Part shown: positions 1 through 64,000 of the stretch, one piece after another
Layout of the letters: each line of letters begins with the position of its first letter
Numbering within the stretch: the stretch's first letter is position 1
Origin: Anaeromyxobacter paludicola
Lineage (GTDB): Bacteria > Myxococcota > Myxococcia > Myxococcales > Anaeromyxobacteraceae
NCBI RefSeq assembly: GCF_023169965.1
Contig: NZ_AP025592.1
Span: 3,782,001 to 3,846,000 of the forward strand
DNA: 64,000 nucleotides
Direction: 5' to 3'
Notes under the pieces: model-generated
Told to the model about the DNA's origin: nothing
Database searches by the model: none
The model's input: the letters and a program-made list of their open reading frames with translations, nothing else
Translations under genes and position numbers: made by a program

Positions 1-2
1 AG

Positions 3-1049
3 CGCGAGTACGTGGCGCGGGTGGTCGGCGCCGAGCCGGAGGTCGATCTCGCGCTCCTCAAGATCGACGCCACCGACCTGCCGTACGTCGCGCTCTCCGA
101 CCGCGACGTCCGCCCCGGCCAGCTGGTGTTCGCCATCGGCAGCCCGGTGGGGCTCGCCAACTCGGTCACGCTCGGCGTGATCTCCTCGGTGGCGCGCACG
201 CCCGACCCGTCGCGCCCGCAGGTGTTCGTGCAGACCGACGCCCCCATCAACCCCGGCAACAGCGGCGGCCCGCTCGTGGACACCGAGGGGCGGGTGGTCG
301 GGATCAACACCAGCATCCTCAGCAAGGGGGGCGGCTCGGAGGGGCTCGGCTTCGCCATCCCCTCGTCGGTGGTGCGGGTGGTGACCGACGCCCTGCGCAA
401 GATGGGCCACCTGCACCACGCCGTGCTCGGGGTCTCCTCGCAGGAGATCACGCCGGGGCTCGCGGCCGGGCTGGGGCTCTCGCAGGACTGGGGCGTGCTC
501 GTCTCCGACGTGGTGCCGGGCTCGCCCGCGGCCCGGGCCGGCGTGGCGGGCGGCGACCTCTTGCGGGCCGTGGACGGCCGCCCGGTGGACGGCATGCCGG
601 CGCTCAACCTCGCCCTCTACCTCCACCCGGCCGGCTCGCCGGTGGCGCTCTCGATCCAGCGCGGCAAGGAGCGGCTCGAGCTCAAGGTGGTGGGCGCGGA
701 GTCGAGCCACCCGGCCGACCTGCTCGGCGGGCCGGAGGTGACGACGCGCAACGTGGCGCCGCTCGGGGTGCTCGGGGTCACGCTCGACGACCGCGTGCGG
801 GCGCTCCTGCCGCCGCTGCGCGAGCCGGCCGGCGTGGTGGTGGCGGCGCGCACGCTCGCGGCGGCGGAGCTCGAGACCGGCCTCGAGGCCGGCGACGTCA
901 TCCACGCCGTGAACCGCACGCCGGTGGCCTCGGTGGACGAGCTCGCGGCGGCGCTCGCGGCGCTGCGGCCGGCCGGGCGCGGCGTGCTGCGGGTGGAGCG
1001 GCGCGGCGTGCTGGTCTGGCTCGAGCTCGACCTCGACCAGGGGACCTGA
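3..1049 (+). CDS. HtrA/DegP-family serine protease with two PDZ domains (5' end outside window)
   Basis: This is the C-terminal part of a periplasmic trypsin-like protease/chaperone that degrades misfolded envelope proteins; the reading frame is open to the first bases, so the start and the catalytic His lie upstream of the window. The catalytic Asp is in the EVDLALLKI motif (codon at 45) and the nucleophile Ser is in NPGNSGGPL (codon at 261). Two PDZ domains follow, at roughly 430-700 and 745-1030; each has the usual pattern of a G-V/L-L-V strand followed by D-V-V-P-G-S-P-A or a similar turn. Two PDZ domains make it DegP/MucD-like rather than DegS-like. The next gene starts 38 bases downstream with its own ribosome binding site. 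Confidence 0.9.
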   Translation, partial: REYVARVVGAEPEVDLALLKIDATDLPYVALSDRDVRPGQLVFAIGSPVGLANSVTLGVISSVARTPDPSRPQVFVQTDAPINPGNSGGPLVDTEGRVVGINTSILSKGGGSEGLGFAIPSSVVRVVTDALRKMGHLHHAVLGVSSQEITPGLAAGLGLSQDWGVLVSDVVPGSPAARAGVAGGDLLRAVDGRPVDGMPALNLALYLHPAGSPVALSIQRGKERLELKVVGAESSHPADLLGGPEVTTRNVAPLGVLGVTLDDRVRALLPPLREPAGVVVAARTLAAAELETGLEAGDVIHAVNRTPVASVDELAAALAALRPAGRGVLRVERRGVLVWLELDLDQGT

Positions 1050-1087
1050 ACCACGGGCCGGCGCCGCGCGCCGGGAGGAGGAGAGAG

Positions 1088-2080
1088 ATGGAACACGTCC
1101 AGTTCGGCCGCACGGGGCTCCAGGTGTCGCGGCTCTGCCTCGGCACCATGACCTTCGGCGGGCAGTGCGACGAGGCGACCTCGCGCGCCATCCTCGACGC
1201 CGCGGCGGCGGGCGGGGTCACCTTCCTCGACACCGCCGACGTCTACCCGCTCGGCGGCACGCCGGCCACCGCCGGCCGGACCGAGGAGATCGTGGGGCGC
1301 TGGCTCGAGGGGCGCCGGCACGAGTTCGTGCTCGCCACGAAGTGCTTCGGCCCCATGTCGGCGCGCCCCTGGGACCGCGGCAACTCGCGCAAGCACGTGC
1401 TCGACGCCATCGACGCCTCGCTGCGCCGGCTCCGCACCGACCACGTGGACCTCTACCAGCTCCACCAGCCCGACCCGGCGACGCCCATCGACGAGACGCT
1501 CCGCGCGCTCGAGGACGTGGTCCGCTCCGGCAAGGCGCGGTACGTCGGCTGCTCCAACTTCCTCGCCTGGCAGGCGGCGCGGGCGCTCGGGCGCAGCGAC
1601 GCGCTCGGCCTGGTCCGCTTCGCGTCGGTGCAGCCGCGCTACAACCTCCTCTTCCGCGAGTTCGAGCGCGAGCTCTTCCCGCTCTGCCGCGAGGAGGGGC
1701 TGGCGGTCATCCCCTTCAACCCCATCGCCGGCGGGCTCCTCTCCGGCAAGCACCGGCGCGACGGCGGCCCGCCCCCGGGCTCGCGCTTCACCCTCGGCAC
1801 GGCGGCGAAGCTCTACCAGGAGCGCTACTGGCAGGAGCGGATGTTCGAGACCGTGGGCGCCCTCTCCGGCGTCGCGGCGCAGGCCGGGATGCCGCTCGTG
1901 ACGCTGGCGGTCGCCTGGGTGCTCGCCAATCCGGTGGTGACCGCGCCCATCATCGGCGCCAGCCGGCCGGAGCAGCTCGGGCCGTCGCTCGCCGCGGCCG
2001 AGGCGACGCTCCCGGCCGACGTGCTGGCGCGGCTCGACGACCTCACCCGGGAGTACCGGCGCGGCGACGCGACGCGCTGA
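1088..2080 (+). CDS. Aldo/keto reductase
   Basis: A 330-residue NADPH-dependent oxidoreductase of the aldo/keto reductase superfamily (TIM barrel, cytosolic); the physiological substrate cannot be read from sequence. The catalytic tetrad is complete: Asp48 and Tyr53 in FLDTADVY, Lys85 in LATKC and His126 in LYQLHQPD. The C-terminal APIIGASRPEQL stretch matches the cofactor-binding end of the barrel seen in the general-stress / Tas-like branch. The start at 1088 is supported by a GGAGGAGG run a few bases upstream. Its last 38 bases overlap the 3' end of the convergent efflux gene on the other strand. Confidence 0.93.
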   Translation: MEHVQFGRTGLQVSRLCLGTMTFGGQCDEATSRAILDAAAAGGVTFLDTADVYPLGGTPATAGRTEEIVGRWLEGRRHEFVLATKCFGPMSARPWDRGNSRKHVLDAIDASLRRLRTDHVDLYQLHQPDPATPIDETLRALEDVVRSGKARYVGCSNFLAWQAARALGRSDALGLVRFASVQPRYNLLFREFERELFPLCREEGLAVIPFNPIAGGLLSGKHRRDGGPPPGSRFTLGTAAKLYQERYWQERMFETVGALSGVAAQAGMPLVTLAVAWVLANPVVTAPIIGASRPEQLGPSLAAAEATLPADVLARLDDLTREYRRGDATR

Positions 2081-3251
2081 CCCCCTCCGCCCAGAGCAGG
2101 GCGGCGGCGAGGAGCGCGCAGGCGAGGGTGACGCCCGCGAGCGGCCGGGCGGTGCCGTCGGCGAGCCCGCTCACCGCCGTGGCGGCGAGGGCGCCGGCGG
2201 TGGACTGGAGCACGCCGAGCACCGCCGAGGCGCTCCCGGCGCGGGCCTCGAAGTGCTCCATGGCCGCCGCGGTGGCGCTCGGGGCGACGAGGCCGTAGGA
2301 GGCGACGCCGAGGAACAACCCCGGCAGCACGAGCCAGAGCCCGCCGCCGGCGTGGACCGCGGCGAAGAGCGCCCCGTAGCCCACGACCGCCGCGGCGACC
2401 CCGGCCCGCAGGGGCGGCATCACGCCGCGCCGGGCCGCCAGGAACCGGCTCAGCTGCGAGGCGGCGATGATCCCGAAGGCGTTGGCGCCGAAGACGAGGC
2501 CGAAGCGGGCCGGCGGGATCCCGAAGAGCTCGATGAGCACGAACGGCGAGCCGGCGATGTAGGCGAACATGGCGGCCTGGACGGCGCCGCCCGCGAGCGA
2601 GAGCCGCACGAAGGGGCCGTGGGACAGCGCCTCCCCGAGCGCCCGCACGATCTCCCCGGGGCCGTGCCGCTGCCGGCGCTCGCGCGGGAGCGTCTCCGGC
2701 AGCCCCAGCGCCACCATCGCGGCCAGGGCCAGGCCGGCCGCGGCGAGGACGCCGAAGATGGCGCGCCAGCCGCCGAGGAGCAGGAGCTGTCCCCCGAGGA
2801 GCGGGGCGAGGATGGGCGCCGCCCCCATCACCAGCATCAGCGACGCGTAGAGCCGGGCCGAGTCGCGCACGTCGAAGCGGTCGCGCACCACCGCGCGGGC
2901 GATGACGAGCCCGGCGCAGCCGCCGAGCGCCTGGACGAAGCGGGCGGCGGCGAGGAAGGCGAGGCTCGGGGCGGCGGCGCAGGCGAGCCCGGCGGCCGCG
3001 TAGAGCGCCAGCCCGGCGAGGAGCGGGGCGCGCCGGCCGAAGCGGTCCGAGAGCGGACCGTAGGCGAGCTGCCCCATCGCGAGGCCGGCGAGGTAGGTGG
3101 CGAGGGTGAGCTGCACCGCGGCCACGCTCGTCCCGAGGGCGCGGGCCACGCTCGGGAAGCTCGGCAGGTACATGTCGATCGACAGCGGGCCGATGGCCGA
3201 GAGGGCGCCGAGCAGGAGGGTGAGCCGGCGGGGAGACGGTGCGCGCACCCG
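2043..3251 (-). CDS. Bcr/CflA-type multidrug efflux MFS transporter
   Basis: A major facilitator superfamily proton antiporter of about 402 residues with twelve predicted membrane helices. The N-terminal GPLSIDMYLPSFP is the hallmark of the Bcr/CflA drug-resistance branch, and GPLSDRFGRRAPLL is the MFS loop 2-3 signature. I place the start at the GTG at 3251, directly before the first membrane segment; a TTG at 3284 in the same frame would add 11 residues, and neither has an ideal ribosome binding site. It is convergent with the aldo/keto reductase and overlaps it by 38 bases. The drug or metabolite exported is unknown. Confidence 0.9.
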   Translation of the reverse strand, partial: RVRAPSPRRLTLLLGALSAIGPLSIDMYLPSFPSVARALGTSVAAVQLTLATYLAGLAMGQLAYGPLSDRFGRRAPLLAGLALYAAAGLACAAAPSLAFLAAARFVQALGGCAGLVIARAVVRDRFDVRDSARLYASLMLVMGAAPILAPLLGGQLLLLGGWRAIFGVLAAAGLALAAMVALGLPETLPRERRQRHGPGEIVRALGEALSHGPFVRLSLAGGAVQAAMFAYIAGSPFVLIELFGIPPARFGLVFGANAFGIIAASQLSRFLAARRGVMPPLRAGVAAAVVGYGALFAAVHAGGGLWLVLPGLFLGVASYGLVAPSATAAAMEHFEARAGSASAVLGVLQSTAGALAATAVSGLADGTARPLAGVTLACALLAAALLWAEGVSASRRRAGTPG

Positions 3252-3424
3252 CGGCCTATGCCCCTCCGCGGCCGCCGCCGTCAATGAGGGGGCTCGGACC
3301 CCGGGGCCGGGTAGCGCGTCGCGTCATTATCTCAAAGTCAAGCCACCCGTAAGTGTTCTTGCTCTCTGTGTGGGCTCAAGTGACACTCACCGGCTCTCTT
3401 CAGCGACCCTCCCGAGGAACTCCC

Positions 3425-5149
3425 ATGGCCGTGAAGGCGATCAAGCCGACCCTGACCAACCCCCTCGATCCTCCCGAGAAGGTCGAGTTCAACATCCCGA
3501 ACGAGATCTCGCGCGCCACCGGCGCGTACGAAGAGGTCATGAAGGAGGGGTACGACCTCATCCAGCGGCCGGTCCGGTCGGTGGCCATCGACCAGATCGA
3601 GAAGCAGCACGCCAAGAAGCGGATGACCGTCTGGGAGCGCATGCGGGTGCTCACCGACAAGCCGCCCAACGTCCTCTACCAGAACTGGGGCAAGAACCTC
3701 GACGGCGCCTCGCTCGTCACCGCCGTGCTGAACATCGACGGCCGCGACGTCGCCTGCTACGGCCACGACTTCACGGTGCGCGCCGGCTCGATGGACGCCA
3801 CCAACGGCAACAAGCTGGCGCGGCTCTTCCGGCTCGCGGGCGAGAAGGGCATCCCGCTCATCGGCATGAACGACTCGGCCGGCGCCTACGTGCCGGCCGG
3901 CGTGGGCGGGCTCGACGGCTACGCCGAGGCCTTCACCGCGCTCCGCAAGATCAGCGGCGTGGTCCCGTCGATCATGTGCATGTTCGGCTTCAACGCCGGC
4001 GGCGGCTCGTACCTGCCGCGGCAGGGCAGCTTCGTCATCCAGCCCAACGACACCTTCTTCGGCCTCACCGGGCCGGGCGTGGTCAAGTCGGTGCTCGGCG
4101 AGGACATCAGCCCCGAGGACCTGGGCGGCCCCAAGGTGCACGGCGCCTCCGGCGTGGCCGACCTCACGGTGATGGACGAGCTCGCGGCGCTGCGCCAGGC
4201 GGTGCGGCTCCTCGGCTACATCCCCGACAACAACTCGGTGTCGGCGCCGTTCCAGCAGACGAGCGACCCCATCGACCGCAAGACCTGGGAGATCAACACC
4301 CTCCTCAAGAAGGCGTTCAACTCGCCGACCGGGTTCAACACGCCCTTCGACGTGTCGATCATCATCCAGCAGGTCTGCGACCACGGCGACTACTTCGAGC
4401 TCCAGCCCGAGCGCGCCAAGGAGGTGGTGACCGCCTTCGGCCGCCTCGGCGGGCACGTGGTCGGCTTCGTCGCCAACAACAGCGCCGTCGGCTCCGGCCA
4501 GATCGACTGCGACACCGCCCTCAAGATCGCGAGGTTCGTGCGGTTCTGCAACGTCTACAACATCCCCATCATCTTCATGGAGGACACCACCGGCTTCCTC
4601 CCCGGCCGCGAGCAGGAGGCGCGCGGCATCGTGCAGGCCGGCCGCTCCATGCTCGACGCCATCGTGGACGTGCGCACCCCGCGCATCCTCCTCATCCTGC
4701 GCAACGCCTTCGGCGGCGCCTACGCCTCGTACAACAACTACCCCACCGGCGCCGACCTCGTGCTGGCGCTCCCCACCACCCGCCTCGCGGTGATGGGGCC
4801 GGCCGGCAAGGAGTTCGTCTACAAGGACGAGCTCCGCAAGCTGCGCGCCGCCGCCGCCGAGATGGTGAAGAAGGGGATCCAGCAGCGCACCGCCGCCGGC
4901 ATGGACGGCGAGGACGCCAAGCGCGACGCCGAGAAGGAGGCGGGCGACTGGCTCAAGCTGGAGGAGGCCCAGCTCGGCAAGCGCTACGAGAAGGAGCTCA
5001 TGAACCCGAAGGAAGGGCTCTCGCTCGGCTCCATCTCCTCCATCGTGATGCCCACCGACCTGCGCAAGGTGCTGGGCGAGAACATGCAGTTCCTGCTGCG
5101 GCACTACAAGCCCTGCCCGATGGGCGGGCCGCAGCGCGAGTTCCACTAG
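3425..5149 (+). CDS. Acyl-CoA carboxylase, carboxyltransferase subunit
   Basis: A 574-residue cytosolic carboxyltransferase of the crotonase-like AccD/PccB type that moves the carboxyl group from carboxybiotin to an acyl-CoA. The two carboxyltransferase halves are visible: an N-terminal half with [15 protein letters not shown] (oxyanion-hole glycine-rich turn) and a C-terminal half with [13 protein letters not shown] and [18 protein letters not shown]. The ATG at 3425 follows a GAGGAA ribosome binding site; an upstream TTG in the same frame lacks support. The partner biotin subunit starts 46 bases downstream. Near the C-terminus (about residues 470-530) there is a Lys/Glu-rich insertion that I do not recognise from the PccB family. 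Acetyl-CoA or propionyl-CoA is the likely substrate; adjacency to a branched-chain amino acid importer makes propionyl-CoA attractive, but this is inference. Confidence 0.85.
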
Positions 5150-5195
5150 TCGAAGGCGGCAGCGAACCACTCGAACGAGACCGGAGAGAGACCGA

Positions 5196-8168
5196 ATGGC
5201 TCCCACCACCGACTGGTACCAGGACAACCCGCTCACCCACCGCGACCGCCGCCTCGCCGCCTCGGCCTCGGAGTGGGCGCGGTCCTTCGCCTGCGAGGAC
5301 CTGAAGCCGCTCATCGTCTGCCGCGGCCCCATCCGCAAGGAGGCGATGGACGTCTTCGACGAGATGGGGATCACCCACTACGGGATCCTCCTCTCCGAGA
5401 AGGACTCGATCGTCTACCCGAACGCCCTCGCGCCCGAGCTCCGGCAGCTCACCGACAACCGGCGCGTCCACCGGCTCCCCGACTACACCGGCGCGAGCAA
5501 GGAGGAGCGCGTCGAGCGCATGCACCAGATCGTGCAGATCGCGCACGACAACGGCTACGACTCGATCTTCGCCGGCTACGGCTTCATGGCCGAGGACGAG
5601 GAGTTCGTGGCCACGGTGGAGAAGGCGGGCCTCAAGTTCATCGGCCCCAACTCCGAGATCCAGGCCCGCGCCGGCAAGAAGGACGAGGCGAAGCGCACCG
5701 CGCTCGAGGTGGGCGTGAGCGTGACGCCGGGCGTGAACGACGTCTCGGCCCGCACGCTGCTCAAGAAGCTCCCCACCCGCAAGAAGCTCCTGCTGGTGGT
5801 GGAGGCGCGCGAGCTCGAGTGCGACCCGGCCATCGTCAACGACGAGAAGGCGCCGCTCGAGGTGCTGGCCGAGCACGTGCTGCAGGGGTGCTACGCCAAG
5901 GGCATCGACATGTTCACCATCGAGGAGCTGGCCGAGCAGGTCCAGCACGAGGTGGCGACCATGTTCCGCGACCACCCGGCCAGCCGGGTGCGGCTCAAGG
6001 CCATCGGCGGCGGCGGCGGCAAGGGGCAGCGCATCCTCGGCGCCAGCCTCCTCTCCCACCCGAACCCGACGGCGGAGCAGATCGAGCTGGCGGCGGCCGA
6101 CGCGCCCGCGGCGGTCCGCGAGATCCTGAACGAGGTGAAGGCCACCGGGGTCGGCGACAACAAGAACGTCCTCATCGAGCTCAACATCGAGCAGACCCGC
6201 CACAACGAGATCCAGCTCCTCGGCAACGGGAAGTGGTGCGTCTCGCTCGGCGGCCGCGACTGCTCGCTGCAGATGCACGAGCAGAAGCTGCTCGAGGTCT
6301 CGGTGACGCAGGAGGCGCTCGCCGCCGCCGCCGCCCGCGCCCAGGAGGCCGGGAAGGACGAGGAGGCCCGCGCGCTCCTCACCGACCTCGAGATCCTGAA
6401 GCGGATGGAGGCCGACGCGGCCCGCTTCGGCGAGGCGGTCGGGCTCGACTCCGCCTCCACCTTCGAGTGCATCGTCGATCGCGACCGGTACTACTTCATG
6501 GAGGTGAACACCCGGATCCAGGTGGAGCACCGGGTGACCGAGCTCTGCTACGCGCTCGAGTTCGCGAACCCCGACGACCCCGCCGACACCTTCCGGGTGG
6601 AGTCGCTCGTCGAGGCGATGGCCCTCATCGCCCGCCACGGCGCGCGGCTCCCGAAGCCGCGGCGCGTCCCGCGCTTCGCCGCCGCGGTGGAGGCGCGCCT
6701 CAACGCCACCGACGCCTCGCTCTCCCCGCACGCCGGGGGCCTCATCCGCTACTGGTCCAAGCCCGTCGAGGGCGAGATCCGCGACGACCAGGGCATCTGC
6801 CTGCCCAACCCCGACACCGGCAAGTTCATCCGCTACCGCGTGGCCGGGGCCTACGACTCCAACATCGCCCTCCTCCTCACCAAGGGCGAGGACCGGCTCG
6901 ACAGCTACCAGCACCTCGCGAAGGTGCTCGGGTACATGCGCATCCGCGGCGTGAACCTGGCCACCAACCTCGAGTTCCACTACGGGCTCGTGAACTGGTT
7001 CATCGGCCAGAACGTGATGGCGAAGCCGACCACCCGGTTCGTGGTCCCGTACCTCACCCTGCTCGGCCGCCTCAAGGAGGAGGCGAGCAAGGTGGACCCG
7101 ACCTTCGGCTTCGTGGAGATGAAGAAGCACTACGCGCGGCAGGCCGGCGTCGAGTACCCGGGCGACCCGGCCATGGCCAAGGCGGTGGCGGAGGTGCTCG
7201 ACCGCAAGAGCACGCTCCTCACCCGGCCCATCCTCCGGCTGCTCGAGGACCCGCACCTCTTCGCCGGGTGGCTCAGCCTCTTCCGCCACAACTACCGGAT
7301 CGAGGACGGCCGGCTGATCTGGATCCGCAACGCCCTCGGGGTGCTCAACGACACCTACGAGTACCTCAACATGGTGCACGACCCGAAGGCCCCGGCGGCC
7401 GAGGTCATCTGGCAGCACGACCACGAGCTCATCCAGAAGCCGCTGCGCTTCTACCAGCAGCTCCGCCACACCTTCGGGCTCGAGCGGCAGGAGTACTACA
7501 AGCTCGACGAGATCCTGCGGAACGAGGCGCCGCAGGGCGGCTACGACGCCGACACCTGGGCCCACATCCGGGCGGCCCACTTCGGCTTCCAGTCGGGCAA
7601 CGAGCTCCTCGGCATGCTCTTCATGCTGGCCGAGAAGGTCCGGTTCTTCGACTTCCGGGTGGAGGAGAACCTGGACGTCACCATCCCCGAGTACCTCAAC
7701 GACCCCGAGCTGCAGGCGCGCATGAAGAAGGTGCTCGTGCCCCCGCCGGCCACCAAGGCCGACGAGATCGTGGCGGTGTGCGGCGGCATGTACTACGGGC
7801 AGGAGGCCCCCGGCCGCCCGCGCTTCGTCCACGAGGGCATGCACTTCGAGAAGGGCCAGCCGCTCTACATCATCGAGGTGATGAAGATGTTCAACACGGT
7901 CCGGGCGACGTTCTCCGGGACCGTCGAGAAGGTCCTCATGACCGGCGGCGACGGCACCATCGTCCAGAAGGGCCAGCCGCTCTTCAAGATCGTGCCCGAC
8001 GAGAAGTTCGTGGAGGTCGATCCGAAGGAGGTCGAGCGCGAGCGCCGCGCCCGCACCGGCGAGTACCTCAAGGCCGTGCTCACCACCTTCGCCGAGAAGT
8101 TCTCGGCGTCGGAGCAGCGGGCCGAGGAGAAGCGCGCCCCCCGGGCCGGCCGGCTCAAGGCCGTGTAA
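5196..8168 (+). CDS. Acyl-CoA carboxylase biotin subunit: biotin carboxylase fused to biotin carboxyl carrier domain
   Basis: A 990-residue protein that carboxylates its own biotin with ATP and bicarbonate for the upstream carboxyltransferase. N-terminal biotin carboxylase motifs are present but divergent: AGYGFMAEDEEF instead of PGYGFLSEN, FIGPNSE, the ATP-grasp glycine loop GGGGGKGQRI at about 270-280, and EVNTRIQVEHRVTE at about 435-448. Between the FIGPNSE region and the glycine loop lies an insertion of roughly 80 residues absent from ordinary biotin carboxylases. A long helical middle region (about 570-840) leads to a biotinyl domain with EVMKMFN, biotinylated Lys897. Length is far above the usual 450 (AccC) or 650 (PccA) residues. 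The start follows GGAGAGAG closely. Confidence 0.85.
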   Translation: MAPTTDWYQDNPLTHRDRRLAASASEWARSFACEDLKPLIVCRGPIRKEAMDVFDEMGITHYGILLSEKDSIVYPNALAPELRQLTDNRRVHRLPDYTGASKEERVERMHQIVQIAHDNGYDSIFAGYGFMAEDEEFVATVEKAGLKFIGPNSEIQARAGKKDEAKRTALEVGVSVTPGVNDVSARTLLKKLPTRKKLLLVVEARELECDPAIVNDEKAPLEVLAEHVLQGCYAKGIDMFTIEELAEQVQHEVATMFRDHPASRVRLKAIGGGGGKGQRILGASLLSHPNPTAEQIELAAADAPAAVREILNEVKATGVGDNKNVLIELNIEQTRHNEIQLLGNGKWCVSLGGRDCSLQMHEQKLLEVSVTQEALAAAAARAQEAGKDEEARALLTDLEILKRMEADAARFGEAVGLDSASTFECIVDRDRYYFMEVNTRIQVEHRVTELCYALEFANPDDPADTFRVESLVEAMALIARHGARLPKPRRVPRFAAAVEARLNATDASLSPHAGGLIRYWSKPVEGEIRDDQGICLPNPDTGKFIRYRVAGAYDSNIALLLTKGEDRLDSYQHLAKVLGYMRIRGVNLATNLEFHYGLVNWFIGQNVMAKPTTRFVVPYLTLLGRLKEEASKVDPTFGFVEMKKHYARQAGVEYPGDPAMAKAVAEVLDRKSTLLTRPILRLLEDPHLFAGWLSLFRHNYRIEDGRLIWIRNALGVLNDTYEYLNMVHDPKAPAAEVIWQHDHELIQKPLRFYQQLRHTFGLERQEYYKLDEILRNEAPQGGYDADTWAHIRAAHFGFQSGNELLGMLFMLAEKVRFFDFRVEENLDVTIPEYLNDPELQARMKKVLVPPPATKADEIVAVCGGMYYGQEAPGRPRFVHEGMHFEKGQPLYIIEVMKMFNTVRATFSGTVEKVLMTGGDGTIVQKGQPLFKIVPDEKFVEVDPKEVERERRARTGEYLKAVLTTFAEKFSASEQRAEEKRAPRAGRLKAV

Positions 8169-8210
8169 CCGCTGCGCATCCCGGCCGATCGGCCGCAGGG
8201 AGTGGGATGG

Positions 8211-8233
8211 CCCCGCCGAGGGTTGGCGGGGTC
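8211..8233 (+). terminator. Hairpin after the carboxylase operon, weak terminator
   Basis: CCCCGCC (8211-8217) pairs with GGCGGGG (8225-8231) around a seven-base loop, about 40 bases after the biotin-subunit stop. The following T content is poor (GTCCATTGT), so termination would be weak or Rho-assisted. A 14-base perfect palindrome at 8182-8195 lies just upstream. Confidence 0.4.
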
Positions 8234-8250
8234 GTCCATTGTGGTACCCT
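8223..8250 (+). promoter_or_regulatory. Candidate sigma-70 promoter of livK
   Basis: TTGGCG (8223-8228), a 16-base spacer and TACCCT (8245-8250), the latter with an upstream TGG, precede livK by about 35 bases. The -35 box sits inside the right arm of the hairpin that ends the carboxylase operon, so readthrough and initiation may interfere. Assigned by eye from box matches only. Confidence 0.4.
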
Positions 8251-8284
8251 GCGCGCCGAATTCAACCCAGGCCAGGAGGCCGGA

Positions 8285-9427
8285 ATGCGCAAGATCTCCC
8301 TGCTCCTCTCCCTCGCCGCGATCTTCGCGGCGACCGGCTGCAAGTCGTCCAAGCCCACCACGGTGAAGATCGGCATCTTCGAGCCGATGACCGGCGCCAA
8401 CGCGGCCGGCGGCGCGATGGAGGTCGAGGGCATCAAGCTCGCGAACCAGCTCTATCCGACCGTCAAGGTGGGCGACAAGGAGTACAAGATCGAGCTCGTC
8501 CTCGCCGACAACAAGTCGGACAAGGTCGAGGCCGCCAACGCCGCCCAGCGCCTCGTGGACCAGGACAAGGTGAACGTGGTCCTCGGCTCCTGGGGCTCCT
8601 CGCTCTCCATGGCCGCCGGCCCGATCGTGAAGGACAAGAAGATCCCGGCCATCGCCATGTCGGCCACGAACCCCCTCGTCACCAAGGGGAACGACTACTA
8701 CTTCCGCGTCTGCTTCATCGACCCGTTCCAGGGCACGGTGATGGCGAACTACGCGGCCAAGGACCTCAAGGCCAAGAAGGCGGTCATCATCCGCGAGGTC
8801 TCGAACGACTACTCGGTGGGCCTGGCCAAGTTCTTCGCCGACAGCTTCAAGAAGCTGACCGGCGACGAGAACGCCATCCTCGGCGAGCTCAACTACAACA
8901 CCAACGACCAGGACTTCACCGCCCAGCTCACGACCCTCAAGTCGATGAAGCCGGACGTGATCTTCGCGCCGGGCAACTACACGGAGAGCGCCCTCATCAT
9001 CAAGCAGGCCCAGGAGCTCGGCATCACCGCCCCGTTCCTCGGCGGCGACACCTGGGAGGCCCCGGAGTTCATCGACGTCGGCAAGAAGGCCACCGAGGGC
9101 GCGGTGTTCTCGACCTTCTTCGCCACCGAGGTGCCGATCACCGACACCAGCAAGACCTTCCTCGACGCCTACCGCAAGCAGTACAGCAAGGAGCCCGCGG
9201 CGGTGACCGCCCTCGGCTTCGACGGCTACCTCGTGGCCCGCGCGGCCATCGAGAAGGCCGGCAGCCTCGAGGGCGCCAAGATCCGCGACGCCCTCGCCGG
9301 CGTGCAGGCCTTCCCCGGCGCGGCCGGCCTCATCACCTTCGACCAGAACCGCGACGCCACCAAGAGCGCGGTGATCAAGACGGTGAAGGGTGGGAAGTTC
9401 ACCTACCTGACCACGGTGCAGCCGTAG
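8285..9427 (+). CDS. livK: Branched-chain amino acid ABC transporter, substrate-binding lipoprotein
   Basis: A 380-residue periplasmic binding protein of the LivJ/LivK (PBP type 1) family that captures branched-chain or related amino acids for the LivHM-LivGF importer. The N-terminus is a lipoprotein signal ending in AATGC, with lipidated Cys19, so it is membrane anchored. KIGIFEPMTGANAAGG and the TNPLVT..NDYYFRV stretch are typical of the family. The ATG at 8285 follows AGGAGG (8274-8279). The gene is separated from livH by a palindromic repeat and a strong terminator, which suggests higher expression of the binding protein than of the membrane parts. Ligand specificity (leucine, amides or another small ligand) cannot be settled by reading. 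Confidence 0.92.
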   Translation: MRKISLLLSLAAIFAATGCKSSKPTTVKIGIFEPMTGANAAGGAMEVEGIKLANQLYPTVKVGDKEYKIELVLADNKSDKVEAANAAQRLVDQDKVNVVLGSWGSSLSMAAGPIVKDKKIPAIAMSATNPLVTKGNDYYFRVCFIDPFQGTVMANYAAKDLKAKKAVIIREVSNDYSVGLAKFFADSFKKLTGDENAILGELNYNTNDQDFTAQLTTLKSMKPDVIFAPGNYTESALIIKQAQELGITAPFLGGDTWEAPEFIDVGKKATEGAVFSTFFATEVPITDTSKTFLDAYRKQYSKEPAAVTALGFDGYLVARAAIEKAGSLEGAKIRDALAGVQAFPGAAGLITFDQNRDATKSAVIKTVKGGKFTYLTTVQP

Positions 9428-9476
9428 TCCGCCCAGGACGCACGGCCATTTCTCGCTGACCTCGGCGGCGGCGCCT

Positions 9477-9513
9477 CCCTCCCCCTCCGCGAGGGGGAGG
9501 GCAGGGGAGAGGG
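9477..9513 (+). repeat. Short GC-rich palindromic repeat, direct orientation
   Basis: Fifty bases after the livK stop: a palindromic core of CCCTCCCCCTCC / GGGGGAGGG arms is followed by the asymmetric tail CAGGGGAGAGGG. It belongs to the dispersed family described at 38346-38429, 49635-49741, 51205, 56681, 60336-60476, 61984 and 62830-63000. Confidence 0.75.
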
Positions 9514-9560
9514 TGCCGGCGGTCTGCCGCTGGCATCCCGCCGCCCGCCCGGTCGCCTGG

Positions 9561-9596
9561 AGCGGGGGACCCCGGTTGGTCCCCCGCTCTCGTTTC
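9561..9596 (+). terminator. Strong intrinsic terminator between livK and livH
   Basis: An 11-bp perfect stem, AGCGGGGGACC (9561-9571) with GGTCCCCCGCT (9578-9588), six-base loop, followed by a CTCGTTTC tail. It sits only 27 bases before livH. Partial termination here would give more livK than livHMGF transcript. Confidence 0.75.
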
Positions 9597-9615
9597 AAGT
9601 AGTCTGCGTGCCCTC

Positions 9616-10509
9616 ATGACGCTCGCGCTCTTCCTCCAGCACCTCGCGAACGCCCTCGCGCTGGGGAGCCTCTACGCCCTCATCGCCATCGGCTACACGA
9701 TGGTGTACGGCATCCTCCGGCTCATCAACTTCGCGCACGGCGACCTGTTCATGCTCGGCGCCTACCTCGCGTTCTACGGGGTGGCGCTGTTCGTGATGCC
9801 CTGGTGGGCCACCTTCGCCATCGCCATCCTCGTCACCGCGCTCCTCGGCGTGGGGCTCGAGCGCGTCGCCTACCGGCCGCTGCGCGACTCGCCCAAGATC
9901 TCGGTGATGATCAGCGCCATCGGCGCCTCGTTCCTCATCGAGAACGTCGCCATCGTGCTCTTCGGCGGGCGCCCCAAGGGCGTCACCGTCCCCGACGTCT
10001 TCAACGTGAAGCTCTCGAGCCACGGCGTGAGCGTCATGTCGGTGAGCGTGGTGATCCCGGTCTTCACCTTCGCCATCCTGGCGGTGCTGCTCTGGATCGT
10101 CGGCAAGACCCGCACCGGCATGGCCATGCGCGCGGTCTCCACCGACCTCGACGCCGCGCGCCTCCAGGCCATCGACGTGAACCGGATCATCTCGTTCACC
10201 TTCGGCTCGGGGTCGCTGCTCGCCTCCTTCGGCGGCATCCTCTGGTCCTACAAGTACCCGCAGCTGAACCCGCTCATGGGCGTGATGCCGGGCCTCAAGT
10301 GCTTCATCGCCGCCGTGATCGGCGGCATCGGCAACATCCAGGGCGCGGTGCTGGGCGGCTTCCTGCTCGGCGGGATCGAGCTCCTCACCATCGCCTTCCT
10401 GCCCACCCTGACCGGCTACCGCGACGCCTTCGCCTTCGTGCTCCTCATCGTGGTGCTGCTGGTGAAGCCGGCCGGGCTCCTCGGCAGCCGCCAGGCGGAG
10501 AAGGTGTGA
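9616..10509 (+). CDS. livH: Branched-chain amino acid ABC transporter, permease LivH
   Basis: A 297-residue inner membrane permease with about eight hydrophobic segments. The N-terminal ALGSLYALIAIGYTMVYG followed by INFAHGDLFMLGAY is the LivH signature, and IGGIGNIQGAVLGG is the conserved EAA-like cytoplasmic loop that contacts the ATPases. No clear ribosome binding site precedes the ATG at 9616, which lies just after a terminator hairpin, so translation may depend on local structure. livM follows five bases after the stop. Confidence 0.93.
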   Translation: MTLALFLQHLANALALGSLYALIAIGYTMVYGILRLINFAHGDLFMLGAYLAFYGVALFVMPWWATFAIAILVTALLGVGLERVAYRPLRDSPKISVMISAIGASFLIENVAIVLFGGRPKGVTVPDVFNVKLSSHGVSVMSVSVVIPVFTFAILAVLLWIVGKTRTGMAMRAVSTDLDAARLQAIDVNRIISFTFGSGSLLASFGGILWSYKYPQLNPLMGVMPGLKCFIAAVIGGIGNIQGAVLGGFLLGGIELLTIAFLPTLTGYRDAFAFVLLIVVLLVKPAGLLGSRQAEKV

Positions 10510-10514
10510 CGCCC

Positions 10515-11576
10515 ATGCGACTCGCGCGCAACCACCTCTACTCCCTCGCCGCCACCGCCGCCTTCCTGGCGCTGCTCGTCGCCGGCGACCTCTGGTTCGA
10601 CTCCTTCAGCCTGCGGGTCTGGAACCTCTGCGCCATCTACGTGGTCCTGGCGCTCTCCCTCAACCTCGTGAACGGGTTCACCGGCCTCTTCTCGCTCGGC
10701 CACGCCGGCTTCATGGCGGTGGGCGCGTACACCTGCGCCCTCCTCACCATGACGCCCGAGCAGAAGGAGATGAACTTCTTCCTCGCGCCCATCGTGCCCT
10801 GGCTGGCGCACGTGCACCTGCCCTTCCTGCCGGCGCTGCTCGCGGCCGGGATCGTGGCCGCGGCGCTCGGGTTCCTCATCGGCGCCCCGGCGCTCCGGCT
10901 CAAGGACGACTACCTCGCCATCGCCACCCTCGGCTTCGCCGAGATCATCCGGGTGGTGCTCACCAACACCCAGAGCCTCACCAACGGCGCGCTCGGCCTG
11001 AAGGGCCTGCCGATGTTCTCCACCACCTGGGTGGTCTGGCCCTGCGCCGCGCTCTCGGTGGCCTTCATGGTGCTCCTCACCCGCTCCAGCTACGGGCGGG
11101 CGATGAAGGCGGTGCGCGACGACGAGATCGCCGCCGGCGCCATGGGCATCGACGTGTTCCGGGTGAAGGTGGTGAGCTTCGCCGCCTCGAGCTTCATGGC
11201 GGGCGTGGGGGGCGCGCTGCTCGGCCACCTCCTCACCACCATCGACCCGAAGATGTTCACCTTCATGCTCACCTTCAACATCCTGCTGGTGGTGGTGCTC
11301 GGCGGCATCGGCTCCATCACCGGCTCGGTGATCTCCGCCGTCGCGGTGACCGTCGGCATGGAGGCGCTGCGCTTCCTCGACGGGCCGCTCGACTTCGGGA
11401 TCTTCGCCCTCGAGGCCCGGCCCGGGCTGCGGATGGTGGTCTTCTCGCTGGTGCTGATGGGCGTGGTGCTGTTCCGGCAGCGCGGGCTCATGGGCAACCG
11501 CGAGTTCTCCTGGAGCATGCTGTCGCGCGCCGGCCTCCTGCCGCGGACCGCGGAGGGGAGGGACGGCCATGCTTAG
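10515..11576 (+). CDS. livM: Branched-chain amino acid ABC transporter, permease LivM
   Basis: A 353-residue inner membrane permease, partner of LivH. LSLNLVNGFTGLFSLGHAGFMAVGAY and LRLKDDYLAIATLGFAEI are diagnostic of LivM, as is VVVLGGIGSITGSV near the C-terminus. The ATG at 10515 lies five bases after the livH stop. Its TAG stop overlaps the livG start by eight bases, so translation of the ATPase is probably coupled to it. I see no insertion or truncation; the C-terminal tail after the last membrane segment is short and Arg-rich. Confidence 0.93.
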   Translation: MRLARNHLYSLAATAAFLALLVAGDLWFDSFSLRVWNLCAIYVVLALSLNLVNGFTGLFSLGHAGFMAVGAYTCALLTMTPEQKEMNFFLAPIVPWLAHVHLPFLPALLAAGIVAAALGFLIGAPALRLKDDYLAIATLGFAEIIRVVLTNTQSLTNGALGLKGLPMFSTTWVVWPCAALSVAFMVLLTRSSYGRAMKAVRDDEIAAGAMGIDVFRVKVVSFAASSFMAGVGGALLGHLLTTIDPKMFTFMLTFNILLVVVLGGIGSITGSVISAVAVTVGMEALRFLDGPLDFGIFALEARPGLRMVVFSLVLMGVVLFRQRGLMGNREFSWSMLSRAGLLPRTAEGRDGHA

Positions 11577-12324
11577 GACCGAGGGCGTCACCATGAAGTT
11601 CGGCGGCCTCACGGCCGTCTCCGAGCTCTCCCTCGACATCGGGAAGGGCGAGATCGTCGGCCTCATCGGGCCGAACGGCGCCGGCAAGACCACCGCCTTC
11701 AACGTCATCACCGGCGTGACCCCGCCCACCGAGGGGAAGGTGTTCTTCAAGGGCGAGGACGTCACCGGGCTGGCCCGGCACCAGGTCACCCGCCGCGGCA
11801 TGGCGCGCACCTTCCAGAACATCCGGCTCTTCAAGGACCTGTCGGTGCTCGAGAACGTGCTCGTGGGCTGCCACCTCCAGATGGACAGCGGCCTCTTCGC
11901 CTCCACGCTCCACCTGCCCGGCTACCGGCGCAAGGACCGGGAGGCGCGCGCCTTCGCGATGGAGCTCCTCGCCGAGGTGGGCCTCGCCGGCGAGGCGGGC
12001 GAGCTCGCGGTGAGCCTGCCCTACGGCAAGCAGCGGCGGCTCGAGATCGCCCGCGCGCTGGCGACCAGGCCGGCGCTGCTCCTCCTCGACGAGCCCGCGG
12101 CCGGCATGAACCCGCAGGAGTCGGTGGAGCTGATGCACTTCATCCGCAGGATCCGCGACCAGTTCGACCTCACCATCCTGCTCATCGAGCACCACATGCA
12201 GGTGGTGATGGGCATCTGCCAGAAGCTCTGGGTCCTCGAGTACGGCGTCACCATCGCCCAGGGCGATCCGGCCGCCATCCAGCGCGATCCCAAGGTGATC
12301 GAAGCCTACCTGGGGGTGGAGTGA
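11569..12324 (+). CDS. livG: Branched-chain amino acid ABC transporter, ATPase LivG
   Basis: A 251-residue cytoplasmic ATPase driving the Liv importer. Walker A is GPNGAGKTT (Lys40), the signature is the LivG-type LPYGKQRRLEIARAL, Walker B is LLLLDEPAAGMN and the switch His is in LLIEHHMQVV. GMARTFQNIRLFKDLSVLENV is the family Q-loop region. It overlaps livM upstream by eight bases and livF downstream by ATGA, consistent with one polycistronic message for livHMGF. Confidence 0.94.
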   Translation: MLRTEGVTMKFGGLTAVSELSLDIGKGEIVGLIGPNGAGKTTAFNVITGVTPPTEGKVFFKGEDVTGLARHQVTRRGMARTFQNIRLFKDLSVLENVLVGCHLQMDSGLFASTLHLPGYRRKDREARAFAMELLAEVGLAGEAGELAVSLPYGKQRRLEIARALATRPALLLLDEPAAGMNPQESVELMHFIRRIRDQFDLTILLIEHHMQVVMGICQKLWVLEYGVTIAQGDPAAIQRDPKVIEAYLGVE

Positions 12325-13058
12325 TGCTGAAGGTCGAAGGGCTGTCGGTCCACTACGGCGGCATCCACGCGCTCCAGGGCATCGGCCTCGAGGTCCCGGA
12401 CGGCAGCATCGTCAGCCTCATCGGCGCCAACGGCGCCGGCAAGAGCACCACGCTGCGCTCCGTCGTCGGGCTGGTGAAGCCGACCGCCGGCACGGTGAGC
12501 TGGAACGGCGAGACGCTCACCGGGCTCCCCACCCGCGAGATCGTGAAGCGCGGCGTCTGCCTCGTGCCCGAGGGGCGGCGGGTGTTCCCGAACCTCACCG
12601 TGGACGAGAACCTCACGCTCGGCGCCTACTCCCGGAGCGACAAGGCCGGCATCGCCGCCGACCGGAAGAAGGTGTTCGGCTTCTTCCCGCGGCTCGAGGA
12701 GCGGGCGAAGCAGAAGGCGGGCACGCTCTCCGGCGGCGAGCAGCAGATGCTGGCGGTGGGGCGCGCGCTCATGACCCGCCCCAAGATCCTGATGATGGAC
12801 GAGCCGTCGCTCGGGCTCGCGCCGCTGGTCGTGAAGATGATCTTCGGCATCGTGCGCGCCATCAACCAGGAGGGCGTGACGGTGCTGCTCATCGAGCAGA
12901 ACGCCAAGGCCGCCCTGGAGATCGCCGACCACGGCTACGTGCTCGAGACCGGCCGCATCATCCTGCAGGGCCCGGGCAAGGAGCTCCTCGCGGACGACCG
13001 CGTGCGCAGCGCCTACCTGGGCGAGGCGGCGGCCGCCACGGCGGCGCGGGCGACCTGA
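12324..13058 (+). CDS. livF: Branched-chain amino acid ABC transporter, ATPase LivF
   Basis: A 244-residue ATPase, the second nucleotide-binding subunit of the Liv importer. Walker A GANGAGKST, signature LSGGEQQMLAVGRALM, Walker B ILMMDEPSLGLAP and switch VLLIEQNAKAAL are all intact. I place the start at ATG 12324, which forms an ATGA overlap with the livG stop; a GTG one codon earlier is possible. LVPEGRRVFPNLTVDENL is the LivF-type Q-loop region. It is the last gene of the operon and is followed, 20 bases on, by the end of a convergent gene. Confidence 0.94.
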   Translation: MLKVEGLSVHYGGIHALQGIGLEVPDGSIVSLIGANGAGKSTTLRSVVGLVKPTAGTVSWNGETLTGLPTREIVKRGVCLVPEGRRVFPNLTVDENLTLGAYSRSDKAGIAADRKKVFGFFPRLEERAKQKAGTLSGGEQQMLAVGRALMTRPKILMMDEPSLGLAPLVVKMIFGIVRAINQEGVTVLLIEQNAKAALEIADHGYVLETGRIILQGPGKELLADDRVRSAYLGEAAAATAARAT

Positions 13059-13078
13059 GCGGTCCGGCCGGCGACGCC

Positions 13079-13831
13079 TCACACGCCGGCGAACCACTCG
13101 TAGCCCTGGTCCTCCCAGTAGCCGCCGCTGCGTTCCGGGAGGAAGCTCACCTCGGTGAGGTACTTCACCATCTTGTAGCCGAGCTTCACGGCCGAGTAGA
13201 GCCGCAGCGGCGCCCCGTACTCCATCGCGAGCGGGGCGCCGTTCATGCCGTAGGCCAGGATCGTCTGCGGGTGGAGCGCGCTCTCCAGGTCCCACGACGA
13301 CCAGTAGCCCGCGTCGAACGAGCGGAACTCGACGTAGCGCGCCCGCGGGTCGGCGCCCGCGAGGCGGGCCACCTCCGAGAGCCGCGCCCCCTGCCACGAC
13401 GCCACCGCCGACCAGCCCTCGACGCAGTGGTGGCGCACCCGCACGCTGGTGCGCGGGAGCCGCTGCAGGTCGGCGCCCGAGAGGAGGAGCGGCCGGGCGA
13501 CGAGCCCGCCCACCCGGAGCGCCCAGCCGGCGGGGGCGGCCGGGAAGGCGCGGGAGATCTTGTAGGCGGGGAAGTCCTCGGGCGCGGTGTCGTCCTCCTC
13601 GGGGAGCTCGGGGGCGAGCCGCTTCGGGTCGAAGAGCGCCCGCTCGAAGCGCTCGTTGAGCCGCTCCATGGCGCCGAGGAAGCCCGCGCGCGGGCGGGCG
13701 CTGTCGCAGGCGAGGCCGCCGAGGGCGAGGAGGCCCGCCGAGCGGAGGCCGGCGGCGAGGAAGGCGCGGCGCGAGGGGTCCGGCCGCGGCGGGCCGAAGG
13801 GCGCGAGCGGGGAGGGGCGGCGCCGGCTCAC
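13079..13831 (-). CDS. Periplasmic molybdopterin oxidoreductase, sulfite-oxidase fold (MsrP-like)
   Basis: A 250-residue protein of the oxidoreductase molybdopterin-binding (sulfite oxidase) family. A twin-arginine-like export signal SRRAFL is at 20-25, followed by a hydrophobic stretch, so it probably acts folded in the periplasm. The molybdenum-ligating Cys is Cys136 in RHHCVEGW, and AYGMNGAPL and GAPLRLYSAVKLGYKMVKYL are family motifs. The GTG start (13831) overlaps the stop of the upstream cytochrome b gene by GTGA, which points to a two-component enzyme. Close relatives repair oxidised methionine in periplasmic proteins, but the electron donor here is not MsrQ-like, so the substrate is open. 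Confidence 0.85.
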   Translation of the reverse strand: MSRRRPSPLAPFGPPRPDPSRRAFLAAGLRSAGLLALGGLACDSARPRAGFLGAMERLNERFERALFDPKRLAPELPEEDDTAPEDFPAYKISRAFPAAPAGWALRVGGLVARPLLLSGADLQRLPRTSVRVRHHCVEGWSAVASWQGARLSEVARLAGADPRARYVEFRSFDAGYWSSWDLESALHPQTILAYGMNGAPLAMEYGAPLRLYSAVKLGYKMVKYLTEVSFLPERSGGYWEDQGYEWFAGV

Positions 13832-14490
13832 GTCGGACCCCCCTCGTGCCGCGCGCGCCGGCCCACCGTCATGTCCACGAGCGTGCGCGGGTGGAGCGCC
13901 ACCTGGACCACGTGCACCACGGTGAAGGCCGCCAGCGCGACGAGCACGCCGAGGTGGAGCGCGCGGGCGAGGTCGTAGCCGCCGAGGAGCGCCGTCAGCC
14001 GGGGGAGCTGCACCGGCTTGAAGAGCGCGAGTCCCGTGAGCACCAGCAGCGGCGCGGTGGCGAGCACGCCGGTGTAGGCGAGCCGTTGCATGCCGTTGTA
14101 GAGGCCGTGCTCGCCCGGCGCCGCCCGGCGCAGCCGGAGGTCGTGGAGCAGCGTCTCCCAGGCGTTCCGGGCGTCGCGCCGCGGGAAGAAGAGCCGCCGC
14201 CGCCACTCGCCGCTCGCGACGAAGTAGGCGAGGTACACGAGCGCGTTCAGCACGAACAGCGAGGCGAAGGCGAAGTGCCAGTGGCGCGCGCCGGCGAGCC
14301 AGCCGCCCAGGGTGAGGAAGGCGGGCGGGCGCGTCCCCTGGAACGGGACCCAGCGGTACTCCTCGCCCACCGCGCCCAGCATCGGGTGGGCCGCGAGGAT
14401 CCGCAGCCCGCTCCCCGCCATGATCGCGAAGAGGACCAGGTTCGCCCAGTGGGTGAGCCGGATGAGTGCGGGCTGGGTAGGACGCGCCAC
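13828..14490 (-). CDS. Cytochrome b561-type membrane subunit
   Basis: A 220-residue di-heme cytochrome b of the b561 / hydrogenase and formate dehydrogenase gamma-subunit family with four membrane helices. Candidate heme ligands are His14 in RLTHWANLVLF, the His pair in ARHWHFAFASLFVLNALVYL, and the His residues in the last helix (ALHLGVLV, FTVVHVVQ). It would pass quinol electrons to the periplasmic molybdenum subunit encoded next in the operon. The start is a GTG at 14490 without an obvious ribosome binding site; an ATG in another frame nearby is not relevant. Confidence 0.82.
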   Translation of the reverse strand: MARPTQPALIRLTHWANLVLFAIMAGSGLRILAAHPMLGAVGEEYRWVPFQGTRPPAFLTLGGWLAGARHWHFAFASLFVLNALVYLAYFVASGEWRRRLFFPRRDARNAWETLLHDLRLRRAAPGEHGLYNGMQRLAYTGVLATAPLLVLTGLALFKPVQLPRLTALLGGYDLARALHLGVLVALAAFTVVHVVQVALHPRTLVDMTVGRRARHEGGPT

Positions 14491-14617
14491 GGCGGCGAGC
14501 CATAAGCCGCACGGCTTCCCGCGCGCCCGGCCACGCCGGGGCGTGGCCCGGTCGCGAGAGCGCGCCGGGGCGTGGCGCGGTGGCGGGCGCGCCGGGGGCG
14601 GACCCCCCGGGCGGTGC

Positions 14618-15418
14618 TCAGCTCTCGGCGCTGTAGCGGGCGAGGTGCCCGCTCCGCACGGCTGCGCGATAGACGGCCGCGAAGAGCCACGCCGCCGCGA
14701 GCAGCCAGAGGAGCGAGAGCCCGGCGCCGGTGGCGAGCGCCCGGCCGGAGGCGCGGCCCCCGGCCGCCACCGCCCGCAGCGACTCGAACACGTACGCCGG
14801 CGGCAGGGCGCGCGAGACCGCCCGCATCCAGGCGGGCAGCGTGGCGAGCGGGTAGAAGACGCCGGCGAAGGGCGAGAGCACCGCCGGGATGGGCCAGATG
14901 AGCCACTCGGCGGAGGGGCCGAGCCGCAGCACGATGGCGCACCCGAGCACGCCGAGGGCGATGCCGAACAGGAAGAGCACGCCCAGGAAGCCGGCCACCG
15001 CCGGGCCGTACGCCGCGAAGGAGAGGCCGAAGGCGGCGCGCGCCACCGAGACCATCACCAGCACGCCCACCGCGCTCGTGGCCACGCTCGAGAGCACGAG
15101 CCCGGCGAGGTACTCGCCGAGCGTCAGCGGGCTCGAGAAGACGTTGAGGAAGTTTCGGCTCCAGACGTCCTCGAAGAACGCCATGGTCACGCCCTGCATC
15201 ACCCGGCCGAAGAAGTCCCAGAAGAGCACCGCGCCGAGCAGCACCGGCACGAAGCTGAAGCCCGAGCCGGCCACGGCGTCGAGGTAGCGGGTGATGAAGC
15301 CCCAGAGCACCACGTCGATCGCCACCCAGGCGAAGAGCGGGATGAGGCGGGCCGGGTTGCCGCGCAGCAGGTAGAGCTGGCGGAGCAGGATGGCGCCGAC
15401 GCGCCCGGGGCCCTTCAC
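14618..15418 (-). CDS. ABC-2 type transporter permease
   Basis: A 266-residue integral membrane protein with about six hydrophobic segments (for example LIPLFAWVAIDVVLWGF, FVPVLLGAVLFWDFFGRV and FLGVLFLFGIALGVLGCAIV), matching the ABC-2 export permease family. The GTG at 15418 overlaps the ATPase stop by GTGA, so the pair forms an exporter of the NatAB/drug or antibiotic export type. The cargo is unknown. It is the last gene of a three-gene operon that begins with an aspartate/glutamate-type racemase. Confidence 0.85.
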   Translation of the reverse strand: MKGPGRVGAILLRQLYLLRGNPARLIPLFAWVAIDVVLWGFITRYLDAVAGSGFSFVPVLLGAVLFWDFFGRVMQGVTMAFFEDVWSRNFLNVFSSPLTLGEYLAGLVLSSVATSAVGVLVMVSVARAAFGLSFAAYGPAVAGFLGVLFLFGIALGVLGCAIVLRLGPSAEWLIWPIPAVLSPFAGVFYPLATLPAWMRAVSRALPPAYVFESLRAVAAGGRASGRALATGAGLSLLWLLAAAWLFAAVYRAAVRSGHLARYSAES

Positions 15419-16164
15419 GAGGCCTCCTGGAGCGAGAGCGGCTCCCGCGCCACCGCCACGAAGAGGTCCTCGAGGGTGGCCTTGCCGTGCTCGGCGGGCA
15501 GCGTGCGGGGGTCGCCCTCGAGCAGGATCCGGGCGTGGGAGAGGAAGAGCACGCGGTCGCAGACCTCCTGCACCTCGTACATGTTGTGGGAGGTCCAGAG
15601 CACCCCGCCGTGCCCGGCCGCCGCGAAGGCGCGGATGCGGGCGCGCACGTCGCGGGCCGTGGCCGGATCGAGCGAGGCGGTCGGCTCGTCGAGGAGGAGG
15701 AGCCGGGGCCGGTTGAGGAGCGCCTTCGCGAGCGCGACCCGGGTCTGCTCGCCCGAGGAGAGCACGCCGCACTTGGTGCGCCGGAAGCGGGCGAGGTCGA
15801 GCTCGGCGATCACCTCGTCGATGCGCCGCGAGAGCGCCGCGGTCCCGTAGAGCAGACCGAAGATGCGCAGGTTCTCCTCCACGGTGAGGTTCCCCGGGAG
15901 CGGCGCGTAGACCGCGGCGAAGTTGGTGCGCGCAAGCGCCTGCGAGCGGTGCCGGGCGAGGTCGCAGCCGTCCACCACGATCCGGCCGCTGGTCGGCGCG
16001 AGCACCCCGAGCACGGTGCTGATGGTGGTGGTCTTGCCGGCGCCGTTCGGGCCGAGGAGCCCCACCGTCTCGCCGCGCGCCACCTGGAAGGTGAGCCCGT
16101 CCACGGCGGCGCTCTCGCCGTAACGCTTGCAGAGGGACTCGACCGAGAGGACCGGCTCGCTCAC
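15415..16164 (-). CDS. ABC transporter ATPase (ABC-2 / NatA type)
   Basis: A 249-residue ATPase. Walker A GPNGAGKTT, signature LSSGEQTRVALAKALL (SSGE instead of SGGE), Walker B LLLLDEPTASLD and switch LWTSHNMYEVQEV are present. It pairs with the ABC-2 permease encoded directly downstream. The GTG at 16164 overlaps the racemase stop by GTGA, and its own stop overlaps the permease start in the same manner. The order racemase-ATPase-permease suggests the exporter and the racemase share regulation, not necessarily a pathway. Confidence 0.9.
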   Translation of the reverse strand: MSEPVLSVESLCKRYGESAAVDGLTFQVARGETVGLLGPNGAGKTTTISTVLGVLAPTSGRIVVDGCDLARHRSQALARTNFAAVYAPLPGNLTVEENLRIFGLLYGTAALSRRIDEVIAELDLARFRRTKCGVLSSGEQTRVALAKALLNRPRLLLLDEPTASLDPATARDVRARIRAFAAAGHGGVLWTSHNMYEVQEVCDRVLFLSHARILLEGDPRTLPAEHGKATLEDLFVAVAREPLSLQEAS

Positions 16165-16853
16165 CCGAGGGCCCGCTCCACCGCGGCCCGCGCGTGCAGC
16201 TCGGTGGTGTCGAAGAGGGGCACCGCCAGGTCCGCCTGCTGCACCAGCATGCCGATCTCGGTGCAGCCGGCGACGACCCCCTCGGCCCCCTGGGCCACGA
16301 GCGCGCCCATGACCTCGAGGTAGCGGGCCTTCGAGCGCGGCTCCACCTTCCCGAGCACCAGCTCCTCGAAGATGACCCGGTGCACCTCGGCGCGGTCCGC
16401 CGGGCCCGGCACCAGCACCTCGAGCCCGTGCCGCTCCTCGAGCCGGCGCCGGTAGAAGTCCTGCTCCATGACGTAGCGGGTGCCGAGGAGCGCCACCTTC
16501 CGCAGGCCGGCCGCCCGCACCGCCTCGGCGGTGACGTCGCCGATGTGCAGCAGCGGGACGTTCACGCCGCGCAGGGCCCGATCCGCCACCTTGTGCATGG
16601 TGTTGGCGCAGATGAGGAGCAGGTCGGCGCCGGCCCGCTCGAGCCCGAGCGCCGCCCGGTTGAGGAGCGCGCCGGCCTCCTCCCAGCGGTCGGCGCGCTG
16701 GAGCGGCTCCACCTCGGCGAAGTCCACCGAGGCGAGCAGGCAGCGGGCCGAGTGGAGCCCGCCGAGCCGCGCCTTCACCTGTTCGTTGAGGAGCCGGTAG
16801 TAATGGGCCGACGACTCCCAGCTCATGCCGCCGATGAGGCCGATGGTCTTCAC
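16161..16853 (-). CDS. Aspartate/glutamate racemase family protein
   Basis: A 230-residue cofactor-independent amino acid racemase of the Asp/Glu/hydantoin racemase family. IGLIGGMSWESSAHYYRLLN is the aspartate racemase N-terminus (YgeA/RacX type). The two catalytic cysteines are Cys82 in LICANTMHK and Cys197 in AGCTEIGML. The start is a GTG at 16853 preceded by GAGGAGCG. First gene of the operon with an ABC-2 exporter. The product would be D-Asp or another D-amino acid; substrate is not determined by these motifs. Confidence 0.9.
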   Translation of the reverse strand: MKTIGLIGGMSWESSAHYYRLLNEQVKARLGGLHSARCLLASVDFAEVEPLQRADRWEEAGALLNRAALGLERAGADLLLICANTMHKVADRALRGVNVPLLHIGDVTAEAVRAAGLRKVALLGTRYVMEQDFYRRRLEERHGLEVLVPGPADRAEVHRVIFEELVLGKVEPRSKARYLEVMGALVAQGAEGVVAGCTEIGMLVQQADLAVPLFDTTELHARAAVERALG

Positions 16854-16934
16854 GTCGCGCTCCTCCCGGCCGCCAACATAGCGCAGGCGGGCGGGCCGCT
16901 GCGGCGGGACGGGCCCGCGGTTAATCCGTCGGAG

Positions 16935-16962
16935 TTGTCGCCGGGCCGGATTCGGGTACTCT
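16935..16962 (+). promoter_or_regulatory. Candidate sigma-70 promoter of ettA
   Basis: TTGTCG (16935-16940), a 16-base spacer and TACTCT (16957-16962) lie about 38 bases upstream of ettA in the divergent intergenic region. The box spacing equals that of the livK candidate. Read by eye. Confidence 0.4.
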
Positions 16963-16999
16963 CTCGCCCCCGCCGGTCCCCCCGAACGCCAGGAACGCC

Positions 17000-18664
<1,665 letters not shown>

Positions 18665-18721
18665 GGGGCTGCGCCTTCTCCCGCCGCGCCCCCGTGCACA
18701 CGTTCCCGCCGGAGGCACGGC

Positions 18722-19627
18722 ATGGACGTGGGGTTCGTGGGGCTGGGGGCGATGGGGCAGGGGATGGCGCGGAGCCTGCTCCGGGCCGGGCACCGGGTCT
18801 CCGTCTGGAACCGGTCCCCCGCCAAGGCCGAGGCGCTGGCGGGCGAGGGGGCGCAGGCGGTCCGGTCGCCCGCCGAGGCGGCCCGCGGCGGGCTCGCCAT
18901 CACCATGGTGGCGGACGACGCCGCGCTCGAGGCGGTCACCTCCGGCGAGGACGGCGTGCGGGCCGGGCTGCCGCGCGGCGGGCTCCACCTCTCGATGAGC
19001 ACCGTCTCGCCCGCGACCACCGCCCGGCTCGCGAAGGCGCACGCCGCGGCCGGTCAGGCGCTCCTGGCGGCGCCGGTCTTCGGCCGACCCGACGCGGCCG
19101 CCGCGGCGAAGCTCTTCGTCCTCGCCGCCGGCCCGGCCGACGCCCTGGAGCGGGCGCGGCCGCTCCTCGAGGCGATGGGGCAGCGCGTCTTCCCGCTCGG
19201 CGACGACCCGGCGCACGCGAGCCTGGTGAAGCTCACCGGGAACTTCCTCATCACCACCGTGATCGAGGCGCTCGCCGAGGCCTGCGCCCTCGTCGAGAAG
19301 GGCGGGATCCCGCCGGCGCGGCTGGTCGAGATCCTCACCCAGTCGCTCTTCGCGGCGCCGGTCTACCAGGGCTACGGGAAGACGCTGGTGGAGGAGCGCT
19401 TCTCGCCCGCCGGCTTCGCGCTGCCGCTCGGGGCCAAGGACAACCGGCTGCTGCTGCAGGCCGCGGAGGCGGCCGGCGTCCCCATGCCGCTCGCGAGCCT
19501 GGTGCGCGACCGGATGATCGCGGCGCTGGCGCGCGGCTGGGCCGACCTCGACTGGTCGAGCTTCGGGCGGCTCTCGCGGGAGGACGCCGGGCTCGCGAAG
19601 GGGCCGCCGGCGCGGGCCGGGACCTGA
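18722..19627 (+). CDS. NAD(P)-dependent beta-hydroxyacid dehydrogenase (3-hydroxyisobutyrate dehydrogenase family)
   Basis: A 301-residue cytosolic oxidoreductase. The Rossmann motif GLGAMGQGMA is at 7-16, the substrate loop is LSMSTVSPATT, and the catalytic Lys is Lys170 in LVKLTGNFL. PLGAKDNRLLLQAAEAAGVPMPL near the C-terminus is typical of the succinic-semialdehyde / glyoxylate reductase branch. A GGAGG ribosome binding site precedes the ATG. Its function could be reduction of succinic semialdehyde or oxidation of 3-hydroxyisobutyrate from valine; sequence alone does not decide. Confidence 0.9.
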   Translation: MDVGFVGLGAMGQGMARSLLRAGHRVSVWNRSPAKAEALAGEGAQAVRSPAEAARGGLAITMVADDAALEAVTSGEDGVRAGLPRGGLHLSMSTVSPATTARLAKAHAAAGQALLAAPVFGRPDAAAAAKLFVLAAGPADALERARPLLEAMGQRVFPLGDDPAHASLVKLTGNFLITTVIEALAEACALVEKGGIPPARLVEILTQSLFAAPVYQGYGKTLVEERFSPAGFALPLGAKDNRLLLQAAEAAGVPMPLASLVRDRMIAALARGWADLDWSSFGRLSREDAGLAKGPPARAGT

Positions 19628-19713
19628 GCCGCGGCGTCATCCGCGCGCCACCCTCGGCACCGCGAACGGCACCGGCTCGCCCTCGAGCAGCGCCGCCTCG
19701 GCCCGCCCCGGCG

Positions 19714-19725
19714 CCCCCCCCCCCC
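19714..19725. repeat. Run of twelve C residues
   Basis: A C12 homopolymer sits 11 bases beyond the 3' end of the NERD helicase gene. On the minus strand it is a G12 run followed by about 23 codons of coding-like sequence ending at a TGA near 19638. Such a tract is prone to slippage and to sequencing error. Confidence 0.7.
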
Positions 19726-19735
19726 GCGCTCGCGC

Positions 19736-21367
19736 TCAGGTTTCCAGGAACCGGCGCAGGACCGGATCGCGCGCCAGCCGGTCCCGCGGGGCCACGATCC
19801 GGGCGGTGACCAGGGCCCGGGTGAGCGCCACGTAGCTGCGCACGCCGGGCTGCGACACCTCGCCCTCGGGGAGGTCGGTGAGGAGGACCGCCGGGCGCTC
19901 CAGCCCCTTCCAGCGGAGGAAGGTGTCGGCGACGAGCCGCTCCGGCGCGTCCGGGGCGTCGGCGCGGACCACCTCGTGCCGCCCGATCCGGCCGGTCTCG
20001 TGGAGCACCCCCGGGACCGACTGCCCGCGCAGGGAGACGATGGCGACGTCGCCGGGAGCGAGCCCCGCGCCCAGGAGCCGGTCCACCTCGTCCGCCAGCT
20101 TGTCGCCCACGCTGGTGGCGCTCGGCGCCTGCACGAAGCGCAGCGACCCCTCGGCGAACGCGGCGCGGATGGCCGCCTCCTCGTAGGGTGCCCCGGCGTA
20201 GACGTTGGCGAGGTCCTGGATGCCGGGCGGGCAGCGCTGCCCCCGGGTGAGCAGGAACGGGCGCCCGAACAGCTCGACCGGCGGCTTGCGGCTCGGCCAG
20301 AAGGTCTGGGCCGGGTCGTGGAACCCCCAGAGCCGCCTCCCGCGCGAGAGCCCCTCGAGCAGGAACCAGGCCTCGTCCTGCAGGTCCTGCGCCTCGTCCA
20401 CGATCACGGTGTCCCAGCGGGCCTCGCAGAGCTCGGAGGCGCGCAGCAGGACGGCGTTCCAGAAGGGCGCGTCGAGCGGGCCGTCGGGCTGGCGCGGGCC
20501 GTCGGCGGCGTCCACGAGCTGCTTCGCGAGCCCGCTCACGGTGTGCACCTCCACGCCCGTCCCGGCGAGCCGCTCCGAGAGCCAGCGCGAGAGCGGGGCG
20601 GTGAAGCAGAGGAGGAGCACCTTCTGGCCGGAGGCGGCGGCCCGGCGCGCCGCCTCGGCGGCGAGCAGCGTCTTGCCCGACCCGGCGCCGCCCCGCACGA
20701 GGAGCCGCTCGCTGGCGAGCAGGTTGTCGAGGGCGAGGAGCTGCAGCGGGTCGAGCTCGAGCCGCCGCGCGTTCACCTCGCTGGCGCGGGCGCCGAGCGA
20801 GAGGCAGGGGACGGCGGTCTCGCCCCAGTACCGGTGGAGCCGGTCGATCCACGCCCCGAGCGCCTGGCCCGGGGCGGGCAGGGCGCGCTCCGCCACCCGC
20901 GGCAGCGCCTGCTCGAGCCAGCCCAGGTCGCGTCCCGAGAGCACGACGCCGGCGAGGTCGTCCTCCGTCGGCCCGCGCTCGAAGTCCACGTCCGGGAAGC
21001 AGACGGCGGCGCCGAACGCCGGGGCCTGGCACCCGTCCTCGCCGAGGCGACGCGAGAGCTTGCGCAGGAAGCCGTTCGCCTGGTCGAGCGGGGCGGGCGA
21101 CATGGGCGCGCCGTTCTGCAGCCAGATCCCGTCGCGCTGCTCGACCCGTCCCCCCTTCACCTCGAGGACCAGGAGCCCGCGCTCCGGGTGGGCGAGCACG
21201 AAGTCGCCCTCGCCGAGGACGCCGTCCCGGGTGCGGATGCGCAGCGAGTGCCAGGCGGTCCAGCCCGGCGGGAGGCCCTTGCGGAGCGCCCGGTGGACGG
21301 CGTGCTCGGCCTGCGAGAGCGTGGGCCGGAGCCCTTCGGCGGGGTAGAGCCGGACCGTGGGTGGCAT
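19736..21367 (-). CDS. NERD domain-containing UvrD/Rep-type helicase
   Basis: A protein of about 543 residues with an N-terminal NERD (nuclease-related) domain (about 15-115, with GVLGEGDFVLAHPERGLLVLEVKGG containing the D..E-K core) and a superfamily 1 helicase. Walker A is VRGGAGSGKTLLAAEAA, the preceding PLQLLALDNLLAS is the Q-motif region, Walker B is VIVDEAQDLQDEAW, and the C-terminal VALTRALVTARIV is motif VI-like but lacks a clear Arg finger pattern. The ATG at 21367 is my choice; an in-frame GTG six codons upstream is possible. Likely acts on DNA ends or repair intermediates; some NERD helicases belong to defence loci. Lies 94 bases downstream of an ADP-ribosylglycohydrolase gene on the same strand. 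Confidence 0.82.
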   Translation of the reverse strand: MPPTVRLYPAEGLRPTLSQAEHAVHRALRKGLPPGWTAWHSLRIRTRDGVLGEGDFVLAHPERGLLVLEVKGGRVEQRDGIWLQNGAPMSPAPLDQANGFLRKLSRRLGEDGCQAPAFGAAVCFPDVDFERGPTEDDLAGVVLSGRDLGWLEQALPRVAERALPAPGQALGAWIDRLHRYWGETAVPCLSLGARASEVNARRLELDPLQLLALDNLLASERLLVRGGAGSGKTLLAAEAARRAAASGQKVLLLCFTAPLSRWLSERLAGTGVEVHTVSGLAKQLVDAADGPRQPDGPLDAPFWNAVLLRASELCEARWDTVIVDEAQDLQDEAWFLLEGLSRGRRLWGFHDPAQTFWPSRKPPVELFGRPFLLTRGQRCPPGIQDLANVYAGAPYEEAAIRAAFAEGSLRFVQAPSATSVGDKLADEVDRLLGAGLAPGDVAIVSLRGQSVPGVLHETGRIGRHEVVRADAPDAPERLVADTFLRWKGLERPAVLLTDLPEGEVSQPGVRSYVALTRALVTARIVAPRDRLARDPVLRRFLET

Positions 21368-21461
21368 TCGCGGAGAGTACGGCACCGGCCCGGCGGGGCG
21401 CCATGATCCGGCTCACGCACGGGCGCGTCCGGAGGGTGCGTAGCATCCATCGCCCGGCCCG

Positions 21462-22511
21462 TCACCCCGCCACCAGCTCCAGCAGCAGCCTCGGATGGTA
21501 GAGGTCGCGCAGCGGCCCGGGCTCGTCCGCGAGCGCGCCGAGCACGCGCGCGGCCCAGGGCTCGGGGATGGCGCCGTCGCCGTGGAGCGCGCCCAGGAGC
21601 GCGCCGGCGATGGCGCCGTTGGTGTCGGCGTCGCCGCCCCGGTTCACCACGTCCACGAGGCCGGCGCGCAGGTCGGGCGCGTGCAGGAGCTCCCAGAAGG
21701 CGAGCCGGAACGCCACCCGGACGAAGCCCTGGCGCTCGTGCAGGTGCAGCTCCGGGCCGTACAGGCCGGGGTCGTCCTGCGCCGCGCGGGCGAGGTCCTC
21801 CTCGAGCGCGGCCCGAGCCTCCTCGACGAGCGGCTCCGGGAGCCCGGGCAGCGCGGCGATCGCCTGGGCGGCCGGGGCGAGCTCGGCGCGAGCGGACTCC
21901 AGCACCGCCTGCGGCGAGCGCGCCTTCCCGCTCACCGCGGCGCCGATGGCGGCGTCGAAGGCGGCGCAGGCGAGCTGGCAGCGCGGGTCGTAGTGGGTGA
22001 GGGCCGAGTCGAGGAGCGCCGCCTCCCGGCGCGCCGCCGGCTGCAGGGCGAAGGCGACGCCGATCGGCGCGGTGCGCATGAGGGAACCGTTGCCGGCGGC
22101 GCGCAGGCCGCGGTCCGTCCAGACCTTCCGGCCGGCCTCTGCGGGCGCCGCGCCGCCGGCGAGGAGCCCGAGCACCTCGCGCGTCTGGGCGCCGGCGTCG
22201 AAGGCGTGCTCGAGCCAGGCGACGTAGCGCGCGGCGAGGTCGGCGACGTCGAGCCCGCCGCGCGCCCGGAGCGAGGTGGCGAGGCAGGTGGCCATCTGCG
22301 TGTCGTCGGTCACCTGCCCCGGCGCGACCGAGAACGGGCCGCCGCCCACCACCTCGGCGTGCGGGCCGAGCGCCAGCGCCGGGAAGGGGATCCGCGGCGC
22401 GACCACGAACTCGAGCGTGGTGCCGAGGGCGTCGCCCACGGCGAGCCCGAGCAGGGCGCCGCGCGCGCGGGACCGGGCGGGACCGGAGAGGGGAGGGTTC
22501 GCGGTGGTCAT
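21462..22511 (-). CDS. ADP-ribosylglycohydrolase family protein (DraG-like)
   Basis: A 349-residue all-helical enzyme of the DraG/ARH family that removes ADP-ribose from proteins or other acceptors. ARGALLGLAVGDALGTTLEF is the family N-terminus, TDDTQMA carries the acidic Mg ligands, and NRGGDADTNGAIAGALLGALHG near the C-terminus holds the second metal site. No matching ADP-ribosyltransferase lies in the window, so the modified target is unknown. Start ATG at 22511. It precedes the NERD helicase gene on the same strand with 94 bases between. Confidence 0.9.
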   Translation of the reverse strand: MTTANPPLSGPARSRARGALLGLAVGDALGTTLEFVVAPRIPFPALALGPHAEVVGGGPFSVAPGQVTDDTQMATCLATSLRARGGLDVADLAARYVAWLEHAFDAGAQTREVLGLLAGGAAPAEAGRKVWTDRGLRAAGNGSLMRTAPIGVAFALQPAARREAALLDSALTHYDPRCQLACAAFDAAIGAAVSGKARSPQAVLESARAELAPAAQAIAALPGLPEPLVEEARAALEEDLARAAQDDPGLYGPELHLHERQGFVRVAFRLAFWELLHAPDLRAGLVDVVNRGGDADTNGAIAGALLGALHGDGAIPEPWAARVLGALADEPGPLRDLYHPRLLLELVAG

Positions 22512-22583
22512 CGACGCCTCGCGGCTCGGGACGCGACCATTGTACGCCCGGCCCGGACACGGAGTCCGGGGTCGATTCGGCCC

Positions 22584-22997
22584 CTAGGTCTCGGTCCGGA
22601 TCGCCTGCCGCGAGCGCGCCGGCCTCGGCCGCTCCGGGTGGGCCCGCGCCGTCCACTCCAGGTAGCGCCGGTCGCTGCCGGTGGTGTGGTTGACGAGCCA
22701 CCCGCGCAGGAACGCCGCCGAGGCGGCGCTCAGGTCGCCGTCCATGGTCTCGAGCTCCGCCAGGAAGGCGGCGTGCTCGGCGCGGTGCTCGGGGAGGTCC
22801 GGGTACCCGCGCCACGCGAGCATCCGCTCCTCGTCGGCGAAGTGCGCCCGGACCTGGCGCTGGAACTCCGCCAGCTCCAGCGCCGCGTCCGCCGGCCCGC
22901 GCTGCCGGGCGTCCATCACCCGGTGCAGCTGGTCGAAGAGCGCGCGGTGCTGGGCGTCGATGGTGGAGCTGGGTTCCCGTGGTCTGCCGCCGGCCAT
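22584..22997 (-). CDS. Bacteriohemerythrin
   Basis: A 137-residue single-domain, soluble O2-binding non-heme diiron protein. All seven expected ligands can be placed: His17, His52, Glu56, His71, His75, His104 and Asp109, in the contexts DAQHRALF, HFADEERM, YPDLPEHRAEHAAFL and NHTTGSD. The start ATG follows AGGAG (23003-23007). A near-consensus sigma-54 promoter lies at 23023-23039, almost identical to the one in front of the chemoreceptor gene downstream in this window, so both are probably switched on together. Likely role: O2 binding, delivery or sensing under low oxygen. Confidence 0.93.
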   Translation of the reverse strand: MAGGRPREPSSTIDAQHRALFDQLHRVMDARQRGPADAALELAEFQRQVRAHFADEERMLAWRGYPDLPEHRAEHAAFLAELETMDGDLSAASAAFLRGWLVNHTTGSDRRYLEWTARAHPERPRPARSRQAIRTET

Positions 22998-23022
22998 TCA
23001 CTCTCCTGAGGATGGGACGCCA

Positions 23023-23039
23023 TAGCGAGGATCGTGCCA
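23023..23039 (-). promoter_or_regulatory. Sigma-54 (-24/-12) promoter of the bacteriohemerythrin gene
   Basis: On the minus strand the sequence TGGCACGATCCTCGCTA matches the RpoN consensus TGGCACG-N4-TTGCW with one mismatch. Predicted initiation near 23012 leaves a leader of about 15 bases that still contains the ribosome binding site. Sixteen of seventeen bases are identical to the element at 26303-26319. Confidence 0.75.
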
Positions 23040-23199
23040 GGCCGGATCGGCGGAACTGGGCCGATCTTGCCGGGCCGGGTGAGGGGTGGGGGGCGCCCCT
23101 GGGGCCGCCGCGGTGAGGCGCGGATCGACCCATCGGACCGCGCGTGCGGGGGCCGGGCGCGGGGGACGGGCGGCGCCCGCGCCGCGCCCGGCCGCGGCC

Positions 23200-26100
23200 T
23201 CAGAACTCGGAGACGAACGGGTCCGACTCGAGCGGGATGACCTCCTCGGGCGCGAGCGGGATGCCCTGGGCGGCGCGCGCCGGGGCGCGCTTCCGCCTGG
23301 GCTCGGGGAGGAGCGAGGGCGCGGGCTTCTGCGCGCGGGGCGCGGCCGAGGCCGCCGGCTGGCGCTGCGCCGGGAGCGCGGCCCTGGAGGGCGACGCGGA
23401 CGAGGAGAGCCGGAAGGAGCCGACCATCGCCGCGAGCTCCTCCGACTGGCTCGAGAGCTCGCTCGCCGCCGAGGAGGACTCCTCGGAGCTGGCGGCGTTC
23501 TGCTGGGTCACCTTGTCCATCTCGGAGACGGCCTTGTTGAGCTGCTCGATCCCGGCCGACTGCTCCCGGGCGGAGGCGGCGATCTCGGCCACGATGTCGG
23601 TGACCTTGCCGATCGAGCCGACGATGCCGGCCAGCTCGCCCGAGACCTGGCGCGAGGTCTCGGCGCCCTCGGCCGCCTGCCGCACCGACTGCGCGATGAG
23701 CGCCTCGGTCTTCTGGGCCGCCTCCTTGCTGCGGAGCGCGAGCGAGCGGACCTCCTCGGCGACCACCGCGAAGCCCCGGCCGGCCTCGCCGGCCCGGGCC
23801 GCCTCCACCGCCGCGTTGAGCGCGAGGAGGTTGGTCTGGAAGGCGATCTCGTTGATGTCGCGGATGATGGCGGAGGTGCCCTCGGCGGAGGCGCGGATCT
23901 TGTCCATGGCGCCCTGCATCTGGGCCATCGCCGCCGCGCCCTGCTCCGCCGAGCCGCGCGCGCCGCGCGCCAGCGCGTCGGCCTGGGCCGCGTGCTCCGC
24001 GCTCCCCTTCGCCATCGCGGCGACCGACTCCAGGCTGGAGGAGGTCTCCTCGAGCGAGGCCGCCTGCTCGGAGGCGCCGCTCGCGACCGCCTGCGACGAC
24101 GAGGCGATCTGGCCGGCCGCGCTCGACACCTGGCCCACCGCGTCCGAGACCTGCGAGAGCGCGGCGTCGAGCGCCTCGGCGGTGGCGTTGAGGGCGTACT
24201 GCAGCCGGGCGTGGTCGCCCGGGTACTCGCCCGACATCCGGGCGCGGAGATCGCGCGAGGCGAGCCGCTCGAGCGCGTCGGTCGCCTCGCCCACCGGGGC
24301 GAGCACCGCGTCGAGGGTGGCGTTGACGCCCTCGAGGGTCTTGCGGAAGGCCCCCTCGTGCCGGGCGGCCGCGGCGCGGGTCGAGAGCCGGCCCTCGACG
24401 GCGGCCTGCGCCAGCGCGCTCGTGTCCTCGACGAGCGCGCTCACCGCGGTGACGCACCGGTTGAGCGTCTGCTGCATCGCCACCACGTCGCCCTTCACCT
24501 GGTTGGTCCGGAGCGGCGGGAGCTCGCCGTGGGAGATCTTCTCGCAGTAGTCGGCCATCACCCGGAACGGCTTGAGGATGGCCTCGATGGTGTCGTTGAC
24601 GCCCTGGATCACCGCCCGGAAGTCGCCGCGGTGGCGCGAGGCGTCGGCCCGGGCGGCGAAGTTGCCCTCGACCGCCTCCGCCGCGAGCGCCTTGCTGTCG
24701 GCCACCAGCGCGTTGACCGAGTCGATGCAGGCGTTGAGGTCGGCGGCGAGCTTGCCGAAGTCGCCGGCGTAGGCCTCCGAGATGCGCGGCGGGATCTCGC
24801 CCTGCGCGATGCGGGCCACCCGGGCGGCGGCCACCGAGAGCGGGCCGATGACCGCGTCGAGGGTGTCGTTCACGCCCTGCACCACGGCGCGGAACTCGCC
24901 CTGGTGGCGGGAGGCGTCGGCGCGGGTGGAGAGCTGCCCCGCCACGGCGGCGCGCGACAGCAGCTTCGCGTCGGACACGAGCAGGTTCACCGCGTCGATG
25001 CAGCGGTTGAGGTCGGCCTCGAGCTCGCCGAACTTGCCCTGGTAGCCGGCGGAGAGCCGCTCCGGCACGTCGCCGCGCGAGATCCGGTCCACGCAGCCGG
25101 CGGCCGCCTCGAGCGGCTGGACCACCGCGTCGAGGAGCCGGTTCATCCCCTGCATCAGCCGCGCGTGGTCGCCCTGGTAGCGGGAGGCGTCGGCGCGCAC
25201 CTCGAGCCGGCCGGCGACGGCCGCCTCGATGAGCTGGTCCACGTCGGCGGAGCGCGCGTTGACGACCGCGATGAGCGCGTTGAGGCTGTCCTTGAGCCGG
25301 TTGAAGTCGCCGCGGTACGGGGCGCTGATGGGCGCGGCCGTCTCGCCGCGGGCGAGCCGGTCGGCGGTGTCGGAGGCGACGCCGAACGGGCCGGCGAAGG
25401 CGTCCATGGTGCCGTTCAGGGTCTCGACGATGGGCCGGAACTCCACCCCCACCGCCGTGGGCTCGCCGCGGACGTCGAGCCGCCCCTCGCGGACCGCCTC
25501 CCCGAGCTTCCCGGCCTCGGCCGCGAGCCCGCTCACGGTGCGGCCGATGCTGCGCTGGAGCAGCCAGGCCAGCGCGAGCGTCAGCGCGGCGCCGCCGAGG
25601 ACCGTCGCGAGCACGAGCGCGTTGGCGAGCGCGGCGGTGGACTCCCCGTCCTTCTTCGCCGCCGCCACCTCGGCGCTCACCTCCTCCACGATCGGCGTCA
25701 CCGCCGCCTCGTGCGCCACCAGGGCCGGGCGGATCGGATCCCAGGCCTCGAACAGGCGGCGCTCGGCGGCGCGGCCCTCCGGGCTCTCCTCGCCGTAGCC
25801 GCGCGCGAGGACCTGGTCCCGCGCGCGGGAGGCCTCGGCGACCCGCAGGGAGATCGCCTTCAGCTCCTGCCAGGGCGCCGCGCTCTGCTCGAGCTGGCGC
25901 AGCGCCGAAGCGTCCTGGGGCAGGGCCGCGAACTGCTTGCGCCCCTCCTCGACCGTCTTCAGCGCGCCGTCGAGCCGCTCGTAGAACGGGGCGCGCTTGG
26001 CGCCGTCGAGGTGCGGCACCATCAGGGCGTTCACCGCGCGCCCGAGCCGATCCTGCCCCTGCTGGATCATGGAGAGGGCCTGCCGGCTCGGGAACTTGTT

Positions 26101-26238
26101 CGCAGCCACCTCGTCGAGCCGGCCACGCACGCGGTTCAGGCTCGACCAGGAGAGCGCGCCGACCACCAGCGAGAGCGCGATGGCGACGAGGTACGAGAGC
26201 AGGATCTTCCGGGAGATGGTCAGGTTCGAGAACGACAT
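23200..26238 (-). CDS. Methyl-accepting chemotaxis protein with tandem HAMP-type repeats
   Basis: A 1012-residue membrane chemoreceptor. One membrane helix at about 11-33, a periplasmic helical sensor of about 160 residues, a second helix at about 200-226, then the cytoplasmic part. From residue 257 there are four tandem repeats of exactly 91 residues (257-347, 348-438, 439-529, 530-620) and a partial fifth, each made of two HAMP-like units and beginning RGEPTA, RADASR, RADASR, RADASR and RAAAAR. The methyl-accepting domain follows, with the CheA/CheW-binding hairpin [20 protein letters not shown] near 795-835. There is no C-terminal NWETF-type CheR tether. Transcribed from a sigma-54 promoter. 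Confidence 0.93.
24150..25470 (-). repeat. Coding tandem repeats of 273 bases (poly-HAMP array)
   Basis: Units 25198-25470, 24925-25197, 24652-24924 and 24379-24651, plus a partial unit to about 24150. They are recognised at protein level: aligned without a single gap over 91 residues, they share [17 protein letters not shown] and [14 protein letters not shown] identity is moderate, so they are old duplications kept in register. Confidence 0.8.
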
Positions 26239-26302
26239 GTCGCACCCGCGCCGGTTCGGCGCGCTCCATTTGCTGGCGATGTCCCCGCGGCACGAGAGCT
26301 CC

Positions 26303-26319
26303 TAGCGAGGCTCGTGCCA
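26303..26319 (-). promoter_or_regulatory. Sigma-54 (-24/-12) promoter of the chemoreceptor gene
   Basis: On the minus strand TGGCACGAGCCTCGCTA matches TGGCACG-N4-TTGCW with one mismatch. Predicted initiation near 26292, about 54 bases before the ATG. The 225 bases upstream, to the end of the GYD gene, carry no gene and would be where an enhancer-binding protein binds; I could not recognise its site. Confidence 0.75.
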
Positions 26320-26544
26320 GCCAAAAGATCCCCGGGAATCGCGCAATCGCTGCGCGCGGGCATGGGTGTGGACGACGCCTGGGTCGGGAGTGACCGACCT
26401 GCCCCAAGGGTGGGCGATCTCTGGGTAAAGTCTGGCCGGGGCGGCGACGGACTTTCGCCGCGCGCTCGACCCCGAGAGACGCTGCGTTCCAGGCGAAACG
26501 ACGCGAGTGCGACGCGTGAGGCCGGGGCCGCCCCCGGCCGCGGC
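26320..26544. other. Intergenic region upstream of the sigma-54 promoter
   Basis: Together with the promoter this makes a 306-base gap between the chemoreceptor start and the GYD gene end. Base composition is less GC-rich than nearby genes (for example CCAAAAGATC, GGGTAAAG). I see no open frame with coding-like codon use and no clear palindrome. An activator site for the sigma-54 promoter is the best guess. Confidence 0.4.
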
Positions 26545-26838
26545 TCACTTGAGGGAGCCGATGATCTTCCGGAACTCGGGCTCGGGGAAGACCCGGAGCG
26601 TCTGCGTGCGAACGTTGCCGAGCGAGCCGAGGCCCAGCAGGATCCGCGCGATCGTCTCGTCGTCCGGCGCGTCGGCCACGATGACGAGGTCGTACGTTCC
26701 CAGCGCCAGGTAGAACTGCTTCAGCTCCGCCCCCGCCGACTGGAACGTCTTCTTGGCCAGGTCGAGCCGGTTCGCGCTCTCCTTGATGCTGCGGATGCCC
26801 TGGTCCGTGTAGTTCAAGAGACAGACGTACGTCGCCAT
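26545..26838 (-). CDS. GYD domain-containing small protein
   Basis: A 97-residue protein of the GYD family (named for the Gly-Tyr-Asp motif; here ALGTYDLVIVADAPDDETIA at about 50-70). MATYVCLLNYTDQGIRSIKE is the standard start of the family. The ATG at 26838 has a perfect AGGAGG six bases upstream, so I reject the in-frame start eight codons earlier. The fold is a ferredoxin-like dimer; no enzymatic activity has been established for the family. Divergent from treS. Confidence 0.9.
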   Translation of the reverse strand: MATYVCLLNYTDQGIRSIKESANRLDLAKKTFQSAGAELKQFYLALGTYDLVIVADAPDDETIARILLGLGSLGNVRTQTLRVFPEPEFRKIIGSLK

Positions 26839-27023
26839 GCGCGCCTCCTTCGATGTCCGCACGGAACGTCGGCGCGGCAGGGCGGCGCCGCCACGGCCCC
26901 GTGGGATTCGCCGGAACGAGGCGCGGCGGCGAAGGGCGTTCGCGGGCGGGGTCGCGCCCGGCGGGCGAGCGCCCGCTCGGGGCGAGTGCGGCGCCCCGCC
27001 CCGGGCCGCATAGTTCCTCCCGC

Positions 27024-28670
<1,647 letters not shown>

Positions 28671-28676
28671 GGCGGC

Positions 28677-30197
28677 TCACGCCCTCCCGTACAGCCCCGC
28701 GAGCTCCCCGAGCCACGCCGCCTGCCGGTCCCCGAGCTCTCCCTCGCGGAACCGCCAGCGCCAGTTGCCGGTGGCGGTGGCCGGACGGTTCATCCGGGCC
28801 TCGCTGCCGAGCCCGAGCACGTCCTGGAGCGGCACGATGGCCGTGTCGGCCACCGACGCGAGCAGCGTCCGGATCATCGCCTCGTGGATGGGCCGGTCGC
28901 CGAGGTCGAGGTAGCGGCGCGCGAGCGCCTTCTCCTCGCGCACGTCCTCGTCGCTCCGGATCGAGTCGCCGCCCCCGCTGCGCCACCAGCCCACCACGGT
29001 GTCGTTGTCGTGCGTGCCGGTGTAGGCGACGAGGTCGCGGCCGTAGGCGTGGGGCCGGAAGCCGGGGGCCTGCGGATCCTTCCCGAACGCGAAGGTGAGG
29101 ATGGCCATCCCGGGGAGCCCGTACCGGTGGCGCAGCGCCTCCACCTCCGGCGTGATGACCCCGAGGTTCTCGGCGATGAGCGGCAGGCGGCCCAGCTCGC
29201 GCCGGAGGTGGTCGAAGAGCGCGGCGCCCGGCCCGGGGCGCCAGGCTCCCTCCTGCGCGGTGGCCGCGCCGGCGGGCACGGCCCAGTAGCCCTCGAAGCC
29301 GCGGAAGTGGTCCACGCGCACGAGGTCCACCTGCTCGAGCGCCGCCCGGAGCCGCTCGAGCATGAAGCCGTGGCAGGCCTCGGCCCGCTCCTCCCAGCGG
29401 TAGAGCGGGTTGCCCCAGAGCTGCCCGGTGGCGCTGAAGTAGTCGGGCGGCACGCCGGCCACGAACGCCGGCTCCCCGCGCGCGTCGAGCTGGAAGAGGT
29501 CGGGCCGGGCCCACACGTCGCTGCAGTCGTGCGCCACGTAGATGGGGAGGTCGCCCACGAGCGAGACGCCGCGCCCCCTCGCGTGGGCGCGCAGCGCGCG
29601 CCACTGCCGGTCGAACGCGAACTGGGCGAGCTCGATGGCCCGGATCTCCGGCGCGAGCTCGTCGCGCGCCCGCGCCACCGCCACCGGCTCGCGCAGCGCG
29701 AGCGGCGCGGGCCAGCGGGTCCAGGGCAGGCCGCCGTGCCGGTCCTTCAGCGCGACGAAGAGGGCGAAGTCGTCGAGCCAGCGCGCGGTCCGGGCCCGGA
29801 ACGCCTCGAAGTCGCGCCGCAGCGCCGGGGCGCCGCGCGCCTGGAACCGCTCGGCGGCGCGCCGCAGCAGGGCGGTCTTCCAGGCGATGACCGGGCCGTA
29901 GTCCACGGTCCCCTCGGGGAACGCCGGCGGGGCCGCCGCCTCGCCCGCCTCGAGGAGCCCGTCCTCCACCAGCGCCTCCGGGCTCACGAGGAGCGGGTTC
30001 CCGGCGAACGCGCCGAGCCCCTGGTACGGCGAGTCGCCGTAGCCGGTGGGGACGAGCGGGAGCACCTGCCAGAGCGTCTGGCCCGCGCGCGCCAGGAAGT
30101 CGGCGAAGCGGCGCGCCGACGGCCCGAGGTCGCCGATGCCGTAGGGGCCGGGCAGCGAGGTGGGGTGGAGGAGGAGGCCGCTGCGGCGCGCGCTCAT
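28677..30197 (-). CDS. malQ: 4-alpha-glucanotransferase (amylomaltase)
   Basis: A 506-residue GH77 enzyme that transfers maltosyl or longer units between glucans. RRSGLLLHPTSLPGPYGIGDLG and WQVLPLVPTGYGDSPYQ are the family N-terminal motifs, VRVDHFRGFEGYW carries the catalytic Asp, LPLIAENLGVITPEV the acid/base Glu, and AYTGTHDNDTVVGWW the third acidic residue. Last gene of an operon with a glycosyltransferase and a channel-like protein; the start lies 16 bases after the channel gene. It would feed glucose and maltose for TreS encoded convergently. Confidence 0.93.
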   Translation of the reverse strand: MSARRSGLLLHPTSLPGPYGIGDLGPSARRFADFLARAGQTLWQVLPLVPTGYGDSPYQGLGAFAGNPLLVSPEALVEDGLLEAGEAAAPPAFPEGTVDYGPVIAWKTALLRRAAERFQARGAPALRRDFEAFRARTARWLDDFALFVALKDRHGGLPWTRWPAPLALREPVAVARARDELAPEIRAIELAQFAFDRQWRALRAHARGRGVSLVGDLPIYVAHDCSDVWARPDLFQLDARGEPAFVAGVPPDYFSATGQLWGNPLYRWEERAEACHGFMLERLRAALEQVDLVRVDHFRGFEGYWAVPAGAATAQEGAWRPGPGAALFDHLRRELGRLPLIAENLGVITPEVEALRHRYGLPGMAILTFAFGKDPQAPGFRPHAYGRDLVAYTGTHDNDTVVGWWRSGGGDSIRSDEDVREEKALARRYLDLGDRPIHEAMIRTLLASVADTAIVPLQDVLGLGSEARMNRPATATGNWRWRFREGELGDRQAAWLGELAGLYGRA

Positions 30198-30213
30198 CGG
30201 TCGGCCAGGAGGG

Positions 30214-30927
30214 TCACAGGTGGTGCAGCTCCCCGCCGTCCTCCCCCGCCTCCTCGAGCGGGTGGGGCGACGCGTGGAAGTGGCGGTCGAGCGAGCGCGC
30301 CACGAGGTCCTTCGCCCCGAGCCCCACCGCGAGCGCCAGCGCGAGCACCACCCCGCCGAAGAGGATGCCGAGCGAGATGGGCACCACCGGCCCGCCGATC
30401 CCGAGCTGGTCGAGCGCGATGGCGAACGAGAGGATCACCACCAGCCAGCGCCCGCCGAGCCCGAGCAGCCGCGCCGAGTGGAGCCCCATGTTGACGGCGC
30501 CGATGAGCGCGCTCCGCTCCACGACGCGCGACGCCGCGAGCCCCACCACCAGCACCAGCGCCGCCGCGAAGAGGCGCGGCACGAAGGCGAGGGCGCGCCC
30601 CGCCCAGACGCTGATCGACCCAGCGTCGATCCCGCTCACGATGGCGAGCACCAGGATGCCGAGCACGGTCCAGGTGAGCGCGCGGGCGACGAGGAGCGAC
30701 GGCCCGCGCCCCTCGAGGCCGGCCGGCACCACCCCCCACTCCCGCAGCCGGCGGTCGAGGGCGAGCCGGGCGCAGGCGCGCTGGACCGGGCGGTGGAGCG
30801 CCGCCGCGACCGCCACCGCGAGGGCGACGAAGAGCAGCATCGCCACCACCCCCGGGAGCTGCCGGGCCGCGGCGTGCAGCATGCGCGCGAGCGAGTCGAG
30901 GAAGATGCGCTGGGTCTCGTCCCACAT
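30214..30927 (-). CDS. Small mechanosensitive-channel-like membrane protein (TM-helix repeat / CmpX type)
   Basis: A 237-residue membrane protein with four to five hydrophobic helices (about 25-48, 80-105, 112-140, 160-210). The final segment ending in AVGLGAKDLVARSLDRHF resembles the pore-lining glycine-rich helix of small-conductance mechanosensitive channels, in the version with only conserved transmembrane helix repeats and no MscS beta domain. ATG 30927 is preceded by GGAG. It lies 14 bases after the glycosyltransferase gene and 16 before malQ in one operon. A role in releasing or sensing osmolytes fits, but conductance is inferred. Confidence 0.75.
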   Translation of the reverse strand: MWDETQRIFLDSLARMLHAAARQLPGVVAMLLFVALAVAVAAALHRPVQRACARLALDRRLREWGVVPAGLEGRGPSLLVARALTWTVLGILVLAIVSGIDAGSISVWAGRALAFVPRLFAAALVLVVGLAASRVVERSALIGAVNMGLHSARLLGLGGRWLVVILSFAIALDQLGIGGPVVPISLGILFGGVVLALALAVGLGAKDLVARSLDRHFHASPHPLEEAGEDGGELHHL

Positions 30928-30941
30928 GGCCACTCCCTCCG

Positions 30942-32159
30942 TCACGGATTGAAGCCGTCGGGCCAGCGCCAGCGCGCGACCAGGTACCGCTTCTCCTGCT
31001 CGAACGCCCGGCAGAGCGCCTCGATCCGCGCCTCGGTGGCGGCGTCGTCGAGGTCCCGCGTCTCGCGCAGGAAGCTCGCGGTCCAGCCGCGGTAGAGCGG
31101 GGTCATCGAGGCGAGGAGCTGCCGGCGCTCCACCAGCTTCGCGAACCACGCGACCGCGAAGTCGTAGACGATGCGCGCCCAGAGCCGGTCCTCGAGCTGG
31201 AAGGCCTCGGCGGAGCAGGCCGCGCAGCGGCGCAGCGCCAGCAGCGTCGCCGGCGGGAGCACGTGCGACCAGAGCGGGGCGAGCTCGCTCTGCCCGAGCC
31301 GGAACGCGCCCACCAGCGCCTCGAGGCTCACCCGCGGCGCCTCGCCGGGCAGCGTGCCCGCCTCCCCGAACGACGGCACCTCCGCCGACCCGTCCACGCG
31401 CTGCCAGCGCCCGGCGTGCCGCTCCAGTTCCCGGAACACCTGCCCCAGCACGCGGGCCAGCGCCTCGCTCGCCTCCTCCGGGGGCGCCGCCGCGCCGGGC
31501 CAGGGGCCGAGCCACGCCTGGCAGACGCGCTCCGGCCCCGCGAGCACCTTCCCCACCAGCCACGCCTCGGAGCCGGCGAAGCCCGGGTCGCGCCGCCAGT
31601 CGGGGTCGAGGAGCAGGCGGCGGGCGAGCGTGAGGGAGAGGGCGGTCTCGCGCCCGAGCGGCTGGCGCAGCCGCTTGCCGAACGCGGCGCGCAGGAGCGG
31701 GTAGACCACGCCGGTGTTGAGCGGGGCGTCCTGGCGGTGGCGCAGGTAGGCCGGCCGCACGCAGTCGAAGCCGCCCTCGAGCACCGGGGCGAGGAGCGCG
31801 CCGAGCCACTCGGCGGAGCGGCCGTCGCGCGCGTCGGCGACGAGCGCCATCGCGGCGGCGCTCCGCTCCGCGCCGGCGCGCAGGAGCGCCGCCATCGCGC
31901 CGTCCTGGCCGGTGGAGGGCGCCGCCACCTCCGGCGCCGGAGCGGCCACGAGCGCGGAGTCGTGCGGCGGGACGAGCGCGGCGGACCCGCCCTGCACCCG
32001 GACCACCAGCACCCGCGCCGGGTGGCCGGGGAAGCGCCGCGAGAGCTCCACCTCGAGCCGCTCGGCGCAGGCCGGGTCGTAGAGCCCGGCGCGCCGCTCG
32101 ATGGCCACCACGATCTCGGCAGCCGGGTCGGTCGCCGCAGCCGTGGCCCCGCTTGGCAT
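30942..32159 (-). CDS. Glycosyltransferase, GT-A fold (osmolyte or glycan type)
   Basis: A 405-residue protein. The middle part (about 105-200) matches GT-A glycosyltransferases of the glucosyl/mannosylglycerate-like group: ALVADARDGRSAEWL sits where DxD..S-P-x-W is expected, then YLRHRQDAPLNTGVVYPLLR and AAFGKRLRQPLGRETALS, which parallel the RHKYDGTITN..IVYPLTR..GKRIRQPIGGDFG motif. Several consensus residues are changed (DGT to DAP; GGDFG to GRETA), so donor or acceptor may differ. I start at ATG 32159 (GTG 32162 adjacent); frames extending further upstream only translate the tRNA-Arg gene. First gene of the operon with the channel-like protein and malQ. Confidence 0.65.
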   Translation of the reverse strand: MPSGATAAATDPAAEIVVAIERRAGLYDPACAERLEVELSRRFPGHPARVLVVRVQGGSAALVPPHDSALVAAPAPEVAAPSTGQDGAMAALLRAGAERSAAAMALVADARDGRSAEWLGALLAPVLEGGFDCVRPAYLRHRQDAPLNTGVVYPLLRAAFGKRLRQPLGRETALSLTLARRLLLDPDWRRDPGFAGSEAWLVGKVLAGPERVCQAWLGPWPGAAAPPEEASEALARVLGQVFRELERHAGRWQRVDGSAEVPSFGEAGTLPGEAPRVSLEALVGAFRLGQSELAPLWSHVLPPATLLALRRCAACSAEAFQLEDRLWARIVYDFAVAWFAKLVERRQLLASMTPLYRGWTASFLRETRDLDDAATEARIEALCRAFEQEKRYLVARWRWPDGFNP

Positions 32160-32192
32160 CACGCAGGAACGTAGAGGTGGGCCCCACAAACG

Positions 32193-32220
32193 AAAAGCCC
32201 CGCCCGGTACCGGACGGGGC
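32193..32220 (-). terminator. Intrinsic terminator of the tRNA operon
   Basis: On the minus strand a 12-bp stem with one mismatch (arms 32209-32220 and 32197-32208) is followed by TTTTCGTTTG. It lies 19 bases after the tRNA-Arg CCA end and 37 bases before the glycosyltransferase start, so that gene needs its own promoter or readthrough. Confidence 0.8.
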
Positions 32221-32238
32221 CTTTCAGGCCTTCTAGAC

Positions 32239-32315
<77 letters not shown>

Positions 32316-32389
32316 CAACCCTTGGTGCTTCGGACTTCGACCCGGTGGCCGCGGCGACCGGGGGACGGCTTACTACCACAGCTTCAAAA

Positions 32390-32479
32390 TGGCGGAAAGG
32401 GCGGGATTCGAACCCGCGATAGGGTTACCCCTATACTGGTTTAGCAAACCAGCGCCTTCGGCCTCTCGGCCACCTTTCC
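32390..32479 (-). tRNA. tRNA-Ser (anticodon GCT), CCA encoded
   Basis: Ninety bases with the long variable arm of type II tRNAs. Acceptor arms GGAAAGG and CCTTTCC pair, the anticodon loop is TTGCTAA (anticodon GCT, reading AGC/AGU), the T-loop is GGTTCGAATCC, and CCA is encoded. Middle gene of the tRNA operon. Confidence 0.97.
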
Positions 32480-32495
32480 CTACTGCCTTCATCCT

Positions 32496-32585
32496 TGGCG
32501 GAGGAGGAAGGATTCGAACCTTCGGAGGGCGTGAACCCTCAACGGTTTTCAAGACCGCCGCCTTAAACCGCTCGGCCACTCCTCC
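32496..32585 (-). tRNA. tRNA-Ser (anticodon TGA), CCA encoded
   Basis: Ninety bases, type II tRNA. Acceptor arms GGAGGAG and CTCCTCC pair, the anticodon loop is CTTGAAA (anticodon TGA, reading UCN, mainly UCA), long variable arm, T-loop GGTTCGAATCC, CCA encoded. First gene of the operon; 16 bases separate it from the next tRNA-Ser. Confidence 0.97.
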
Positions 32586-32616
32586 CGAATCCGGCTCTCC
32601 GCGCTCCGAGCCCGTC

Positions 32617-32645
32617 CGTATACGGGAGAGCCGCCGGGAGATCAA
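32617..32645 (-). promoter_or_regulatory. Sigma-70 promoter of the tRNA operon
   Basis: On the minus strand TTGATC (32645-32640), a 17-base spacer and TATACG (32622-32617) lie 32 bases upstream of the first tRNA, with initiation expected near 32610. An 11-base palindrome GGAACGGTTCC sits just upstream of the -35 box at 32649-32659. Confidence 0.7.
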
Positions 32646-32703
32646 GCGGGAACGGTTCCGGGCACTTCGGCAAATTCCCGGGGCCGCGGTGGGCCCGCCT
32701 CGA

Positions 32704-32754
32704 CGGTCACTTACGCCCCTGGGCCACGCCCTGAACGGTCGCTTGCACCCCTGG
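32704..32754 (+). repeat. Imperfect 19-base direct repeats upstream of the RND efflux operon
   Basis: CGGTCACTTACGCCCCTGG (32704-32722) and CGGTCGCTTGCACCCCTGG (32736-32754) agree at 16 of 19 positions and start 32 bases apart, about three helical turns. They end 26 bases before the TolC-family gene. Spacing and position fit a transcription factor or sigma factor site; none is known to me with this sequence. Confidence 0.55.
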
Positions 32755-32780
32755 CGAGCAGCCATTAGGTCCGCGGGGCG

Positions 32781-33995
32781 ATGGGGGTCCTACTCACGGC
32801 AGTGCTCGCCGCAGCGGCGGCGAGTGGGGAAGTCGTCACCTTCGACGAGGCGCTCGGAGTGGCGGCGGAGGCGCCGGCGGTGCAGGCGGCCAGGGACGCG
32901 GTGCGGCTGCGCGAGGAGCGCGACCGCGCGATCAGCGGCCTGCCGGGCAACCCGACGATCTTCGCCGAGCCGGGCGTCCGGCCGGAGAGCGCGAGCAACA
33001 AGGTCGAGGGCACGATCGGCATCTCGCAGCCCTTCAGCCTCGCCGGTCTCGGCGGCGCACGCCGCGACGCGGCGGCCTCCGAGCGCGCGGCGCTCGCCAA
33101 CGAGGCGCGTGCGGCCGCGCTCTCGCGGAGGCTCTCCGCGGCGGAGGCCTGGATCGGGCTCTGGGGCGCGCAGCAGGCGTGGCAGAGCGCCCAGGCGGAG
33201 GTGAGGCTCGCCGACGAGTTCGCCGACCGGATCGCGCGGGCGGCCCAGGCGGCGGCCCTCACCCGCTCCGACCTCGCCGAGGCGGAGAGCTACCGGGCCG
33301 AGGCGCGGCTCGCCGCGCTCGCCGTGGAGGGCGAGGCCACCGATCTCGGCTACCAGCTCGCGCGGCAGCTCGGGCGGGCGTCGCTCACGCCGCTCCAGGC
33401 GGCGGGCGCGCTCCCGGATCTCGGGCTCCCCCCGCGCGAGCGGTGGGCGGCGCTCCTGCCGCGCGCGGCCTCGCTGCCCGAAGTGCAGGCCCGGGCGCTG
33501 CTCGCCCAGGCGGAGCGGGCGCGGGAGCTCGAGGCCCGCGCGAGCAAGGGGACGCAGCTCGCCCTCGGGCTCTCGGCCCAGCGCGACAACCAGGGGCTCA
33601 CCGGGGCCTTCCTCTCCGCCGGCCTCACGCTCCCGCTCTTCGATCGGGCCGAGCGCGAGTCGGCGCCGCTCGCCGCCTCGGCCCGGCGGCTCGAGGGGGA
33701 GCACCGGGACCTCGCGGCGCAGGCGCAGTCGGAGCTGGCGCGGGCGCTCCACGAGGTGGAGCACACGGGCGAGCTCCTCCGGGCCATCGAGACCACCCTC
33801 GTGCCGGCCGCGGTCGAGTCGGCGCGCCTGCGCGAGGCGGCGATGAACGCCGGCGAGGCGACGGTGCTCGAGGTGCTCATCGCCCGCCGCGGCGCCGCGG
33901 CCGCCAAGGCCCGCCTGGCCCGGGCCACGGCCGCGCACGCCTGGGCCAGGGTGAAGGTGAGCCTCTTGCTCGGAGAGATGGGGGGACTGTCGTGA
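32781..33995 (+). CDS. TolC-family outer membrane efflux protein (CzcC/CusC-like)
   Basis: A 404-residue outer membrane channel of the metal-efflux RND systems. The short hydrophobic N-terminus (VLLTAVLAAAAASG) is a signal peptide. The mature part is long alpha-helical coiled coil in two halves (FDEALGVAAEAPAVQAARDAVRLREE and ARSLLAQAERARELEA-like regions), with NPTIFAEPGVRPE and ISQPFSLAGLGGAR matching the CzcC beta-strand region. The stop overlaps the adaptor start by GTGA. The RND order outer membrane-adaptor-pump (C-B-A) is that of czc/cnr operons. The ribosome binding site before ATG 32781 is weak. Confidence 0.85.
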   Translation: MGVLLTAVLAAAAASGEVVTFDEALGVAAEAPAVQAARDAVRLREERDRAISGLPGNPTIFAEPGVRPESASNKVEGTIGISQPFSLAGLGGARRDAAASERAALANEARAAALSRRLSAAEAWIGLWGAQQAWQSAQAEVRLADEFADRIARAAQAAALTRSDLAEAESYRAEARLAALAVEGEATDLGYQLARQLGRASLTPLQAAGALPDLGLPPRERWAALLPRAASLPEVQARALLAQAERARELEARASKGTQLALGLSAQRDNQGLTGAFLSAGLTLPLFDRAERESAPLAASARRLEGEHRDLAAQAQSELARALHEVEHTGELLRAIETTLVPAAVESARLREAAMNAGEATVLEVLIARRGAAAAKARLARATAAHAWARVKVSLLLGEMGGLS

Positions 33996-35194
33996 AGAAC
34001 GATCTTTCGCCGCTGGCCGCCGGGGGGGCGCGACGCGCGGCGCTCCCGCTGCTCGCGCTCCTCCTCGCCTGCAAGGGCGCCCCGAGCGCGCCGCAGCCGG
34101 AACCGACCGCGCCGGCCGCCCCGAGCGCGGCGACCCCGTGGGTGAAGGCCCGCACCGCCGAGGGGCTCTCGCTGCTCGAGGCGCCGGCCACGGTCCTGCC
34201 GGCGCCCGAGAGCAGCGGCAACGTGGTCCCGCCCTTCCGCGCCCGCGTCGCCCGGGTGCACGTGCGCGCCGGCGAGCAGGTCCGCAAGGGGCAGCCGGTC
34301 TGCGACGTCATCATGCCCGAGGTGCTCCAGGCCGCCGGCACCTACGCCGCCGCCAGCACCCGCGTCCAGGCCTACCAGCGCCGGCGCGACCAGCTCGAGT
34401 CGCTGAAGAAGGAGGGGCTGGTGCGCGCCGCCGACCTCCTCGAGGTGGAGACCCGGCTCGCGGAGGCGAAGGCCGACCAGCAGGGCGCGCTCGCGACCTT
34501 GCGGGTGGCGGGGCTCGAGGGGGCCGACGCGGCGCGCCTCCTCGCCGGCGCGGGCCAGCTCACGCTGCGCAGCCCCATCGACGGGATCGTCACCGAGGTG
34601 AAGGCGTCGCTCGGCGAGACGCGCGAGGCGGCCGGCGAGCCCATCGCCCGGGTGGCGGGGGAGGGCGAGGCCCGGGTCGAGGCGCGGCTGGCGCGCAGCC
34701 TGCCGGCCCACGCCCGCTACGAGCTCGCGCTCGCCACCGGCGAGCGCCACCCGCTCGCGCTCATCGGCCGCGCCCCGGTGGTGGACGGGCGCGACGGCAC
34801 CGCGCTCGCCTGGTTCAGCCCGCCCGCCGCGGCCCGGCTCACGCCGGGGCTCGCCGGGCGGCTGGTGGTGCAGCTCGGGCAGGGCGCCGGGGCCGCGGTG
34901 CCGGCGCGCGCCGTCGCGCTCGCGCCGGAGGGCGCCTACGTGGTCGTGAACCGCGGCGGCGCTCCGGCGCGGGTGGCCGTGCAGGTGCTCGCCACCAGCG
35001 GCGCCGACGCCCTCGTGCGCGGCGACCTGAAGGCCGGGGACGAGGTGGCCGCCGACGCCGCGCTCGCGGAGGCGAGGCCGGGCGCGGGCGTGCCGCCGGC
35101 CGGCAGCGGCGCCGCGCCGCCCGGGCCGGCCGCGCCGGCGCGCTCCCCGCTCGGCGGGGCGCCCGACCAGCGGGAGGCCGGGGGCACGCGATGA
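33992..35194 (+). CDS. RND efflux periplasmic adaptor subunit (CzcB/CusB-like, HlyD family)
   Basis: A 400-residue membrane fusion protein linking the RND pump with the outer membrane channel. The N-terminal hydrophobic stretch ends in LLALLLAC, a lipoprotein-type signal. A lipoyl/barrel-sandwich half-motif ([25 protein letters not shown]) is followed by a helical hairpin (about 110-170) and the second half (LTLRSPIDGIVTEVKASLGE). The C-terminal 40 residues are Pro/Ala/Gly-rich and probably disordered; they lack the His-rich segment seen in some CzcB proteins. GTG start and ATGA exit overlap both neighbours. Confidence 0.87.
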   Translation: MKNDLSPLAAGGARRAALPLLALLLACKGAPSAPQPEPTAPAAPSAATPWVKARTAEGLSLLEAPATVLPAPESSGNVVPPFRARVARVHVRAGEQVRKGQPVCDVIMPEVLQAAGTYAAASTRVQAYQRRRDQLESLKKEGLVRAADLLEVETRLAEAKADQQGALATLRVAGLEGADAARLLAGAGQLTLRSPIDGIVTEVKASLGETREAAGEPIARVAGEGEARVEARLARSLPAHARYELALATGERHPLALIGRAPVVDGRDGTALAWFSPPAAARLTPGLAGRLVVQLGQGAGAAVPARAVALAPEGAYVVVNRGGAPARVAVQVLATSGADALVRGDLKAGDEVAADAALAEARPGAGVPPAGSGAAPPGPAAPARSPLGGAPDQREAGGTR

Positions 35195-38100
35195 TCGCCG
35201 CCCTGGTGGCCTGGTCGGTCCGGAACCGGACCGCGGTGCTGGTGCTGGTCTCGATGCTCATGACCGCCGGCGCGGTGGTCGGGTCGTGGCTGCGCTTCGA
35301 CGCCATGCCCGACATCACCACCAACCAGGTGCTGGTGCTCACGCGCGCGCCGGGGCTCACGCCGGAGGAGGTCGAGCGGCTCGTCTCCCGCCCCATCGAG
35401 GCGGCGCTGGGCGGCATGCCGGGGCTGCAGGAGCAGCGCTCGCTGTCGCGCTACGGCATCAGCTCGGTCACCGCGGTGTTCGAGGACGGCGTCGATCCGT
35501 GGCTCGCGCGGCAGATGGCGCAGGAGCGGCTCAACGGGCTCGCGAGCGGCTTCCCCGCCGGCGTGGAGCGGCCGGAGCTCGGGCCGGTCACCGGCGGCCT
35601 CGGCGAGATCTTCCACTTCACCCTCTCGTCCCCGCGCCGCACCGCCGCGGAGCTGCTCGAGCTCGCCACCTACCGGGTGGCGCCGCGCCTGCGGGCGGTG
35701 CCGGGCGTGGTCGAGGTGAACACCTGGGGCGGCCAGCAGCGCACGCTCGAGGTCCGGGCCGATCCGGTGCGGATGGCCCAGCGCGGCCTCACCCTCGACG
35801 ACGTCAAGGAGGCGCTCGACGCGGCCACCGGGACCGCCGCCGGCGCGAGCCTCGCCGCCGGCTCGGGCCAGACGCTGCTCCGCGCGGTGTCGCTCCCGCG
35901 CGACGCCTCCGACCTCGCCCACGCGCTCGTCTACCGCCGCGGCGCGGCCGGCCCGCCGGTGCGGCTCGCCGACGTGGCCGAGCTCTCGCAGGGCGAGACG
36001 CCGCGGATCGGCGCCGCCACCGCCAACGGCCGCGGCGAGACCGTGTACCTCATGGCGCAGATGCTCCGGGGCGAGAACGCGCTCCAGGTGATGAAGGGCG
36101 TCCACGCCCGCATGGAGCGGATCCGCCAGGACCTCCCCGACGACGTCCGCGTGGACGTGGTCTACGACCGCTCCAGGCTGGTGCAGGGGACGCTCCACAC
36201 CGTCTTCAAGAACCTGATCGAGGGCGGCCTGCTCGTCATCGCCGTGCTCTTCCTCATGCTGGGGAGCCTGCGCGCCGGCCTGCTCGTCGCCTCCGCCATC
36301 CCGCTCTCGATGCTCGGCGCGACGGCGGCGATGGTGGCGCTCGACGTGCCGGGCAACCTCATGAGCCTGGGCGCCCTCGACTTCGGCCTGCTGGTGGACG
36401 GCGCGGTGGTGATGGTGGAGAGCGTCTACCACGGCGTCGGCCCGACCTCCTTCGGCGGCGGCCCCGAGGCGCGGGACGGCATGCGGGCCCACGTGGCGCG
36501 GGTGACGCGCGCGGTGGCGCAGCCGGTCTTCTTCTCGGTGCTCATCATCCTCCTCGTCTACGTGCCGGTGCTCACGCTCACCGGCGCCGACGGGAAGATG
36601 TTCCGCCCCATGGCGCTCACGGTGGTCTTCGCGCTCCTCACCTCGCTCCTGCTCTCGCTCACCTACATCCCGGCGGGCGCGAGCCTCTTCCTGCGCGCGA
36701 GGGACATCCCGGCCCGGCCGCCGCCGCTCGTGCGGCTCGTGAACCGGACCTACCTGCCGTTCCTCGCCTTCTCCCTGAAGCGGCCGTGGGCGGTGCTGGC
36801 CGGCTCCCTGGCGCTCCTCGCCGCGGGCGGCCTCGCCTTCCACCGCGCGGGCTCCGAGTTCGTGCCGCAGCTCGACGAGGGCGACCTCGTGGTCCAGACC
36901 ACCCGCGCCGCCGACGTGAGCCTCGACTCCGCGGTGCGCGAGGCGGGCCGGCTCGAGGAGGCGGTGCTCCGGCGCGTCCCCGAGGTCACCCGGGTGGTCT
37001 CGCGCGTCGGCAGCCCGGCGGTGGCGACCGACATCATGGGGCTCGAGCAGGCCGACGTCTTCATGAGCCTGAAGCCGCGGGCCGAGTGGCGGCCGGGCCT
37101 GGAGCGCGAGGCGCTCATCGCCCAGATCGACAAGGCCATCGCCGAGGAGGCGAAGGGGGCCGAGGTCTCGTTCACGCAGCCCATCCAGATGCGCTTCAAC
37201 GAGCTCCTGGGCGGCTCGGTGGCCGACGTGACGGTGAGCGTCTACGGCGACGACCTCGACCAGCTCCGCAGCACCGCCGAGTACCTCGCCGCGGTGGTGA
37301 GCCGCGAGCGCGGCGCCGAGGACGTGCGGATCCTGGCGCCCCCGGCGGTGTCGCTGCTCGAGGTCCGTCCGCGGCCGCTCGACGCCTCGCGCGCCGGCTT
37401 CACGGTCCGCTCGGTGCTCGACGCGGTGCAGGCGGTCCGCACCGGCCTCGAGGTGGGCGCCACCTGGGACGGCCCGCTGCGCATCCCCATCGTGCTCCGG
37501 CTCGGCGGCCCGGCGAGCGCCTTCACGGTCGCGGACCTCTCCCTGCCGGCGCCCTCCGGCGGCCTGGTGCGGCTCGCCAGCGTGGCCGACGTGGTTCAGG
37601 GGGCCGCGCCGTCGATGGTGTCGCGCCAGGACGCCGAGCGGCGGCTCATCGTCGGCTTCAACGTGCGCGGCGCCGATCTCGGCAGCGTGGTGGCGGCGGC
37701 GCAGGCCTCGGCGGCCAGGAACGTGCCGGTCCCGCGCGGCTACCGGCTGGAGTGGGGCGGCCAGTACGAGACGCTGGAGGCGGCGAAGCGGCGGCTGGCG
37801 GTGGTCATCCCGGTGGTGATGGTCGGGATCGTGGTGGTGCTGCTCATCGCCTTCCGGCGGCTCCGCCCCGCGGCCATCATCTTCCTCAACGTGCCGTTCG
37901 CCTCGGTGGGCGGCATGCTCGCGCTCGCCTCGCGCGGGATGCCGGTCTCCATCTCCGCCGCGGTCGGCTTCATCGCCCTCTCCGGCGTGGCGGTCCTGAA
38001 CGGCGTGGTGCTCATGACCCGGCTCCTCGCCCTCGAGGAGGAGGGGCGCAGCCCGGCCGAGGCGGCGGCCGAGGCGGCCCGCGAGCGCGCCCGGCCGGTG

Positions 38101-38325
38101 CTCATGACCGCCCTGGTCGCGGCGCTCGGGTTCATCCCCATGACGCTCGCCACCGGGGTGGGCAGCGAGGTGCAGCGGCCGCTCGCCACGGTGGTCTGCG
38201 GCGGGCTCGTGACGAGCACCATCCTCACGCTGCTCGTGCTGCCGGCGCTCTACCCGTGGCTCGCGGGGCGCCGGCCCGCGCAGGCGGCGCCGCCCCCGCT
38301 CGAGGAGGAGGGGAGGGTGGCGTAG
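35191..38325 (+). CDS. Heavy-metal efflux RND pump (CzcA/CusA family)
   Basis: A 1044-residue proton-driven inner membrane exporter with twelve membrane helices and two large periplasmic loops. The helix 4 motif DFGLLVDGAVVMVES has the Asp/Gly/Asp pattern of divalent-cation HME pumps (Co/Zn/Cd or Ni/Co) rather than the monovalent Cu/Ag pumps. FDAMPDITTNQV near the N-terminus and ERLVSRPIEAALGGMPGLQEQRS are HME-RND hallmarks. The ATG overlaps the adaptor stop by ATGA. The exact metal cannot be read from sequence. Two palindromic repeats follow the stop. Confidence 0.92.
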   Translation: MIAALVAWSVRNRTAVLVLVSMLMTAGAVVGSWLRFDAMPDITTNQVLVLTRAPGLTPEEVERLVSRPIEAALGGMPGLQEQRSLSRYGISSVTAVFEDGVDPWLARQMAQERLNGLASGFPAGVERPELGPVTGGLGEIFHFTLSSPRRTAAELLELATYRVAPRLRAVPGVVEVNTWGGQQRTLEVRADPVRMAQRGLTLDDVKEALDAATGTAAGASLAAGSGQTLLRAVSLPRDASDLAHALVYRRGAAGPPVRLADVAELSQGETPRIGAATANGRGETVYLMAQMLRGENALQVMKGVHARMERIRQDLPDDVRVDVVYDRSRLVQGTLHTVFKNLIEGGLLVIAVLFLMLGSLRAGLLVASAIPLSMLGATAAMVALDVPGNLMSLGALDFGLLVDGAVVMVESVYHGVGPTSFGGGPEARDGMRAHVARVTRAVAQPVFFSVLIILLVYVPVLTLTGADGKMFRPMALTVVFALLTSLLLSLTYIPAGASLFLRARDIPARPPPLVRLVNRTYLPFLAFSLKRPWAVLAGSLALLAAGGLAFHRAGSEFVPQLDEGDLVVQTTRAADVSLDSAVREAGRLEEAVLRRVPEVTRVVSRVGSPAVATDIMGLEQADVFMSLKPRAEWRPGLEREALIAQIDKAIAEEAKGAEVSFTQPIQMRFNELLGGSVADVTVSVYGDDLDQLRSTAEYLAAVVSRERGAEDVRILAPPAVSLLEVRPRPLDASRAGFTVRSVLDAVQAVRTGLEVGATWDGPLRIPIVLRLGGPASAFTVADLSLPAPSGGLVRLASVADVVQGAAPSMVSRQDAERRLIVGFNVRGADLGSVVAAAQASAARNVPVPRGYRLEWGGQYETLEAAKRRLAVVIPVVMVGIVVVLLIAFRRLRPAAIIFLNVPFASVGGMLALASRGMPVSISAAVGFIALSGVAVLNGVVLMTRLLALEEEGRSPAEAAAEAARERARPVLMTALVAALGFIPMTLATGVGSEVQRPLATVVCGGLVTSTILTLLVLPALYPWLAGRRPAQAAPPPLEEEGRVA

Positions 38326-38345
38326 TCGCGCGACCCCTCTGGCCG

Positions 38346-38382
38346 CCCCTCCCCGTCCCTCCCCGCCCGGCGGGGAGGGGGT
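38346..38382 (-). repeat. Short GC-rich palindromic repeat, inverted orientation (pair member)
   Basis: A head of CCCCTCCCCGTCCCT precedes a palindrome with arms CCCCGCC / GGCGGGGAGGG. Read on the other strand it corresponds to the same family as 38394-38429, so the two copies 11 bases apart form an inverted pair like a BIME. It lies 20 bases after the RND pump stop. Confidence 0.75.
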
Positions 38383-38393
38383 GCCGCTGCTTT

Positions 38394-38429
38394 CCCTCTC
38401 CCGCGAAGCGGGGGAGGGTCAGGGGGGGG
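38394..38429 (+). repeat. Short GC-rich palindromic repeat, direct orientation (pair member)
   Basis: CCCTCTCCCGCG / AAGCGGGGGAGGG palindrome with the tail TCAGGGGGGGG. It ends at the base before the serS stop codon, so it occupies the convergent gap between the RND operon and serS. Confidence 0.75.
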
Positions 38430-39737
38430 CTACCGCTCCACGCCCCGCGGGAACTTCTGCGGGACGATCCGCTCGAGCCCGCCCATGTACGGGCGCAGCG
38501 CCTGCGGCACGATCACCGAGCCGTCGGCCTGCTGGTACTGCTCGAGGATGGCGACCACGGTGCGCCCCACCGCCACGCCCGAGCCGTTGAGGGTGTGGCA
38601 GAGCCGGGGCTTCCCGCCCTCGCCGCGGTAGCGCACCCGGATCCGGCGCGCCTGGAAGTCCTCGCAGTTGGAGACCGAGCTGATCTCCCGGAACGTGCCC
38701 TGGCCCGGGCACCAGACCTCGATGTCGTAGGTCTTGGCCGAGGAGAAGCCCATGTCGCCGGCGCAGAGGAGCACCACGCGGTGGTGCAGCTCGAGCCGGC
38801 GCAGCACCTCGCAGGCGTCGTCGAGCATCTTCTGGTGCTCGGCCTCGCTCTCCTCCGCCTTCGCGAGCTTCACCAGCTCCACCTTGTGGAACTGGTGCTG
38901 CCGGATGAGGCCGCGGGTGTCCTTGCCGCTCGCGCCCGCCTCGGCCCGGAAGCAGGGGGAGAAGGCGCAGTACGAGATCGGGAGGTCCTCCGCCTCGAAG
39001 ATCTCGTCGCGGTGCATGTTGGTGAGCGGCACCTCGGCGGTCGGGATGAGGTAGAGCGGGTCGCTCCCGGCCGTCTTGAACAGGTCCTCCTCGAACTTGG
39101 GGAGCTGCCCCGTGCCGGTCATCGTCTCGCGGGTCACGAGGTACGGCGGGAGGATCTCGGTGTACCCGCGCGACCCGTGCACGTCGGCGAAGAACGAGAT
39201 GATGGCGCGCTCGAGCCGCGCCCCCGCGCCCTTGTAGATCGTGAAGCGGGCCCCGGAGAGCTTGGCCGCCTGCTGCCACTCGAGGATCCCGAGCCCCTCG
39301 CCCACGTCCCAGTGCGGCTTGGGCTGGAACTCGAGCTTGGGGGGCGCGCCCCAGCGGCTCACCTCGACGTTCGCCTCGGCGTCGGCCCCGTCCGGCACCG
39401 AGTCCATCGGCGGGTTCGGGACCACGAGCAGGCGCTGCGCGATCTCCTCCTCCACCTGCGCGAGCGCCGCCTCCTTCTCCTTGACCTGCTCCCCGAGCGC
39501 CCGGGCCTCGCCGCGGGCCTGCTCGCCGGCCGCCTTGTCGGTGCGCATGAGCTCGCCGACGCGCTTGTTGGCCGCGGACTGGTCCTTCTTCAGCCCCTCG
39601 AGCGCCACGTTCAGCTCGCGCCGGCGGGCCGCCAGCTCCTTCACCGGACCCAAGAGGGCCGCCGCCTCAGGGCCGCGTCGTGCCAGCCTTTTTTCGACCG
39701 CTTCCGGGTCGGCGATCACTGACTTGAGGTCAAGCAT
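38430..39737 (-). CDS. serS: Seryl-tRNA synthetase
   Basis: A 435-residue class II aminoacyl-tRNA synthetase charging tRNA-Ser. The N-terminal long antiparallel coiled coil (about 25-110, with [16 protein letters not shown] and [15 protein letters not shown]) binds the long variable arm of tRNA-Ser. Class II motifs are visible: motif 1 around [18 protein letters not shown], motif 2 [25 protein letters not shown], motif 3 near [28 protein letters not shown] is the usual N-terminus; the ATG at 39737 follows AGAGG, so an in-frame TTG two codons upstream is rejected. Divergent from the sigma factor gene by only 50 bases. Confidence 0.95.
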
Positions 39738-39787
39738 TGGCAACCTCTATTCTTTAACCTGCAGGCGGGCAAGGGGTCTTTGCCCTC

Positions 39788-40438
39788 GTGAAAGCGGCGC
39801 CACACATGGCCCAAACCCGCGAGCCCACAGACCGGACCCGCTTCAAGCTCCTCCACGGCGGCGCCGAGGCGGGGGCCGAGGACGCGGCGCTCGTCCGGGC
39901 GTTCCTGGCGGGGGAGGACCAGGCTCTCGGGCAGCTCTTCGCCCGGCACGAGCGGCTGGTCCTGGCGCTCCTGCGGCGCTACGCCGCCGGGCCGGACGAC
40001 GCCGCCGACCTCGTGCAGCGCACCTTCCTGCGCGCCCTCACCGCGGCCCGCCGGAGCTTCGAGCTCCGCCACGCCGACGAGGTCCCGTTCCGGGCCTGGC
40101 TCGTCCGCATCGCCGTGAACCTGGGCAAGAACCACCAGCGCGACCTCGCCCGCTGGCGCCGCGCCCCCCTCGAGGCGGTGGACGACGCCGTCCGGAGCGA
40201 GCCGACCGGCACCGACGCCCTCGAGCGCGAGGAGCGGAGCCGGCTGCTGCGAGAGGCGGTGCTCAAGCTGCCGAAGCGCCAGCGCGCCGTGCTGCAGCTC
40301 CGGATCGACGCCGAGCTGCCCTTCGACGAGATCGCGAGCACGCTCGGCATCACCACCAACAACGCCAAGGTCCACTTCCACCACGCCACCCGGAAGCTCC
40401 GGGAGCTCGTGGGCGAGCGCCGGGAGGACGCGCCGTGA
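39788..40438 (+). CDS. ECF-type RNA polymerase sigma factor
   Basis: A 216-residue sigma-70-family factor containing only regions 2 and 4. Region 2 includes LGQLFARHERLVLALLRRY and PDDAADLVQRTFLRAL; region 4 includes LPKRQRAVLQLRIDAELPFDEIASTLG and the helix-turn-helix NNAKVHFHHATRKLREL. GTG 39788 or ATG 39806 may be the start; neither has a strong ribosome binding site. Its stop overlaps the anti-sigma start by GTGA. Such factors usually activate their own operon and a small regulon; the RND efflux operon and the Spy-like gene nearby are candidate targets. Confidence 0.88.
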   Translation: MKAAPHMAQTREPTDRTRFKLLHGGAEAGAEDAALVRAFLAGEDQALGQLFARHERLVLALLRRYAAGPDDAADLVQRTFLRALTAARRSFELRHADEVPFRAWLVRIAVNLGKNHQRDLARWRRAPLEAVDDAVRSEPTGTDALEREERSRLLREAVLKLPKRQRAVLQLRIDAELPFDEIASTLGITTNNAKVHFHHATRKLRELVGERREDAP

Positions 40439-41037
40439 GCCTGTGCGAGGAGCTCCTGCCGCTCGTCTCCTGCCGCGCCTCCGGCCCCCTCGACCGCGAG
40501 GACGAGGAGCTGCTCTCGGCGCACCTCGAGACCTGCACCGCCTGCCGCGCCGTGCTGGCGCGCGAGGAGGACCTGCTCGAGGAGCTGGCGCTCCCGCCGG
40601 TCACGAGCGAGCTGCGCGCCGCCGTGGACCGCCTCCCCGACCGCACGGCGGTGGAGTGGCGGCGGGCGGAGCGGCGGCGGCAGCGGATCTCGCGGCTGCT
40701 CGGGATCTCGGTCGCGGCGGCGGCGGCGCTCGCCATGGTGCTCGCGCCGGCCTACCTGCGCGACCGCGCCTACGCCCGCGCCCGCCAGGCGCAGGAGCTG
40801 GCCCAGGCCGCGACCGCGACCGGGGCCGAAGCGCCCGGCGCCGCCTCGCCGGCCCCGGCCGGCGCCGCGGCCGGGCAGCCGCAGGGCCAGCCCACCACGC
40901 CCGCCATCCAGGCGGCGAGCTGGAGCGGGCCCGATCTCGACGAAGTCTGGGAGGCGAGCGCCGTCGTCGGCGGCGGCTCGGGTGACGAGGTGGCGATGGC
41001 CGACGAGGGGACGATCTTCGACTCCAGCAGCCCCTGA
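40435..41037 (+). CDS. Membrane-anchored anti-sigma factor with zinc-finger (ZAS) domain
   Basis: A 200-residue protein. The N-terminal anti-sigma domain contains the zinc-binding HLETCTACR motif (H-x3-C-x2-C, about residues 31-40). One membrane helix is at about 85-105 (LLGISVAAAAALAMVLAPAYL). The rest, about 95 residues, is Ala/Pro/Gly-rich and would be periplasmic. The GTG start overlaps the sigma gene stop, so the two are made together. It presumably sequesters the sigma factor until an envelope signal releases it. Confidence 0.85.
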   Translation: MSLCEELLPLVSCRASGPLDREDEELLSAHLETCTACRAVLAREEDLLEELALPPVTSELRAAVDRLPDRTAVEWRRAERRRQRISRLLGISVAAAAALAMVLAPAYLRDRAYARARQAQELAQAATATGAEAPGAASPAPAGAAAGQPQGQPTTPAIQAASWSGPDLDEVWEASAVVGGGSGDEVAMADEGTIFDSSSP

Positions 41038-41076
41038 AGAGAAAACCGCAGCTTTCAACCGTACCGGAGTGCTCAC

Positions 41077-41748
41077 ATGACGCACCGCCTTGCGATAGCT
41101 CTGCTCGTCCTTCCCCTCACCGCCTCCGCCGCGGCCCCGCAGGCCGCGCCCCCCGCGACCGGCAGCGAGCCCGCCCGGTCCGAGCGCTTCGAGAAGCGCA
41201 TGAAGCTCGCCCGCACGCTCGGGCTCGCCGAGGCGCTCGATCTCTCCGAGGCCGACGCGCTCAAGATGCGCGACGTCATGGCCCGGTTCGACGACCGGCG
41301 GCGGCCGATCATGAAGCAGCTCCACGACGACGCCCGCACCGTGAAGCGCGCCGCCGACGGCGACAAGGACGCGGTCGCCCAGGCCGACCAGGCGGTGCAG
41401 CGGATCTTCGACGCGCGCGAGAAGATGCACGCCATCGACCGCGAGATGTACCAGGCGCTCGCGAAGGATCTCTCCCCGGCGCGCCGCGCCCGCCTGGCGG
41501 TCTTCTTCGCCAAGTTCCACGCGCGCATGGGACGGATGATGCTGGAGCGCAGGGCCGGCATGATGGGCGCCGGCGGCCCGGGCTGCACCATGGGCCCCGG
41601 CGACATGGGCCCGGGCGGCCACGGCCCCGGGATGCACGGCGGCCCCGGCCTGCGCGGCGGCCCCGGCGGGAAGGGCCCGGGCGGCGGCGCGTCGCTCGGC
41701 ATGAACGGACCCGGCCCGGACGACGACGACCTCTTCGGCGACCAGTAG
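41077..41748 (+). CDS. Spy/CpxP/CnrX-like periplasmic protein with Gly/Met/His-rich tail
   Basis: A 223-residue exported protein: signal peptide at 1-18 (LAIALLVLPLTASAAA). The helical core (about 35-150) has two Spy/CpxP-like hairpin segments, LDLSEADALKMRDVMARFDDRRR and LSPARRARLAVFFAKFHARMG. The last 60 residues are rich in Gly, Met and His with one Cys (GGPGCTMGPGDMG, GGHGPGMHGG), then end in acidic DDDDLFGDQ, which looks like a metal-binding tail. Third gene of the sigma/anti-sigma operon, 39 bases downstream. Role as a periplasmic stress chaperone or metal sensor is inferred from fold resemblance and context. Confidence 0.75.
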   Translation: MTHRLAIALLVLPLTASAAAPQAAPPATGSEPARSERFEKRMKLARTLGLAEALDLSEADALKMRDVMARFDDRRRPIMKQLHDDARTVKRAADGDKDAVAQADQAVQRIFDAREKMHAIDREMYQALAKDLSPARRARLAVFFAKFHARMGRMMLERRAGMMGAGGPGCTMGPGDMGPGGHGPGMHGGPGLRGGPGGKGPGGGASLGMNGPGPDDDDLFGDQ

Positions 41749-41790
41749 ACCCCCCTTCGCGGCGGTTCCCTCCTCCCTGAGATCCCCGCG

Positions 41791-41828
41791 GCCCCTTCCT
41801 CCATCGGGGAGGAAGGGGTTCTTTCTTT
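41791..41828 (+). terminator. Strong intrinsic terminator of the sigma factor operon
   Basis: An 11-bp perfect stem, CCCCTTCCTCC (41792-41802) with GGAGGAAGGGG (41808-41818), five-base loop, then TTCTTTCTTT. It lies 43 bases after the Spy-like gene. Confidence 0.9.
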
Positions 41829-41893
41829 CGGGCCCGGCGCCGAGGTCACCCGAGGTCCTCGCCGAGGCGCCGCGCCTGACCTAAGCTCCCGCC

Positions 41894-42691
41894 ATGTCCC
41901 GCCGCCGCCACGCCGAAGACCCGCCCGCCTTCTCCCCGCACTACGAGGGGCCCGAGGCGCTCACCGCCCTGCTCCGGAGCGCGGGCGCCACCGTGGACGC
42001 CGCCCAGGCCGCCGCCCGGTTCGCCGAGGCGCAGGGCGAGGGGCTCGACCGCTCGCAGGTGATCCCGCGGCTCTTCCAAGGCGAGCCCCGGTTCGGCTCG
42101 CCCGACGAGGCCCGCCGGCTCTACGAGAACCTGTTCGCGCTCTGGGGGCGCGTCGCGCAGGGGGCGGGCGCGGGGATGCCGGTGCCCGACTCGGGCGCGC
42201 CCGAGCCGGCGCTCCCGCCGGAGCGGCCGGAGCTGCCCCCGCGGGGCGGCGCGCCCGCGGGACCCCTCGAGCCGCTCCTCGTCGAGGCGGTCTGGAAGGA
42301 GCTCGCCGCCCTGCCGGAGAAGGAGCTCGCCCGGCGCCGAGACCGGTTCTCGAACACCCAGCCCGACCTCGCCGCCTGGCTCGACGCCGTCCCGCTCCCC
42401 GAGTCGGGCGCGCTCGCCGCGAGCGACCTCGCCTTCGAGGCCTGGGCCATGTTCGACCAGGCGTTCGGCGACGCCCTGCGCGCCGCCCGCTGGAAGGAGC
42501 TCGCCGCCGTGGCCGCGGAGCCGCCGGCGCTCGAGACCGCCGAGCCGGCCCTCGCTGCCTACGTGGCCGACATGCTCGACGTGGTCGAGGCCGAGGACCC
42601 GTCCTTCGCCGCCGGCGAGCGGGCGCAGGTGGAGCGGGTCATTGCAGCGGTGGCGGCTGCGCTCGCCGGGGCGTCTCCAGCCCGGCGATGA
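41894..42691 (+). CDS. Hypothetical protein
   Basis: A 265-residue protein that I do not recognise. The N-terminal 80 residues (ALTALLRSAGATVDAAQAAARFAEAQ, SQVIPRLFQGEPRF, EARRLYENLFALWGRV) are helical; a Pro/Gly-rich linker covers about 90-135; the C-terminal half is again helical and Ala-rich (PLLVEAVWKELAALPEKEL, AFEAWAMFDQAFGDALRAARW). It has no signal peptide and no membrane segment. Codon use is like the neighbours, so it is a real gene. Its last 53 bases overlap the convergent hydrolase gene. Confidence 0.7.
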   Translation: MSRRRHAEDPPAFSPHYEGPEALTALLRSAGATVDAAQAAARFAEAQGEGLDRSQVIPRLFQGEPRFGSPDEARRLYENLFALWGRVAQGAGAGMPVPDSGAPEPALPPERPELPPRGGAPAGPLEPLLVEAVWKELAALPEKELARRRDRFSNTQPDLAAWLDAVPLPESGALAASDLAFEAWAMFDQAFGDALRAARWKELAAVAAEPPALETAEPALAAYVADMLDVVEAEDPSFAAGERAQVERVIAAVAAALAGASPARR

Positions 42692-43454
42692 AGCAGGCGA
42701 GCTCGCCGGCGAACAGCTTGGGGCTCTCGAGGTTGGCGAGGTGGCCGGCGCCCGGGAGGAGCGCGAGCCGCGCCCCCAGCGTGGCCGCCATCTCCTCGGA
42801 GATCGACGGCGGGGTGAGCGAGTCCTCCGAGCCCACCATCACCAGGGTCGGGCAGCGCACCTGCTTCAGGAGCGGCTCCGAGTCGGGCCGGGCGGCCATG
42901 CCCCGCTGCGCCGCCGCGACGCCGCGCGGGTCGTTCTCGCCGATGAGCGCGCGCACCCGCTTCACCACCTCCTCGGCGGCGTTCGGGCCGAGCAGCTTCG
43001 GGATCATCTGGTCCGCCACCCAGCCCATCCCCTTCGCGAGCGCGTCCTGCGCGAACCGGTGCCGCCCCTCGCGCCCCTCGGCCGAGTCGGGGCCGGCGCG
43101 GGTGTCGCAGAGCACGAGGCCGCGGAAGAGCTGCGGGCTCTTGCGGTAGAGCGCGAGGGCGACGTAGCCGCCCATCGAGAGCCCGGCCACCGTGGCGTGG
43201 GCCACGCCGAGCCGCGCCAGGAGCTCGGCGGCGTCGGACGCGAGCAGCTCCATCGTCGCCACCTCCGGCGCGGGCCCGCTCCGGCCGAGGCCGCGGTAGT
43301 CCATGGCGATGACCCGGTGCTCGCGGGCGAGCAGGTCGATCTGCGGCCGCCACATCCCCGAGTGGAGCGGGAAGGCGTGCAGCAGGAAGACCACCGGGCC
43401 GCGGCCCGCGTCCTCGTAGTGGATGTCAGCGTCTCCGATGCGGATCCTGGGCAT
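42639..43454 (-). CDS. Alpha/beta hydrolase
   Basis: A 271-residue alpha/beta hydrolase fold enzyme. VVFLLHAFPLHSGMW is the oxyanion-hole segment (HG-type replaced by HAFPL), Ser93 in GLSMGG is the nucleophile, the acid is in MVGSEDSLTPP, and the His is in LPGAGHLANLESP. Similar to 3-oxoadipate enol-lactonase and other general esterases; substrate unknown. Start ATG 43454 overlaps nothing upstream. Its 3' end overlaps the convergent hypothetical gene by 53 bases. Confidence 0.88.
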   Translation of the reverse strand: MPRIRIGDADIHYEDAGRGPVVFLLHAFPLHSGMWRPQIDLLAREHRVIAMDYRGLGRSGPAPEVATMELLASDAAELLARLGVAHATVAGLSMGGYVALALYRKSPQLFRGLVLCDTRAGPDSAEGREGRHRFAQDALAKGMGWVADQMIPKLLGPNAAEEVVKRVRALIGENDPRGVAAAQRGMAARPDSEPLLKQVRCPTLVMVGSEDSLTPPSISEEMAATLGARLALLPGAGHLANLESPKLFAGELACFIAGLETPRRAQPPPLQ

Positions 43455-43539
43455 GGGCCGAACCTCCGGTTATCTATCTTACGCCGCCGCGGGCCGATCC
43501 TGGCACCGGGCGTGGAATCCCCGGTGGGAGGTGCAGGGC

Positions 43540-44973
43540 ATGGCCGCGGCGGGCATCCGCTACTTCGACAGGTTCGGCGTCACCGAGGAGCTCATCGCGA
43601 GGACCATCGCCGAGGCGCTCTCCCGCGGCGGGGACTTCGCCGACGTCTTCTTCCAGCACGCGGTCACGAACGACCTCGCCCTCGAGGACGGCAGCGTCAA
43701 CCGGGCCTTCACCACCGTCCAGCTCGGGGTCGGGGTCCGGGTGGTCAAGGGGGACCAGACCGGGTACGGCTACAGCGAGGACCTGTCGCTCCCGGCCCTC
43801 CTCTCCTGCGCCCGCACCGCCGCCACCATCGCCGACGGCCCCTCGCGCGAGGCCCCGTCGCGCTACCACGTCCAGAGCGGGCTCCCGCAGCGCTACCCGG
43901 TGCGGCTCCGCTGGGAGGAGATCGGGGCGGAGAGGAAGCTCCCGCTGCTCGGGGGACTGAACGAGCGGCTGCTCTCCGCCGACCGGCGCATGCGGAAGGT
44001 GAGCGTCCACTTCCGCGACGAGGCCGGGGCGGTGCTGATCGCCGACAGCCAGGGGCGGATCGTCGAGGACGAGCAGCCGATGACCCTGCTGTACGTCTCC
44101 TGCCTGGCCGAGGACGGGAGCCGGCGCGAGTCGGGCGGCTACAACGTGGCCGGCCGGGCGGGGTTCGAGTTCTACACGCCGGACCGGCTCGACCGGGTGG
44201 TGCGCGAGGCGGTGAAGCGCACCGCCATCCTCTTCGAGGCGGTGCCGGCGCCGGCGGGCGAGATGCCGGTGGTGCTCGCCGCCGGGTCCTCGGGGATCCT
44301 GCTCCACGAGGCGATCGGCCACGGCATGGAGGCCGACTTCAACCGCAAGGGCGTCTCGATCTACGCCGACAAGATCGGCAAGCCCATCGCCGCCCCCTTC
44401 GTGAACATCGTGGACGACGGCACCAACGAGGGCGCGCGCGGGGCCATCAACGTGGACGACGAGGGGAACGCCGCCGGCTGCACCCGGCTCGTCGAGGGCG
44501 GCGTGCTCGCCACCTACATGCACGACGCCATCTCGGCGAAGCACTACGGCGTCGCGCCCACCGGCAACGGCCGGCGCGAGAGCTACCAGCACGCGCCGCT
44601 GCCGCGCATGCGCGCCACCTACATGCTGCCCGGGCCGCACAAGAAGGACGAGATCATCGCCTCGGTGAAGCGCGGCATCTACTGCGAGAACTTCACCAAC
44701 GGGCAGGTCAACATCGGCGCCGGCGACTTCACCTTCTACGTGAAGAACGGCTGGCTCATCGAGGACGGGAAGCTGAGCCGTCCCGTCAAGGACGTGAACA
44801 TCATCGGCAACGGCCCCAGGGCCCTGGAGAAGGTGGACATGGTGTCCGACGACCTCGCCATCGACGAGGGGGGCTGGACCTGCGGCAAGGACGGGCAGAG
44901 CGTGCCGGTCTCGCAGGGGCTGCCGACCGTGCGCGTCTCCTCCATGACCGTGGGCGGGCGGGGGCAGCCGTGA
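43540..44973 (+). CDS. tldD: TldD metalloprotease subunit
   Basis: A 477-residue subunit of the TldD/TldE zinc protease, which trims unfolded peptides and, in other bacteria, matures microcins and degrades CcdA. The HExxxH zinc motif is His256-Glu257-Ala-Ile-Gly-His261 in LLHEAIGHGMEAD. GVGVRVVKGDQTGYGYSEDL and GNGRRESYQHAPLPRM are TldD family motifs. ATG 43540 has GGGAGG upstream; a longer in-frame extension to 43423 is not needed. The stop overlaps the TldE start by GTGA. First gene of a run continuing into tyrosine catabolism genes. Confidence 0.93.
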   Translation: MAAAGIRYFDRFGVTEELIARTIAEALSRGGDFADVFFQHAVTNDLALEDGSVNRAFTTVQLGVGVRVVKGDQTGYGYSEDLSLPALLSCARTAATIADGPSREAPSRYHVQSGLPQRYPVRLRWEEIGAERKLPLLGGLNERLLSADRRMRKVSVHFRDEAGAVLIADSQGRIVEDEQPMTLLYVSCLAEDGSRRESGGYNVAGRAGFEFYTPDRLDRVVREAVKRTAILFEAVPAPAGEMPVVLAAGSSGILLHEAIGHGMEADFNRKGVSIYADKIGKPIAAPFVNIVDDGTNEGARGAINVDDEGNAAGCTRLVEGGVLATYMHDAISAKHYGVAPTGNGRRESYQHAPLPRMRATYMLPGPHKKDEIIASVKRGIYCENFTNGQVNIGAGDFTFYVKNGWLIEDGKLSRPVKDVNIIGNGPRALEKVDMVSDDLAIDEGGWTCGKDGQSVPVSQGLPTVRVSSMTVGGRGQP

Positions 44974-46310
44974 GCGATCCGATGGATCAGGGCGAGCTCG
45001 CCGCGGCGGCGCGGGCGGCGGTGGAGCTGGCGCGGAAGAAGGGGGCGCAGGAGGTGGCCGCCGGCGCCTACCGGGCGCGCCACGTCGAGGTCTCCTGGCG
45101 CGACGGCCAGCTCGAGAAGGTCTCCGAGGCGACGAGCCGCGGGCTCGGGTTCGAGCTCTACGTGGACGGGCGCTACTCGGCGGTCGGCACGAGCGACCTG
45201 CGCCCCGAGGCGCTGGACCGGTTCCTCGGCGACGCGGTGGCGCTCACCCGCAAGCTCGAGCCCGACCCCTTCCGCACGCTCCCCGACGAGAAGCTCTACC
45301 ACCCGCGGGCGCAGGTGGACCTCGAGCTCGAGGACCCCTCGCACGAGGCGCTCACGCCGGCCCGGCGCCGCGAGATCGTGGCCGAGGTCGAGGCGGCGGC
45401 CCGCGCGGTGAAGGGCGCCGGCGCCATCCTCTCGGTCACCACCAGCTTCAGCGACTCGCACTCCACCGGCTTCCGCGTCCACTCGAACGGCTTCGAGGGC
45501 AGCTCGCGCGGCACCGACTTCTGGATCGCGGCGGAGGTCTCGGCGAAGGACCCCGACGGCCGCCGGCCGGAGGACTGGAGCGCGGTGGGGAGCCGCTTCT
45601 ACGCGGCGCTCCCGGACGCCGCCGGGGTGGGCCGCACCGCCGCGGAGCGGGCGCTGTCCCGGCTCGGCTCGCGCAAGGGCGAGTCGGCGGTGCTGCCGAT
45701 GCTGGTCGAGAACCGGTGCGCGGCGCGGCTCGTGAGCTTCCTCTTCGGCGCCCTCTCGGGCGGGTCCCTCCAGCAGCGCCGCTCCTTCCTCGAGGGCAAG
45801 CTCGGGGAGGAGATCGGCAGCCCGGCCCTCGACATCCGCGACGAGCCGCACGTGAAGCGCGGCTTCGGCTCGCGCCTCTACGACCGCGAGGGGCTGGCGT
45901 CGAAGCCGTTCCGCGTCTTCGAGCAGGGGCGCCTCGCGAGCTACTACATCGACACCTACTACGGGAAGAAGCTCCGGATGGCGCCCACCACCCGCGGCCC
46001 GTCCAACCTGGCCTGGGGGCCGGGCGTGGGCGACCAGGCCGAGCTGGTGCGCGCGGTCGGCGAGGGCATCCTCGTCACCGGCTTCCTGGGCGGCAACTCG
46101 AACGGGACCACCGGCGACTTCTCGCTCGGCGCCCAGGGCTTCCGGATCCGCGGCGGCCAGCTCGCCGAGCCGGTGGGCGAGATGAACGTCTCCGGCAACC
46201 ACCTCGAGCTCTGGCACCGGCTCGCGGCGGTCGGCTCCGATCCCTACCCCTACTCGGCGATGCGCACCCCGAGCCTGCTCTTCGAAGGGGTGCAGTTCGC
46301 CGGGCTCTAG
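44970..46310 (+). CDS. pmbA: TldE/PmbA metalloprotease subunit
   Basis: A 446-residue partner of TldD without the HExxxH motif, as expected for TldE/PmbA, which forms the heterodimer with the catalytic TldD. The C-terminal MAPTTRGPSNLAWGPG, GFLGGNSNGTTGDFSLGAQGFRI and GEMNVSGNHLELWHRL are diagnostic of PmbA. GTG start overlaps tldD. The FAH-family gene starts 14 bases after the stop with its own GGAGG, so transcription probably continues. I see nothing unusual in length. Confidence 0.92.
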   Translation: MSDPMDQGELAAAARAAVELARKKGAQEVAAGAYRARHVEVSWRDGQLEKVSEATSRGLGFELYVDGRYSAVGTSDLRPEALDRFLGDAVALTRKLEPDPFRTLPDEKLYHPRAQVDLELEDPSHEALTPARRREIVAEVEAAARAVKGAGAILSVTTSFSDSHSTGFRVHSNGFEGSSRGTDFWIAAEVSAKDPDGRRPEDWSAVGSRFYAALPDAAGVGRTAAERALSRLGSRKGESAVLPMLVENRCAARLVSFLFGALSGGSLQQRRSFLEGKLGEEIGSPALDIRDEPHVKRGFGSRLYDREGLASKPFRVFEQGRLASYYIDTYYGKKLRMAPTTRGPSNLAWGPGVGDQAELVRAVGEGILVTGFLGGNSNGTTGDFSLGAQGFRIRGGQLAEPVGEMNVSGNHLELWHRLAAVGSDPYPYSAMRTPSLLFEGVQFAGL

Positions 46311-46324
46311 CTTCCGGGAGGCGC

Positions 46325-47295
46325 ATGCGGCTCGCGACGCTGCGGGACGGGACGCGGGACGGCCGCCTGGCGGTGGTCCGCGCCGACGGCGCCCGGCTCG
46401 CGAGCGCCGCCGAGGTGGCCCCGACGCTCCAGGCGGCGCTCGACCGCTGGGAAGAGCTCGCCCCCCGGCTCCGCGCCCTCTCGCGCGACCTCGACGAGGG
46501 ACGGCTCGAGGGCGCGCCGGTGGAGCCGGCGAGGCTCTCGGCGCCGCTCCCGCGCGCCTACGAGTGGATCGACGGCTCCGCCTACCTGAACCACGTCCGG
46601 CTGGCGCGCCGGGCCCGGGGGGCCGAGCCGCCGCCCTCGCTCGAGACCGATCCGCTCGTCTACCAGGGCGGCTCCGGGGTGCTCCTCGGCCCCACCGACC
46701 CGCTGCGGCTCCTCGATCCCGCCTTCGGCCTCGACCTCGAGGGCGAGCTCTGCGCCGTGCTCGGCGACGTGCCGCTCGGCGCCTCGCCGGAGGCGGCGCT
46801 GCCCCTCGTGCGCCTCCTCTGCCTGGCCAACGACGTGACCTACCGGAACCTCGTCCCCGGCGAGCTCGCCAAGGGCTTCGGGTTCTTCCAGTCCAAGCCC
46901 GCCACCGCCTTCGCGCCCTTCGCCGCCACCCCCGACGAGCTCGGGGCGGCCTGGCGCGACGGGCGCGCCCACCTGCGCGTGCGCGCCCTCGTGGACGGCG
47001 CGCTCCTCGGCGACTGCGAGGCCGGACCGGAGATGCACTTCTCCTTCGCCGACCTCGCCGCCCACGCGGCGCGCACCCGCGCCCTCACCGCCGGCACGCT
47101 CCTCGGGAGCGGCACGGTCTCGAACGCCGATCCCTCGCGCGGGGCGCTCTGCCTCGCCGAGCGGCGCATGCGCGAGATCCTGGAGTCGGGCGCGGCCCGC
47201 ACGCCCTTCCTGGCGCGCGGGCAGCGGGTGGTGATCGAGGCGCTCGACGCCGCGGGGCGGAGCGTCTTCGGCCGCGTCGAGCAGGAGGTGGTCTG

Positions 47296-47296
<1 letters not shown>
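46325..47296 (+). CDS. Fumarylacetoacetate hydrolase family protein
   Basis: A 323-residue FAH-family enzyme, the expected last step of homogentisate degradation (cleavage of fumarylacetoacetate to fumarate and acetoacetate). The metal-binding acidic residues of the family are in LDLEGELCAVLGDVP and LANDVTYRNLVPGELAKGFGFFQSKP; GTLLGSGTVSN closes the active site. GGGAGG precedes the ATG. Its TGA overlaps the hpd ATG by one base (TGATG). Gene order FAH-hpd-hmgA supports the pathway assignment; short two-domain FAH proteins can also act on other 2,4-diketones. Confidence 0.88.
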
Positions 47297-48464
<1,168 letters not shown>

Positions 48465-48468
<4 letters not shown>

Positions 48469-49622
48469 TCGCCCGGCTGCAGATGGGCGAGGTGCCGCCG
48501 AAGCACCACCTCGCCTTCCGCGACGCGGAGGGGCGGCTCCGCTACGAGGAGGCCTTCACGCGCCAGGGGTTCGACGGCCCCTACACGCTCGCGTACCACG
48601 TGAACCGCCCGCACCCGAGCCGGCCGCTCCCGCCGCCGGAGGCCTTCCCGCTCCCGGTGGCCGTGCCGCCGCGGCCACTCCTGCGGCGCCACTACCGGAG
48701 CCAGGACCTCGCGCAACCGGGCGGCCCGCCCTCGCGGGCCCGGCTCCCGCTCCTCTTCAACGAGGACGTCGCCATCTCGGTGGCCGCGCCCACCGCGGAG
48801 GACCCGGCCTACTTCTCGAACGGCGACGGCGACGACCTCTGGTTCGTGGCCGAGGGGGGCGGGCTCCTCCGGACGGCCCTCGGCGACCTCGCCTTCGGCG
48901 CGGGCGACTACGTCCTCGTGCCGCGGGGGCTGCTGCACCGGTTCCTGCCCGGCGACGGGCCGCAGCGCTGGCTCGCGCTGGAGCTCGCGGGCGGGGTGGG
49001 GCTGCCGCGGCAGTGGCGGAACGAGGCGGGGCAGCTGCGGATGGACGCGCCCTACTCGCACCGCGACTTCCGCGCCCCGGCGTTCCAGGGGCCGCGCGAC
49101 GAGGGGATCCGCGAGCTCCGGGTGAAGCGTGGCGGCGCCTTCCACGCCTACCAGCTCGAGCGCTCGCCCCTCGACGTGGTCGGCTGGGACGGCGCGGTCT
49201 ACCCGGTCGCGTTCCAGATCCGCGACTTCCAGCCGCGGGTCGGGCTCGTGCACCTGCCGCCCACCTGGCACGGCACCTTCGCGGCGCGCGGCGCGCTCGT
49301 CTGCAGCTTCGTGCCCCGGCCGCTCGACTTCCACCCGCAGGCGGTGCCCTGCCCGTACCCCCACGCCTCGGTGGACGTGGACGAGGTGATCTTCTACGTG
49401 AGCGGCGAGTTCACGAGCCGCCGCGGCGTCGGGCCCGGCTCGATCTCGCACCACCCGGCCGGCGTGATGCACGGCCCGCACCCCGGCGCCTACGAGGCGT
49501 CGATCGGCCAGAAGGCGACGAGCGAGGTGGCGGTGATGCTCGACTGCTACCGGCCGCTCGCGCCGACCCCGTTCGCGCTCGGGGTGGAGGATCCGGGGTA
49601 CCACGAGAGCTTCTCCGAGTGA
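48465..49622 (+). CDS. hmgA: Homogentisate 1,2-dioxygenase
   Basis: A 385-residue cupin dioxygenase opening homogentisate to maleylacetoacetate; shorter than the human enzyme (445) as in many bacterial short forms. Iron-ligand candidates are the His and Glu in YPHASVDVDEVIFYVSGEF and the His in VMHGPHPGAYE. GDLAFGAGDYVLVPRGLLHRF is the N-terminal cupin. The His-Glu spacing in the first motif is one residue longer than in the human protein. GTG start overlaps hpd. Maleylacetoacetate isomerase is not in this cluster. Confidence 0.9.
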
Positions 49623-49634
49623 TCGGTCCGGCCG

Positions 49635-49658
49635 CCCCTCCCCGCCCGGCGGGGAGGG
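49635..49658 (-). repeat. Short GC-rich palindromic repeat, inverted orientation (pair member)
   Basis: Arms CCCCTCCCCGCC and GGCGGGGAGGG, 13 bases after the hmgA stop. Forms an inverted pair with 49704-49741. Confidence 0.7.
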
Positions 49659-49703
49659 AGCGCAACGCGGCGCTCCGAGCGCGCGCCTGGGTGTCGCCTC
49701 TTC

Positions 49704-49741
49704 CCCTCTCCCGCGCCAGCGGGGGAGGGCCAGGCAGGGGG
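49704..49741 (+). repeat. Short GC-rich palindromic repeat, direct orientation (pair member)
   Basis: CCCTCTCCCGCG / CAGCGGGGGAGGG palindrome with tail CCAGGCAGGGGG, in the convergent gap between hmgA and the next hydrolase. The 45 bases between the pair members contain no gene. Confidence 0.75.
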
Positions 49742-49796
49742 CGCGGCGGACGCGAGGCGCGGGCCACGGAGCGGGCGCGGCGACCGCGAGGCGCGG

Positions 49797-50456
49797 TCAC
49801 GGCGGCGGCGCGGCGACCGCGACCCCCGCCTCGGAGAGCGCCCACCGCAGCGCCTCCTCGCAGGCGCGCTGGTACTCCGGCAGCTTCTCGGTGAAGAGGT
49901 GCGTCGCCCCGCCCACCTGCACGAGCTCGCGCGGCGCCGCCGCGCCCTGGAGGAGCTCGCGCACGGCCTCCGGCGCGCCGAACTCGTCCCGCTCCGCCTG
50001 CACCACCGCGAGCGGCTTGGGGCACGATCGCAGCAGGTCGAGCGGCCGGTCCATCAGCTCCCGGAGCGCCACGCCCGCGCAGACCACGGCGCGCACCGCC
50101 TCGTCGCCGGCGCCGGCCTTGAGCGCCACCCAGGCGCCGAACGAGAAGCCGCAGGCGAGCCGCGGCAGGTCGGGGCGCCGCGCGGCCACGAGCGCGAGCG
50201 CGGCGCGCGCGTCGTCGGTCTCGCCGTGCCCGTCGTCGTAGGCGCCGGCCGAGAGCCCCACGCCGCGGTAGTTGAACCGGAGCGTCACGCCGCCGAGCGC
50301 GCGCACCGCCTTGGCGAGCCGGAAGGTGGCGTGGTTGTGCAGGGTGCCGCCGAAGCGCGGGTGCGGGTGGCAGACCACCGCGGCGAAGCGCGGGTCGGCC
50401 GGCTCCTCCCAGAGTGCCTCGAGACGCCCCGCGGGGCCTTGGAGCTCGACCTGCAT
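49797..50456 (-). CDS. Alpha/beta hydrolase, dienelactone hydrolase-like
   Basis: A 219-residue alpha/beta hydrolase. VVCHPHPRFGGTLHNHATFRLAKAVR and LRFNYRGVGLSAGAYDDGHGETDD are the markers of a family of short bacterial hydrolases. The nucleophile Ser is in CGFSFGAWVA (GxSxG), and the catalytic His is in VGGATHLFTEKL. The ATG at 50456 is chosen since longer frames upstream are non-coding. Substrate unknown; probably an esterase or acyl hydrolase. Confidence 0.85.
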   Translation of the reverse strand: MQVELQGPAGRLEALWEEPADPRFAAVVCHPHPRFGGTLHNHATFRLAKAVRALGGVTLRFNYRGVGLSAGAYDDGHGETDDARAALALVAARRPDLPRLACGFSFGAWVALKAGAGDEAVRAVVCAGVALRELMDRPLDLLRSCPKPLAVVQAERDEFGAPEAVRELLQGAAAPRELVQVGGATHLFTEKLPEYQRACEEALRWALSEAGVAVAAPPP

Positions 50457-50555
50457 GGACCAAGCATAATCCCGCCGCGGCGGCCCCACCGAGGGCGATG
50501 ACGGCGGCGCGCCGGCCGCCCAGATCCAGCGCTCCCCGAACCCGGAGGTCCACGG

Positions 50556-51185
50556 ATGCGTCCTCTCCCGCTGCTCGCCGCCGCCCTCGCCGTCAGCGCC
50601 GCCTTCCCCGCCCTCGCCGCCGGCAAGCCCGCCAGGCCGCCCGGCAAGACCCAGCTCATCCAGCGCGGGGGCTACCTCGTCCGCGTCGCCGGCTGCCACG
50701 ACTGCCACACGCCGATGCGCTTCGACAAGGAGCTGGGCGCCCCGGTGCCGATGATGGAGCGGATGCTCTCCGGCCACCCCGCCGACGCCCCCGACCCGGT
50801 CGGCAAGTACGCCCAGGGCGACATGGGCGTGATGGGGGCCACCATGACGAGCTTCGCCATGCCGTTCGGGATCGTCTACGCGCCGAACCTCACGCCCGAC
50901 GTGGAGACGGGGCTCGGGCGCTGGACCGAGCAGCAGTTCATGGGGGCGCTGCGGACGGGCCGGCACATGGGGCTCGAGGACGGCCGCCCGGTGCTCCCGC
51001 CCATGCCCTGGCCCAACCTCGCCGCCGCCACCGACGAGGACCTCCGGGCCATCTGGGCCTACCTCCGGTCGATCCCGCCGGTGAAGAACCAGGTCCCGGA
51101 GAACAAGGTGACGCCGGAGGCGATCGCCGAGCTCGAGAAGGTGGCCGGGAAGATGGAGGCGATGATGGCGAAGGCGAAGAAGTAG
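50556..51185 (+). CDS. Periplasmic mono-heme c-type cytochrome
   Basis: A 209-residue exported cytochrome c. Signal peptide 1-22 (LLAAALAVSAAFPALAA). The single heme motif is Cys47-His-Asp-Cys50-His51; a distal Met ligand could be one of those in the MTSFAMPFG or MPWPN regions. LTPDVETGLGRWTEQQFMGALRTG and DEDLRAIWAYLRSIPPVKN match the cytochrome subunits of periplasmic alcohol/gluconate dehydrogenases. No dehydrogenase lies next to it, so it may serve as a general electron carrier. GGAGG precedes the ATG. Confidence 0.88.
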   Translation: MRPLPLLAAALAVSAAFPALAAGKPARPPGKTQLIQRGGYLVRVAGCHDCHTPMRFDKELGAPVPMMERMLSGHPADAPDPVGKYAQGDMGVMGATMTSFAMPFGIVYAPNLTPDVETGLGRWTEQQFMGALRTGRHMGLEDGRPVLPPMPWPNLAAATDEDLRAIWAYLRSIPPVKNQVPENKVTPEAIAELEKVAGKMEAMMAKAKK

Positions 51186-51204
51186 CCGCGGGCGCGCGGC
51201 CTTC

Positions 51205-51241
51205 CCCTCTCCCGCGAAGCGGGGGAGGGCGAGGGAGGGGG
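51205..51241 (+). repeat. Short GC-rich palindromic repeat, direct orientation
   Basis: The best-formed copy of the family: CCCTCTCCCGCG / AAGCGGGGGAGGG palindrome with the tail CGAGGGAGGGGG, between the cytochrome and purQ stops. Confidence 0.8.
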
Positions 51242-51268
51242 CGCGGACCTCGCGGCCCGCCCCCCGCC

Positions 51269-51925
<657 letters not shown>

Positions 51926-51934
51926 CGCGGCCCT

Positions 51935-52180
51935 CTAGAGCTCGATCCGGAAGTCTTCGATGACGGTGTTGGCGAGGAGCTTGCGGCACATCTCCTCGAG
52001 CCGCGCCTTCTCGTCCGCCGGGGCCGCGCCCTCGCGGAGCGCCACCTCGATGAACTTGCCGAGCCGGACGTCGGCGACCTCGTCGTAGCCGAGGGCGTGG
52101 AGGGAGCGGGCCACCGCCGAGCCCTGGGGGTCGAGCACCCCGCGCTTCAAGGTGACGTAGACGCGAGCCGTCTTGGGCAT
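51935..52180 (-). CDS. purS: Phosphoribosylformylglycinamidine synthase subunit PurS
   Basis: An 81-residue small subunit that bridges PurQ and PurL. ARVYVTLKRGVLDPQGSAVARSLHALGYDEVADVRLGK is the complete family signature. ATG 52180 is chosen; an in-frame GTG lies two codons upstream. A TATAAA box only nine bases before the ATG suggests a very short or leaderless message. purS/purQ separate from purL is the standard arrangement in bacteria with the three-subunit enzyme. Confidence 0.93.
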   Translation of the reverse strand: MPKTARVYVTLKRGVLDPQGSAVARSLHALGYDEVADVRLGKFIEVALREGAAPADEKARLEEMCRKLLANTVIEDFRIEL

Positions 52181-52189
52181 AGGCACGGC

Positions 52190-52217
52190 TTTATAGCAGA
52201 AACGGCCGCTCCGTCAG
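52190..52217 (-). promoter_or_regulatory. Candidate promoter of purSQ
   Basis: On the minus strand CTGACG (52217-52212), 16-base spacer, TATAAA (52195-52190). Initiation would fall at or within two bases of the purS start codon, hence a leaderless transcript. Confidence 0.5.
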
Positions 52218-52281
52218 CCTCGACGGCGCCGACGCGACGCCCGGCCGCCTGCCCCGGCGGCGCCGGCAGCCCGGGCCTGCC

Positions 52282-53553
52282 CTACCGCATCGACTCGAGC
52301 GCCCCGCGCAGGAGCGCCGGCACCCGGATCTCGCGGCGGTGGGTGACGACCTCGGCCGCCGCCGCCACGAGGTAGGCCCAGGCGATGAGCGTGTGCGCCG
52401 AGACCGCGGTCCCGCTGAAGCCGTCCGTGTGCGGGAAGAGGTCCACCGGCCCCTTGTAGAAGAACTGGAGCAGGAACAGCCCCAGCATCACGTAGGCGTT
52501 CACGCGCGTGAACCGCATCTTGAGCAGGCAGGCGACGCCGTAGGCCGTGGTGGCGAAGGAGAGGAAGACCTCGGTCTTGTGCAGCGGGTCCATGGGGATG
52601 GCCTGCGCGTGCCCGGCCGAGACGGCGAAGGCGATCGGGATCATCGCCACGAGCGCGGTGAACTGGTTCACCGTGGACGAGACCATGTTGAGGAGCGCCA
52701 TCGGGGCGAGCCGGACGGTGCGCGACCAGTAGACCGCGGTCACCTTCTCCGGGAACTCGGTGAGGAACGGCGCCACCCACTGCACGAAGGCGAACTCGGA
52801 CACGCCGACCGCCACGGCCACGTCCTTCATGGCGCCGAGGAACGGCTCGGCCACCGCCCACATCACGCCGCCGCCGAGGAGGAACAGCCCGTAGATGACG
52901 AGGCGGCCGCCGCGGCTCGCGCCGGTCTCGGCGAGCAGGCGGGGCGGCGGGATGAGGTCCTCCATGTCCTCCTCGTCCTCGCAGGGGAGCCGGTTGAGGG
53001 TCCAGAGGTAGAGCGCGAAGCCGCCGCCCAGCACCGCCGAGTCGAGCAGCGAGAGGGTGCCCTTCCAGATGAGCACCAGGTACCAGGAGGACGCGAGCAG
53101 GAGCGCCAGCACCTCCACCACGTGCTCGCCGCGGAGCGTGAGGGCCTCGAGCGGGCGGCCGTGCTTGCGCCGGTGGTAGAAGTCGGTGACGAAGAAGATG
53201 AGCGGCCAGCCGAAGCCGGTGAGGAGCCGGTTCGAGCCCGAGGCGTTCGCGAAGACGAGGTCGAGCTGGCCCGTCTTGCCCGCCTGCCAGGCGATGACCG
53301 CCTCCACCATGAACTCCGGGACCACCTGCAAGAGCGCGATGAGCGCCACCGCGAGCCCCTGGGACATGAAGAACTGGGCCGCCTCGGCGCCCCAGCTGAT
53401 GAGGAGCGCCGCCGCGATGACCGCGGAGAAGCAGAGCGTCGCGGCGAGGCCCGCCGGGAAGGCGGTGAGGTGGACGGCGGCCGAGGCGACGCCCGAGAAG
53501 ATGGCGAGGCCGATCATGAAAGCCGCCGTGCGGCGGCGCTGGTCGGGGGTCAC
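52282..53553 (-). CDS. Sodium/calcium exchanger-family membrane protein
   Basis: A 423-residue inner membrane protein with about eleven helices resembling the Ca2+:cation antiporter family. The two alpha repeats are at LLQVVPEFMVEAVIAW and WVAPFLTEFPEKVTAVYWSRT, each with the conserved P-E pair that coordinates the cation. A cytosolic loop CEDEEDMEDLIPPPR at about 190-204 is strongly acidic. Compared with CaxA-type exchangers, the G-x-S/T before P-E is replaced, so ion choice is uncertain. GTG start at 53553. Confidence 0.78.
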   Translation of the reverse strand: MTPDQRRRTAAFMIGLAIFSGVASAAVHLTAFPAGLAATLCFSAVIAAALLISWGAEAAQFFMSQGLAVALIALLQVVPEFMVEAVIAWQAGKTGQLDLVFANASGSNRLLTGFGWPLIFFVTDFYHRRKHGRPLEALTLRGEHVVEVLALLLASSWYLVLIWKGTLSLLDSAVLGGGFALYLWTLNRLPCEDEEDMEDLIPPPRLLAETGASRGGRLVIYGLFLLGGGVMWAVAEPFLGAMKDVAVAVGVSEFAFVQWVAPFLTEFPEKVTAVYWSRTVRLAPMALLNMVSSTVNQFTALVAMIPIAFAVSAGHAQAIPMDPLHKTEVFLSFATTAYGVACLLKMRFTRVNAYVMLGLFLLQFFYKGPVDLFPHTDGFSGTAVSAHTLIAWAYLVAAAAEVVTHRREIRVPALLRGALESMR

Positions 53554-53603
53554 GGCGCGGAGCTAACACGTTCGGCACCGGGCCGCAAAGCCCGTTCGGT
53601 GTT

Positions 53604-54944
53604 ATGGTCCGGTTCGTGAATGCGGACCTCGCACCGGAGGTGCTGTGGCCCGTCGCCGCGGCCGGCGCGCTGCTCGCGCTCCGCTCCCTCCTCGCCGGCT
53701 TCGAGGCGGCCATGGTCGCGGTCGGCCTGCCGCGCGCGCAGGAGCTGGCGGCGGCGGCCGGCGCCAGCTCCCGGGCGCGGCGCCTCCTGCCGCTCCTCGC
53801 CGACCCCGAGCCGACGCTGGCCGCGGTGCGCCTCGTGGGCACCGGCTGCTCGCTCGCGGCCGGCGCGCTCGCGGCCTTCGCCGGGGCGGAGCTCCTCCCC
53901 GGCGCCCGCGCCGCCGGCGTCGCGCTCCTCGTCGCCGCCGCCACGCTGCTCTCCGTCGCCCTCTCCGCCGGCGCCCGCGCGCTCGGCTCGCACCACGGCG
54001 AGCCCACCGCGCTCGCCCTCGCGCCCGCCGTCGCCGCCGTGCGGCTGGCGCTCGGCCCCGTCGGGCGGCTGCTCTCCGGGCTGGTGCGCCCCCTCGCCGG
54101 CAGCCCGGGCCGCTACACGCTGCCCCCGCCGCCGCTCGAGGAGATGGAGCGGGCCCTCGCCGCGCTCGCCGAGGCCCGCGGCGGCGCCTCGGGGCAGACC
54201 ACGAGCGACCTCATCCACGCGGTCTTCGAGTTCCGCGAGAAGACGGCGCGCGACGTGATGGTGCCGCGCACCGAGGTGGTGGCGGTGGACGAGGACACGC
54301 CGGTGTCCGAGATCATCCGGCTCCTCGCCGAGGAGGGGCACTCGCGCGTGCCGGTCTACCGGGAGAGCCTCGACCGGATCGTCGGCTTCCTGCACGCCCG
54401 CGACCTCGTCCCCCTGCTCGCCAACCCCGGGCTCATCGTGCTGCGCGATCTGGTGCGGCCGCCGCACTTCGTCCCCTGGTCGAAGCCGGTCGAGCAGCTC
54501 CTGCGCGAGATGCAGCGGCTCCACCTGCACATGGTGGTGGTGGTGGACGAGTACGGCGGCGTGATGGGCATCTGCACCATCGAGGACGTGCTCGAGGAGA
54601 TCGTCGGCGAGATCGACGACGAGTTCTCGGTCGAGCAGGGCCGGCACGTCGAGACCCACCCCGACGGCAGCTACACCGTGCTCGGCGAGACGCCGGTCTC
54701 CGAGTTCAACCGCTCGGCGCAGGCGGAGCTGCCGGAGGACCAGGACTACGAGACGGTGGCCGGCTTCCTCAACGCGCTCGCCGGCGCCATCCCCGCCGCG
54801 GGCGATCGCTTCTTCTGGCGCGGCTGGCTCTTCACGGTGGCGGAGGCCGACCCGCGCCGGGTCACCAAGCTGCGCGCGGTGCGGGTGAAGCGCCCGGGCG
54901 AGGTGGCCGGCGGCACGCCCTCCGCGGCGGAGCGCCCCGCGTGA
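53604..54944 (+). CDS. CNNM/CorC/HlyC-type transporter-associated protein with CBS pair
   Basis: A 446-residue membrane protein. The N-terminal transmembrane domain (about 10-150, four hydrophobic segments) resembles DUF21/CNNM domains, though poor in the usual conserved residues. A CBS domain pair follows (about 205-330, with [24 protein letters not shown] and [24 protein letters not shown]), then the CorC_HlyC domain (about 345-430). Family members take part in Mg2+ or Co2+ handling. The stop overlaps an acetyltransferase gene by GTGA. Confidence 0.88.
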
Positions 54945-55486
54945 CCGGGGCGCCGCTCGAGGGGGCGCGGGTCCGCCTGCGGCCGCTCGTGCGCGCCGAC
55001 GCGCCGGCGCTCGCCGGGTTCGTGAACGAGCCCAGCGTCCGCCGCACCGCGCTCCTCGCCGGCCCGGTGTCGGTGCGGGACGAGGAGGAGTTCGTGCTCC
55101 GGGTCCGCGCCTCCACCGTGGACGCCGTCTTCGGGATCGAGACGCTCGACGAGCGGCGCCTCGTCGGCGTCACCGGGCTCCACGCCATCGACCGGACCTC
55201 GCGCGCGGCGCAGTTCGGCATCTTCATCGGCCTCCCGGCGCTCTGGAACCGCGGGCTCGGGACCGACGCGACGCGGGTGGTGGTGCGCCACGGCTTCGAG
55301 GCGCTGCAGCTCCACCGCATCTGGCTGCACGTCTTCTCCGAGAACCTGGCCGGCGTCCGGTGCTACGAGAAGGTCGGCTTCGTGCGGGAAGGGCTCCTGC
55401 GCGAGGCCGTGTTCCACGAAGGGCGCCACCACGACCTCGTCACCATGGCGCTGCTCCGGCGCGACTGGCCCGGCGCCGGCGCCTGA
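54941..55486 (+). CDS. GNAT-family N-acetyltransferase
   Basis: A 181-residue acetyl-CoA-dependent acetyltransferase of the RimJ/SpeG-like GNAT branch. RVRLRPLVRADAPALAGFVNEPSVRR is the N-terminal motif, GIFIGLPALWNRGLGTDATRVVVRHGF the acetyl-CoA pyrophosphate loop, and LHVFSENLAGVRCYEKVGFVREGLLREAVF the C-terminal motif. Substrate unknown (protein N-terminus, polyamine or antibiotic are all known for the branch). GTG start coupled to the CorC-like gene. Confidence 0.9.
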   Translation: MTGAPLEGARVRLRPLVRADAPALAGFVNEPSVRRTALLAGPVSVRDEEEFVLRVRASTVDAVFGIETLDERRLVGVTGLHAIDRTSRAAQFGIFIGLPALWNRGLGTDATRVVVRHGFEALQLHRIWLHVFSENLAGVRCYEKVGFVREGLLREAVFHEGRHHDLVTMALLRRDWPGAGA

Positions 55487-55510
55487 ACCTCCCACCCCCA
55501 GGAGTCTCCC

Positions 55511-55804
55511 GTGTACGCCATCGCCATCGTCCGCTACCGCAAGCCGCTCGAGGAGGTCGTGAAGGTCCAGGACGCGCACCGCGCCTACCTGCGCGGCCTC
55601 AAGGAGCAGGGCACGCTCCTCGCGTCCGGGCCGCTCGACCCGCGCAACGGCGGCGCCCTGCTGCTCCGGGTGCCGGACGAGGCCCCGCTCGCGGCGCTCG
55701 ACGCGGTGCGGGACGGCGACCCCTTCTGGCAGCAGGGGATCGCCCAGTACGAGCTCCTGCCGTGGGTCCCGGGCATCGGCAAGGACGACCTCGACCGGCT
55801 CTAG
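55511..55804 (+). CDS. YciI family protein
   Basis: A 97-residue protein of the YciI/muconolactone-isomerase-like ferredoxin fold. YAIAIVRYRKPLEEVVKVQDAHRAYLRGLKEQGTLLASGPLD and DPFWQQGIAQYELLPW are the family blocks; the conserved His (DAHR) and Asp-Pro-Phe are present. The start is a GTG at 55511 preceded by CCCAGGAG. Function of the family is poorly known; some members act as dehydrochlorinase-like enzymes. Confidence 0.88.
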   Translation: MYAIAIVRYRKPLEEVVKVQDAHRAYLRGLKEQGTLLASGPLDPRNGGALLLRVPDEAPLAALDAVRDGDPFWQQGIAQYELLPWVPGIGKDDLDRL

Positions 55805-55865
55805 CGGGGCGCCGCCACCGGCCGCGGCCGGCGGCGCCGCGCGCGGGCGTCCCTACCTTGCGCTC

Positions 55866-56324
55866 ATGGCGACCAGCTCCGTGCAGCGCGGGATGCCCGT
55901 GCGCGACCTCGACGGCCGCCTGCTCGGCCGGGTGAGCCGCCTGGACGAGTGGGGGCTCGAGTACGAGAAGGGGCTGCTCTTCAAGCAAGGCGGCGTCGCG
56001 CCGTGGCGGGAGGTCCACGCGCTCCGGGACGGCACGGTGGTCCTCGCCCGCAGCGAGCGGGCGCTCTTCCAGCTCGCCGCCGGCCAGATCCCCGACACCT
56101 GGCGCGGCTCGGAGCCGCCGCCGGTGGTCGGGCCGCTCGAGTCCGTGGTCCCCGGGACCGCGCACCCCACCACCGTCGTGCTCGGCCCCAAGGACGAGTT
56201 CCCCCGCGAGCCCGTGCTCCCGGAGACGCTCGAGCTGCCGCTCACCTGGGAGGAGGAGCGCCGGTACGTCGCCTCGCGGGGCCAGAGCCTGCACGAGCCC
56301 CCGGGGACCGGCGTCCACGATTAG
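55866..56324 (+). CDS. Hypothetical protein with PRC-barrel-like N-terminus
   Basis: A 152-residue soluble protein. The first 65 residues (GMPVRDLDGRLLGRVSRLDEWGLEYEKGLLF, then WREVHALRDGTVVLAR) look like a PRC-barrel/DUF2171-type beta barrel. The remaining part has LPETLELPLTWEEERRY, an amphipathic segment. It is followed 32 bases later by a small disordered protein gene. No function can be assigned; similar barrels often occur in stress-related proteins. Confidence 0.65.
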   Translation: MATSSVQRGMPVRDLDGRLLGRVSRLDEWGLEYEKGLLFKQGGVAPWREVHALRDGTVVLARSERALFQLAAGQIPDTWRGSEPPPVVGPLESVVPGTAHPTTVVLGPKDEFPREPVLPETLELPLTWEEERRYVASRGQSLHEPPGTGVHD

Positions 56325-56356
56325 GGGTGGCTAGCTTCCCGGGAGGAGGCACCACC

Positions 56357-56656
56357 ATGGCCAAGAAGACCGGAGAGCCGGGCGCCGCCGGCGGCAGGGG
56401 CGACCACGAGCTGAGCGACGTGCTCGCCCAGCCGGGCGCCGACCTGCCCTTGCCCACCGACCCGGTGCGCACCGCGCACGGCACCGTGCAGCCCACCGAC
56501 GAGGAGCAGGAGTGGGAGCGCGCCCACCAGCCGCCCGCGCCCGGGACCGCCGGCACCTTCCGCGAGGAGGGCGAGGCGGCCGAGCGGTCGGCCTCGGGCA
56601 ACCGCGAGCTGGAGGCGCCGGGGAAGCCGAGCGAAGGCCCGGGCTACGACTCCTGA
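56357..56656 (+). CDS. Small hypothetical disordered protein
   Basis: A 99-residue protein rich in Gly, Glu, Ala and Pro, without hydrophobic core, so probably disordered. The gene has a good GGAGGAGG ribosome binding site before ATG 56357 and neighbour-like codon use, which supports it being real. PGADLPLPTDPVRTAHGTVQPTDEEQEWER is the only distinctive segment. Likely cotranscribed with the preceding barrel protein. Confidence 0.6.
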   Translation: MAKKTGEPGAAGGRGDHELSDVLAQPGADLPLPTDPVRTAHGTVQPTDEEQEWERAHQPPAPGTAGTFREEGEAAERSASGNRELEAPGKPSEGPGYDS

Positions 56657-56680
56657 GCGGAGCCGTGGCGGGCCAGGAAG

Positions 56681-56709
56681 CCCTCCCTCCCCGCTCGGGC
56701 GGAGAGGGC
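56681..56709 (-). repeat. Short GC-rich palindromic repeat, inverted orientation
   Basis: CCCTCCCTCCCCGC / CGGGCGGAGAGGG, 24 bases after the small protein gene and before the convergent OPT transporter stop. A degenerate single copy. Confidence 0.6.
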
Positions 56710-56754
56710 TGGGGGCCGCGAGCGCCGGGGGCGCGCCGCCCAGCGCGGCTGCGC

Positions 56755-58896
56755 TCACCCCTCCGCGGCCGCCTGCGCCCCTGCCCGCCGCCCTCGCGCC
56801 GCCCGGTACAGGTAGAAGGCGGCGACCGCGAACGGCGCCACCGCGACGAGGTCCTCGAGCGGACCTTCCCCGAGCGCGCGGAGCGCGAGCTTGTCGGAGA
56901 GCCCGGTGACCGTGAGCGCCGCGATGGCGATCCCGGTGAGCGCGTCGCCCGCGATCATGCCGCTCGCCGCGAGCGTGGCCCGCTCGTCGGCCTCGGCGTG
57001 CCGCGCCGGGTCCTTCACCCGCCGGGCGAGGAGCAGCGAGACCAGCCCGCCGAAGACGAGCGGCGCGCTGGTGGTGATGGGCAGGTAGAGCCCGATGGCG
57101 AAGGTGAGCGGCGAGACCTTGAAGACCGCCCAGGCCACCACGCAGATGGCCACGCCGAGCAGCATGAGCCGCCACGGCAGCCGCCCCTCCATGACGCCGC
57201 GGACGATGGTGGCCATCAGCCGCGCCTGCGGCGCCGGCAGGAGCTTCGAGCCGAGCCCGTAGGCGGCGTCGAGGAGCAGGAGCACCGACCCCGCCCGCAG
57301 CGCCGCGGCCACCGTGCCGATCATCTGCCCGACCTGGAGGTGGGCCGGCGCGGTGCCGATGAGGGCGCCGGTCTTGAGGTCCTGCGCGAGATCGCCCGAC
57401 ATCGAGATGGTGATCGACACCACCGCGCCGACCAGGATGACCATGGTCATGGTCTCCGGCCCGGTCCGGCCGAGGACCTTGAAGAGCACCGTGGTGGCGA
57501 GGAGGGCGGTGATCACCATGCCGCTCATCGGCTGCGAGGTGGTGCCGATGAGCCCGACCATGCGGGCCGAGACCACCACGAAGAAGAAGCTGAACACCAC
57601 CGCGACCACGGTGCCGAGGAGGTCGAGCCCGAGCTGCGGGACGAGCCAGAGCCCGAGCGAGAGGAGCAGCGCGCCCCCGAGCACCACCGGGATGGGGAGG
57701 TCGCGGTCGTTGCGGGGGAGCGACGACCGCGAGAGCCAGGAGAGGCTCCAGGTGGCCGCGAAGGCGATCGCGGCGACGATGCCCGCCATGAGCGCGGCGT
57801 CCCCGGCGCCGAGCTTCTCCCAGACCGGCACGCCGCCGATGGCGAGCGCCGGGACGGCGCGGAGCCCCGCCGAGAGGACCGCGAAGAGCCCGAGGGCGAG
57901 GAGCGCCGGCCGGACCAGGCCGAGCCCGCCCGCGCCGCCCGCCCGCTTCGCGCCGTCGCCGCCCGCGCCGATGGCCGCGAGCCCGCCGCGGAAGGAGGAG
58001 CCGATGGTGGGGAGCGCGCGCAGGAGCGAGACCATGCCGCCGAAGGCGACGCCGCCCGCGCCGACGTAGCGCACGTACTCGCTCCAGAGGCTGTGCTCGC
58101 CGCCCAGGGCGCTCCAGCCGGCCGCCTCCGGCGCGACCCCGAGCGCGGCGCCGAGGCCGGTCCCGGCGGCGGCGTCGAAGAAGGGGATGAGGACGCAGAA
58201 CCCGAGCACGCCCCCGGCCAGCATCTCGCCCGCCACCCGCGGGCCGATGAGGTAGCCGACGCCGAGCATGAGCGGCGAGAGGTCGAACCCGATGGTCGCC
58301 TTGTGGAGCGCGGCGAAGGTCCAGGTGACCGAGTCCTTCCAGAGCGAGAAGGCGCCGGTGGCGAGCTTGTAGCCGATGCCGACGAGCCCGCCGAGGATGA
58401 CCGGGCGCGCGGTGGTGCCGCCCTTGTCGCCGGCGATGAGGACCTTGGCGCAGGCGGTGCCCTCGGGGAAGGGGAGGGTGCCGTGCTCCTCCACCATGAG
58501 CCCGCGGCGGAGCGGGATCATCATGAGCAGGCCGAGGAGCCCCGCCACCGCGCCGAGCAGGAAGATCTGGAACGGCGAGAGCCGGACGCCGAGGAAGAGC
58601 AGCGCCGGCAGGGTGAAGATCACGCCCGCCGCCACCGACTCGCCGGTCGAGCCGACGGCGTGGGTGACGTTGTTCTCGAGGATGGTGCCGTTCTTGAAGA
58701 TCCCGCGGAGCACCGCCATCGAGAGCACCGCGCTCGGGATGGAGGCCGAGACGGTGAGCCCGATGCGGAGCCCCACGTAGGCGTTCACCATCCCGAAGAC
58801 GATCGAGAGCAGCACCCCGAGCGCCACCGCCCGGAAGGTGAAGTCGCGCAGGACGCGGTCGGGCGGGACGTAGGGGACGAGGGGCTTCGGCGACAT
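56755..58896 (-). CDS. OPT-family oligopeptide/metal-chelate transporter
   Basis: A 713-residue integral membrane protein with about fourteen helices, typical of the OPT family, which imports peptides or metal chelates. The conserved N-terminal AYVGLRIGLTVSASIPSAVLSM and NNVTHAVGSTGESVAAGVIFTLPA (the NNxxQTxASAAG-like motif) are seen, plus EEHGTLPFPEGTACAKVL and TSQPMSGMVITALLATT. Bacterial OPTs of this length usually carry oligopeptides. The ATG at 58896 has AGGCGG upstream; longer frames are not supported. Divergent from pomY. Confidence 0.9.
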   Translation of the reverse strand: MSPKPLVPYVPPDRVLRDFTFRAVALGVLLSIVFGMVNAYVGLRIGLTVSASIPSAVLSMAVLRGIFKNGTILENNVTHAVGSTGESVAAGVIFTLPALLFLGVRLSPFQIFLLGAVAGLLGLLMMIPLRRGLMVEEHGTLPFPEGTACAKVLIAGDKGGTTARPVILGGLVGIGYKLATGAFSLWKDSVTWTFAALHKATIGFDLSPLMLGVGYLIGPRVAGEMLAGGVLGFCVLIPFFDAAAGTGLGAALGVAPEAAGWSALGGEHSLWSEYVRYVGAGGVAFGGMVSLLRALPTIGSSFRGGLAAIGAGGDGAKRAGGAGGLGLVRPALLALGLFAVLSAGLRAVPALAIGGVPVWEKLGAGDAALMAGIVAAIAFAATWSLSWLSRSSLPRNDRDLPIPVVLGGALLLSLGLWLVPQLGLDLLGTVVAVVFSFFFVVVSARMVGLIGTTSQPMSGMVITALLATTVLFKVLGRTGPETMTMVILVGAVVSITISMSGDLAQDLKTGALIGTAPAHLQVGQMIGTVAAALRAGSVLLLLDAAYGLGSKLLPAPQARLMATIVRGVMEGRLPWRLMLLGVAICVVAWAVFKVSPLTFAIGLYLPITTSAPLVFGGLVSLLLARRVKDPARHAEADERATLAASGMIAGDALTGIAIAALTVTGLSDKLALRALGEGPLEDLVAVAPFAVAAFYLYRAARGRRAGAQAAAEG

Positions 58897-58933
58897 GTTC
58901 CGCCTGTAGCACGAAACGGGGCGGCCGCCGCGA

Positions 58934-58962
58934 TTGCCTTTCGGATCCCGCTCTTCTATGCT
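58934..58962 (+). promoter_or_regulatory. Sigma-70 promoter of the pomYZX cluster
   Basis: TTGCCT (58934-58939), a 17-base spacer and TATGCT (58957-58962); initiation expected near 58969, about 60 bases before pomY. One of the best promoter matches in the window. Confidence 0.65.
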
Positions 58963-58980
58963 CGGCCCCACGCAAGATCT

Positions 58981-59001
58981 CGGGATCACGGAATGATCCC
59001 G
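58981..59001 (+). promoter_or_regulatory. Inverted repeat in the pomY leader
   Basis: CGGGATCA and TGATCCCG form a perfect 8-bp inverted repeat around CGGAA. It falls in the predicted 5' leader, so it can be either a DNA operator or an mRNA hairpin. There is no T run after it. Confidence 0.5.
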
Positions 59002-59029
59002 GCAACCGGGGGCAGGTGGAAGGCAGGCC

Positions 59030-60721
59030 GTGGCGGGCGAAGGAGGGCGGGTGAGCGGCAATCCGGAGGAGCTGCTGCGCAGCACGCTCGAGAAGATCGT
59101 CTTCTTCGAGTGCCGCGTGGAGCAGCTCAAGGCGGAGCTGGAGACGGCGCGCAGCCTGGCGGCGCGCGCCCAGGGCGAGGCGACCCGATCGCGGCAGCGC
59201 GAGGTGGAGCTCTCGCGGGCGGCCGCCGAGGCGCGCGCCCAGCTCGCCGACGCCCAGTCCAAGAACGCCGAGCTCCTCGAGCGGGTGCGCCTGCTCGAGG
59301 GCGAGCGCGCCCGGTTCCTCTCCGGGCTCATCGAGCAGGCGCGGGTGCAGGGCGCGCCGGGGGCCGAGGGGGACGACGGCGAGGGCGGCGCCGAGCTGGC
59401 CGGCTTCATCGCCGAGCTGCGGGCCGAGAACGTGCGGCTCGAGCGCTGGAAGCAGGCGGCGCTCTCCGCCGGGATCGCGCTCGACGACGGCGGGGCCGCG
59501 CCGCTCGCCTCGCTCCGCGCCGCGCCGGCGCCGCTCGAGCAGGTCGCGGCCCGCTTCGAGGAGGAGGGGCGCACCGCGGTCTCGGCCGCGGAGGCCCGCA
59601 CCCTCGAGAGCACGCTGCCGACCCGCGCCGACCGCGCCCTCTACGAGGCCTCGATGGACGACCTCGCCTCGGCCGACGCCGGGGCGCGCCGCCGGGCCGC
59701 CGACTGCCTCAAGGCGCTCGCGTCCAGGGCCGCCGCGCCGCTCGTGGCCGCCGCGCTCGGGCGCGAGCGGGACGAGGGCGTCAAGATCGCGCTCCTCGGC
59801 TCCATCGCCGCCCTCGCCGGCGACGAGGCGGTGGACCTCGCCGCGCGCGAGCTCCAGGACCACCGGCCCGCCGTCCGCGCCGCCGCCCTCGAGGCGGTGA
59901 ACGCGCTCGCGAAGGGCCGGGCGGAGCCGCACCTCGCCGGCGCGCTCGGCGACCCGAGCCCGCTCGTGCGCCGCCGGGCCGCGCTCCTGCTCGGGTTCGT
60001 GCCCGGGCCCGGCGCGGACGACGCCCTCGCCTCGGCGCTCCTCGACCAGGACGCCGGCGTGGCGCGCGCCGCGGTGTCGGCCCTCTCCGGCCGGCCCAGC
60101 GCCCGCGCGCAGGGCGCGCTGGCCCGCGCCGTGGACCACCGGGACCCGACGGTCCGCGCCGCCGCCGCCCGCGCCGTGGCGCGCTGGGCCGGCGAGGTGG
60201 TGGACGTCACCGGCACCGAGGCCGACCGCCGCCGGGCCGCCCGGCGCATCTCGGAGAAGCTGGCCGGGATGACCGGCGAGGCGCTCCGGGGCGCGGTGAT
60301 GCGGACCGCCCGCGCCCCGGTGAGGCCCGCCTCGACCCCTCCCCCCGCGCGCGGGGAGAGGGAGAGCCTCGTTTCGGCCCCCGCGGCTTCCACTTCAGTG
60401 GCTTCCGCTTCCGCGGCGCCCCCGCGCCCCGCGCAGCCCACCCTCCCCGCCGGAGGGGGGGAGGGCCGGGGAGGGGTGGCGCCTGCCGCCCGCGAAGCCG
60501 CCCCCGCCCCCCGCCGCGCCCCCGTCCACGCCGCCTCTCCCGCCGCCCGGGCCCTCATGACCGCGGTGCTCGGGGAGGTGCGCGCCAGCCTGCGCGGCGA
60601 GACCGTCGCCGGGATCACCTCGTCCCTCTCCGCCGAGCCCCTCGAGGTGGAGGCCGCCCTGCGCGCGCTCGTGGCGCAGGGAGCGCTGGTGGCCCGCGGC
60701 CCGCGCTTCTTCATGAGCTAG
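59030..60721 (+). CDS. pomY: PomY-like division-site positioning protein (coiled coil + HEAT repeats)
   Basis: A 563-residue cytosolic protein. A coiled coil covers about 12-100 (LEKIVFFECRVEQLKAELETAR onwards), HEAT-like helical repeats about 195-400 (for example VKIALLGSIAALAGDEAV, AVRAAALEAVNALAKG, VRRRAALLLGFV), a Pro/Ala-rich linker about 425-505, and a C-terminal helical domain. This order equals PomY of Myxococcus xanthus, which with PomX and PomZ places FtsZ at midcell. The linker contains two palindromic repeats in frame (60336-60367, 60441-60476). GTG 59030 is used; GTG 59051, preceded by AGGAGG, is an alternative. Gene order pomY-pomZ-pomX also matches. Confidence 0.8.
   Translation: MAGEGGRVSGNPEELLRSTLEKIVFFECRVEQLKAELETARSLAARAQGEATRSRQREVELSRAAAEARAQLADAQSKNAELLERVRLLEGERARFLSGLIEQARVQGAPGAEGDDGEGGAELAGFIAELRAENVRLERWKQAALSAGIALDDGGAAPLASLRAAPAPLEQVAARFEEEGRTAVSAAEARTLESTLPTRADRALYEASMDDLASADAGARRRAADCLKALASRAAAPLVAAALGRERDEGVKIALLGSIAALAGDEAVDLAARELQDHRPAVRAAALEAVNALAKGRAEPHLAGALGDPSPLVRRRAALLLGFVPGPGADDALASALLDQDAGVARAAVSALSGRPSARAQGALARAVDHRDPTVRAAAARAVARWAGEVVDVTGTEADRRRAARRISEKLAGMTGEALRGAVMRTARAPVRPASTPPPARGERESLVSAPAASTSVASASAAPPRPAQPTLPAGGGEGRGGVAPAAREAAPAPRRAPVHAASPAARALMTAVLGEVRASLRGETVAGITSSLSAEPLEVEAALRALVAQGALVARGPRFFMS
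60336..60367 (-). repeat. Palindromic repeat inside pomY, inverted orientation (pair member)
   Basis: CCCCTCCCCCCGCG / CGCGGGGAGAGGG within the linker, read as TPPPARGERES. With 60441-60476 it makes an inverted pair inside a coding sequence. Confidence 0.6.
60441..60476 (+). repeat. Palindromic repeat inside pomY, direct orientation (pair member)
   Basis: CCCTCCCCGCC / GGAGGGGGGGAGGG followed by CCGGGGAGGGG, 36 bases, read in frame as TLPAGGGEGRGG. It differs from the pomX copy (61984-62019) at only a few positions. Confidence 0.75.
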
Positions 60722-60734
60722 GAGCCAAGGATTC

Positions 60735-61685
60735 ATGGAGAACATCCGCTACACGCCCAAGCGCTTCGCCGAGGTCCTGGGGATCACCCAGAAGGCCCTC
60801 TTCGAGGCCGTGGGCCGGAGCGACGCCTACAGCCCCGACGACCTCGCCGCGGCGCGCGCGCTCCTGCACCGCGCCCCGCCGAAGCAGCCGGTCCGGCACC
60901 AGCTCTTCCTCAACTTCAAGGGCGGCACCGGCAAGACCAGCCTCTCCACGAGCTACGCCTTCCGGCTCGCCGAGCGCGGCCACCGGGTGCTGGTCATCGA
61001 CCTCGACAGCCAGGGCCACGCCACGAAGTGCCTCGGCAAGGAGGGCGGCAGCTTCCAGCACACGCTCTACGACGTGCTGGTCCGCAAGACGCCGCTCTCG
61101 CAGGTGACGGTGGCGACGGGCATGCCGAACCTCTCGCTCGTCCCGTCGAACCTCAAGATGAGCACCATCGACCTCGCGCTCATGCCGATGGCCGGGCGCG
61201 AGTACCGGCTGCGCAAGGCGCTCGAGGAGGCCGCGAGCCAGTACGACTACGTGGTCATGGACGCGCCGCCGTCGTTCGGGCTCCTGAACCTCAACGCCAT
61301 CATGGCGGCGACCGACCTCGTCATCCCGGTGCTGGCCGACTTCCTCTCCTACGACGGGCTCCGGCTGCTCTTCGAGACCCTGCAGGACCTCGAGACCGAC
61401 CTGTCGCACCAGCTCGAGAGCATCTCGATCGTGGTGAACGCCTACAACCAGACCTTCAAGATCGCCCGCGAGGCGCTCTCGGCGCTGAAGGAGCACTACC
61501 CCGAGTACCTGCTCGGCAGCGTGATCCGGCAGTGCACCAAGTTCGCCCAGGCGTCGAGCGAGGGCTGCCCGATCTTCGGCTACGACCCCGACTCGAAGGG
61601 CGCGGCCGACATCGAGGCGATGCTCGACGAGGTCCTGCGGAAGATCGGCAACACGGGCGCCCAGGCGGGCGCGGCTGGAGCGTAA
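60735..61685 (+). CDS. pomZ: PomZ-like ParA/MinD ATPase
   Basis: A 316-residue ParA-family ATPase that, in Myxococcus, dimerises on ATP, binds DNA non-specifically and moves the PomXY cluster to midcell. The deviant Walker A is Lys62-Gly-Gly-Thr-Gly-Lys67-Thr, with the signature Lys62; Walker A' has Asp89 and Asp91 (VIDLDSQGHATKCL); Walker B is YVVMDAPPSFGLL. The N-terminal 50 residues (YTPKRFAEVLGITQKALFEAVG) resemble a small MerR/HTH-like domain. Encoded 13 bases after pomY and three bases before pomX. An ordinary chromosomal parA would have parB next to it; none is here. Confidence 0.88.
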   Translation: MENIRYTPKRFAEVLGITQKALFEAVGRSDAYSPDDLAAARALLHRAPPKQPVRHQLFLNFKGGTGKTSLSTSYAFRLAERGHRVLVIDLDSQGHATKCLGKEGGSFQHTLYDVLVRKTPLSQVTVATGMPNLSLVPSNLKMSTIDLALMPMAGREYRLRKALEEAASQYDYVVMDAPPSFGLLNLNAIMAATDLVIPVLADFLSYDGLRLLFETLQDLETDLSHQLESISIVVNAYNQTFKIAREALSALKEHYPEYLLGSVIRQCTKFAQASSEGCPIFGYDPDSKGAADIEAMLDEVLRKIGNTGAQAGAAGA

Positions 61686-61688
61686 GAG

Positions 61689-62807
61689 ATGAGAAAGGCC
61701 TTCGACGCCAACGTGCCCAAGCTGAAGCCGCGCCTCAAGGGCGTGGGCTCGGTGGTGAGCCTCGCCGGGAGCGAGCCGGCCCAGCCCGAGCCGGAGCTCC
61801 CGATGCCCACGGTCGAGGAGGAGGAGGCCGCGCCGGTCCCCGCCGAGGCGCCGCCGGTGAGCTTCGCGGAGCCCTCGCCGGCCGAGCTGCTCGCGACCGC
61901 GGCCGCGGAGGTCGCGCCGGCCGAAGTCGCCGCCCCGGCGCCCGAGGTCATGCGAGCGCCGGCGCCGACCGCCGCGCCGATTCCCCTCCCCGCCGGAGGG
62001 GGGGAGGGCCAGGGAGTGGTGGCGCCCGCCGCCACCGCGCTGCCCGAGGCGCCCGCGGCCAGGGTCGCCGCACCGGCCGCCGCTCCCGCGCCGCCCGCAG
62101 CCGCCGCCGCGCCGCAGCCGCCGCCCCCGCCCGGCTCCCTCGAGGACCGCCGCGCTCGCCTCGAGCGCGTGAAGCGCCGGGTGGCCGACGCCGCGCGCAC
62201 CCCGCGCCCGGTCCCGGCCGCGCCGGCCGAGCCGGGGCGCGCCGCCGAGAGCGCGCTCTCGCTCGTGCAGGAGCTCGAGGCCCAGCTCTCGCGCGCCCGC
62301 GAGACCGAGGCCGCGCTCCGCGCCGACCTCGACGAGGCCCGCGGCGAGGTGGCGCGCGGCGCCGTCGAGCTGCGCGAGGCCGCCGGCCGGGGGGAGGAGC
62401 TCACCCGCCAGCTGGAGGAGAAGCGGGCGGTCCTCTCCGAGCTGCTCGCCGAGATGAACGCGCTCGAGGCCGAGCGCGACGAGGCGGTGGAGCGGGCGCA
62501 GGCCCTCGCCGCCATCGACGAGGAGCGGCAGTCGCTGCTCGACGCGCTCGGCACCCGGGTGGAGGAGCTGGAGAAGCGGGGCGAGGAGGCGCGCGCCGAG
62601 CTGGAGCGGCTCTCCGACGACCTCGACCAGCGCGCCTCCGACGGCGCGCGGCTGCGCGCCGCGCTGGCCCAGGTCACGCGCGAGCGGGACGACCTCTCCC
62701 GCGAGTCGGCGCAGATCCGCCGCGAGCGCGACGAGCTCGCCGAGACCAAGAAGGCGCTCGAGCAGGTGCACCAGGCGCTGGCCCAGGCCCGCTCGCGGCT
62801 GGGCTGA
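61689..62807 (+). CDS. pomX: PomX-like scaffold protein
   Basis: A 372-residue protein. The basic N-terminal peptide MRKAFDANVPKLKPRLKG has Lys13 and Arg15; the corresponding residues in Myxococcus xanthus PomX are reported to activate PomZ ATPase, from memory of the published work. An Ala/Pro-rich disordered segment covers about 30-155, then a long coiled coil about 160-372 (LSRARETEAALRADLDEARGEV onwards). This architecture equals PomX, which polymerises into the scaffold of the Pom cluster. A palindromic repeat lies in frame in the disordered part (61984-62019, PLPAGGGEGQG). Three bases after pomZ. Confidence 0.83.
   Translation: MRKAFDANVPKLKPRLKGVGSVVSLAGSEPAQPEPELPMPTVEEEEAAPVPAEAPPVSFAEPSPAELLATAAAEVAPAEVAAPAPEVMRAPAPTAAPIPLPAGGGEGQGVVAPAATALPEAPAARVAAPAAAPAPPAAAAAPQPPPPPGSLEDRRARLERVKRRVADAARTPRPVPAAPAEPGRAAESALSLVQELEAQLSRARETEAALRADLDEARGEVARGAVELREAAGRGEELTRQLEEKRAVLSELLAEMNALEAERDEAVERAQALAAIDEERQSLLDALGTRVEELEKRGEEARAELERLSDDLDQRASDGARLRAALAQVTRERDDLSRESAQIRRERDELAETKKALEQVHQALAQARSRLG
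61984..62019 (+). repeat. Palindromic repeat inside pomX, direct orientation
   Basis: Thirty-six bases nearly identical to the pomY copy at 60441-60476 and read in the same frame of the repeat, giving PLPAGGGEGQGVV in the disordered region of PomX. Confidence 0.75.
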
Positions 62808-62829
62808 GGGGCCGCGGCACCGCGGATCG

Positions 62830-62866
62830 CCCCTCCCCATCCCTGCCCGCCCGGCGGGGAGGGTGT
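62830..62866 (-). repeat. Short GC-rich palindromic repeat, inverted orientation (pair member)
   Basis: Head CCCCTCCCCATCCCT then arms GCCCGCC / GGCGGGGAGGG, 22 bases after the pomX stop; very similar to 38346-38382. Forms a wide inverted pair with 62965-63000. Confidence 0.75.
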
Positions 62867-62964
62867 GCCGCGCGGCGCTTCGTTCCCCGCAGGGCCTGGC
62901 GAGCCGCCGAACACTCATCCGCGGCGGGCTGGAGACGCTGCGCCCCGCGTGACCCGAGGCATCC

Positions 62965-63000
62965 CCCCTCCCGCGGAGCGGGGGAGGGCGAGGGAGGGGG
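62965..63000 (+). repeat. Short GC-rich palindromic repeat, direct orientation (pair member)
   Basis: CCCCTCCCGCG / GAGCGGGGGAGGG palindrome with the tail CGAGGGAGGGGG, identical in its tail to the 51205 copy. It ends 24 bases before the sthA stop. Confidence 0.8.
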
Positions 63001-63024
63001 TGAGACCCGCCAAGCCCGGCGGCG

Positions 63025-64000
63025 CTACCCCGCCTTCTCCACCGCCCGCGGCTTCGCCGCCGCGGTCCCCTCGGCGCTGGCGGGGCGCCAGCTCTTGATC
63101 TTGTCGAGCGCGTCGTAGGCCGCGTACTTGTAGGCCTCGCCGAGCGTCGGGTAGTTGAAGACGGCGTGGATGAAGTAGTGCAGGTCCCCGCCGAGCGCGA
63201 TGACGGCGGTGCCGAGGTGCACCAGCTCCGACGCGTTCGGGCCGATGCAGTGCACCCCGAGCAGCGCCTGGTCCGTCGGCGACGCGATGAGCTTCAGGAA
63301 CCCGACCGCCTCGCCGATGAGGTTGGCGCGGGCGTTGTCCACCAGCCGCGCGTGCCCGACGACGTAGGGGATCCCCTTCGCCTGGAGCGTCTCCTCGGTC
63401 TCGCCGACCGAGCTCACCTCGGGGATGGTGTAGATGCCGACCGGGAGCAGGTCGGTGAGCTTCTGCTTGTAGGAGTGGCCGGCGGCGTGGGTCATGGCGA
63501 CGCGCGCCTGCTCCATGGCGGTGGCCGCGAGCCCCGGGAACCCGACCACGTCGCCCGCCGCGTAGATGTGCGGGACGGTGGTCTGGTAGTTCTCGTTCAC
63601 CTTGAGCAGGCCGCGCTCGCTCGCCTGCAGCCCGGCCGCCTCGAGGTTCAGCGACTCCACGTTGCCGATGCGGCCCGAGGCGACGAGCACCTTCTCGCAG
63701 ACCAGCCGCGAGCCGTCGTCGAGGGTGATGAGCACGTCCCGGTCGCCCGGCTCGAGCTTCGTCGCCCGGCTCTCCTGGTGCAGCTCCACGCCCGCCATGG
63801 CGAGCAGGTCCTGCAGGGCGCGCGAGACCTCGGCGTCGAGGAAGGTGAGCAGCCGGCTCTTGCTGTCCACCAGCGTCACGTGGACGCCCAGGGCGGCGAA
63901 GATGGAGGCGTACTCGCACCCGGCCACGCCGCCGCCCAGGATGGCGAGCGAGCGCGGCACCGCGCTCATCATCAGGATCGAGTCGGAGTCGTAGATGCGC
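63025..64000 (-). CDS. sthA: Soluble pyridine nucleotide transhydrogenase (5' part outside window)
   Basis: The C-terminal 325 residues of a flavoprotein of the lipoamide dehydrogenase superfamily; the frame is open to the end of the window (IYDSDSILMM), so the FAD-binding N-terminus is missing. ILGGGVAGCEYASIFAALG is the NAD(P)-binding Rossmann motif, VNENYQTTVPHIYAAGDVVGFPGLAATAMEQ the second FAD motif, and YFIHAVFNYPTLGEAYKYAA the SthA-type dimer interface. In place of the His-x4-Glu of lipoamide dehydrogenase it has HAVFNYP, which favours SthA: reoxidation of NADPH with NAD+. The true start cannot be seen. Confidence 0.88.
   Translation of the reverse strand, partial: RIYDSDSILMMSAVPRSLAILGGGVAGCEYASIFAALGVHVTLVDSKSRLLTFLDAEVSRALQDLLAMAGVELHQESRATKLEPGDRDVLITLDDGSRLVCEKVLVASGRIGNVESLNLEAAGLQASERGLLKVNENYQTTVPHIYAAGDVVGFPGLAATAMEQARVAMTHAAGHSYKQKLTDLLPVGIYTIPEVSSVGETEETLQAKGIPYVVGHARLVDNARANLIGEAVGFLKLIASPTDQALLGVHCIGPNASELVHLGTAVIALGGDLHYFIHAVFNYPTLGEAYKYAAYDALDKIKSWRPASAEGTAAAKPRAVEKAG

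Follow-up and report, generated by a model that had tools for sequence, protein, structure and literature searches.

Two short segments in the Ala/Pro-rich linkers of the PomY and PomX homologues of Anaeromyxobacter paludicola (60441-60476 in pomY and 61984-62019 in pomX) are members of a REP-like family of ~107 copies. The reading that best accounts for them, and that is very probable, is that they are resident REP-like mobile palindromes, and that the linkers are permissive stretches in which each lineage's own palindrome family collects. The inserts themselves are most likely tolerated filler, not a designed peptide. Capture of REPs in frame within genes is already known; new here are its recurrence in both members of an interacting, condensate-forming pair, and evidence from a sister species for such capture in a GC-rich myxobacterial lineage.

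The pom locus and its palindromes

The window, which is the whole stretch of DNA that was analysed, comprises 64,000 nt of the forward strand of A. paludicola (GCF_023169965.1, NZ_AP025592.1, 3,782,001-3,846,000; the genome is G000 below). It harbors the cluster pomY-pomZ-pomX, with HEAT repeats in PomY, a ParA/MinD-type ATPase, and a coiled-coil PomX that carries the N-terminal peptide. The PomY homologue consists of an N-terminal coiled-coil-like region, the HEAT repeats, an Ala/Pro-rich linker and a conserved C-terminal stretch of ~60 aa, and the PomX homologue of the conserved N-terminal peptide MRKAFDANVPK, an Ala/Pro-rich linker and a coiled coil. The Myxococcus xanthus Pom system has the same gene set and the same PomX and PomY architecture: in the cited passages, its PomX is an Ala/Pro-rich N-terminal region followed by a coiled coil (PMC7993993), and its PomY contains a coiled coil, HEAT repeats and an IDR (PMC7993993, PMC10307791), the last of which modulates phase separation (PMC10307791). 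Palindromic inserts, present here, are not noted for the M. xanthus proteins in those passages of the two papers. Orthologues of pomY are alignable and lie beside pomZ in the relatives whose contigs extend that far, and pomZ, which is without repeats, served as the orthology anchor and was found in 33 of the 41 genomes searched. Gene boundaries were set with a purpose-written gene caller based on codon usage. The features, in window coordinates, are as follows.

59051-60721, + strand: pomY homologue (codon-model gene call; Pfam HEAT_2, 6.3e-13; adjoins pomZ)
60337-60362, within the segment 60336-60367, no strand assigned: pomY-linker palindrome that shares the stem type but lacks the family tail (13-bp arms, 92% paired)
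60441-60476, + strand: pomY-linker copy of the REP-like element (nhmmer, intergenic-only profile, 22.7 bits; family pattern with 0 mismatches)
60735-61685, + strand: pomZ homologue, ParA/MinD-type ATPase (Pfam AAA_31, 1.1e-44)
61689-62807, + strand: pomX homologue (codon-model gene call; orthologues aligned)
61984-62019, + strand: pomX-linker copy of the REP-like element (nhmmer, 26.4 bits; family pattern with 1 mismatch)
62841-62863, - strand: intergenic palindrome immediately 3' of pomX, with a stem of the same type (stem scan; weak in nhmmer, 7.7 bits)
62964-63000, + strand: intergenic family member 3' of pomX (nhmmer, 41.3 bits)

A preliminary description of this DNA had noted that the direct copies in pomY and pomX are nearly identical over 36 bases and are read in the same frame. 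Both observations hold: 34 of 36 bases are identical, and both copies begin at codon position 2, so that the pomY copy encodes (T)LPAGGGEGRGG(V) and the pomX copy (P)LPAGGGEGQGV(V), with the translations TLPAGGGEGRGGV and PLPAGGGEGQGVV. The two differences between them are both nonsynonymous, with zero synonymous changes. The emphasis placed on 36 as a multiple of three is in part arbitrary, as the unit conserved over the intergenic copies spans ~41-46 nt.

The same description took the pomY palindromes to be an inverted pair. The palindrome at 60336-60367 is real, but its membership is weak: it scores 7.7 bits against the family profile (E 0.16) and the GGGAGGGG tail is missing. Judged from its sequence, it is possibly a truncated or decayed family copy at best, and its membership is insecure. 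No genes of the window beyond pomX and pomY have stems of this type.

In a genome of 74% GC, with linkers of low complexity, Ala/Pro/Gly coding sequence could conceivably imitate a palindrome by chance. This explanation is exceedingly improbable for the pom stems, as the real pomX and pomY contain 3 stems and codon-shuffled versions of the two genes a mean of 0.045, never reaching 3 in 2000 shuffles, and as the profile E-values are 2.5e-7 (pomX) and 3.6e-6 (pomY). A chance origin is thereby refuted for the two full copies; 60337-60362 may be such a fortuitous stem.

A resident REP-like family and its known counterparts

The 36-nt family pattern, with ≤1 mismatch allowed, matches the genome (4.59 Mb, one contig) 107 times, against 1 match for a reversed-pattern control, and G001, a genome of the same genus, contains 112 copies. 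An nhmmer profile was built from 78 intergenic copies only, leaving out those in pom. In this profile the family is a discrete unit with defined ends, its information content dropping to the background level beyond about -6 and +40, and with a consensus of roughly (CTTC)CCCTCTCCCGCGGAGCGGGGGAGGGMCAGGGAGGGG(G): a C-rich/G-rich stem followed by the asymmetric GGGAGGGG tail. The pomX copy scores 26.4 bits and the pomY copy 22.7 bits against it; the best reversed-window match reaches 15.2 bits. The family is thus a short imperfect palindrome of high copy number that is mainly intergenic, with 78 of the 104 copies examined lying outside genes in a genome that is 92% coding. The supposition that the pom segments have intergenic relatives is in this way borne out.

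The near-identity of the two pom copies may also have a more local origin, in that a local duplication or a gene conversion may have made one from the other, in place of two separate insertions. This is a serious possibility, albeit somewhat improbable. An exact 23-nt stem variant occurs only thrice in the genome, two of the occurrences being those in pomY and pomX, 1543 bp apart, and the similarity between pomY and pomX runs on to 82% over 78 nt. However, the third copy of this variant, which lies in an intergenic gap, and one copy in G001 also have the downstream extension GGGGTGGCG, and because of this the extension belongs to the subtype. Furthermore, the flanks upstream of the pomY and pomX copies are unlike, and several copies gather at other loci too.

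Among described elements, GTAG- and CGTC-tagged REPs are, like this family, short, high-copy and mostly intergenic with some copies within ORFs, and their authors suggested that intragenic copies could be neutral when they lie in flexible linkers or loops (Di Nocera et al. 2013, PMC3733652). Whereas those REPs are tagged, the consensus here carries neither GTAG nor CGTC and has the GGGAGGGG tail instead; PMC3733652 makes no mention of Anaeromyxobacter or Myxococcus. Searching Rfam with the repeat gave no match, and no report of it in Anaeromyxobacter was found in the literature searched. REPs and REPINs mobilised by RAYTs (TnpA-REP) resemble this element in having ~100 copies, a single hairpin and an asymmetric tail (PMC2817692, PMC3116915, PMC8266576). 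Closely spaced pairs of intergenic palindromes, similar to paired REP (BIME/REPIN) arrangements, also occur in the window, at 38357-38418 and 49636-49729.

Mobilisation would be expected to depend on an enzyme of the REP-associated tyrosine transposase (RAYT) type. The genome contains three Y1_Tnp matches. The best candidate is a distant RAYT-like protein, a Y1 transposase (L190:1450-2121, G000:C1:3229995 region) that scores 50.2 bits with NCBIfam NF047646, for which the cut-off is 80. Among the matches listed, no family copies lie within 30 kb of this candidate, and no RAYT gene flanked by the family element was found on inspection of this best candidate of the three.

Copies within other genes and in a sister species

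The preliminary description proposed looking for the repeat in other coding regions and tabulating its frames. In the 104 copies examined with their flanks, placed by the codon-usage gene caller, 26 lie fully within genes and in frame, far under the 92% coding share of the genome (P about 1e-61). The 24 of these that are not in pom are spread over 23 genes that encode functionally varied proteins. They include a 2-oxoacid dehydrogenase E2 (acyltransferase), with its copy between the lipoyl and E3-binding domains, CheA, with its copy between Hpt and P2, and an ABC transporter, with its copy between the ATPase and membrane parts, as well as an MCP, a methyltransferase, the tail of an Lhr helicase, a DnaJ-domain protein, AMP-ligases and others. 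For hosts with Pfam domains the copies are nearly always outside these domains (a TPR protein was left unplaced), the exception being a DUF58 protein whose domain is split by its copy. In the prepilin peptidase (L118:1812-2906, - strand), two family copies lie in one stretch past the peptidase domain.

The codon registers of the 26 coding copies are distributed unequally as 18, 7 and 1 (chi-square P 2e-4), a bias that could partly stem from the home-made gene caller. No single frame is used more often than that of the pom copies (11 of 26), and, by the frame frequencies of the genome itself, a pair of coding copies drawn at random would agree in frame in 29% of cases. The common frame of the pomY and pomX copies is therefore unremarkable.

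That a near-identical peptide occurs in the same frame in two interacting proteins had suggested that the LPAGGGEG segment might have a role of its own, for example as a short motif co-opted in both partners as a mutual binding sticker. The frame sharing expected by default already weakens this proposal, and the pom frame, together with the same peptide type (xLSRxAGEGRGG / LPAGGGEG), is found in nine further coding copies of this genome whose host proteins are unrelated. Since the only two changes between the pom copies are nonsynonymous, and since the peptide type recurs in unrelated proteins, a role at the level of the peptide is unlikely. Relatives, moreover, have palindromes that give other peptides in other frames, and several have none. 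With this evidence combined, a functional motif is a highly unlikely explanation and the suggestion of a role for the shared peptide is not sustained.

Comparison with G001, the sister species, at twelve orthologous copy sites gives presence/absence evidence. The DUF58 protein has a 34-residue double insert (two palindromes) in G000 that is absent in G001, with collinear flanks. In the ABC transporter, the methyltransferase and the prepilin peptidase, the inserts are missing or shorter in G001 at the repeat, and the prepilin peptidase stretch that contains two copies is much shorter there. Several copy sites are common to both genomes. At genes other than pom, these comparisons demonstrate in-frame intragenic insertion, with inserts in coding genes that are absent in close orthologues. 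At pomX and pomY themselves no clean empty site was seen: in G001, the only relative from the same genus, contigs break at both genes, the pomY contig ending at aa 287 and the pomX contig starting just past the linker, and the linkers of the other relatives have diverged too far to be aligned. As a separate observation, cheA has one in-frame repeat in G000 (L138:476-2494) and four tandem 75-bp (25-aa) copies in G001 (L201), a local in-frame amplification of the palindrome between the Hpt and P2 domains.

In-frame palindromes in coding genes are established for the Rickettsia palindromic elements (RPEs; Ogata et al. 2000, 2002), as presented in the cited part of PMC10969869. Going by that part, both RPEs and the present element are selfish palindromes found in frame in many unrelated genes and tolerated by the proteins. 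RPEs, however, are ~150 bp long and inhabit a small, reduced genome, whereas this element is GC-rich, measures 41-46 nt, has three quarters of its copies between genes and is read in several frames; it thus differs from RPEs in size and composition.

The simplest mechanism for the preferred reading of tolerated mobile palindromes would be that copies land genome-wide, that purifying selection removes any that break the frame or fall within folded domains, and that in-frame copies in disordered or inter-domain stretches survive. Each such event would add roughly 12-30 aa, mainly Gly, Pro, Ala, Ser, Glu and Arg, residues that are compatible with a linker, and the inserts would be close to neutral. 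In this sense the PomX and PomY linkers, rich in Ala and Pro, would be especially permissive, and would therefore gather whichever palindrome family inhabits the lineage.

Pom linkers across relatives

The PomX and PomY linkers cannot be aligned between genera. Palindromes of resident families are present in these linkers in 7 of 18 family genomes: in both PomX and PomY in G000, G004, G008 and G022, in PomY in G020 and G021, and in PomX in G023. They belong to three types, the C-rich/G-rich hairpin type (G000, G004 and G022), the TGAGCCTGTCGAA type (G008 and G020) and the TGAGCGTAG...AGTCGAA type (G021 and G023). Frames and orientations vary between genomes, and within the PomX of G008, and the encoded peptides include VVRQAHHER, LSLSKGER and TPALSPRKSAGGEGG.

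G008 contains 82 copies of a palindrome that is unrelated to that of G000 (0 matches there, or 1 with a looser pattern), and four of these are in pomX/pomY. Measured against uniform placement over the whole genome, the share of copies that fall in pom is above expectation in G008 (P 1.6e-7), G022 (2/83, P 8e-4), G020 (2/31, P 1e-4), G021 (1/54, P 0.03) and G000 (2/107, P 0.002; the genome that prompted the test). The pom copies of G008 and G020, which share the TGAGCCTGTCGAA type, are counted separately here even though common descent is possible. In G022 the reversed-pattern control is uninformative, as the reversed pattern also matches abundantly, and residency of the repeat follows from the many identical GGAGAGGGCCGGGGTGAGGG copies. 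With 7 of 18 genomes, three resident repeat types and an excess over uniform expectation involved, the pom linkers are recurrent sinks for palindromes.

That both linkers are hit repeatedly, and more often than uniform placement predicts, might also mean that they are selected for length, with insertions being favoured because they adjust spacing within the Pom condensate or its multivalency. In agreement with this, the linkers of carriers trend longer, and the IDR of M. xanthus PomY modulates phase separation, according to the cited passage of PMC10307791. The difference in length is nevertheless not significant (medians of 153 vs 110 aa for PomX, P 0.24, and 113.5 vs 84 aa for PomY, P 0.09), the same enrichment is predicted by tolerance alone, and short, repeat-free linkers suffice in many relatives. 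Selection for length is therefore improbable. The bolder proposal, in which the Pom linkers are preferred and selected landing grounds for any mobile palindrome resident in a lineage, and mobile DNA repeatedly retunes the length or multivalency of the linkers of both partners in a phase-separating division complex by convergent exaptation, is likewise improbable. Of the preliminary suggestion that selfish repeats lengthen the pom linkers, what stands is that in-frame entry adds residues; the greater linker length of carriers is no more than a trend.

The pom linkers across relatives offer a natural series of variants with which the influence of IDR length and content on a bacterial division condensate could be probed, and one interacting protein pair is identified whose disordered linkers are repeatedly struck by unrelated repeats. 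They also serve as a warning that a "motif" shared by disordered regions in GC-rich bacteria can be a repeat that is translated. Away from these linkers, a tandem cluster of four TGAGCGTAG-type palindromes, spaced ~87-90 bp apart, is found at G021:C94:17985-18289.
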